A stretch of 32,124 nt of DNA, taken from contig JAEULC010000241.1 of the NCBI GenBank assembly GCA_016792605.1, positions 1 through 32,124 of the forward strand. The letters are read 5' to 3'. Source of the stretch: Rhodospirillales bacterium. GTDB taxonomy: Bacteria; Pseudomonadota; Alphaproteobacteria; JAEULC01. The translations under genes and the position numbers were made by a program. This document shows positions 1 to 32,124 of this stretch, piece after piece. A model generated the notes under the pieces. That model had not been told where the DNA came from. It saw only the letters and a program-made list of their open reading frames with translations, and ran no database searches. Within the stretch, counting starts at the first letter, position 1. Every line of letters starts with the position of its first letter.

Positions 1-372
1 GTCGCCGAAGGCGAACAGGCACAGCGGCAGCCCCATGTTGCCGGCGTTGCCGAACATCAGCGCCGGAAGATACGAATGAAAGGGCAGGCGCCACAGCAGC
101 AGGACGGCAATGGCTAGCGCGGCGACCAGCGCGTAGCTGAGCAGGCTCGCCGCCGCCATCTGGCCCAGCGCGGACGGCGCGACGTCGAGCCTGGTCAGCG
201 CGTTGAAGACTAGGCAGGGCGTGCCGATCTGGGTGACCAGGTCGCTGACCATGGCCGTGTCGAAGGCCCGCCCCAGCCTGGTCCACAGCCAGCCGAGCCA
301 GGCGCCGACGAACACCGGCACGATCACCGCGACCAGCGCGGGGACCAGCGTCCCGAGGTCGGGCAGGGTCAT
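1..372 (-). CDS. AEC-family (auxin efflux carrier-like) transporter, N-terminal part; runs off the window edge
   Basis: The first 124 codons of a gene read leftward and cut by the window edge. The translation begins MTLPDLGTLVPALVAVIVPV and gives hydrophobic helices at about residues 7-27, 60-85 and 90-110. The stretch FGNAGNMGLPLCLFAFG near residues 107-123 is the characteristic GN.GN.GLP motif of AEC permeases, which move small organic anions across the inner membrane. It starts 38 bases downstream of the CNNM/CorC gene stop on the same strand, so it may be the last gene of the aro operon. No upstream in-frame start is apparent. Substrate unknown. Confidence 0.85.
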   Translation of the reverse strand, partial: MTLPDLGTLVPALVAVIVPVFVGAWLGWLWTRLGRAFDTAMVSDLVTQIGTPCLVFNALTRLDVAPSALGQMAAASLLSYALVAALAIAVLLLWRLPFHSYLPALMFGNAGNMGLPLCLFAFGD

Positions 373-410
373 GCCGGATGTCTCACGCCGAGGGGCTCAT
401 AGCGGGCGGC

Positions 411-1718
411 TCATGCCGCTTGGGCCGGCTTGGGCGGGGTGACGCGGATGGCCATGATCTGGTTGCGCTGGCGGCGCAGGATCTCGAAGCGGAAGCCGTG
501 GAAGGCGAAGACCTGGCCGACGCTGGGGATCAGCCGCGCCTCGCGCAGCACCAGCCCGGCGATGGTGGTCGCCGCGTCGTCGGGCAGGCCCCACTCGAAG
601 GCGCGGTTCAGGTCGCGCAGCGTGACCGATCCGTCGACCAGGTAGCTGCCGTCCGTCGCCTGGCGAACGCCCGGCAAAAGGTGGTCGGCCTTGTCCTCGC
701 CGGCATTGGCGATGTCGCCGACGATCTCCGACAGGATGTCGCTCAGCGACACCACGCCCATCAGCGCGCCGTACTCGTCGACCACCAGCGCCTGGCGCTG
801 CTCGCGCTGGCGGAAGGCCTGGAGCTGATCGAGCAGCGTGGTCGTGTCCGGCACGAACCACGGCGTCTCGGCGATGGCCAAGAGGTCGATCCCGGCGAGC
901 TCGCGGCCGCGCTCCATCACCTCGCGCATCAGGGCCTGGGCGGTCAGCACGCCGACCACGTTGTCCGGCTGGTCCTTGGTCAGCGGCACCTGGGCGTGGC
1001 CGCTGGCCAGGACCTGCTCGACGATCGCGCGTGGCGGGTCGGCAATGTCGGCGGTCACCACCTTGCGGCGGTGCGTCATCACCTGGCCGATCGTCACCTG
1101 GTCGAGGTCGAGCACGCCGCGCAGCATCGCGCGCTCCTGCTTCACCTCGGGCTCGGGGCCGGCGTGCAGCGCGATGACGCCGCGCAGCTCCTCGTCGGTC
1201 GGCGCATTCTGCGCGCCGTCGGCCGCGCCGGCGCCGACGACCGTCAGCAGGAAGCGCACGATCGCCTGCACCGCCACCGCCGCCGGCGCCAGCACTGCGA
1301 CGGCGACGCGGACCGAGCGCGCCAGGCCCAGCGCCACGTCGTCGGCGTGGTTGATCGCGTAGGTCTTGGGTAGCACCTGGGCGAAGATCGCGACCAGCAG
1401 CGTCATGCCGACGGTGGTCGCGGCGACGCCGTAGTCCTGGAACACCGCAATCAGGATCGTCGTCGCGATCGCCGTGGCGCCGATCACGGCCAGTGTGTTG
1501 CCCAGGACCAAGGCGGCGATGGTGTCCTCGCGCCGGTCCTGCAGCGCCTTGACCACCGCGGCGCGCAGGTCGCCGTCCTGGGCGAGCTGGTGGATGCGCG
1601 GGCGCGAGGCGGCGGTCAGCGCCGTCTCGGCGGCCGAGAAGAAGGCCGAGGCCGCAAGCTGGAAGACGATCGTGCCCAGCGAGACGGCAAGCTCGGCCGT
1701 GGCTAGTCGGTCAGGCAT
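411..1718 (-). CDS. CNNM/CorC (HlyC/CorC, UPF0053) family membrane protein with CBS domains
   Basis: 435 residues. The N-terminal ~200 residues form a CNNM (DUF21) transmembrane domain, with FFSAAETALTAASRPRIHQL near the start and helices around 10-30, 68-88, 98-120 and 140-165. Two CBS motifs follow: about 210-270 (VMTHRRKVV, AQVPLTKDQPDNVVGVL) and 285-340 (LVVDEYGALMGVVSLSDIL). A CorC_HlyC domain closes the protein (about 355-430, DGSVTLRDLNRAFEW). The family is linked to Mg2+/Co2+ homeostasis; the old 'hemolysin' label is not a proven activity here. Its ATG overlaps the aroB stop by 8 bases, indicating translational coupling. An aroK-aroB-CNNM order is common in alphaproteobacteria. Confidence 0.93.
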   Translation of the reverse strand: MPDRLATAELAVSLGTIVFQLAASAFFSAAETALTAASRPRIHQLAQDGDLRAAVVKALQDRREDTIAALVLGNTLAVIGATAIATTILIAVFQDYGVAATTVGMTLLVAIFAQVLPKTYAINHADDVALGLARSVRVAVAVLAPAAVAVQAIVRFLLTVVGAGAADGAQNAPTDEELRGVIALHAGPEPEVKQERAMLRGVLDLDQVTIGQVMTHRRKVVTADIADPPRAIVEQVLASGHAQVPLTKDQPDNVVGVLTAQALMREVMERGRELAGIDLLAIAETPWFVPDTTTLLDQLQAFRQREQRQALVVDEYGALMGVVSLSDILSEIVGDIANAGEDKADHLLPGVRQATDGSYLVDGSVTLRDLNRAFEWGLPDDAATTIAGLVLREARLIPSVGQVFAFHGFRFEILRRQRNQIMAIRVTPPKPAQAA

Positions 1719-2847
1719 AAGCAGGCGCGTCGCGGCCGGCGATCGCGTCGTCGAGCATGGCCGTGACCGCGTCCGTCGGCACGTCGCCCGCGGTGAAGGC
1801 CGTGCCGATGCCGCGCGTCAAGACGAAGCGCAGCTTGCCGTCGCGCACCTTCTTGTCATGCGCCATGTGCTGGACCAGACGCCCGGCCGACCAGGGCGTC
1901 TGCGGCAGGTCGGCAAAGCGCGTCGGCAGGCCGATCCGGGCCAGGTGCCGCGTCACGCGCGCAAGGTCGGCCGCCGGGCACAGCCCGCGCGCGACGCTGA
2001 GCCTGGTCGCCAGCACCATGCCGTAGCCCACCGCCTCGCCATGCAGCAGCGCGTCGCCGAAGCCGGTCTCGGCCTCCAGTGCGTGGCCGAAGGTGTGGCC
2101 GAAATTCAGCGTCTCGCGCAGACCCTGCTCGGTCTCGTCGGCGGCCACCACCTTGGCCTTGGCGCGGCAGCTGGTCGCGACCGCATGGACCTGGGCCTGG
2201 GTGTCGCCCTGGATCACGCGCTCGCCATGCGCCTCGAGCCAGGCGAAGAACGGCGCGTCGCCGATGACGCCGTACTTGGCGACCTCGGCATAGCCGGCCA
2301 GCATCTCGCGGCGCTTGAGCGTCTTGAGCGCGTCGGTGTCGGCGAGCACCAGCCGCGGCTGGTGGAAGGCGCCGACCAGGTTCTTGCCGCGCGGCACGTT
2401 GATCGCCGTCTTGCCGCCGACCGAGCTGTCGACCTGGGCCAAGAGGCTGGTCGGGATCTGCACGAAGTCGACGCCGCGCAGCGCCACGGCCGCGGCGAAG
2501 CCCGCCAGGTCGCCGATCACGCCGCCGCCCAATGCCACCAGCGTGCTCGATCGCTCCAGCTTCAGCGCCAGCAGCTCGTCGATCAGCCAGGCCAGCGTGC
2601 GGAAGTCCTTGCTGCCCTCGCCCGCGGGCACCTCGATCGCCTCGTGGGCGATGCCGGCTGCGTCCAGCGACGCCTGCAGCGTCGAAAGATGCAGCGCCGC
2701 GACGGTCTGGTCGGCGACGACGATCACGCGCGGCAGCTTCAGGACCGGGCGCATCAGCGCCCCGGCGCGCGGCAGCAGGCCTGGGCCGACATGGATGTCG
2801 TAGCCGCGCGCGTCGAGTTCGACCCGGACGGTGGTGACCGGGTTCAC
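1711..2847 (-). CDS. aroB: 3-dehydroquinate synthase
   Basis: 378 residues. Converts DAHP to 3-dehydroquinate, the second step of the shikimate pathway (cytoplasmic, NAD+ and divalent metal dependent). Visible family signatures are the NAD-binding GGGVIGDLAGF (107-117), IPTSLLAQVDSSVGGKTAIN (131-150), GYAEVAKYG (185-193, metal ligand Glu188), LNFGHTFGHALE (247-258, His251) and LLHGEAVGYGM (267-277, His269). The start is a GTG at 2847 whose TG is shared with the aroK stop (GTGA, 4-base overlap). The open frame continues upstream through aroK, but homology to AroB begins only here. Length is normal for the family. It forms an operon with aroK and the CNNM/CorC gene. Confidence 0.97.
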   Translation of the reverse strand: MNPVTTVRVELDARGYDIHVGPGLLPRAGALMRPVLKLPRVIVVADQTVAALHLSTLQASLDAAGIAHEAIEVPAGEGSKDFRTLAWLIDELLALKLERSSTLVALGGGVIGDLAGFAAAVALRGVDFVQIPTSLLAQVDSSVGGKTAINVPRGKNLVGAFHQPRLVLADTDALKTLKRREMLAGYAEVAKYGVIGDAPFFAWLEAHGERVIQGDTQAQVHAVATSCRAKAKVVAADETEQGLRETLNFGHTFGHALEAETGFGDALLHGEAVGYGMVLATRLSVARGLCPAADLARVTRHLARIGLPTRFADLPQTPWSAGRLVQHMAHDKKVRDGKLRFVLTRGIGTAFTAGDVPTDAVTAMLDDAIAGRDAPAYA

Positions 2848-3449
2848 GGCGCGCCTTCCGCCAGCATCAGCTCGGGGTTGGCCGCGAGATGCGCGGCGAT
2901 TCCGTCGATCACCCGCTGCACCATCGTGTCGGGCGGCCCGTCCGTGCTCTGCACCGTGATGTCGGCGGTGGCGTAGGTGGGGCCGCGCAGCTCCATCAGG
3001 CGGGTCAGGACCTCGGCGGGGTCGCCGCTGTTGAGCAGCGGCCGGTTGGAGCGGCGCGCGGTGCGGCGCAGGAGCACGTCGAGCTCGGCCTTGAGCCACA
3101 CCGAGATGCCACGCTCCTTGACCAGCGCGCGGGTCTGCGGGTCCATGAAGGCGCCGCCGCCCGTGGCCAGCACGTGCACCGGCTCGGCCAAGAGGCGCGC
3201 GATCACGCGGCGCTCGCCGGCGCGGAAGGCGGCCTCGCCATGCTGGGCGAAGATCTCGGGGATGGTCTGGCCGGCGGCGCGCTCGATCTCGTTGTCCGCG
3301 TCGACGAAGGGCAGGCCGAGCCGCGTCGCCAGGCGGCGGCCGATGGCCGACTTGCCGGCGCCCATCAGTCCCACCAGCACGATGGTGCGCGGCACCCGTT
3401 CCAGCCGGGCCGGCTTGTCGAGGGAGGCGGTGGAGGAGACGGCGGTCAT
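2844..3449 (-). CDS. aroK: Shikimate kinase
   Basis: 201 residues. Phosphorylates shikimate at the 3-hydroxyl using ATP. The Walker A motif GLMGAGKS spans 27-34, the shikimate-binding VDADNEIE lies at 49-56 (Asp52), FRAGER at 75-80 supplies Arg contacts, ATGGGAFM (95-102) is the glycine-rich substrate loop, and RRSNRPLL carries the lid Arg. It is about 20 residues longer at the N-terminus than E. coli AroK, so the true start could be internal; the ATG at 3449 has no strong ribosome site. It is the first gene of the leftward aroK-aroB operon; the promoter should lie in the 231-base gap to its right, shared with the divergent small membrane gene. Confidence 0.96.
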   Translation of the reverse strand: MTAVSSTASLDKPARLERVPRTIVLVGLMGAGKSAIGRRLATRLGLPFVDADNEIERAAGQTIPEIFAQHGEAAFRAGERRVIARLLAEPVHVLATGGGAFMDPQTRALVKERGISVWLKAELDVLLRRTARRSNRPLLNSGDPAEVLTRLMELRGPTYATADITVQSTDGPPDTMVQRVIDGIAAHLAANPELMLAEGAP

Positions 3450-3680
3450 CGGGCTGCTGCTTCGGGCCGGTTATGCTCACGTCGAACGCGTACAGACGAC
3501 CACGCCGCATCCCGATCGCCGGGGCCGCTCGCGGGCATCGCGCCGATTTGCGCGTCCCGGCGATTGACCTCGGCGGTCGGACGCCGCATTGTCGCCACAT
3601 CTCAACCCTAGCATACCGATCCGGCCGGTCGCCATGGCGGCCAGCCGGCCAGCGGTGCTTTTTCCCCGCGCATCCGGTTC

Positions 3681-3824
3681 ATGCCATTGCGAATTTTCTC
3701 CCTCATCGCGCTTGCCCTCGTGCTGCTCCTGGCGGGCGGGGCGGTCTTCCTGATGGTCTGGGAGCCCAAGGCCCCGACCCACGTGATCGAGCGGACGATC
3801 CCCGATGACAAGCTGCCGAAATAG
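3681..3824 (+). CDS. Small single-pass membrane protein (47 aa), unknown function
   Basis: A 47-codon ORF beginning MPLRIFSLIALALVLLLAGG and ending DDKLPK. Residues 5-26 form one hydrophobic helix, followed by a proline-rich polar tail (WEPKAPTHVIERTIPDDKLPK). The last 20 bases overlap the start of the downstream 610-codon gene, so the two are likely translated together. Support comes from the membrane segment, the coupling to a signal-peptide gene and its position opposite aroK. I recall similar short peptides with a 'VI.DD.LPK'-like tail beside aroK in related bacteria, but this is not verified. Topology would place the tail outside the cytoplasm. Confidence 0.72.
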   Translation: MPLRIFSLIALALVLLLAGGAVFLMVWEPKAPTHVIERTIPDDKLPK

Positions 3825-5637
3825 GGTCGCGCTGGGCTTGGTCCTGGGTCTGGTCGTCGGGCCGGCCCTGGCGCAGACCGGCAAGCCGACGCCGCTGTCG
3901 CCGGCGCCCGGCGCGCGCGCCACGGCCGCGCCGGTGCGTCCCGCCGCGACCATCGAATCGCAGCCCCTGTCCAACGAGACGGCCAAGCCCGGCGAGGCGA
4001 GCGTTGCGCCGGTCGCGGCCAACGAACTGCGCCCGGTCGATTCCGAATCCCTAGGGCTGCTGTCGGAGCAGGCCGGCGGCTTCGGCGTCAATCTCTACGC
4101 CAACACGCGGCGCGACATCGTCGAGGCGCTGCTGCCGGCGCTGCCGGCCGCCGTCGCTTCCCCGGCGCTGCAGTCGCTCGAGCGCCGCATGCTGCTGTCG
4201 ATCGCCCTGCCGCCGGAAGGCGACCGCGGCCAGCGCGGCGGGCTGATGCCGCTCCGCATCGAGCGCCTCTACGCGCGCGGCGACCTGACCGCCGTGCTCT
4301 ACCGCGCAAACGCCCTGCCGGCGCGCGAGGTCGACGGCCGCATCGCGCTGGCGCGGGCGAATGCGCGGCTCCTGACCGACGACCTCGGCGGCGCTTGCCA
4401 GGACGCGCGCCAGCGCCTGACGCCGCCGCCGGTGGCCAGCGCCGCGCCCGCCGCCCGCCCGGCGCCCAATCTTTTCTGGGACAAGCTCGCCGCGTTCTGC
4501 GACCTGCAGAACAGGGACATGGAGCGGGCGCAGTTCGGACTGGCCCTGGTGCGCGACCAGGGCGACAAGGACGCCGCCTTCTTCACGCTGGCCGACGCGC
4601 TGATGGGCAACGCCAAGGCGCAGGTCAGGAGCCTGCCCGAGGCGACGCCGCTGCACCTCGCCATGCTGCGCGCGGCGAACCTGAAGCTGCCGGGCGACGC
4701 GGGCGCGCTGAACCAGCCCGCGATCGCGCGCGGCATCGCCATCCATCCCGGCGCCTCGCCGGCGCAGAAGCTCGAGGCCGCGCATCGCGCCGCGCTCTAT
4801 GGCGCGATCGCGCCGGACGAACTCGCGCGCGTCTACGCCCAGGCCGAGTTCCAGCCGGCGCAGGTGAAGAACGCCTTTGCCGAGTCGGCGAAGATGGGGG
4901 GCGTGCGCGCCCGGGCGATCCTCTTCCGCGCCGCCCAGGAACAGACGCTGCCGCAGGCCAGGGCCGAGGCGCTGCGCGCGCTCTACCAGCTCGGCCGCAG
5001 CGAAGGCGACTTCGCGCTGCTCGCGCGCGTCACCCTGCCGCTGCTCCTGGAGATGCGCCCGGCGCGCGAGCAGGCCTGGTTCGCCGCCGATGCTGGCCGC
5101 GCGCTCTATTCCACGCGCCGCCTGGCCGAGGCCAAGGCGTGGTACGACGCGGCCGTCCAGGCCGCCGGCGCGGATCGCGACGCCGCCGCCGCGACCCTGG
5201 CGCTGTGGCCGCTGGCGCGGCTGGCCGACGGCGACGCCGCCGCGCCCTGGTCGGGCGAGCGCTTCCGCCAGTGGCGCGCGGCGGTCGAGGCCGGCAAGCC
5301 CGAGACCGTGGCGCCGCGCCTTGCCATGGCGCTGCTACTGTTCGACGCCTTCGCCGAGCCGGTGATCGGCATCGACTTCCAGGCGCTGCACCGTGCGCCG
5401 GCCACCCAGCCCGCGCCGATGCCCTCGCCCTTGACCTGGTACGGGATGCGCGAGGCCTCGGCCGAGGGCAGGGTGGGCGAGACCGTGCTGCATGTCCTGG
5501 TCGCGCTGGGCGAGACCGACCTCGCCCGGCACAGCCCGATCGTGGTTGCCAACGCCACCGGCACGCTGAAGGCTCTCGGCCTCGAGAAGGACGCCCGCGC
5601 GCTGGCGGTCGACGCGGCGATCCAGGCCGGGCTATAG
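3805..5637 (+). CDS. Secreted/periplasmic alpha-helical repeat protein, unknown function
   Basis: 610 residues. A signal peptide is clear (MTSCRNRVALGLVLGLVVGP, cleavage after ALA at 23). A Pro/Ala-rich linker (24-75) leads to a body made of Ala/Leu-rich helix pairs resembling TPR/SEL1-type repeats (for example ALYQLGRSEGDFALLARVTL and RALYSTRRLAEAKAWYDAAV). No catalytic motif is visible. It probably acts as a periplasmic scaffold, but that is inference. It is co-transcribed with the 47-aa membrane peptide by a 20-base overlap and followed by tRNA-Phe. Strong third-position GC bias supports the frame; the long antisense frames are artefacts. Confidence 0.88.
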   Translation: MTSCRNRVALGLVLGLVVGPALAQTGKPTPLSPAPGARATAAPVRPAATIESQPLSNETAKPGEASVAPVAANELRPVDSESLGLLSEQAGGFGVNLYANTRRDIVEALLPALPAAVASPALQSLERRMLLSIALPPEGDRGQRGGLMPLRIERLYARGDLTAVLYRANALPAREVDGRIALARANARLLTDDLGGACQDARQRLTPPPVASAAPAARPAPNLFWDKLAAFCDLQNRDMERAQFGLALVRDQGDKDAAFFTLADALMGNAKAQVRSLPEATPLHLAMLRAANLKLPGDAGALNQPAIARGIAIHPGASPAQKLEAAHRAALYGAIAPDELARVYAQAEFQPAQVKNAFAESAKMGGVRARAILFRAAQEQTLPQARAEALRALYQLGRSEGDFALLARVTLPLLLEMRPAREQAWFAADAGRALYSTRRLAEAKAWYDAAVQAAGADRDAAAATLALWPLARLADGDAAAPWSGERFRQWRAAVEAGKPETVAPRLAMALLLFDAFAEPVIGIDFQALHRAPATQPAPMPSPLTWYGMREASAEGRVGETVLHVLVALGETDLARHSPIVVANATGTLKALGLEKDARALAVDAAIQAGL

Positions 5638-5639
5638 GC

Positions 5640-5656
5640 CGGGCGGATTCCGCCCG
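5640..5656 (+). terminator. GC-rich hairpin after the 610-aa gene (weak terminator candidate)
   Basis: CGGGCGG-ATT-CCGCCCG forms a perfect 7-bp stem with a 3-base loop, starting 3 bases after the TAG stop. There is no T tract, so it may act only as a Rho-dependent pause or mRNA 3' stabiliser. The rest of the gap to the tRNA (5657-5789) shows no gene; it contains a T/A-containing stretch around 5674-5735 that could hold the tRNA promoter. Confidence 0.4.
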
Positions 5657-5789
5657 CCGCAGCCCGGGCCCGGTGTTAACCCTCTGATCGCCAAGGCCTT
5701 GCGCCAGGGTTTACAACGCCCCCCGTTTCCCCCTATAAGCCTCGGCCGGCCCGGGCTACGCTTCCGGACCGTTCCGTACCAACGCAGAT

Positions 5790-5865
5790 GCCCAGGTAGC
5801 TCAGTTGGTAGAGCACGTGACTGAAAATCACGGTGTCGCTGGTTCGATTCCGGCCCTGGGCACCA
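5790..5865 (+). tRNA. tRNA-Phe (anticodon GAA)
   Basis: A 76-nt cloverleaf with encoded CCA. Acceptor arms GCCCAGG (5790-5796) and CCTGGGC (5855-5861) pair over 7 bp, the D-arm GCTC...GAGC is intact, the anticodon stem CGTGA/TCACG encloses the loop CTGAAAA with GAA at 5823-5825, and the T-arm has the TTCGATT loop. Discriminator A at 5862, CCA at 5863-5865. The 108 bases after it (5866-5973) hold no recognisable feature, and I found no repeat of the tRNA 3' end elsewhere in the window. Confidence 0.97.
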
Positions 5866-5973
5866 CTCCTGTACGCTCTTGAAGCGCCACAAGCAGGCTG
5901 TCCCGTCGCAACGCTGTATACGAGCGCGGCGTCGGCGATGGATCTGAGCGCAAAGTCCTTCGAAATCCGCGCT

Positions 5974-6828
5974 TCAGGCTCCCGAGCCGAACAGCCGGAA
6001 GAGCCGGTCGAGCAGGAAGCGCGGCTGTTCTTCCGGGATCCAATGCCCGCAGTCCGGGACGATCGCCGCTTCCACATTGCTGGCCACGCGGCGCATCGAC
6101 TGTTCCACTTCCGCGCCGCGGCCGCGCGCCTTCGCGCCGCCCAGCGCCAGGACCGGCATCGGCAGCTTGAAGCGCGCGATCGTCTCCCGGTTATGCGCCG
6201 CGTCGACCGGCAGGTTCCGGTAGTAGGCGAAGCCCGCGCGCAGCGCGCCGGGCCTGGTGTAGGTACGCAGGTACTCGTCGACATCCGCGTCGCTGATCGC
6301 GTCGGGCTTGTAGCCGAACTCGCGGTAGAACCATCCGAGATAGGCCCGCTCCCGGCCCTGGACCAAGGCCTCGGGCAGGTCCGGCGTCATATGAAACGCG
6401 TGGTGCCAGCGCCGTCCGCCCTGGGAGAAATCGCCGCCGTCGCCCGGGATCACGACATCGAGAATGGCGAGGGTTGCGACGGCTTCGGGATGCGCGGCGG
6501 CCAGGGCATAGGCCGTCGGCCCGCCCCAGTCATGGCCGACGAGGTGGAACCGCTCGAAGCCCAGGTGGTCGCGCACGAGACGCCAGACGTCGTTCGCGAC
6601 CGTGCGCTTGTCGTAGCCGGCTTCGGGCCGCGAGGAATCGCCGAGGCCGCGCAGGTCGGGCGCGATCACGGTATGGCGCTCGGCCAGCGCTGGAATGACA
6701 TGGCGCCACTCGTACCAGGTCTGCGGCCAGCCATGCAGCAGGACGACCGGCGGGCCCGAGCCCGCGCGGACGTAGTGCATCATGACGTCGTCGAGGTCGG
6801 CGTAGTGATGGACGACCGGCGTATCCAT
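5974..6828 (-). CDS. Alpha/beta-hydrolase, epoxide hydrolase / haloacid-dehalogenase-like family
   Basis: 284 residues. Oxyanion motif HGWP (32-35), nucleophile elbow GHDWGG (98-103, Asp100) and catalytic His in CGHWIPEEQP (His262) define the epoxide-hydrolase-like branch with an Asp nucleophile. The acid is probably Asp124 (AILDVVIPG) after strand 6, because the usual position after strand 7 (LALGGAKARG) lacks an acid. Cap tyrosines occur in GFAYYRNL (199-206). Fluoroacetate dehalogenases usually have GHDRG; the Trp here argues for another substrate. Its ATG shares one base with the stop of the PanB-like gene (TGATG), so it is the last gene of the phyH > panB-like > hydrolase operon. Confidence 0.9.
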   Translation of the reverse strand: MDTPVVHHYADLDDVMMHYVRAGSGPPVVLLHGWPQTWYEWRHVIPALAERHTVIAPDLRGLGDSSRPEAGYDKRTVANDVWRLVRDHLGFERFHLVGHDWGGPTAYALAAAHPEAVATLAILDVVIPGDGGDFSQGGRRWHHAFHMTPDLPEALVQGRERAYLGWFYREFGYKPDAISDADVDEYLRTYTRPGALRAGFAYYRNLPVDAAHNRETIARFKLPMPVLALGGAKARGRGAEVEQSMRRVASNVEAAIVPDCGHWIPEEQPRFLLDRLFRLFGSGA

Positions 6829-7700
6829 CAGCGCTGGCCGCGGCGCGCCGCAAGCAATGCCTCCAGGCGGCTCGCCTCCTCGGGCTTCATCGTGTAGCTG
6901 TGATCGGCGTCGGGAAACCCGCCGCTTCGCACCTCGTCGGCATAGGTCTTGAGCGCCGCGACGGCGACCTCCGCCAGGTTGGCGTAGCGCTTGGTGAATT
7001 TCGGCTTGAACTGGTCGAACACGCCCAGGAGGTCGAAGGCGAGCAGGAGCTGGCCGCAACTTGCCGGCCCCGCGCCAATGGCGAAGGTGAAGATGTCGAC
7101 GGCATCGTCGATCGCCTTGGCGACCGGTGCCGGCACGGCCTCGATCTCGAACCCGCAGGCGCCGGCCTCCTGGATCGCCCGCGCGTCGTCGATGATCCGC
7201 ATCGCTTCGTCCGCCGTCCGCCCCTGCAGCTTGAAGCCGCCGTACTGGTGCATGAAATGCGGGCACATGCCGACATGACTCATGACAGGCACCCCGGCAT
7301 CGGCGATCGCCTTGATGATCGGGGCCTTCTCGCGCCCGCCTTGCATCTTCACGACGTCGGCGCCGCCTTCCTTCATCAGCCGGATGGCGTTGGCGACGGC
7401 CAGATCGGGGGTGGCGTAGCTGCCATAGGTCATCGCCACCATGATCATGCAGGTCGGCGCGCCGCGTCGCACCGCCTGCGCATGCTGGATCATCATGTCG
7501 ATCGTGACCGGCAGCGTGTTGGGGAACCCGTAGCTGACCATGCCAAGGGAATCGCCGACGGCCGCGATGTCGATCCCGGCACGTTCGGCCCACACCGCCG
7601 ACGGGTAGTCGGGAATCGAGGCCATGACCACGCGCTCTCCGGACTTCTTGCGCGCGATCAGGTCGGGCACCGTGAGCTTCTTGCGAGTCTCGGTGCTCAC
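6828..7700 (-). CDS. PanB (ketopantoate hydroxymethyltransferase) paralogue with altered metal site
   Basis: 290 residues covering the whole PanB TIM barrel: DYPSAVWAERAGID (31-44), VGDSLGMVSYGF (48-59), NTLPVTIDMMIQHAQAVRRG (61-80), IGAGPASCGQLLLAFDLLG (208-226). Against E. coli PanB, metal ligand Asp45 is kept (Asp50), but Asp84 is Ala89 (IMVAMTYGSY) and Glu114 is Gln120 (VKMQGG). Lys118, His142 and the general base Glu187 (EAVP) are kept. This argues against ordinary pantothenate synthesis and for a related aldol or retro-aldol reaction in a catabolic pathway. The start is GTG at 7700, overlapping the phyH stop by 4 bases (GTGA); no panC lies nearby. Confidence 0.88.
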   Translation of the reverse strand: MSTETRKKLTVPDLIARKKSGERVVMASIPDYPSAVWAERAGIDIAAVGDSLGMVSYGFPNTLPVTIDMMIQHAQAVRRGAPTCMIMVAMTYGSYATPDLAVANAIRLMKEGGADVVKMQGGREKAPIIKAIADAGVPVMSHVGMCPHFMHQYGGFKLQGRTADEAMRIIDDARAIQEAGACGFEIEAVPAPVAKAIDDAVDIFTFAIGAGPASCGQLLLAFDLLGVFDQFKPKFTKRYANLAEVAVAALKTYADEVRSGGFPDADHSYTMKPEEASRLEALLAARRGQR

Positions 7701-8530
7701 GCGCGGAACTCCTTCTTGTCGGTGCCCTGGTACAGCGCCCTGACCTGCCGGTCCATGGCATCGTGGTGCGCGGCGAGCGCCGCCTCGTCGGCGTCCGCGC
7801 GCGGGCGCGGCTCCGGGTCGAAATTCTTGTAGCTGTCCACGCCGCGCACGAGCATCGCGGAGTCGCGGACCTTGGTCTGCCGCACATGGGTGGGGATGTA
7901 GCGGATCGCCATGCCGATGCGCCGGTCGTTCGACCGGTTCGGCTCCGACCCGTGCACCAGCTTGATGTGATGCAGCGACATTTCGCCCGGCCGCAGGATC
8001 AGGTCGACGGCCTTGGACTTGTCCACTTCCACCGCGATCTCCTGACCGCGCGACAGGAGATTGTCCTGGTGAAACGTGTCGACATGGGGGATCTGGTCGG
8101 CGATGTGCGTGCCGGGAATCACCTTCATGCAGCCGCTGACCAGGTTGCTTTCGGTGAAGGCGACCCAGGCGGTGATCACGTCGGCCGGCTCGAGGCCCCA
8201 GTAGGTGGAATCCTGGTGCCAGGACACGAAGCCGGGGCTGTTGGCTTCCTTGATGAAGAAGTTCGTGTTCCAGCACAGGATGTTGGGCCCCAGAACGTCC
8301 TCGACGGCGTCCAGGATGCGCGGGTGGTGCACCATCTCGTCCGCCCAGGTGAAGAGCAGGTGGGTCTTGTGGCGCCAGTTGCCTTGCAGCGGTTGCCCGG
8401 TCTTGCGCTCGTGCGTCTCCAGGCGCCGGCGAAAGTCGACGATCTCCGATTCCGGCATGACGCGTATGGGGAAGTAGTATCCGTCGCGGTGGTAGGCTTC
8501 TACGGCCTGCTTGGTCAGCATCTTGGGCAT
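7697..8530 (-). CDS. Phytanoyl-CoA dioxygenase (PhyH) family Fe(II)/2-oxoglutarate oxygenase
   Basis: 277 residues. The iron-binding facial triad is visible as WHQD (His105, Asp107) and LVHGSEPNRS (His193). Arg204 or Arg210 in NDRRIGMAIRYIP would hold 2-oxoglutarate. CMKVIPGTH (134-142) is also typical of the family. It probably hydroxylates a small organic substrate using O2; substrate unknown. ATG at 8530 follows AAGGAG with 6-base spacing, and a perfect TATAAT -10 sits upstream, so this is the first gene of the leftward operon with the PanB paralogue and hydrolase. The operator-like palindrome overlaps this promoter. Confidence 0.93.
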   Translation of the reverse strand: MPKMLTKQAVEAYHRDGYYFPIRVMPESEIVDFRRRLETHERKTGQPLQGNWRHKTHLLFTWADEMVHHPRILDAVEDVLGPNILCWNTNFFIKEANSPGFVSWHQDSTYWGLEPADVITAWVAFTESNLVSGCMKVIPGTHIADQIPHVDTFHQDNLLSRGQEIAVEVDKSKAVDLILRPGEMSLHHIKLVHGSEPNRSNDRRIGMAIRYIPTHVRQTKVRDSAMLVRGVDSYKNFDPEPRPRADADEAALAAHHDAMDRQVRALYQGTDKKEFRA

Positions 8531-8552
8531 CGGTGCTCCTTCCTCTAACGAC

Positions 8553-8587
8553 GTGATATATTATAAATATATTCACGCGAGGGGCAA
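8553..8587 (-). promoter_or_regulatory. phyH-operon promoter with overlapping GntR-type operator (site 1)
   Basis: Read on the minus strand: TTGCCC (8587-8582), 16-base spacer, TATAAT (8565-8560). Overlapping it is the inverted repeat ATATATT-ATA-AATATAT (8556-8572). The 19-base core at 8555-8573 matches 17 of 19 bases with the reverse complement of the site before dctP. Binding here would block the -10, which fits repression by the adjacent GntR protein. It is strikingly AT-rich against its surroundings. Confidence 0.75.
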
Positions 8588-8647
8588 GCCGGCGGCGATC
8601 GTGGCGATAGACTGTCCGCAGGCGTTCAACCACGAGCGACGAAAACG

Positions 8648-9385
8648 ATGCCATCCATCAGGAAAGCCCGTCGGCCAGCCAAGCCGGCGAATGCGGGGCA
8701 GGGACTGCCGACCGAGCTGCATGCCGCGCTGACGGCGATTGGCGGTCCTCTCGACCTCGCGGGCAGGGCGCGGGTGGCGCTGGAACAGCAGATCGTGACG
8801 CTGGAACTCGCTCCCGGCAGCGTGTGGACCGAGGCGGATCTCAGCCGGCGCCTGGGCATCGGGCGCACGCCGGTTCGCGAGGCGTTGCAGCGGCTGGAAG
8901 GCGACTATCTGGTCGAGATCGTGCCCAGGCTCGGCGTGCGCATCACCGCCATCGACGTCCAGCAGCAACTCCTGCTGCTGGAACTGCGGCGCGTGCTGGA
9001 GCGGCTGATCGCCGTGCGCGCCGCCCGGTTCTGCACGGACGAGGAGCGGGCGACCTGCATCGCGATCGCCGGCGCGCTCGAGACGTTGCGCGACGCCGAT
9101 GTGCTCGCCTTCCTGCGCCATCACTACAACATCAAGCGCTACATCGCGGAATGCGCCCGCAATCCGTATGTGGCCAAGGCGATCGCGCCGGTCCACGCGA
9201 TGTCGCGCCGGTTCTACTACCTGCACCATCGCCTGGTTCACGACTTGAGCGTTGCCGCCAATCACCACGCCCGCGTCGTTCGCGCGATTGCCAGCGGCGA
9301 CGAAGCCCGCGCGGCCGCGGAGTCGGACCGGCTGATGGACTATGTCGAGGAACTCACGCGCGCGACGGTTCTGAAGGGGCTCTAG
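8648..9385 (+). CDS. GntR-family transcriptional regulator, FCD (FadR-type) subfamily
   Basis: 245 residues. An N-terminal extension (1-38) precedes a winged helix-turn-helix (about 40-105) with the signature GSVWTEADLSRRLGIGRTPV and REALQRLEGDYLVEIVPRLG. The C-terminal helical FCD domain (about 110-235) carries candidate metal/ligand residues in FLRHHYNIKRYIAECARNPY and HHRLVHDLSVAANHH. FCD regulators usually sense small carboxylates or sugar acids. It lies between the divergent phyH operon and the TRAP operon, each of which has a matching palindrome in its promoter, so it is the likely repressor of both and possibly of itself. Confidence 0.93.
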   Translation: MPSIRKARRPAKPANAGQGLPTELHAALTAIGGPLDLAGRARVALEQQIVTLELAPGSVWTEADLSRRLGIGRTPVREALQRLEGDYLVEIVPRLGVRITAIDVQQQLLLLELRRVLERLIAVRAARFCTDEERATCIAIAGALETLRDADVLAFLRHHYNIKRYIAECARNPYVAKAIAPVHAMSRRFYYLHHRLVHDLSVAANHHARVVRAIASGDEARAAAESDRLMDYVEELTRATVLKGL

Positions 9386-9401
9386 TCAGCGCGATGCTGC
9401 G

Positions 9402-9431
9402 TCGCCGCAGCGCCGTGCGGTGCAGCGGCGA
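9402..9431 (+). terminator. Hairpin between gntR and the TRAP promoter (weak)
   Basis: TCGCCGC (9402-9408) and GCGGCGA (9425-9431) form a 7-bp stem around a 16-base GC-rich loop, 17 bases after the gntR stop and just before the TRAP operon -35 box. No T tract follows. It could insulate gntR from the TRAP operon. Confidence 0.3.
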
Positions 9432-9473
9432 TTGACAGAACCGCATCGGCCTCACAATATATTAGTAATATAT
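9432..9473 (+). promoter_or_regulatory. TRAP-operon promoter with GntR-type operator (site 2)
   Basis: A consensus TTGACA -35 at 9432-9437 is followed by an AT-rich -10 region inside the perfect 17-base palindrome ATATATTA-G-TAATATAT (9457-9473). A -10 of CAATAT (9455-9460, 17-base spacing) is weak; the exact hexamer is uncertain. The palindrome is nearly identical to the phyH-promoter site, implying one regulator for both operons. The dctP start lies 47 bases further on, with a GGGGAGGG ribosome site at 9504-9511. Confidence 0.75.
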
Positions 9474-9520
9474 CGTGGACACCTTAGCGGTGAACCACTG
9501 TTTGGGGAGGGAACATAGAG

Positions 9521-10567
9521 ATGAGCAGCACCACGAACAGGCGGCGATTCCTCGCGACCGGCGGCTTGGCGGTCGCGGGAGGGGCTGCCACGCTCGGCGC
9601 CCCGATGGTGGCCCGCGCCCAGCAGCCGATCAAATGGCGCGCACAATCGATGTGGAGCGCAGCCGAGCTTACGTACAAGGCGTTCCAGGACTTCTGCGAG
9701 CGGGTCAAGGTCGCGACCAATGGCCGGCTCGTGATCGAGCCGTTCGCCGCCGGCGCCGTCACCGGTGCGTTCGAGACGCTCGACGCGGTCTCGGCCGGCG
9801 TGCTGCAGGCCCACTCCTCCTGGCCGGGATACTTCTCGGGCAAGGACGCCGGGCTGGCGGTGATCAGCGACTTCGTGTTCGGCTACCAGCACCCCTATCA
9901 GGCCGAGCAGTGGTTCTACTACAAGGGCGGGCTCGACATGCTCCGCCAAGCCTACGCGAAGTACAATGTCTATCCCGTGGGCGTGAGCTGGTGGGGCGTC
10001 GAGTCGATCGTGGCGAAGAAGCCGGTCCAGAAGATGGACGACTTCAAGGGCGTGAAGTTCCGCTCGCCGCAGGGCATGACCGCGGAAATCCTGACCAAGC
10101 TTGGCGCTTCGATCGTGGTGCTGCCCGGCGGCGAGGTGTTCTCGGCGCTGGACAAGGGCGTGGTGGACGCCGCCGACTGGGCCACTATCTCGATGAACCA
10201 GCGCATGGGATTCCACGACGTCGCGAAGCACCCGACCAAGCTGTTCCACTCCATGCCGGTCCAGGAGTTCGCCGTCAACGCAGCGGCGTGGAAGGCGCTG
10301 CCGGACGACGTCAAGGGAATCGTCAGCTCCTGCACGCGCGAGTGGACCTGGGATCAGGTGCAGCGTGTCGCAGTGGACGACCTGCGGGTGACGAAGGAAC
10401 TGCAGGCCAAGGGCGTCACGGAGTATGTCTGGAACGACGCCGAGATGCAGAAGCTTCGCGCCCTCGCGCAGAAGACCTGGGAAGACTGGTCCAAGAAGAC
10501 GCCGCTGGCGAAGCAGGCCTACGACTCGCAGCTCGCCTGGCTGAAGGAGCTCGGGCTCGTCGCGTGA
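9521..10567 (+). CDS. dctP: TRAP transporter substrate-binding protein (DctP family), Tat-exported
   Basis: 348 residues. A twin-arginine signal NRRRFLATGG (6-15) and cleavage after ARA near 33 show export of a folded protein to the periplasm. The mature protein has the DctP fold, with VKFRSPQGMTAEILTKLGAS holding the conserved carboxylate-binding Arg, and GVVDAADW as the later ligand/dimer motif. GYQHPYQAEQWFYYKGG resembles 2-oxoacid-binding (TakP-like) members, but this is a weak hint. Substrates are usually organic acids. It is the first gene of the TRAP operon, overlapping dctQ by 4 bases (GTGA). Confidence 0.95.
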   Translation: MSSTTNRRRFLATGGLAVAGGAATLGAPMVARAQQPIKWRAQSMWSAAELTYKAFQDFCERVKVATNGRLVIEPFAAGAVTGAFETLDAVSAGVLQAHSSWPGYFSGKDAGLAVISDFVFGYQHPYQAEQWFYYKGGLDMLRQAYAKYNVYPVGVSWWGVESIVAKKPVQKMDDFKGVKFRSPQGMTAEILTKLGASIVVLPGGEVFSALDKGVVDAADWATISMNQRMGFHDVAKHPTKLFHSMPVQEFAVNAAAWKALPDDVKGIVSSCTREWTWDQVQRVAVDDLRVTKELQAKGVTEYVWNDAEMQKLRALAQKTWEDWSKKTPLAKQAYDSQLAWLKELGLVA

Positions 10568-11130
10568 CCGACCGCAACGAGGCGGGGCGGCCGGCGACCG
10601 GCAGCGCCCCGCCCTTCCGCCGCGTCGACCGGATCTGCAACGCGATCGACTGGGTGAACGAGTGGATGGGGCTGGCTTGGGGCTTCTCCGTCGTGCTCGT
10701 CACGATTGCGGCAATGTGGGAGATCGTGGCCCGGTCGTTCTTCGGCCAGGCCACGATCTGGGCGAACGAGACCACGATCTACCTGTCGGCCATGACCTAC
10801 CTGATCGCGGGCGGCTACGCGCTGCGGCATCGCCGCCACGTGCGGATCGATGTCGTGTACTTGATGCTCTCGCGCCGCGCCCAGGGCCGGCTGGATCTGC
10901 TTGCGCTGCTGCTGTTCTGTGTCTACGCGATCACGCTGGTGTGGATCGGCGGCGAGATCGCATGGACCTCGATTCTGCAGCGCGAGGGGACGGGGACGCC
11001 CTGGGACCCGCCGATCTGGCCCGTGAAGCTGGCAATCCCGCTCGCGGGGCTGCTGCTCCTGCTGCAGGGACTGGCGAACGCCTTGCGTGACTTCGGGTTC
11101 GCCAGCCAGACGGGCACGAACGCCGGATGA
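10564..11130 (+). CDS. dctQ: TRAP transporter small membrane subunit (DctQ)
   Basis: 188 residues from a GTG start overlapping the dctP stop. Four hydrophobic helices lie at about 37-58, 72-92, 112-135 and 155-178. Typical DctQ features are ANETTIYLSAMTYLIAGGYA and the following HRRHVRIDVVY (basic, HVR.D motif). It pairs with the DctM permease to form the sodium-driven transporter in the inner membrane. It overlaps dctM by 4 bases (ATGA), consistent with coupled, stoichiometric synthesis. Confidence 0.93.
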   Translation: MTDRNEAGRPATGSAPPFRRVDRICNAIDWVNEWMGLAWGFSVVLVTIAAMWEIVARSFFGQATIWANETTIYLSAMTYLIAGGYALRHRRHVRIDVVYLMLSRRAQGRLDLLALLLFCVYAITLVWIGGEIAWTSILQREGTGTPWDPPIWPVKLAIPLAGLLLLLQGLANALRDFGFASQTGTNAG

Positions 11131-12440
11131 GTATCGAGCTGCTGAGCCTGCTGTTCGCCGGCGTCTTCATTCTGGTGTTGCTGAGCGGTCTGCCGCTGGC
11201 CTTCGCCACCGGCGCGGTCGCGGTGGTGTTCGCCTACGGCCTCTTCGGCCTGCCGGGGCTGACGCTGGTGATCAGCCGCGTCTTCACGCTGATGGGAAAC
11301 TACGTTCTCATCTCGGTGCCGCTGTTCATCTTCATGGCCTGCATCCTCGAACGCGCCGGAGTCGCGGAGGTCATATTCAGGGCGGTCCATGTCTGGGCCG
11401 GCGGCCTGCCCGGCGGGCTGGGAATCGCGGTGATCATTTCCTGCGCGCTCATGGCCACGGTCGTGGGGGTCATCGGGGCCGAGATCGTGACCATGGGCGT
11501 CGTCGCGCTGCCGGCGATGCTGTCGAGAGGCTACGGCAAGAATATCGCGCTGGGGTCGATTTGCGCGGGCGGCGGCCTGGCTACGCTCATTCCGCCCAGC
11601 GTCGTCTTCATCATGTACGGGCTGACCTCGGGCGTGTCGATCGGCCAGCTCTACATGGCTGGCGTCGTGCCCGGCATCCTGCTCGCCTTGGCCTACATCG
11701 CCTACATCATGTGGCGGAGCTGGCGACATCCGGAAGAGGCGCCGCCTCCTTCGGCAGAAGAACGCGCCATTCCGATGGGCGAGAAGCTGGCGCTGCTCGG
11801 GCCGCTGGTGATACCGGGCCTGATCGCGCTCGGCGTCCTGGGCTCGCTCTACCTGGGAATCGCCACGCCGACCGAGGCCGCGGCGGTAGGCGTGGTCGGG
11901 GCCGTGCTGGCCATGGCCATCAACGGGCGGCTGTCCTTCGCGGCGATCAGGGGGGCGATGATCGATACGACCAAGGTCACCACCATGCTGTACTGGCTGT
12001 TCTTCGGTTCGTCCGCGCTGATCGGCGTCTACACGCTGGCGGGCGGCACGCGGCTCATCCAGGACACCATGGCGGCCCTGCCGGTGGGCCCGACCGGGGT
12101 CCTGCTCATCATCATGGCGATCTGGATCGTGCTGGGCTGCTTCATCGACTGGATCGGCATCCTGCTGCTGACGGCGCCGATCTTCGTGCCGGTGATCGAG
12201 AAGCTGGGCTTCGACCCCGTGTGGATGGGCGTGCTGTTCTGCCTCAACATGCAGATCTCCTATGTCTCGCCGCCCTTCGGTCCGGCCGCATTCTACCTTA
12301 AGGGCGTATGTCCGCCCGGCATTACCCTGGCTGATATCTTCCGGTCGGTATGGCCGTTCATCGGCATTCAGCTTCTGGTCCTGGGCTTGGTGATCGCGAT
12401 GCCGCAGATCGCGCTGTGGCTGCCCAACACGATGAAGTAG
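11127..12440 (+). CDS. dctM: TRAP transporter large permease (DctM)
   Basis: 437 residues with about 12 hydrophobic segments across the full length. Family motifs include GLPLAFATGAVAV near the N-terminus, ICAGGGLATLIPPSVVFIMY (substrate/ion site) about one third along, ATPTEAAAVGVVGA in the second half, and a second GGTRLI/IDWIGILLLTAPIF repeat. This is the Na+-coupled carrier subunit. Normal length and intact; 11 bases separate it from the FAD oxidoreductase, so the enzyme gene is in the same operon. Confidence 0.95.
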   Translation: MSIELLSLLFAGVFILVLLSGLPLAFATGAVAVVFAYGLFGLPGLTLVISRVFTLMGNYVLISVPLFIFMACILERAGVAEVIFRAVHVWAGGLPGGLGIAVIISCALMATVVGVIGAEIVTMGVVALPAMLSRGYGKNIALGSICAGGGLATLIPPSVVFIMYGLTSGVSIGQLYMAGVVPGILLALAYIAYIMWRSWRHPEEAPPPSAEERAIPMGEKLALLGPLVIPGLIALGVLGSLYLGIATPTEAAAVGVVGAVLAMAINGRLSFAAIRGAMIDTTKVTTMLYWLFFGSSALIGVYTLAGGTRLIQDTMAALPVGPTGVLLIIMAIWIVLGCFIDWIGILLLTAPIFVPVIEKLGFDPVWMGVLFCLNMQISYVSPPFGPAAFYLKGVCPPGITLADIFRSVWPFIGIQLLVLGLVIAMPQIALWLPNTMK

Positions 12441-12451
12441 CGGTACCTGCG

Positions 12452-14299
12452 ATGCGTGAAACCACACTCGACACGCTGGTCGACGTCATGCGGGTGCCGC
12501 TGGACGGCGATCCATCGGCGGCGCTGGTCAGGGTCGATCCGCATGCACCCCGCCGGGATGTCGCGTGTGACGTCCTGGTCGTCGGCGGCGGCACGGGCGG
12601 CGTGGCGGCGGCCCTGGCTGCGGCGCGGCACGGCCGGCGCGTATGCATGATCGAGGAGACCGACTGGATCGGCGGCCAGCTGACGGCGCAGGGCGTGTCG
12701 GCGCTGGATGAGCACGAGCATATCGAGCAGTTCGGCGGCACCGCGAGCTACTACCGCCTGCGCGACGCGTTGCGCGACCACTATCGCGCCGAGGCGGGCG
12801 ACGCCGGGCGGCAGGCCCGGTTCAACCCGGGCAATTGCTGGGTAACGCGGGTGGCCTTCGAGCCGCGCGTGGCGGTGGCGGCCATGTCCGCCATGTTGCA
12901 GCCCCATGTCGATGCCGGGCGGCTGTCGATCCACCTGCGGACGAAAGCGTTCGGCGCAAGCGTCGATGGCGACCGCATCACCTCTGTTTCGGCGCTGCCG
13001 CTCGAGGGGGGCGAGGCCCTGCGGTTCCGCCCGGACATCGTGATCGACGCGACCGAGCTCGGCGATCTGCTGCCGCTCGCGGGCGTCGCCTATGTCAGCG
13101 GCGCCGAGACGGTGGCCGAAACCGGCGAGCCGCACGCCCAACCGCGCGAACCTAAGCCGCATTGTGTGCAAAGCTTCACCTATACGTTCGGCCTGGAGCG
13201 CCGACCGTCGGGCGAGCGCCACCTGATCCCGCGGCCCGCCCGCTACGCGCATTTCCGCGACAGCCAGCCCTACAGCCTGCGAATCGAGGTCCATGGCGGC
13301 GAAATCTATGGCGAAGAAAGCGGGTGGCTCGACTATCGCGTGTTCGACCGCATGCCGGGCACCAAGGGGGGCATCTGGACCTATCGCCGGCTGATCGACC
13401 GCGACCAGTTCCCCGGGCGGCCCTGCGATCTCACCATGATCAACTGGCCGGGCACGGACTATCGCGACGCCGGCATCATCGATCGGTCGCCCGCCGAAAC
13501 CGCCGCTGCGCTGCAGGACGCCAAGCGCGCGGCGCTCGGATTCCTCTACTGGCTGCAGACCGAGGCACCAGCGGAGGACGATCGCAAGGGAGCGCCCGAA
13601 CTCAGGCTTGCACCGCAGATCATGGGAAGCGAGGACGGGCTCTGCAAGTTTCCTTATATCCGCGAATCGCGCCGCATCCGCGCGCGCAAGACCGTCGTGG
13701 AACAGGATGTCTCGACTGCGTCGCAGCCCGGCCCGCGCGCGTCGCATTTCGCCGACTCGGTCGGGCTCGGCTGGTATCCGATCGACATCCATCGCTCCGG
13801 CCCCGAAGACGTGGGCACGAGCTGCCGCACCAGGCCCTTTCAGATCCCGCTCGGCACGCTGCTGCCGGCAGACATGGCGAACCTGATCGCGGCCGCCAAG
13901 AACATCGGCACGACGCACATCACCAACGGCTGCTATCGCCTGCATCCGGTCGAATGGAACATCGGCGAGTCTGCCGGGGTCCTGGCGGCCTTCGCGCTGG
14001 ACCGCGGCGTCCCGCTCGCAGAGGTCTATGAAGACGCCCGTGTCCGCTCGGAGTATCAGCGCAGGCTGCTGGCCGACGGCGTGCCGCTTGCCTGGATCGT
14101 CGACGTGCCGCCCGCCGACCCGGGCTTCGCGGCGGTGCAGCGGCTGTTCATGTCGGGAAGGCTGGATGGCGGCAAGGACCTGCTGTTCCGCCCCGGCGAT
14201 CCGCTTGCGCCCGAAGAGTGGCGGCGTTGGGGCGGCAGCGGCACGCCACCGTCGACAAGGGGCGCTGCGGCCATCGCGCTGGCCGGCGCCGATTCCTAG
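12452..14299 (+). CDS. FAD-dependent oxidoreductase (FAD_oxidored / PF12831-like)
   Basis: 615 residues from the ATG at 12452; the open frame extends 34 codons into dctM, but that part has no homology. The Rossmann motif VLVVGGGTGGVAAALAAARH (41-60) and MIEETDWIGGQLTAQGVSAL (66-85) mark the PF12831 FAD group. The C-terminal cofactor part includes NLIAAAKNIGTTHITNGCYR and EWNIGESAGVLAAFAL. The protein is cytoplasmic with no signal peptide. As the last gene of the TRAP operon, it probably oxidises the imported compound or its first product. Exact reaction unknown. No obvious ribosome site, so coupling to dctM is likely. Confidence 0.88.
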   Translation: MRETTLDTLVDVMRVPLDGDPSAALVRVDPHAPRRDVACDVLVVGGGTGGVAAALAAARHGRRVCMIEETDWIGGQLTAQGVSALDEHEHIEQFGGTASYYRLRDALRDHYRAEAGDAGRQARFNPGNCWVTRVAFEPRVAVAAMSAMLQPHVDAGRLSIHLRTKAFGASVDGDRITSVSALPLEGGEALRFRPDIVIDATELGDLLPLAGVAYVSGAETVAETGEPHAQPREPKPHCVQSFTYTFGLERRPSGERHLIPRPARYAHFRDSQPYSLRIEVHGGEIYGEESGWLDYRVFDRMPGTKGGIWTYRRLIDRDQFPGRPCDLTMINWPGTDYRDAGIIDRSPAETAAALQDAKRAALGFLYWLQTEAPAEDDRKGAPELRLAPQIMGSEDGLCKFPYIRESRRIRARKTVVEQDVSTASQPGPRASHFADSVGLGWYPIDIHRSGPEDVGTSCRTRPFQIPLGTLLPADMANLIAAAKNIGTTHITNGCYRLHPVEWNIGESAGVLAAFALDRGVPLAEVYEDARVRSEYQRRLLADGVPLAWIVDVPPADPGFAAVQRLFMSGRLDGGKDLLFRPGDPLAPEEWRRWGGSGTPPSTRGAAAIALAGADS

Positions 14300-14426
14300 G
14301 CCGGCTCGGCCCCCGAGATCCGTCATAAATGCTGCCCGGCGTCGACAATCGCACGTTGACGGTGGAGAAGGGCGGCCGGTCGGTGTGAGCGAGGCTGATC
14401 GGCCGGGGAATGCGTTTCGATGGATT

Positions 14427-15686
14427 CTAGAAAATGACACCCGCTTCGAACAGGACGCGGACCTGCGACGTGTCGTTGCCGGAGCTTCCAAAGGCGAAGC
14501 CGGGAGTCGTCTTGTCCAGCCCGACATAGGACACTTCCCCGCGGGCGAAGAACTTGTCGTACTGGAAGCTCGGGGTCACCGTGATCGACCAGTTCTTGGC
14601 GCCGGGGCCGCCGGTCACGAGCTCCGGCGCGCCCTCGTCGAAGCTGCCCGAGGAGCTGATGTACTCGCCACGGGCACCAAGCTTCCAATTCTCGTTGAAC
14701 GAATAGGACGCGATGGCCGCGACGCCGATGGTCGAGGCGGCCTGCGTAAAGTCCGCCGCTCTCAGGGCGCTGTCGTTCGGAACGTGGGTGTACTGGACAT
14801 AGGGCGTCACCGTCCATGGCCCCGAAGTGTACTCGTAGATCAGGTTGTAGATAGTGCTGTTGCTCTGCGCGAGCGGCGACCGGAAACTGTCTTCGCGGTT
14901 CGAGCCGAAACTGCCGCCGGCGCTGAAGGTGATCGCGTTGTTGTCGTCGATCGTGTAGGTCGCCGCACCCGTCAGCCAGTTGAATCTGCCCGTGAAGAAT
15001 CCGTCGTTGAGGGACACGGACAGGTCGAGGGGGCCGGTCGTGTAGTTCAGTTGGATGCCCTGATTGATCGAGTTCTCCTGGTTCCATAGGAGGCCGCGCG
15101 CGATATTGACATTCTGGAACGTGAAGTCCGGCTCCACGCCCAGGAGGGAGGGCAGCCGCCCGATCTGTACCGAGAACGAGTCGGTCGGCACTAGCTTGAC
15201 ATAGGCCTGCGGCACCGGCCCCCACAGCGACCCGTTGAGGTCGGCCGCGCGCGTGTAGGGCTCGCCCAGCGTCGGGATCGAATAGATGCCGGCCTGCACC
15301 ACGAACTGTACCGGGGCCGAGGCGGTCTGGAGGAACACCATGCCGTTGGCGATGTCCGCATAGGCCCTGTTGTCGTCGGGGAACGGGTTCGACTGCCATA
15401 GGCCGAGCCCGCTTACGGCCCCTGTTACATAGAGCCTGCCGAACCAGGACCCGAGGTCGAGATTCGCCGGACTGGGATTGGCCGAGAGTGTCGGGCCCAT
15501 CTCGGGGAACAGCGAGGCCGGGGATACGACCGGCGACGCCGAGTCCTGCGCGGGTTGGCTCGACGCGGCGCCGTCAACCCGGGCATCGGCAGGCGGATCA
15601 GCGGCCCAGGCCGCGCCGATGCCAAGGGCGGCCATCGCGAGAACCCGGAGGGCAGGCGCCATCCTGCTGACAATCATGAAGCACAT
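14427..15686 (-). CDS. Outer-membrane beta-barrel porin, BBP2 (OmpL-like) family
   Basis: 419 residues. A signal peptide ends at AAWA/ADPP. Three starts compete (Met1, Met4 at 15677, Met9 at 15662); Met4 or Met9 gives a more ordinary signal length and none has a strong ribosome site. The mature protein is rich in alternating Tyr/Thr/Ser/Asn strands, with a low-complexity linker (29-70) and a terminal Phe (LFEAGVIF), as expected for a barrel. QIGRLPSLLGVEPDFTFQN resembles the conserved BBP2 segment. It converges with the FAD oxidoreductase; the 127-base gap has no clear terminator. It may admit substrates for the neighbouring TRAP system, which is inference only. Confidence 0.85.
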   Translation of the reverse strand: MCFMIVSRMAPALRVLAMAALGIGAAWAADPPADARVDGAASSQPAQDSASPVVSPASLFPEMGPTLSANPSPANLDLGSWFGRLYVTGAVSGLGLWQSNPFPDDNRAYADIANGMVFLQTASAPVQFVVQAGIYSIPTLGEPYTRAADLNGSLWGPVPQAYVKLVPTDSFSVQIGRLPSLLGVEPDFTFQNVNIARGLLWNQENSINQGIQLNYTTGPLDLSVSLNDGFFTGRFNWLTGAATYTIDDNNAITFSAGGSFGSNREDSFRSPLAQSNSTIYNLIYEYTSGPWTVTPYVQYTHVPNDSALRAADFTQAASTIGVAAIASYSFNENWKLGARGEYISSSGSFDEGAPELVTGGPGAKNWSITVTPSFQYDKFFARGEVSYVGLDKTTPGFAFGSSGNDTSQVRVLFEAGVIF

Positions 15687-15814
15687 GCCGGGCCACGCGA
15701 AACTGCCAAGGACCTGCGCAGCATCCGACCTTCCTGCCCAAGCTACATAGTGTAGGGATGCTGCAGTCTTGCAACATTATCAAGATACCAGACCACCCCT
15801 GGATTTCGCAATCA

Positions 15815-15828
15815 TTGACCTGAATCAA
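15815..15828. promoter_or_regulatory. FNR/FixK/Dnr-type box between the porin and the amine-oxidase operon
   Basis: TTGACCTGAATCAA matches the TTGA-N6-TCAA consensus of CRP/FNR-family regulators, differing from the FNR ideal TTGAT-N4-ATCAA at one base. If it acts as a class II site for the rightward operon (centre at -41.5), transcription would start near 15863 with TATTTT (15856-15861) as a plausible -10. The centre is about 135 bases upstream of the longest porin start, so regulation of the porin is possible too. Confidence 0.6.
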
Positions 15829-15933
15829 AGTACCTGACTGGTGTCACGTGCATTGTATTTTGGACATGTATTGCGCTCGCCTTTGCGAACGCTGCGCCTC
15901 GGCGCGCATCCCAGGCAGACGGAGGAGACTTCG

Positions 15934-16785
15934 ATGAGGCATCGTCTCTTGGCTACGGCGGCCGCCGTTGCGATTGCGGCCGGCGCGATGGCAGCCCTTG
16001 CGCCGGCGTCGTTGGCCCAGGCCCCCGAGTCCGGACCTGGAATCGTCGTTTCGATTATCGGGTCCGCCACGATCTCGACCAAGGGCATGTCTCCGGGGAG
16101 CGAGATTTGGGCGGTTTGGTATTCGCTGCCTGCAGGCAAGACCGTCGTGGAACCAGCCAGCGGAGCAAAATGGGCATGGTTCGAGATGGCCCTTGGCGGC
16201 GCAGCCGTCGTGACCGGAACGCCTACGCCCATGTGCCGTCCCGTCAGCGCGGGAGGGTTCCAGGCCGCGGGTTCCGAGCGCGTCTCGGAGGCCGGCGATG
16301 TCGAGGTCTGCAACTATGCGATCCTTCCTGAGTCGCGTACCGAGAACCGGGGAGCCCAGCCGTATGTATTCGCCGGGCTGGCGGTTGGCGGCCCGTGGAA
16401 GGAAGGTATGGAGGACGACATCGACCTCTACCTCAAGGTGAACGGCATGGCCAAAGCGGTGCAGGTCCGTTCCGCGCAGTTCCGCGACGTGGAGAAGGAG
16501 ATCCTCGACGCAGGGGCGATGACGGTCGCGATCCGCAATGTCACGCTGCCGCCCGGCGCCCGGATCGCCGCGACGGATCGCTATCCCACGCTGCGGATGG
16601 TCGGGAGCGGGCAGCTCAACGTTGCCAGAGGCACCGGCGGCGCGCCGAAAGCGCTGGCGGCCCACGAGATGCTCGAGTGGGCGTCGGGGAGCGCCGAAGA
16701 ACAGATTGTCCTGTCGAACAACAGCGGTCAGCCGGCTCAGTTCGTCGAATGGACGGTCGCGCCGGCGCAAGGCGTCAATCCGTAG
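15934..16785 (+). CDS. Secreted protein with two cupin-like halves, unknown function
   Basis: 283 residues from ATG 15934, preceded by GGAGGAGA (15921-15928). A signal peptide (MRHRLLATAAAVAIAAGAMA, cleavage near SLA/QA at 29) sends it to the periplasm. The mature part is beta-rich. Segments EIWAVWYSLPAGKTVV (N-half) and MTVAIRNVTLPPGARI followed by LRMVGSGQLNV (C-half) look like two degenerate cupin barrels; the metal-binding histidines of classical cupins are largely missing. Two Cys residues (CRPVSA, VEVCNYA) could form a disulfide. I do not recognise a named family. It is the first gene of the operon with the amine oxidase-methyltransferase fusion, 35 bases downstream. Confidence 0.8.
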   Translation: MRHRLLATAAAVAIAAGAMAALAPASLAQAPESGPGIVVSIIGSATISTKGMSPGSEIWAVWYSLPAGKTVVEPASGAKWAWFEMALGGAAVVTGTPTPMCRPVSAGGFQAAGSERVSEAGDVEVCNYAILPESRTENRGAQPYVFAGLAVGGPWKEGMEDDIDLYLKVNGMAKAVQVRSAQFRDVEKEILDAGAMTVAIRNVTLPPGARIAATDRYPTLRMVGSGQLNVARGTGGAPKALAAHEMLEWASGSAEEQIVLSNNSGQPAQFVEWTVAPAQGVNP

Positions 16786-16820
16786 GCGGGCGGCCATCGG
16801 CGGGAGGGGTAGGCGCGGCG

Positions 16821-19037
16821 ATGAACAGCGAGACCGACGAGACGGACGCCGGAAAGGATGCGGTCGGATCAGCGCCGTTCAGGGTCGCGATCATCGGCGG
16901 CGGGCCCGGAGGGCTGTTCACTGCCTGGCACCTGGCCGCCAAAGCCGGGCTGAGTTGCCAGATCACGGTGTACGAGGCGAGCGCCCGTCTCGGGGGAGAG
17001 ATCAAGACCGGCCAGTTCGCAGGCGTAGGGCCGTACGAGGCCGGGGTCGCGGAAATCTACGACTATTCCCATTTGGGTCCCGATCCGCTGCACGAGCTGA
17101 TCGTCAAGGAGCTGGGCCTCGAGATCAAGTACATCCGGGGCGGCCCTTGCGTGATCGATGGCAAGATCGTTCTCGAAACCAACGATCTGGCGAGACTCTT
17201 CGGGGAGCAGGCCCGGGACGAAGCGCTCGCGTTCCGCAAGCGCTGCGCCGACCTGCTCAATCCGGAGTCGTATTACCTGGCGGTGGCGGAGGAAGACAAC
17301 GCGCATCCATGGTCGGCGGTGCGCGGCAGCGACCTGCTGGAGCGGGAATTCACCGACGACGTCGCGCGTCGCTACATCCGGGCGATGGCGCACAGCGACG
17401 TTGCCGCCGACCCGCACCAGACAAACGGGCTCACCTTTCTCAAGAACGTCCTGATGGACGTTGAGGGTTACATCAATCTCTGCTCCGTCCTGGGCGGCAA
17501 CGAACAGATCGTGACCCGCCTCGCCGAGGACCTCGACGCCCAGATCCGATTGAACTCGAATGTGACGGCGGTCGAGCCACTCGACGACGGCACGTTCAGG
17601 CTTGAAATGCAGGTCAACGGCGTCGAGGAGAGGGTGATCGCCGACTACGTGGTCGCAGCCCTGCCGCTCAGGGCGCTTTCGACGATCCACTGGCGGTCGG
17701 AGTCTCTCGAGCTCGCGATGGACAAGCACGCGGGCTACTTCGACCGCCCCGGTCACTATATTCGCGCGACCTTCCTGTTCCGCCGCCCCTTCTGGCGCGA
17801 CAAGATCTCGACGGACTGGTGGATGCTCGACGCGTTCGACGGGTGCTGCGTCTATGACGAAGGCACGCGCTACGACTACGGCGCGTATGGGCTGCTGGCC
17901 TTTCTCATTGCCGGAAACCCGGCGCTGGAGCTCACGAACGATTCCGATGAACTCATCGAGCAGCGGTGTCTGGAGGCCCTGCCGCCGGAACTCGCGCACG
18001 GCAAGGAGCTGCTGCTGGACCGACGCATCAATCGCTGGGTGGGATCGGTCAGCGCGATTCCCGGCGGCCTGCCGGTGCGACCGCGCTCGGTCAACCATCG
18101 TCCCGATCCGGTGCACACGCCTCGCTTTGTCCTGGTCGGAGATTACCTGTTCGACGCGACGCTCAATGGGGTGATGGACTCCGCCGAGGTGGCCGGCGAC
18201 ATCATCCTCGCCGATGTCCTGGAGCAACGACGGGCAGGATCGGGGGAGACCAAGGGGGCGGGATCGTCCGCCGATGCGCTCAACGAGGCGCTCGAGCATG
18301 TGGAAGACCTGATGTCCGTACAGTGCATCGCGGACCTACTGGAGGCGGCCTGGGGGCTTACGCCGGGCGCCAGGATCCTGCATGTCGGCTCCGGCGCCGG
18401 GCACATGGTTGCGACGCTCAGGGCACGCGGCTTCGATGCCAGAGGCGTCGAGTCCAGCCGCGAGGCAAGCCAGGCGACCCCGGCGGCGCTCAAGAAGCAC
18501 AATTTCTGGGCCGACTACGCCCGCCTGCCATTCGAGGGCGAGGAATTCGATGCGGTCATCGAGACGGGACTTTATCGTACCGCGCCGCAGAGCGCCGAAG
18601 GTGCGATCGCGGAACTTCATCGGGTGACGAAGCATGGTGTCGTTCTGGGGTCGGTGACGACGGACCTTACGATCGAGATGATCGAGCGCTTCAAGCTGCT
18701 CGAGGGCGTCGAGGTGCTATGCTCGCGCTGGGACTGGGCCGAAAGGTTCTACAAGGCAGGGTTCGTGCACGCGCTGTTCCAGCCCAACCGCCTAGGGGCC
18801 GCGTGGGAGAAGACCAAGGACATGGCCGGATCCGGCCAGTGGTACGAAGATTCGGAGAGCCTGCTCTACTGCGTCTACGAGCGCGCGGCGCAGCGAGGAT
18901 CGCTCGGTCTCTCGAACGCGCCCGCGGCGGCGGCGCGACCGCATGAACGGGGCCTCGCCTCGGCCGGGGTGGCCGGCGCCGAGCCGGCGGACGCGCGGGC
19001 GCCGGCCATCGTCGCGGCGCGGTCTTCATCGGCATAG
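16821..19037 (+). CDS. Fusion of FAD amine oxidase (N) and class I SAM methyltransferase (C)
   Basis: 738 residues in one uninterrupted frame; the ATG at 16821 follows GGGAGGGG (16802-16809). Residues 20-470 form a flavin amine oxidase: FAD motif VAIIGGGPGGLFTAWHL (22-38), YEASARLGGEIK (51-62) and the C-terminal FAD loop VLVGDYLFDATLNGVMDS (437-454). After a Gly/Ser linker (471-485), residues 490-690 form a Rossmann methyltransferase with SAM loop ILHVGSGAGHMV (519-530), acidic GVESS (542-546) and FDAVIETGLY (576-585). An Ala/Arg-rich tail (690-738) looks disordered. The substrate is unknown; oxidation and methylation of one product is the simplest reading. No signal peptide. The gene lies 35 bases after the cupin-like gene and 18 before the anchored protein. 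Confidence 0.88.
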   Translation: MNSETDETDAGKDAVGSAPFRVAIIGGGPGGLFTAWHLAAKAGLSCQITVYEASARLGGEIKTGQFAGVGPYEAGVAEIYDYSHLGPDPLHELIVKELGLEIKYIRGGPCVIDGKIVLETNDLARLFGEQARDEALAFRKRCADLLNPESYYLAVAEEDNAHPWSAVRGSDLLEREFTDDVARRYIRAMAHSDVAADPHQTNGLTFLKNVLMDVEGYINLCSVLGGNEQIVTRLAEDLDAQIRLNSNVTAVEPLDDGTFRLEMQVNGVEERVIADYVVAALPLRALSTIHWRSESLELAMDKHAGYFDRPGHYIRATFLFRRPFWRDKISTDWWMLDAFDGCCVYDEGTRYDYGAYGLLAFLIAGNPALELTNDSDELIEQRCLEALPPELAHGKELLLDRRINRWVGSVSAIPGGLPVRPRSVNHRPDPVHTPRFVLVGDYLFDATLNGVMDSAEVAGDIILADVLEQRRAGSGETKGAGSSADALNEALEHVEDLMSVQCIADLLEAAWGLTPGARILHVGSGAGHMVATLRARGFDARGVESSREASQATPAALKKHNFWADYARLPFEGEEFDAVIETGLYRTAPQSAEGAIAELHRVTKHGVVLGSVTTDLTIEMIERFKLLEGVEVLCSRWDWAERFYKAGFVHALFQPNRLGAAWEKTKDMAGSGQWYEDSESLLYCVYERAAQRGSLGLSNAPAAAARPHERGLASAGVAGAEPADARAPAIVAARSSSA

Positions 19038-19055
19038 TCGATCGAACAAGGGGCA

Positions 19056-19907
19056 ATGATCATGCTCGAAGCAGAGGCAGCAATTGCGCCTCAAGCGTGG
19101 CGGGTCGAGTTTGCGGAAGGCGCAAGAATCGCGCCGGATGGAGGCGACGCCATCACGATCTCGGAGCCTCGCAGCGTCACGGCGGTGCTGACCCCCTTGG
19201 CGACGTCGGACGCGCTTGCGGAGGTCAGTCCGCAGACCGCCGGCGCGCTGATCGTCATCTGGATGCCGCCGGGCGCAAACACGCCGGCGACAATCGAACG
19301 CGACGTCGACGAATGGGTGCGCGGCGCCGGCACGGAAAGGAAAGAGGCGAATGCGCGGGCGGACGTCCGCACGTTGCGCGTGGCGTGGGGCAGGAACCGG
19401 ACGGTGGTCTATGCGAACGAGGGCGACGTCCGCCTTGCGCTCGACGCGATCCTCCGGTTCAGCCTCGCGCAACGGGAGACGCTCGCGCTCAACGCGGCCA
19501 TGCGATCGATGTGGCCCTCGATCGAGGCCGACGCCACCTTCACCCACGCGTTGACGCCACGGGACCGGAAGAAGCAGCCGCACATCAACGAGATGACGGT
19601 GACCGTGACGCGCATGAAGATCGCCTGGCTGCGGCTCAAGGCAAGTCTCGAGCAGGTCGACCCCGCGCTCGCCGAGCCGTCGAAGCGGCTGTTTGCCGAG
19701 CTCGCCGCCGCCGTCTTCCTTTACGACCAAGTGGACGTGCTGGGGCCCAAGGTCCAGTTCGCGCTGGATCACTATGAGATTGCCAACACGCGATTGATCG
19801 ACATGACGCTCGTCCGGCAGGAGCGCATCGAATCCATCGCCGGATACGGCATGATCATCGTATTGCTCGTCTTCCAGACCTGGCTGATCTTCCAGGACCT
19901 GTGGTGA
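19056..19907 (+). CDS. C-terminally membrane-anchored protein, possibly RMD1/YagE (DUF155)-like
   Basis: 283 residues; ATG 19056 (a second ATG two codons on) follows AAGGGG. There is no signal peptide. The N-half is a mixed alpha/beta domain (GALIVIWMPPG near 63-73; AWGRNRTVVYANEGDVRL). The C-half is helical, ending in a charged helix (TRLIDMTLVRQERIESIAGY) and a single transmembrane helix (GMIIVLLVFQTWLIFQDL). This layout, FSLAQ helix then helical pairs then terminal anchor, resembles the RMD1/YagE family, but the similarity is weak. It would sit on the cytoplasmic face of the inner membrane. Third gene of the operon with the cupin-like and fusion genes. Confidence 0.8.
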   Translation: MIMLEAEAAIAPQAWRVEFAEGARIAPDGGDAITISEPRSVTAVLTPLATSDALAEVSPQTAGALIVIWMPPGANTPATIERDVDEWVRGAGTERKEANARADVRTLRVAWGRNRTVVYANEGDVRLALDAILRFSLAQRETLALNAAMRSMWPSIEADATFTHALTPRDRKKQPHINEMTVTVTRMKIAWLRLKASLEQVDPALAEPSKRLFAELAAAVFLYDQVDVLGPKVQFALDHYEIANTRLIDMTLVRQERIESIAGYGMIIVLLVFQTWLIFQDLW

Positions 19908-19919
19908 TCCTTCGGCGCG

Positions 19920-19944
19920 GATCGCCCTGCGGAGCACGGCGATC
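19920..19944. terminator. Hairpin between convergent genes
   Basis: GATCGCC (19920-19926) and GGCGATC (19938-19944) form a 7-bp stem with an 11-base loop, sitting in the 57-base gap between the convergent anchored-protein gene and the reductase gene. No T tract on either side. Its placement suggests a shared bidirectional stop. Confidence 0.4.
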
Positions 19945-19964
19945 GGAGCCCGGCAGGCGCGGCC

Positions 19965-20477
19965 CTAGGCCACGCGGATGCGCTTCTGCCTGGCGTGTGT
20001 CGCGATGACCCGCCCGATAAATTCGGGATCGTCCTGCCATCCGTCCTCACCGTGCCCTGGCATGGCGATGTTGTGGATCAGCGTGCCGAACGGCGGCACG
20101 TAAAGCCCGACGTGATTGGCGGGCATGGCGATGCTGGCGATCGCCTGGTTCGCGCCGTCCTCGTTGCACGTGGCGATGATGCCCAGCGGCTTTCCTTCCA
20201 GCGGGTAGGGCTCGCCGTCGAGCTCCCAGAACACCTCGTCGAGGAACCGCTTGATCAATGTCGAGACGTTGAACCAATGCACCGGCGTCGCGATGATCAG
20301 GCCGTTCGCCTTTACCATTCGCTCCCCTACCGCATGGGCATTGAAGTCGCTCTCGAGGATCTCGATATCCGTTCCGACGCCGAGACGCTCCGCGGCGCGC
20401 AAGGCGCGTCCAAGCAGCGAATAGGCTATGCTCTTTTCGCGCGTGGGAGCGCCGAGAATGCCGAGGAGAGTAGCCAT
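19965..20477 (-). CDS. NAD(P)H-dependent FMN reductase / flavodoxin-fold protein
   Basis: 170 residues. The N-terminal strand and loop LLGILGAPTREKSIAYSLLG (4-23) is the FMN phosphate-binding loop of the NADPH-dependent FMN reductase group. GLIIATPVHWFNVSTLIKRF with LDEVFW (60-85) and PLGIIATCNEDGANQAIAS (98-116) complete the flavodoxin-like fold. It probably reduces free flavin or quinone-like substrates in the cytoplasm. It ends facing the flavoenzyme operon, so it might supply reduced flavin, but no shared regulation is visible. It lies 145 bases downstream of the PAS_5 gene on the same strand. Confidence 0.88.
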   Translation of the reverse strand: MATLLGILGAPTREKSIAYSLLGRALRAAERLGVGTDIEILESDFNAHAVGERMVKANGLIIATPVHWFNVSTLIKRFLDEVFWELDGEPYPLEGKPLGIIATCNEDGANQAIASIAMPANHVGLYVPPFGTLIHNIAMPGHGEDGWQDDPEFIGRVIATHARQKRIRVA

Positions 20478-20622
20478 CGAGGTATGCCTCTTGTAGTGCG
20501 ATGGGCCCGGCCCCGTGCGCCAAGGATCCCCAACCGTTCACCATCGCGCATTTGGTCGGCGGGCTGAATGCGCAGGGGGATCGACAGCAGCTTGATGCTG
20601 TCGACGCTCCGATGCAAAGGCG

Positions 20623-21192
20623 TCACCCCGCCGGTGCACCCGGCAAAGCAGAGCAGGGCACGATGACGACCTCCAGCGGCGGCGGGATCTGCGTTGCCGT
20701 GGCGTGCAGCCGGTCGAAGTCGTAGATCGTGATCCCAAGAATTCCGTAGGGATTGCCGTCGTTGTCATGCAGCGGGAGGTTCAGGCGCTCCGCCCGCTTG
20801 TAGCGGCCCTGGGTCAGCTCGCTCGTGAGCCGGCCATAGGCGATCGCCGGGCGCTCGATAAGGTCGATCCAGCGTTGGCGCAGCTTGTCGCAGTCGCTGC
20901 CGAACAACTCCTCCATCGACTTGCCGCGGATGGAGAACGACCAGGCGAGGTTGATTTCCTCCCCCGCCAGCACGTTCCGGAAGCTTCTCCGCTCCGGCAG
21001 CCAGCGATAGATCCACACATAGGGAAGGCACGCAGGGATCGCGGCCGGCGAAATCTGGTCGCGGCGCGGCACCAGCTGTCCTGCGCGGGCAGCCAGCCAA
21101 TGCGCGAAGACCATGCCGATCCTCTCGTCGACGAAGCCGGGGACCGTGTCGCTGAGCGCGGCCGAGCCGACATGCGTTGCGTGATCGTCCAA
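20623..21192 (-). CDS. PAS_5-type (PF07310-like) PAS domain protein
   Basis: 189 residues of cytoplasmic single-domain type. LVPRRDQISPAAIPACLPYV and WIYRWLPERRSFRNVLAGEE match the typical opening of the PAS_5 family common in alphaproteobacteria ('P.R....P..IP..LP...L'). ERLNLPLHDNDGNPYGILGI lies toward the C-terminus. No output domain follows, so its role is unclear, perhaps a sensory or scaffold protein. The stop is at 20623; the C-terminal tail is Pro/Ala-rich. Divergent from the TauD-like gene, with a 154-base shared promoter region. Confidence 0.85.
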   Translation of the reverse strand: MDDHATHVGSAALSDTVPGFVDERIGMVFAHWLAARAGQLVPRRDQISPAAIPACLPYVWIYRWLPERRSFRNVLAGEEINLAWSFSIRGKSMEELFGSDCDKLRQRWIDLIERPAIAYGRLTSELTQGRYKRAERLNLPLHDNDGNPYGILGITIYDFDRLHATATQIPPPLEVVIVPCSALPGAPAG

Positions 21193-21259
21193 GCGTCACC
21201 TTTCCCGTCTTCAAGTAGAACATATTCCTGACCAGTCGATAAACGGCCACACGTTTTTG

Positions 21260-21282
21260 CCTGGCGGGACATTCTCGCCAGG
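21260..21282. promoter_or_regulatory. Inverted repeat in the PAS_5 / TauD-like divergent promoter
   Basis: CCTGGCG-GGACATTCT-CGCCAGG has perfect 7-bp arms and a 9-base spacer. It lies 68 bases from the PAS_5 start and 65 bases from the dioxygenase start, a suitable place for an operator controlling both. No dedicated regulator lies next to it. An mRNA hairpin role is the alternative. Confidence 0.45.
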
Positions 21283-21346
21283 GTTGGTTGCGCCAGCCCG
21301 GCATGTCGCGCAAGCTGTTGGCGTTGCGCGGTAAAGGAGAAGGGCG

Positions 21347-22387
21347 ATGCGGGACTACTTTCGGCCGGCCGGCCGGTCGGTGTGGACCGCCAAGGAACTA
21401 TCGACCATGACCGACTGGGTCTTCCATTGGCCCGAGCGCAGCCTGGCGGAAATCGACGCCTGCCTGGATCGGGTGAAGGCGCGCGGCGTTCCGTGGTCCG
21501 GCGTGACCGCGGCGGATTTCCCGCTGGAGACGCTGGGCAACTGGCTCCAGGGCATCAAGACGGAGATCGCGACGGGCCGGGGCTTCATCGTCATGCGCGG
21601 CCTCCCAGCCGCCAAGTACGGGCTGGACGACCTGAAGCGGATCTACTGGGGCGTCGGCGCGCATTTCGGCGTGCCCCAGGCGCAGAGCCACCTGGGCGAC
21701 ACGCTCGGCAGCATCATCGACCTGACTGACGAGCAGCCCGACATCTTTCGCCGCCGCGGCTACAACTCCGGCGGCCCGCAGACCGTGCATACCGACTCGT
21801 CCGACATCGTCTCGATGCTCAGCATCACCACGGCCAAGTCCGGCGGCGCGTCCTGCCTGACGAGCGCCCATGCCGTCCACAACCTGATGCTCGACCACGC
21901 GCCCAAGCTGCTGGAAGTGCTGTACCAGGGCTTCCATGTGCGCGGCACCGATACCGACGCGGCGGCGGGCGGCATCGACCTCGTGTCCCCCTACCGCGTG
22001 CCCGTGTATCGGTATACCGAGGGGTGGCTGAACGGGTTCTTCGTCGAGGGCTATGTCCGGCGCACCCTCCTGGCCGGCAATGTGCGGCTAACCCCGCTCG
22101 AAGAGGCGGCGATGCAGGCCTTCATCGCCTTCGCCAACCATCCCGACATGATGACCCACATGCTGCTCGAGCCGGGCGACATGCAGTTCCTCAACAACCG
22201 CACGGTCTTCCACGGCCGGGCGGCGTTCGAGGACCATCCCGAGAAGCCGCGTCGGCGCCACCTGTTGCGGCTCTGGCTGACCGTGCCGGAATGGCCGCGC
22301 ATGGCGCCCGAGCAGGACTACCACGGCGCCGACGTGCGCCAGCGCTGGGCCGCCAATGCCGAGGCCGGGGCCTTGAAGTCGGCCTAG
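21347..22387 (+). CDS. TauD/TfdA-family Fe(II)/2-oxoglutarate dioxygenase
   Basis: 346 residues; the ATG follows AAAGGAGAAGG with good spacing. The iron triad is VHTDSSD (His148, Asp150) and NNRTVFHGR (His289), with the 2-oxoglutarate Arg in RRRHLLRLW (302-310). FIVMRGLP (80-87) is the usual TauD-family strand. The sequence lies closer to the general TfdA-type group (YFRPAGRSVWTAKEL N-terminus) than to classical taurine dioxygenase. It sits 157 bases upstream of xsc on the same strand, which suggests but does not prove a sulfonate substrate. The gap has no clear terminator. Confidence 0.92.
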   Translation: MRDYFRPAGRSVWTAKELSTMTDWVFHWPERSLAEIDACLDRVKARGVPWSGVTAADFPLETLGNWLQGIKTEIATGRGFIVMRGLPAAKYGLDDLKRIYWGVGAHFGVPQAQSHLGDTLGSIIDLTDEQPDIFRRRGYNSGGPQTVHTDSSDIVSMLSITTAKSGGASCLTSAHAVHNLMLDHAPKLLEVLYQGFHVRGTDTDAAAGGIDLVSPYRVPVYRYTEGWLNGFFVEGYVRRTLLAGNVRLTPLEEAAMQAFIAFANHPDMMTHMLLEPGDMQFLNNRTVFHGRAAFEDHPEKPRRRHLLRLWLTVPEWPRMAPEQDYHGADVRQRWAANAEAGALKSA

Positions 22388-22544
22388 CTTCCCCCGGGGG
22401 CGACGGGCCGGGAGCCGCTTGCGTTCCCCTGGTCAATAGTGAGACATTTCTGTTCGTTTTGTCGGGTCCCGCGGCTAGTATCCGCGCCCGGCGGCGGCGC
22501 CTTGCCGGCGCAAGAGCGACGAAAGCGATAGTGGGGAATCCGCG

Positions 22545-24320
22545 ATGAAGATGACGACCGAGGAAGCCTTCGTGAAGGTGCTGCAGCGCCATGGCATCGA
22601 GCATGCCTTCGGCATCATCGGCTCGGCCTTCATGCCGATCTCGGACCTGTTCGGCAAGGCCGGCATCACCTTCTGGGACGTGGCGCAGGAAACCAATGGC
22701 GGGCTGATCTGCGACGGCTATACCCGCGCCACCGGCAAGATCGCCATGGCGATCGCCCAGAACGGCCCGGGCGTCACCGGCTTCGTGACCGCGGTCAAGA
22801 CCGCCTACTGGAACCACACGCCGATGCTTCTGGTGACGCCGCAGGCCGCCAACAAGACCATCGGCCAGGGCGGCTTCCAGGAAGTCGAGCAGATGGCGCT
22901 GTTCCGCGACATGGTCTGCTACCAGGAGGAGGTGCGCGACCCCTCGCGCATCGCCGAGGTGCTGAACCGCGTCATCCTCAAGGCCAAGCGCCTGTCGGCG
23001 CCGGCGCAGATCAACGTGCCGCGCGACTACTGGACCCAGGTGATCGACATCAGCCTGCCGGCGGTGGTCGAGTTCGAGCGCCCCTCGGGCGGCAAGGAGG
23101 CGATCGCGGCCGCCGCGAAGCTGCTGTCGCAGGCCTCGTTCCCAGTGATCCTCTCGGGCGCCGGCGTCGTCATCGGCGGCGCGATCCCGGACACGGTGAA
23201 GCTTGCCGAGAAGCTCGGCGCGCCGGTCTGCAGCGGCTACCAGCACAATGACAGCTTCCCCGGCAGCCACCCGCTCGCCGTGGGGCCGCTCGGCTACAAC
23301 GGCTCGAAGGCGGCGATGCAGCTCATCGCCAAGGCTGACGTGGTGCTGGCGCTGGGCACGCGCCTGAACCCGTTCTCGACCCTGCCGGGCTACGGCATCG
23401 ACTACTGGCCCAAGGACGCCAAGATCATCCAGGTCGACATCAATGCCGACCGCATCGGCCTCACCAAGCCGGTGACGATCGGCATCTGCGGCGACGCCAA
23501 GCTCGTCGCGCAGCAGATCCTGGAGCAGTTGTCGCCGACCGCCGGCAACCAGGGCCGCGAGGCGCGCATGGCGACGATCCACCAGACCAAGTCGGCCTGG
23601 CTGCAGGCGCTGTCGAGCATGGACCACGAGGACGACGATCCGGGCACGACCTGGAACGCCGACGCCCGCAAGCGCGACGCCGACCGCATGTCGCCGCGCC
23701 AGGCCTGGCGGGCGATCCAGGCCGGGCTGCCGTCGAACGCGATCATCTCTTCGGACATCGGCAACAACTGCGCCATCGGCAACGCCTATCCGACCTTCGA
23801 GCAGGGCCGGAAATACCTGGCGCCGGGCCTGTTCGGGCCCTGCGGCTACGGGCTGCCGTCGATCATCGGCGCCAAGATCGGCTGCCCCGACGTGCCGGTC
23901 GTGGGCTTCTCGGGCGACGGCGCGTTCGGCATCTCGGCCAGCGAGATGACCTCGATCAGCCGCCCGGAATGGCCTGGCATCACGATGGTGATCTTCCGCA
24001 ACTACCAGTGGGGCGCGGAGAAGCGCAACTCGATCCTGTGGTACGCGGACAACTTCGTCGGCACCGAGCTCAGCCGCGACCTCAGCTATGCGAAGATGGC
24101 CGAGGGCTGCAGCCTCAAGGGCGTCGTCGTCACGACCCAAGCCCAGCTCACGGCGGCGCTGAAGGAATCCTGCGAGGCGCAGAAGAAGGGCGTGAAGACC
24201 TTCATCGAGGTGATCCTGAACCAGGAGCTCGGCGAGCCCTTCCGCCGCGACGCGATGAAGAAGCCGGTCGTCGTCGCCGGCATCGATCCCAAGGACATGA
24301 TCCCCCAGCGGCCGGCGTAG
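22545..24320 (+). CDS. xsc: Sulfoacetaldehyde acetyltransferase
   Basis: 591 residues. A thiamine-diphosphate enzyme that splits sulfoacetaldehyde with phosphate into acetyl phosphate and sulfite (EC 2.3.3.15). The N-terminus MKMTTEEAFVKVLQRHGIEH and the segments IGQGGFQEVEQMALFRDMVC, MDHEDDDPGTTWN and FRNYQWGAEKRNSILW are hallmarks of Xsc and differ from acetolactate synthase. The catalytic Glu is Glu49 (AQETNG), and the ThDP/Mg motif begins at GDGAFGIS. Full length for the family. This enzyme is central to taurine, isethionate and sulfoacetate carbon use. The usual partner pta and the taurine dehydrogenase/transaminase genes are absent from the window, though xsc pathways can be split. Confidence 0.95.
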   Translation: MKMTTEEAFVKVLQRHGIEHAFGIIGSAFMPISDLFGKAGITFWDVAQETNGGLICDGYTRATGKIAMAIAQNGPGVTGFVTAVKTAYWNHTPMLLVTPQAANKTIGQGGFQEVEQMALFRDMVCYQEEVRDPSRIAEVLNRVILKAKRLSAPAQINVPRDYWTQVIDISLPAVVEFERPSGGKEAIAAAAKLLSQASFPVILSGAGVVIGGAIPDTVKLAEKLGAPVCSGYQHNDSFPGSHPLAVGPLGYNGSKAAMQLIAKADVVLALGTRLNPFSTLPGYGIDYWPKDAKIIQVDINADRIGLTKPVTIGICGDAKLVAQQILEQLSPTAGNQGREARMATIHQTKSAWLQALSSMDHEDDDPGTTWNADARKRDADRMSPRQAWRAIQAGLPSNAIISSDIGNNCAIGNAYPTFEQGRKYLAPGLFGPCGYGLPSIIGAKIGCPDVPVVGFSGDGAFGISASEMTSISRPEWPGITMVIFRNYQWGAEKRNSILWYADNFVGTELSRDLSYAKMAEGCSLKGVVVTTQAQLTAALKESCEAQKKGVKTFIEVILNQELGEPFRRDAMKKPVVVAGIDPKDMIPQRPA

Positions 24321-24384
24321 CCCGCGACGCCGTGGTTTCCAGGCCCTAGGATGCGGTCTCGTCGCATCCAGCCTGGAGACCGCC

Positions 24385-24774
24385 ATGCCGCCGAAGTATC
24401 ACCTGATCGACGGGTTGCCGAAATCCGTCTCGCCCAGCAGCCACGCCGCCGAGGCCGATGGTTTCGTCTTCCTGACCGGCCAGTTCGGCCGCGACCTCGA
24501 CAATCCCGACGCGCCGCTGCCCGAGGGGATCGAGGCACAGACCGAGCGCACGCTCGCCAACATGAGGCGCGTGCTGGGTGCGCTCGGCCTCACGATGGAA
24601 AACATCGCCAGCGTCCGGGTCTTCCTGACCCAGTTCAAGCGCGACTACGCGGCGATGAACGCGGTCTACGCCCGGCACTTCGCCGGCGCCGCAAGGCCGG
24701 CGCGCACCTGTGTCGGCGTGACCGACCTGGTGCGCGACGCCTTGATCGAGATCGACTGCGTGGCGAAGCGGTGA
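24385..24774 (+). CDS. RidA/YjgF/UK114-family enamine/imine deaminase
   Basis: 129 residues. The Rid fold signature is GFVFLTGQFGRD (25-36), VRVFLTQFKRDYAAMNAVYA (72-91) and the substrate Arg in PARTCVGV (103-110). Rid proteins hydrolyse reactive enamines and imines or take part in catabolic pathways. It lies 64 bases after xsc on the same strand, so co-transcription is likely, perhaps removing an imine formed by upstream amine-linked sulfonate oxidation (inference). It has no unusual features. Confidence 0.9.
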   Translation: MPPKYHLIDGLPKSVSPSSHAAEADGFVFLTGQFGRDLDNPDAPLPEGIEAQTERTLANMRRVLGALGLTMENIASVRVFLTQFKRDYAAMNAVYARHFAGAARPARTCVGVTDLVRDALIEIDCVAKR

Positions 24775-24781
24775 GGCGGCG

Positions 24782-24955
24782 CTAGCGGACCGCGCCGGTG
24801 CGAATCTCGGCGACTTGCGGGGCGTCGTGGCCCTGCTTGCCGCCGGCAGCGTCGACCAGCCACAGGCCGGCGACGGCGATGGTCACGGCGATCGCGGCGG
24901 AGGCCATGCCGAACGCCAGGGTGGAACAGGTAAGCTTGATGAAATTCGTGATCAT
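24782..24955 (-). CDS. Small single-pass membrane or secreted protein (57 aa)
   Basis: A 57-codon ORF too short for most gene callers. It starts at ATG 24955 with a strong GGGAGG ribosome site (24966-24961) five bases upstream. The protein begins MITNFIKLTCSTLAFGMASA and has one hydrophobic helix through residue ~36 (AIAVTIAVAGLWLV), then a polar tail ending in RTGAVR. It ends 7 bases from the convergent RidA stop. Function unknown; the good ribosome site and hydrophobic helix are the main support. Confidence 0.6.
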   Translation of the reverse strand: MITNFIKLTCSTLAFGMASAAIAVTIAVAGLWLVDAAGGKQGHDAPQVAEIRTGAVR

Positions 24956-25087
24956 GGAAACCTCCCGTAGGGCAGACGCGAGGACAATCCAGCGAATGGT
25001 GCGATGCTAGGACACACCGGCGTTAACCGCAGTGCGCTGCGTCACAGGAGAAATTGACGCTCTTCGTGAAACCGAGGGTTGAGGCGC

Positions 25088-26407
25088 TCAGATCTCCCGA
25101 CCCAGCAGCGTGTCCTCGAACGGGAAGGTCGAGAGCAACTCGTAGCCCGTGTCTGTCACCAGAACCTGCTGCTCCAGCTTCACGCCCTCCAGCCCGCCGG
25201 CGCGGCCGATATAGCTCTCGCAGCACAGCACCATGCCCGGCACCACCTCGCCGTCCTCGGCGCCGGTCGCGAAATGGCCGCGGGCGACGATGGTCGGCCA
25301 TTGGCCGTAGAGGCCGACGCCGTGCCAGGTCATCGAGATGGTGTTGGCGCGGAACTCCTCGGGCACGGGGAAGGCGTTGTCGGACATCGCCCGGAACGAT
25401 GCGCCCGGCTTCACCAGGTCGAGGTTGTGGTGGAGCTGGTCCCAGGCCATGCGGTAGAGGCGGCGCTGCTCGCCGGTCGCGCGGTTGGGTGGGCACAGGA
25501 AGCTGCGGCTGATGTCGGCGTCGTAGCCGAACGGGCCGATCATGTCGGTGTCGATCGAGATCATCTCGCCCGGCCGCACCCGGCGCTCGGTTGCCTCCTG
25601 GTACCAGGGATTGGTGCGCGCGCCCGAGGACAGGAGCCGCGTGTCCATGTACTCGCCGCCCATCTCGACATTGGTCTGCTCCAGGATCGCCCACAGGTCG
25701 ATCTCGGTCCGGCCCGGCTCGATGGCGGTTCGCATGCGGAAGAGCGCGGCGTCCGCCACCGCCATGGCGGCGGAAATGCAGGCGATCTCCTCGGCCGACT
25801 TCACCGACTGCGCGTGGCTCATCATGCGCGCGCCGCTGACCACCTCGACGCCGGCGTCGGCCAGCGCCAGGCCGGCGAAGTAGTCGAGATGCCGGTCGAT
25901 CGCCAGGCGCGGCCTGCCGCCATGGCGCTTGGGCAGCAGGTCGCGCATCGTCTGCGCCCAGCGCCGGGTCATCTCCTGCTGCGCCGCGTTGGCGCCGAAA
26001 TCGCCGCGGGCGAAGCGGTAGATCGCGGTGCGCGCCTCGGCGACGGTTTCCAGCCCAGCCGCCAGATGTTCCGAGCCGCCGTATTCGAACGCGATCGCCT
26101 TGCCCTCGGCGGGGATGAAGGCCGTGCGGATCGCGCTGTGCATCGCCCAGGGCTGCATGTTGCGGATGCCGGTGGCGTAGCGGATCAGGACGGGGTCGAC
26201 GAGCAGGATGGCGTCGACGTCGTGCCGGCGCAGTTCCTGCTGCACCCGGCCCAGTCGGTAGAGCCGCAGCGCCCGCATGTCGATCTGGGGCGCGGCATGG
26301 TCCATGACGCCGGCGCCCAGGCTCCGCCGCGATGCGCCGGACAGGGTGTAGTCGCGGTCTTCCTGGGCCTGGCGGCGGTCGGGGGCGGACGAAGGGGCTT
26401 CGGGCAT
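25088..26407 (-). CDS. M24 metallopeptidase-fold protein of the DddP-like subgroup (Xaa-Pro peptidase-like)
   Basis: 439 residues. A creatinase-type N-domain (45-195) precedes the M24 'pita-bread' domain (200-439). The sequence resembles the DMSP lyase DddP: DPVLIRYATGIRNMQPW (71-87), GGEYMDTRLLSSGARTNPWY (250-269), HGVGLYGQWP (362-371). All six iron ligands recalled for Ruegeria DddP (D295, D297, D307, H371, E406, E421) align at a constant offset of 9: Asp286, Asp288, Asp298, His362, Glu397, Glu412. The proposed catalytic Asp377 is Gly368, so DMSP cleavage is doubtful; a related lyase or hydrolase is more likely. Divergent from the LysR gene. Confidence 0.88.
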   Translation of the reverse strand: MPEAPSSAPDRRQAQEDRDYTLSGASRRSLGAGVMDHAAPQIDMRALRLYRLGRVQQELRRHDVDAILLVDPVLIRYATGIRNMQPWAMHSAIRTAFIPAEGKAIAFEYGGSEHLAAGLETVAEARTAIYRFARGDFGANAAQQEMTRRWAQTMRDLLPKRHGGRPRLAIDRHLDYFAGLALADAGVEVVSGARMMSHAQSVKSAEEIACISAAMAVADAALFRMRTAIEPGRTEIDLWAILEQTNVEMGGEYMDTRLLSSGARTNPWYQEATERRVRPGEMISIDTDMIGPFGYDADISRSFLCPPNRATGEQRRLYRMAWDQLHHNLDLVKPGASFRAMSDNAFPVPEEFRANTISMTWHGVGLYGQWPTIVARGHFATGAEDGEVVPGMVLCCESYIGRAGGLEGVKLEQQVLVTDTGYELLSTFPFEDTLLGREI

Positions 26408-26520
26408 GGGGGCTCCGGCGGGTGTCGGCGGCTGATGCCACTATAGCGCCGCCGATGAAGCCTGCTGGCGACGGTCCGCGTCCCCTAGCGGCTGAGACGC
26501 GACATGGCGCGGGCGGCAGG

Positions 26521-26539
26521 CTATAAGCAGAATTTATAG
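26521..26539. promoter_or_regulatory. LysR-type operator in the M24/LysR divergent promoter
   Basis: CTATAA-GCAGAAT-TTATAG is a perfect inverted repeat (6-bp arms, 7-base spacer) containing ATAA-N7-TTAT, the T-N11-A LysR box. It sits 25 bases before the LysR start and 114 bases before the M24 start, the usual place for autoregulation and divergent activation. It is AT-rich in a GC-rich gap. Confidence 0.7.
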
Positions 26540-26563
26540 GATGGCAACCGGAGTGCCGGGCGC

Positions 26564-27466
26564 GTGGCCAAGGAAGCGAAGAAGCGGCAGGGCGGGCTGA
26601 GCCTGACGGCGCTTAGGGTGTTCGCCGCCGTCGTCGACAGCGGCTCGTTCTCGCGCGCCGCTGAAACCCTGGGCATGAGCCAGCCGAACGTGTCCTTCCA
26701 GGTGGTCAACCTGGAGCAGGCCTGTGGAGTGCGGCTGTTGCAGCGGCGCCAGCCCGTGTCGTTGACCGATGCCGGGCGTGATCTCTTCGTGCGCGCGCGA
26801 CTGATCCTGAGCCGGGTGGACGAGTTCGAGAGCTCGGTGCGCGACCTGCGCGACCTGCAGCGCGGGCGGCTGACGATCGGGTTCTCCAGCCCGGCCGCGG
26901 CGCTGGGCCTGATCGCGGTTTTCCTTCGCGCCCATCCCGGGATCGAGGTCGCGACCGCGCTCGGCAATACCGAGTCGCTGCTCGCCGACATCCAGAACTG
27001 CCGGATCGATGTCGGGATCATGACCCTCACCGAGCCGCGCCCGGCGCTGACCAACACGCTGATCGCCGAGCAGCACCTGGTCGCCTGCCTGCCGCGCCGG
27101 CACCGGCTTGCCCGCGCCGACGCTATCTCGCTCGCGGAGCTGGCCGGCGAGCCGCTGGTCGTCCGCGAACCCGGCTCGATGACCCAGCAGCTTCTCGACC
27201 GCGTGCTGGCCGAACGGGGCCTGGCCCCGCCGGTGCGGCTGCGCGTGGCCAGCCGGGAGGCGCTGAAGGAGGCGGTGGCGCAGGGCATCGGGCTCGGCGC
27301 GGTGCTGCACGACGAGGCGGGCAGCGACCTGCGGCTGCGCATCGTGCCGATCACCGGCATCGCGGTGCGGGCGGGGATCTACGCCGTGTCGTTGAACGAA
27401 TCGATTGACCTGCCGGCGGTCGCGGCCTTTGTCGCGCTCGCGGCCAAGACGGGGGTGGCCGCGTAG
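26564..27466 (+). CDS. LysR-family transcriptional regulator
   Basis: 300 residues from a GTG at 26564; a TAG stop upstream (26537-26539) excludes a longer protein, and the ATG at 26541 is out of frame. The helix-turn-helix (about 14-73) reads LTALRVFAAVVDSGSFSRAA and then ETLGMSQPNVSFQVVNLEQA. The effector-binding domain (about 95-295) contains GRLTIGFSSPAAALGLIAVF and the HRLARADAISLAEL hinge. The N-terminal MAKEAKKRQGG tail is basic. It is divergent from the DddP-like M24 gene with a LysR box between, so that gene is the likely target. The ligand is unknown. Confidence 0.92.
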   Translation: MAKEAKKRQGGLSLTALRVFAAVVDSGSFSRAAETLGMSQPNVSFQVVNLEQACGVRLLQRRQPVSLTDAGRDLFVRARLILSRVDEFESSVRDLRDLQRGRLTIGFSSPAAALGLIAVFLRAHPGIEVATALGNTESLLADIQNCRIDVGIMTLTEPRPALTNTLIAEQHLVACLPRRHRLARADAISLAELAGEPLVVREPGSMTQQLLDRVLAERGLAPPVRLRVASREALKEAVAQGIGLGAVLHDEAGSDLRLRIVPITGIAVRAGIYAVSLNESIDLPAVAAFVALAAKTGVAA

Positions 27467-27474
27467 CGCCCCGA

Positions 27475-28047
27475 TCAATGCGCCAGGTGGCGCCCGCAGG
27501 CCTCGGCGTATTTCAGGTAGTACTCGAAGCTCTCGGTGCGGGCGTGGGGGTCCTTCGCCGCCTCGTCGAAGCGCCGGAGCTTCGTCGCCTCCGTGAACCA
27601 CGGCAGGCGCTCGAACGCGGCCATCTCCTCGGGGGACATCGGGCCGCCCTGCAGCGTCAGGCTCTGCATGGAATCGCTCGACAGGGTGGCGAAATACCCG
27701 GGCTCGGCGGCGCACAGGTAGCGCTTTGCCGGCACGTGCAGGCGGACAGGCTCGCTGACCGATGCCGGGAAGCGCTCGGCCAGCCATCTTGCGCCCTGTT
27801 CCTCGTGGCGGTCGTCGATGCCATGCGAAGCCGGATCCTCGCCCAGGGCGTGGATCATGTGCCCGACGTCATGCAGCAGCGCGGCCGTGATCAGGCTCGG
27901 CTCCGCGCTCGCGGCCTCCGCGGCGGCGGCGCATTGCAGCGCATGCTGGAGCTGGTTGATGCGCGCCAAGCCGTAGCGGCGGGTGGCCCGCCCACCGAAG
28001 ATCTCGAGCAGTTCGTCACGGAGGGTCGCCATCGATGCCTTGTCCAT
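27475..28047 (-). CDS. HD-domain protein of the PhnZ-like (phosphonate-associated) group
   Basis: 190 residues. HD-fold metal residues are His35 (QHALQCA), His59-Asp60 (LLHDVGH), His81 (DDRHEEQGARWL), His104 (RLHVPAKRYLC) and Asp161 (RRFDEAA). The spacing and the segments PVRLHVPAKRYLCAAEPGY and SLTLQGGPMSPEE match PhnZ-type HD proteins, mixed-valent diiron oxygenases that break the C-P bond of hydroxyphosphonates. The PhnZ residues Tyr24 and Glu27 correspond to Tyr25 and Ala28, so the Glu is missing. No phosphonate transport or phnY gene is in the window. The start is uncertain: Met1 at 28047 has no clear ribosome site and Met6 at 28032 is possible. It converges with the LysR gene, 8 bases apart. 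Confidence 0.85.
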   Translation of the reverse strand: MDKASMATLRDELLEIFGGRATRRYGLARINQLQHALQCAAAAEAASAEPSLITAALLHDVGHMIHALGEDPASHGIDDRHEEQGARWLAERFPASVSEPVRLHVPAKRYLCAAEPGYFATLSSDSMQSLTLQGGPMSPEEMAAFERLPWFTEATKLRRFDEAAKDPHARTESFEYYLKYAEACGRHLAH

Positions 28048-28212
28048 AAGTTACACAAATATGAAATCTATTATGATAATTATCTCTTATTTCTTAAGGT
28101 GACGCAAGCGGCGCTTTCGGTCGCCGCCGGCAGTCGGCGTCAGCGCCGCCCCGCGTCCGTTGCGCCCGGTTTCCCCCCGGCAACCCATGATGTAGCCTGT
28201 TGATCCCAAAGG

Positions 28213-30735
28213 GTGAGGCATGGCGGCCGGGCCAGGGAGGGTACGGTCATCGACACGCTCGCGACCATCAAGTCGGCCGACCGGAAGACGCGGGCGCGCG
28301 GGTTGTCGATCAGCGCGGTGCTGGTGATGTTCGCCCTGGTGATCGGCCTGCCGGTGCTGGGGTTCTGCGCCGTCGCCCTGTCGCGGTACGCCGAGGCCGA
28401 GCGGCGCGACGCCGAGAATCTGGCGCGATCGGTGGCCCGCGCCCTGGCGGCCGAGGTCGACAAGGACCTGGCGGCCCAGTTCGCCATGCTGGACGTGCTG
28501 TCGCGCTCGCCGCTGCTGGCGAGCGGCGAGCTCAGCGGCTTTTACGAGATGGCAGTGCTGGCACTGGGGCGCCGCGACGTCCAGGTCGTGCTGCGCGACC
28601 GCGACGGGCGGCAGCTCGTTAACACGCGCGAGCCCTGGGCGGCCGCGCTGCCCGCGCAACCGCTGAGCGATGTCGACCGCCTGGTGCTGGATTCCCGCCG
28701 CGCCCAGGTGACCGGGCTGGTCCAGGACGCCGTCGCCGGCGAGCCGGCCTATGCCGTGACTGGCCCGGTGCTGGAGCGGGGGGAGGTGGCCGGGCTGATC
28801 CAGCTCTTGCTCGATCCGGCGCGGCTGACGGCGATCCTGGCGGGCCCGGCCCTGCCGCGCGGATGGAAGGCGGCGATCCTGGACCGCGGCGGCGCCGCCC
28901 TGGCGGCGAGCGACGCCCCGGGCGTGCCGGCGGCATCGCCGTTCGGGCTGGCGTCGATCCGCGGCCCCGGCGTGACCGAGGGCGTGCGGACGATTGCCGA
29001 CGCCCAGGGCCAGGCGCAGCTCCTGGCCTTCGCGCGTCCCTCGGCGGGCGGGTGGACCGTGGCGGCCTGGACCCCCGTGGCGGCGATCCAGGCGCCGTTG
29101 GCGCGGGGCTGGTGGCTGCTGGCGGCCTTTGGCGCGGTGTCGATCGCGTTTTCCGCCGTGCTGGCCAGCATCGTGGGCGCGACGATCGCCCGGCCGATCC
29201 GCTGGCTCGCCGAGGCCGGCCCGTCCCTGGCGTCCGGCCAGCGCTTCGCCGCGGCGCGCAGCTACCTGCGCGAGGCCAACGAGGTGGGGCAGGCGCTGGT
29301 CGAGGCGTCGGTCAGCCTGCAGCGCCGCGACGAGGCGTTGCGCGACAGCGACGCGCGGCTGCGCAGCCGGCTGCACGAACTGGAAGCGGTCTACGAAACC
29401 GCCCCGATCGGCATCGTGGTGATGGATACCGCGCTCCGGATCAGCCGCGTCAACCGCCGCTTCGCCCGGATCGCCGGGCAGCCGGGCGACGAGCCGGTCG
29501 GGCGGCTAATCTGGGACGTGGTGCCCGGGCTGCGCCAGCAGGCCGAGCCGATCTTCCGCGAGGTGCTGAAGTCCGGCCGCGAGACCCGCGACGTGGAGCT
29601 GACCGGGCAGATCCTGGCTTCCGGCGAGTTCACCCATGACTGGCTGGGCCATTTCTACCCGCTGATCGGCGACGACCGGTCGATCATCGGGGTCGGGATG
29701 ATGATCGAGGAGGTGGCGCAGCGGCGCCGCAACCAGCGCGCCAACGCCCAGCTCGCGGCGATGGTGATGGCCTCGGGCGACGCGATCATGTGCCTGTCGA
29801 CCGACGGCGTGATCCTGACCTGGAACCCGGCGGCCGAGCGCCTGTTCGGCTACGCCGCCGCCGACGCGATCGGCCAGTCCGCGCGCATCCTCTACCCGCC
29901 CGAGGCGGCGGCGGAGTTCGAGGGCAATTACCGCCGGCTGCGCGACGGCGAGAGCCTCGCCTGCGACGCCGTCCGCCGCCACCGCGACGGGCACGCGCTC
30001 GATGTCGCGGTCAACATCGCCCCGATCCGCCAGGGCGAGGACGGGCCGCTGGTCGGCTTGGTGGCGGTGGTGCGGGACATCCGCGAGCAGAAGCGCCGGG
30101 AGGAGCACGTGCGCTTCATCCTGCGCGAGCTGTCGCACCGCACCAAGAACCTGCTCGCCATCGTCCAGGCGATGGCGCGGCAGACGGCGATCAAGAGCGA
30201 GAGCATCGAGGATTTCGAGCGCCGATTCTCGGGCCGGCTGCAGGGGCTGGCGCATTCGCACGACCTGCTGGTCAAGGAGGGCTGGACCGGCGTGTCGCTG
30301 AAGGCGCTGGTGCGCACGCAGCTCTCGTCGTTCCTGGAGCCGGGCGACGAGCGGCTGGACGTCGCTGGCCCGCACCTGCGCCTGAAGCCCGAGGCCGCGC
30401 AGCCCCTGGGGCTGGCGCTGCACGAGATGGCGACCAACGCCACGAAGTACGGCGCGCTGTCGGTGCCCGAGGGCAGGGTCACGGTGCGCTGGGAGCACGA
30501 CCCGGAGGGGCGCCGCCTGCGCATTACCTGGCGCGAGCGCGGCGGTCCACGGGTGGAGCCGCCGAAGACCCGGGGCTTCGGCTACCAGCTCGTCGACTGG
30601 ATGGTCGCCAGCGCCATGGACGGCACGGTGTCGATCGACTTCGCGCCCGAAGGCCTGGAATGGGTGCTCGACGTGACCGACGACAACCTGTCGAAATCAG
30701 GGCACTTGTCGGAGAAGCCGCAACTCGTAGACTAG
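28213..30735 (+). CDS. Membrane sensor histidine kinase, HWE family, with two PAS domains
   Basis: 840 residues. Two transmembrane helices (about 32-57 and 298-324) bracket a ~240-residue periplasmic sensor of Cache type. A HAMP-like linker (325-385), PAS1 (about 390-500, APIGIVVMDTALRISRVNRR) and PAS2 (about 512-625, GVILTWNPAAERLFGY) follow. The kinase core has LSHRTKNLLAIVQAMARQ (phospho-His642), N-box LHEMATNATKYGALS (736-750), the defining W-x-E in ITWRERGG (773-775) and GFGYQLV (788-794). HWE kinases often serve in light, general-stress or chemotaxis-like signalling; the partner is unknown. The start is uncertain: GTG 28213 is the first codon available, yet a strong AGGGAGGG (28234-28241) lies inside the frame. 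Confidence 0.92.
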   Translation: MRHGGRAREGTVIDTLATIKSADRKTRARGLSISAVLVMFALVIGLPVLGFCAVALSRYAEAERRDAENLARSVARALAAEVDKDLAAQFAMLDVLSRSPLLASGELSGFYEMAVLALGRRDVQVVLRDRDGRQLVNTREPWAAALPAQPLSDVDRLVLDSRRAQVTGLVQDAVAGEPAYAVTGPVLERGEVAGLIQLLLDPARLTAILAGPALPRGWKAAILDRGGAALAASDAPGVPAASPFGLASIRGPGVTEGVRTIADAQGQAQLLAFARPSAGGWTVAAWTPVAAIQAPLARGWWLLAAFGAVSIAFSAVLASIVGATIARPIRWLAEAGPSLASGQRFAAARSYLREANEVGQALVEASVSLQRRDEALRDSDARLRSRLHELEAVYETAPIGIVVMDTALRISRVNRRFARIAGQPGDEPVGRLIWDVVPGLRQQAEPIFREVLKSGRETRDVELTGQILASGEFTHDWLGHFYPLIGDDRSIIGVGMMIEEVAQRRRNQRANAQLAAMVMASGDAIMCLSTDGVILTWNPAAERLFGYAAADAIGQSARILYPPEAAAEFEGNYRRLRDGESLACDAVRRHRDGHALDVAVNIAPIRQGEDGPLVGLVAVVRDIREQKRREEHVRFILRELSHRTKNLLAIVQAMARQTAIKSESIEDFERRFSGRLQGLAHSHDLLVKEGWTGVSLKALVRTQLSSFLEPGDERLDVAGPHLRLKPEAAQPLGLALHEMATNATKYGALSVPEGRVTVRWEHDPEGRRLRITWRERGGPRVEPPKTRGFGYQLVDWMVASAMDGTVSIDFAPEGLEWVLDVTDDNLSKSGHLSEKPQLVD

Positions 30736-30768
30736 GCGCCCGGGGACCGCGGACGCTTCGGAGGAGCA

Positions 30769-31137
30769 ATGGCGTTGCATCGGATCGTGGCACTGACGCT
30801 GGTGGGGATGGTAGCGGGGGCCGGGGCGGCCCTGGCCGAGCCGGCCAAGTTCACCTGGTACGGCGTGGGCGAGAACGTGACGGGCAGCTCGAAATGCCCG
30901 GGCTATACGCTGCGCATCACGGCCTATGTCGAGAACGGCAAGATCTGGGGCGAGTGGCAGCAGACCGGGCGGGTGGTGCGCAGCTTCGAGTTCCCGCTCG
31001 CGGCCGACGGCTCGTTCGGCGGCCAGGTCGACCTGCAGGCGAGCATCATGAACGTGAAGGGCCAGGCCTCGGCCGACGACGCCCGCTTCGACATGAAGGG
31101 CTACTGCATCTTCGGCGGCCGGCTGAAGAAGGAATAG
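30769..31137 (+). CDS. Small secreted protein, unknown function
   Basis: 122 residues. ATG follows GGAGGAG six bases upstream. A signal peptide (MALHRIVALTLVGMVAGAGA, cleavage near ALA/EP at 23) is clear. The mature ~99 residues are beta-rich (KFTWYGVGENVTGSSKCPGY; GEWQQTGRVV) and hold two Cys (KCPG and YCIF), probably a disulfide in the periplasm. Not recognised. It begins 33 bases after the HWE kinase stop, so it might be co-transcribed with it. Confidence 0.82.
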   Translation: MALHRIVALTLVGMVAGAGAALAEPAKFTWYGVGENVTGSSKCPGYTLRITAYVENGKIWGEWQQTGRVVRSFEFPLAADGSFGGQVDLQASIMNVKGQASADDARFDMKGYCIFGGRLKKE

Positions 31138-31228
31138 CGCCCCCGGCGGCAACCTTTGCCCGCGCCCCGCGTTGCCGCCACAGGAGCCCGTCCGGCATTG
31201 CCGGCACGGAGCCAGTTCGGAGGTTGCC

Positions 31229-31579
31229 ATGGCGCGGATGCATCTGGTCGCGGCCGAGATCGCCAGCGACGCTCCTTGCCGGTTCCGCTTCCAGCTCGAG
31301 CAGTCCGATGGCCGGGCGGCGTCGCTCGCGCTCGACGTGCCGTTCTCGGCCGCGGACAGCGGCGGTCCCGATGTCGGCCGAATCTTCGCCGCGGCGCGCG
31401 CGGAACTGGTCTCCACGCTGCTTGGCGCCTTCACCGAAGCCTGCCGGCTCGACGACGGCCTGGTGCCGCGCCAGGCCCAGGCCGCCCCCAACAGTGCCAC
31501 GACGCTGGACCTGCGGCGGACTCCGGCCGCCAATGACGATCATCGCGCGCGCGCCTTTCGCGCCGGCGGAACGTCTTAA
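31229..31579 (+). CDS. Hypothetical protein (116 aa)
   Basis: The ATG at 31229 is preceded by CGGAGG (31218-31223); an in-frame ATG 19 codons earlier has no ribosome site. The first ~75 residues could form a small mixed domain (LVAAEIASDAPCRFRFQLEQ; FAAARAELVSTLLGAFTEAC). The last ~35 are Ala/Arg/Pro-rich and probably disordered. No signal peptide, no transmembrane helix, no known family. It is followed 59 bases later by a strong terminator, so it ends the transcript. Confidence 0.65.
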   Translation: MARMHLVAAEIASDAPCRFRFQLEQSDGRAASLALDVPFSAADSGGPDVGRIFAAARAELVSTLLGAFTEACRLDDGLVPRQAQAAPNSATTLDLRRTPAANDDHRARAFRAGGTS

Positions 31580-31638
31580 CTTTCTCCCCGTTTGAAGACG
31601 GCTCGCGGCCCCGTCAGGACCGACAGGGTCGAGGGTAA

Positions 31639-31682
31639 GGCGCGTGCTGGAGTTCATGGGCCCGGCACGCGCCGCATTTTTT
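31639..31682 (+). terminator. Intrinsic terminator
   Basis: GGCGCGTGC (31639-31647) and GCACGCGCC (31665-31673) form a perfect 9-bp stem around a 17-base loop, followed by GCATTTTTT (31674-31682). It is the clearest Rho-independent terminator in the window and ends the rightward transcript from the kinase and small-gene region. Confidence 0.8.
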
Positions 31683-31762
31683 CGCCCCCGCGATGCGCCG
31701 TTGCGTCGGGAACCCTGTGATCATTGCGGCGTTCTCCCTGCACGAACGCAATGGAGGGTGCC

Positions 31763-31951
31763 ATGGATCGAATGATGCCGATTGCCGTCGCCTTCGCGCT
31801 GGGCGCGGTTGCCGCTTCGATGGTGCAGTTCCCGTCGCAGTCCTGGTCGAATGCTGCTGGTGGCGACCAGGTGCTGATCGAGCCGCTGGACACGGGCGCG
31901 CGCTACACCCTGCCAGCCGACGTCGCCGGGCTGCGCGTCTTCATGCGCTAA
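31763..31951 (+). CDS. Small membrane or secreted protein (62 aa)
   Basis: 62 residues from ATG 31763, with GGAGGG (31753-31758) as ribosome site. It starts MDRMMPIAVAFALGAVAASM, one hydrophobic helix or uncleaved signal, then a short domain (DQVLIEPLDTGARYTLPADV) with no known family. It lies between the terminator and the transglutaminase-like gene, 83 bases upstream of the latter. The real start might be one of the nearby Met codons (Met4, Met5). Confidence 0.6.
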   Translation: MDRMMPIAVAFALGAVAASMVQFPSQSWSNAAGGDQVLIEPLDTGARYTLPADVAGLRVFMR

Positions 31952-32034
31952 CAGGTCCCTTGAACCTGCCGCCGACAGCCGAGAATTCGCTTGCCGCATC
32001 CGCTCCGCCGGTCCAGAAGAGGATCGGCGGTGCC

Positions 32035-32124
32035 ATGCGGTTCCTGTTGCGTCACATCACCACCTACCGGTACGCGAATCCGGTGACGCTGGGCCGCCAT
32101 CGGCTGATGCTGCGGCCGCGCGAC
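32035..32124 (+). CDS. Transglutaminase-like family protein, N-terminal 30 codons only
   Basis: The first 30 codons before the window ends. MRFLLRHITTYRYANPVTLG and then RHRLMLRPRD is the conserved opening of the bacterial transglutaminase-like N-terminal domain ('H.T.Y.Y..PV.LG.HRL.LRPRD'), normally followed by a cysteine-protease-fold transglutaminase core. The ATG at 32035 is preceded by a weak GAGGATC purine patch. The catalytic core is outside the window. Confidence 0.8.
   Translation, partial: MRFLLRHITTYRYANPVTLGRHRLMLRPRD

Follow-up and report, generated by a model that had tools for sequence, protein, structure and literature searches.

A protein that joins an FAD-dependent oxidoreductase domain to a SAM-dependent methyltransferase domain was identified in a 32,124-nucleotide stretch of DNA from a Rhodospirillales bacterium (the whole stretch is referred to as the window). 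It is a genuine, natural, and complete two-domain protein. It represents a conserved, apparently undescribed family that many soil alphaproteobacteria retain intact, in most cases next to a gene for a membrane exporter, and that is built on a plan already known from other enzymes. Translation of the gene gave a single open frame of 738 codons with zero internal stops (Table 1). The window genome is in 506 contigs and 79% complete, which made it necessary to rule out misassembly. Dozens of independent homologues carry both halves in a single frame, which refutes the idea that two genes were joined by a frameshift, a chimera, or misassembly; this explanation is vanishingly improbable even though a frameshift breaks one of the homologues, that of the complete genome G361. 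The uninterrupted fusion proposed in a first-pass annotation, which had named such an artefact as the outcome that would undo it, is thus upheld by the open frame, the two Pfam domains, and the full-length homologues. The exact start is uncertain because the frame extends upstream without a stop as far as a GTG at 16395 and homologue N-termini align near residue 19 of the window protein.

Table 1. Coordinates of the fusion gene, its parts and neighbors in the window, and of phage relatives of the FAD half in their own contigs
Feature	Position	Strand	Basis or remark
Outer-membrane porin (PF07642), divergent	14427..15686	-	Also beside the cluster in Desertibaculum
Upstream gene, signal-peptide-like N-terminus	15934..16785	+	No Pfam/NCBIfam match; ORF open from 15841
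Fusion gene	16821..19037	+	738 codons and a stop codon; start not certain, possibly nearer residue 19
FAD-dependent oxidoreductase domain, residues ~19-462	16875..18206	+	PF01593, AF2 model (predicted fold), Foldseek, dN/dS 0.10
R315 codon (aligns with the active-site lysine of MAO-A)	17763..17765	+	HMMER alignment; column of 30 relatives
Variable interdomain linker, residues ~463-500	18207..18320	+	Alignment; dN/dS 0.40
Class I SAM-dependent methyltransferase domain, residues ~501-690	18321..18890	+	PF08241, PF13649, conserved columns, dN/dS 0.19
Ala/Pro-rich C-terminal tail	18891..19034	+	dN/dS 0.90, near neutral; missing in most homologues
TM8, downstream partner	19056..19907	+	283 aa, one C-terminal hydrophobic helix, no known family
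Phage FAD-half relatives	L099:2842-4383, L104:3998-5929, L109:3875-5428, L110:3914-5395, L112:3857-5374, L113:3884-5422, L114:3872-5875		

The N-terminal half matches Amino_oxidase (PF01593) over residues 30–455 (E = 4e-25; 89.5 bits against a cut-off of 19.8). This single above-cut-off domain contains both an N-terminal dinucleotide-binding loop (residues 22–38, VAIIGGGPGGLFTAWHL) and a C-terminal FAD loop (residues 437–454, VLVGDYLFDATLNGVMDS), which places it in the flavin amine oxidase superfamily at the level of fold. An AF2 model was built from a nine-sequence alignment, an earlier input of two sequences having given a pLDDT of 30. In this model the FAD half has pLDDT values of mostly 70–95 and the methyltransferase half is modelled poorly. 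A Foldseek search with the modelled FAD half found MAO-A and putrescine oxidase at TM(target) ~0.71. Together with cyclohexylamine oxidase and L-amino-acid oxidases, these two are its nearest matches in fold and sequence. The FAD half is therefore predicted to have a monoamine-oxidase fold.

Methyltransf_11 (PF08241) covers residues 520–607 of the window protein (E = 1.5e-8), and both PF08241 and PF13649 exceed their cut-offs in the C-terminal half. The SAM loop lies near residues 519–527 (ILHVGSGAG), with motif I, GSGAG, at 523–527; its position and those of both FAD loops had been correctly given in the first-pass annotation. Residues G523, G527, and E544 are invariant across 23 fusions, as are F576 and D577 of the FD pair at 576–577, and the PF pair at 570–571 is conserved. 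A glycine-rich motif I, an acidic residue after strand 2, and an above-cut-off family score identify the domain as a class I methyltransferase. The acidic residue that usually precedes the glycine loop (position 521) occurs only in the clade of families f255, f246, and f280; neither the window's clade nor the rpoC-linked one has it. The top NCBIfam match is NF045667, the DVU_1556 family methyltransferase (E = 5e-14), and membership in that family was ruled out by a score of 52 bits against a cut-off of 155. The two domains are joined by a linker that had been described as Gly/Ser-rich. The linker is present, but alignment of homologues indicates that this richness is peculiar to the window protein and that the sequence varies elsewhere.

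Desertibaculum subflavum (Sneathiellaceae) encodes the same protein, in one frame across both halves, with 79% identity. The fusion is present in 48 of 150 genomes sampled from family f171, to which G361 belongs and which gene order suggests is a Bradyrhizobium-like family, with 42%–53% identity. An order-level sample yielded it in 34 of 388 genomes, spread over several families and nine genera. The window cluster has no comparable match in the three other genomes of the same genus. In G361, the frameshift-split copy (L066:9018-11077) lies between rpoC and rpsL and is either a recent pseudogene or a sequencing error. The first-pass annotation had advised looking for the halves as separate neighboring genes; class- and order-level searches, under strict E-value limits that could miss distant split forms, returned only fusions apart from the frameshifted G361 copy. 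No stand-alone methyltransferase half was found, and the FAD half alone was found only in phage contigs. A plasmid search gave one weak amine-oxidase match and nothing else, annotated phages had no match to the fusion family, and no viral relatives of the methyltransferase half were found. No publications naming the locus or the architecture were identified in a literature search that reached a minority of subscription journals.

Both domains are under purifying selection and the tail is not, because dN/dS values against Desertibaculum are ~0.10 for the FAD half and ~0.19 for the methyltransferase half versus ~0.90 for the poorly conserved last ~48 residues, with ~0.40 for the linker. The FAD half is also the more conserved in amino acid identity (85.6% vs 73.2%). 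These values bear on whether the FAD half might be a non-redox or supporting module that stabilizes the methyltransferase or places its substrate, a role that the oxidase half of plant cyclopropane synthase seems to have, with methylation as the only needed activity. Its non-canonical active site would fit such a role, as would the ~30% activity kept by cotton cyclopropane synthase without its oxidase domain (PMC3132707), but both the stronger conservation and lower dN/dS (0.10 vs 0.19) of the FAD half and its stand-alone occurrence in phages with the same invariant residues make this quite unlikely.

The active site of the FAD half departs from that of monoamine oxidases. The active-site lysine of MAO-A (K305) aligns to R315 of the fusion in a HMMER alignment, and position 315 is arginine in all 30 aligned relatives (23 fusions and seven phage relatives), so the lysine expected of a functional monoamine oxidase is missing. 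Also invariant in these 30 sequences are E52, E73, D88, D193, N209, D213, D308, Y313, C343, Y345, D441, D445, T447, N449, and S454. The position of the second tyrosine of the MAO cage, matched by eye from the motif, is V451; it is never aromatic and is Val, Leu, Ala, or Cys across relatives. Because the lysine is replaced by an invariant arginine, the label "amine oxidase" describes the fold of the FAD half, and the chemistry need not be amine oxidation. Of the earlier designation as an amine oxidase, the superfamily fold therefore stands and amine oxidation is not borne out. A genuine amine oxidase linked to an N-methyltransferase, using an amine or cyclic amine as substrate and working in the manner of MnmC, would agree with the top fold and sequence matches listed above and with the C–N oxidation and SAM methylation combined in one MnmC chain (PMC3648344). 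It is nevertheless unlikely given the invariant arginine and the Val, Leu, Ala, or Cys found in every relative at the motif-matched second cage position.

Three gene contexts of the fusion were observed. In the first, the order is rpoB-rpoC-fusion-ABC exporter-...-rpsL-rpsG-fusA; this arrangement is that of most carriers in f171 and also occurs in a single f71 genome. In the second, found in f255, TRAP genes DctP-DctQ-DctM are followed by the fusion and an exporter. In the third, TM8 follows the fusion; this order is seen in Desertibaculum and the window itself, in f182 and f278, and in genus g317 of f171. Where an exporter is present, it is the next gene after the fusion, in the same orientation, and the exporters of the first two contexts are 43% identical to each other. 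The models that score best for the exporter are of MsbA/glucan-export-type ABC transporters, all below cut-off. An exporter orthologue (at least 72% identity) is present in 45 of the 150 f171 genomes, which are the 48 fusion carriers minus three g317 genomes whose fusions belong to the TM8 clade, and it never occurs without the fusion among these 150. In G403, which has neither gene, rpoC is followed by FAD16/GNAT7, genes located beyond the pair in relatives. TM8- and exporter-type partners each map to a single clade of the fusion tree with 100/100 support. The partner gene thus matches the clade: two fusion clades are exporter-linked and the window's clade is TM8-linked instead. Members from f280 and f246 stop at contig edges, with the partner gene beyond view. 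At one locus (L127:6295-9061), the region after the fusion carries a tandem duplication of TM8 together with the small protein that follows it (cluster 39).

The strongest sign that fusion and exporter share a function is their pairing at two unrelated loci, although being neighbors does not establish that two genes act in one pathway. We propose, with about even confidence, that the fusion is a two-step tailoring enzyme of a conserved, undescribed alphaproteobacterial family whose product is exported or membrane-associated. With its monoamine-oxidase-like fold, the N-terminal domain would bind FAD, and its most likely role is the dehydrogenation or oxidation of a small or lipid-like substrate in a non-canonical active site with an invariant arginine. 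The C-terminal domain would most likely use SAM to methylate either that substrate or its oxidized form. The product would then pass to a membrane partner, which may be the MsbA-like ABC exporter in two clades and the membrane-anchored TM8 in the window's clade. Export in the window's clade, which has no exporter beside the fusion, rests on analogy. A bacterial analogue of plant cyclopropane synthase, acting on the acyl chains of membrane lipids with the exporter as a lipid flippase, would have the identical domain order and could account for an exporter resembling MsbA and glucan exporters. This is very improbable, as the protein has no PF02353 match at E<=1 and the window's clade has no exporter beside the fusion. 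A broader form of the two-step tailoring proposal is tentative and falls somewhat short of even confidence: a widespread, undescribed bifunctional family, including Bradyrhizobium-like genera with the rpoC-rpsL site, may make a methylated, flavin-oxidized molecule that is secreted or flipped by a dedicated MsbA-like exporter, with a flavin half shared with a phage head-module protein.

In the window, the upstream gene (15934–16785), the fusion, and TM8 are encoded in the same direction, separated by 35 and 18 bases. TM8 comes after the fusion in every examined locus of the window's clade, with a size of ~280 aa across loci. These three genes and the divergent porin are all shared with Desertibaculum (64%–79% protein identity). 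A horizontal move of the cluster seems likely because Desertibaculum is related to the window genome at class level only. The two halves of the upstream protein are cupin-like by eye, and among the loci examined the gene occurs only in the window and Desertibaculum. The TRAP genes that flank the cluster in the window were compared with those beside the f255 fusions; DctP and DctM have 24% and 35% identity, which is not specially close, and no link was drawn. Further along, the window encodes a sulfoacetaldehyde acetyltransferase, Xsc (22545–24320; TIGR03457, 925 bits, well over the equivalog cut-off), adjoined by a weakly matched Fe(II)/2-oxoglutarate-type dioxygenase (21347–22387). Together these suggest possible sulfonate use.

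Scans of viral contigs with the family identified seven IMG/VR contigs in which a relative of the FAD half (35%–39% identity) stands alone. These proteins group in one clade, with R315 and the two FAD motifs retained. Where examined, the gene adjoins MuF-like head proteins in a structural module and precedes a conserved ~430-aa protein. Three of the MuF-like neighbors match PF04233 or phrog_220, one of them below the Pfam cut-off. In L112, a MuF head protein and the FAD domain share one 1580-codon frame (632–5374), in which the FAD part may have its own internal start; the MuF match is weak (PF04233, 23.0 bits against a cut-off of 29.6), and an intein-like insert (PF14890) is also below cut-off. 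In L113, an intein-like domain lies within a MuF-like head protein (1521–3896); its PF14890 score of 33.2 bits falls just short of the cut-off. MuF proteins with C-terminal effector domains have been proposed as phage-delivered toxins (PMC5576092), and a virion-carried flavoenzyme is therefore a testable idea. The phages may possibly carry such an enzyme, a lead that stands apart from the main finding.

An enzyme whose two domains stay joined in many alphaproteobacteria, and an exporter that is absent from the sampled f171 genomes lacking the fusion, point to an unrecognized metabolite or envelope lipid in seemingly well-studied genera such as Bradyrhizobium. Why domains of these two kinds, flavin oxidase and methyltransferase, become fused could also be studied more easily in this bacterial system than in plants. 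Known enzyme systems were compared with the fusion. Monoamine, putrescine, and L-amino-acid oxidases (PF01593) share the overall fold and both FAD-binding motifs of its FAD half but differ from it at Arg315, which replaces the MAO lysine, in the apparently missing second cage tyrosine, and in the added C-terminal methyltransferase. The first-pass annotation knew of no named enzyme with this domain order, yet plant cyclopropane fatty acid synthases (CPS) of Sterculia and cotton have an N-terminal FAD oxidase domain followed by a C-terminal SAM-dependent domain (PMC3132707). Separate adjacent genes for the CPS-type halves are known in Agrobacterium and mycobacteria, and the role of the oxidase domain is unknown, ~30% of activity being left in cotton CPS when the whole domain is removed (PMC3132707). 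The C-terminus of CPS belongs to the cyclopropane synthase family, whereas that of the fusion is Methyltransf_11-like, and the organisms and gene context differ; membership among plant-type synthases was ruled out by a Pfam search with no PF02353 match up to E = 1. The same two activities occur in reverse order in MnmC, the bifunctional enzyme of tRNA mnm5s2U34, where FAD oxidation of a C–N bond is followed by SAM methylation at active sites ~45 Å apart (PMC3648344). MnmC has a similar length (~670–690 aa) and also combines both domains in one chain, but its methyltransferase is N-terminal and its glycine-oxidase-like FAD domain C-terminal (PMC3648344). Membership in MnmC was ruled out by this reversed order, by PF01593 as the best family with a much weaker DAO match, and by the lack of an MnmC model among the NCBIfam and Pfam matches listed. 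By analogy, coupled oxidation and then methylation in one chain is plausible for the fusion, and MnmC would be the best model of how it may work.
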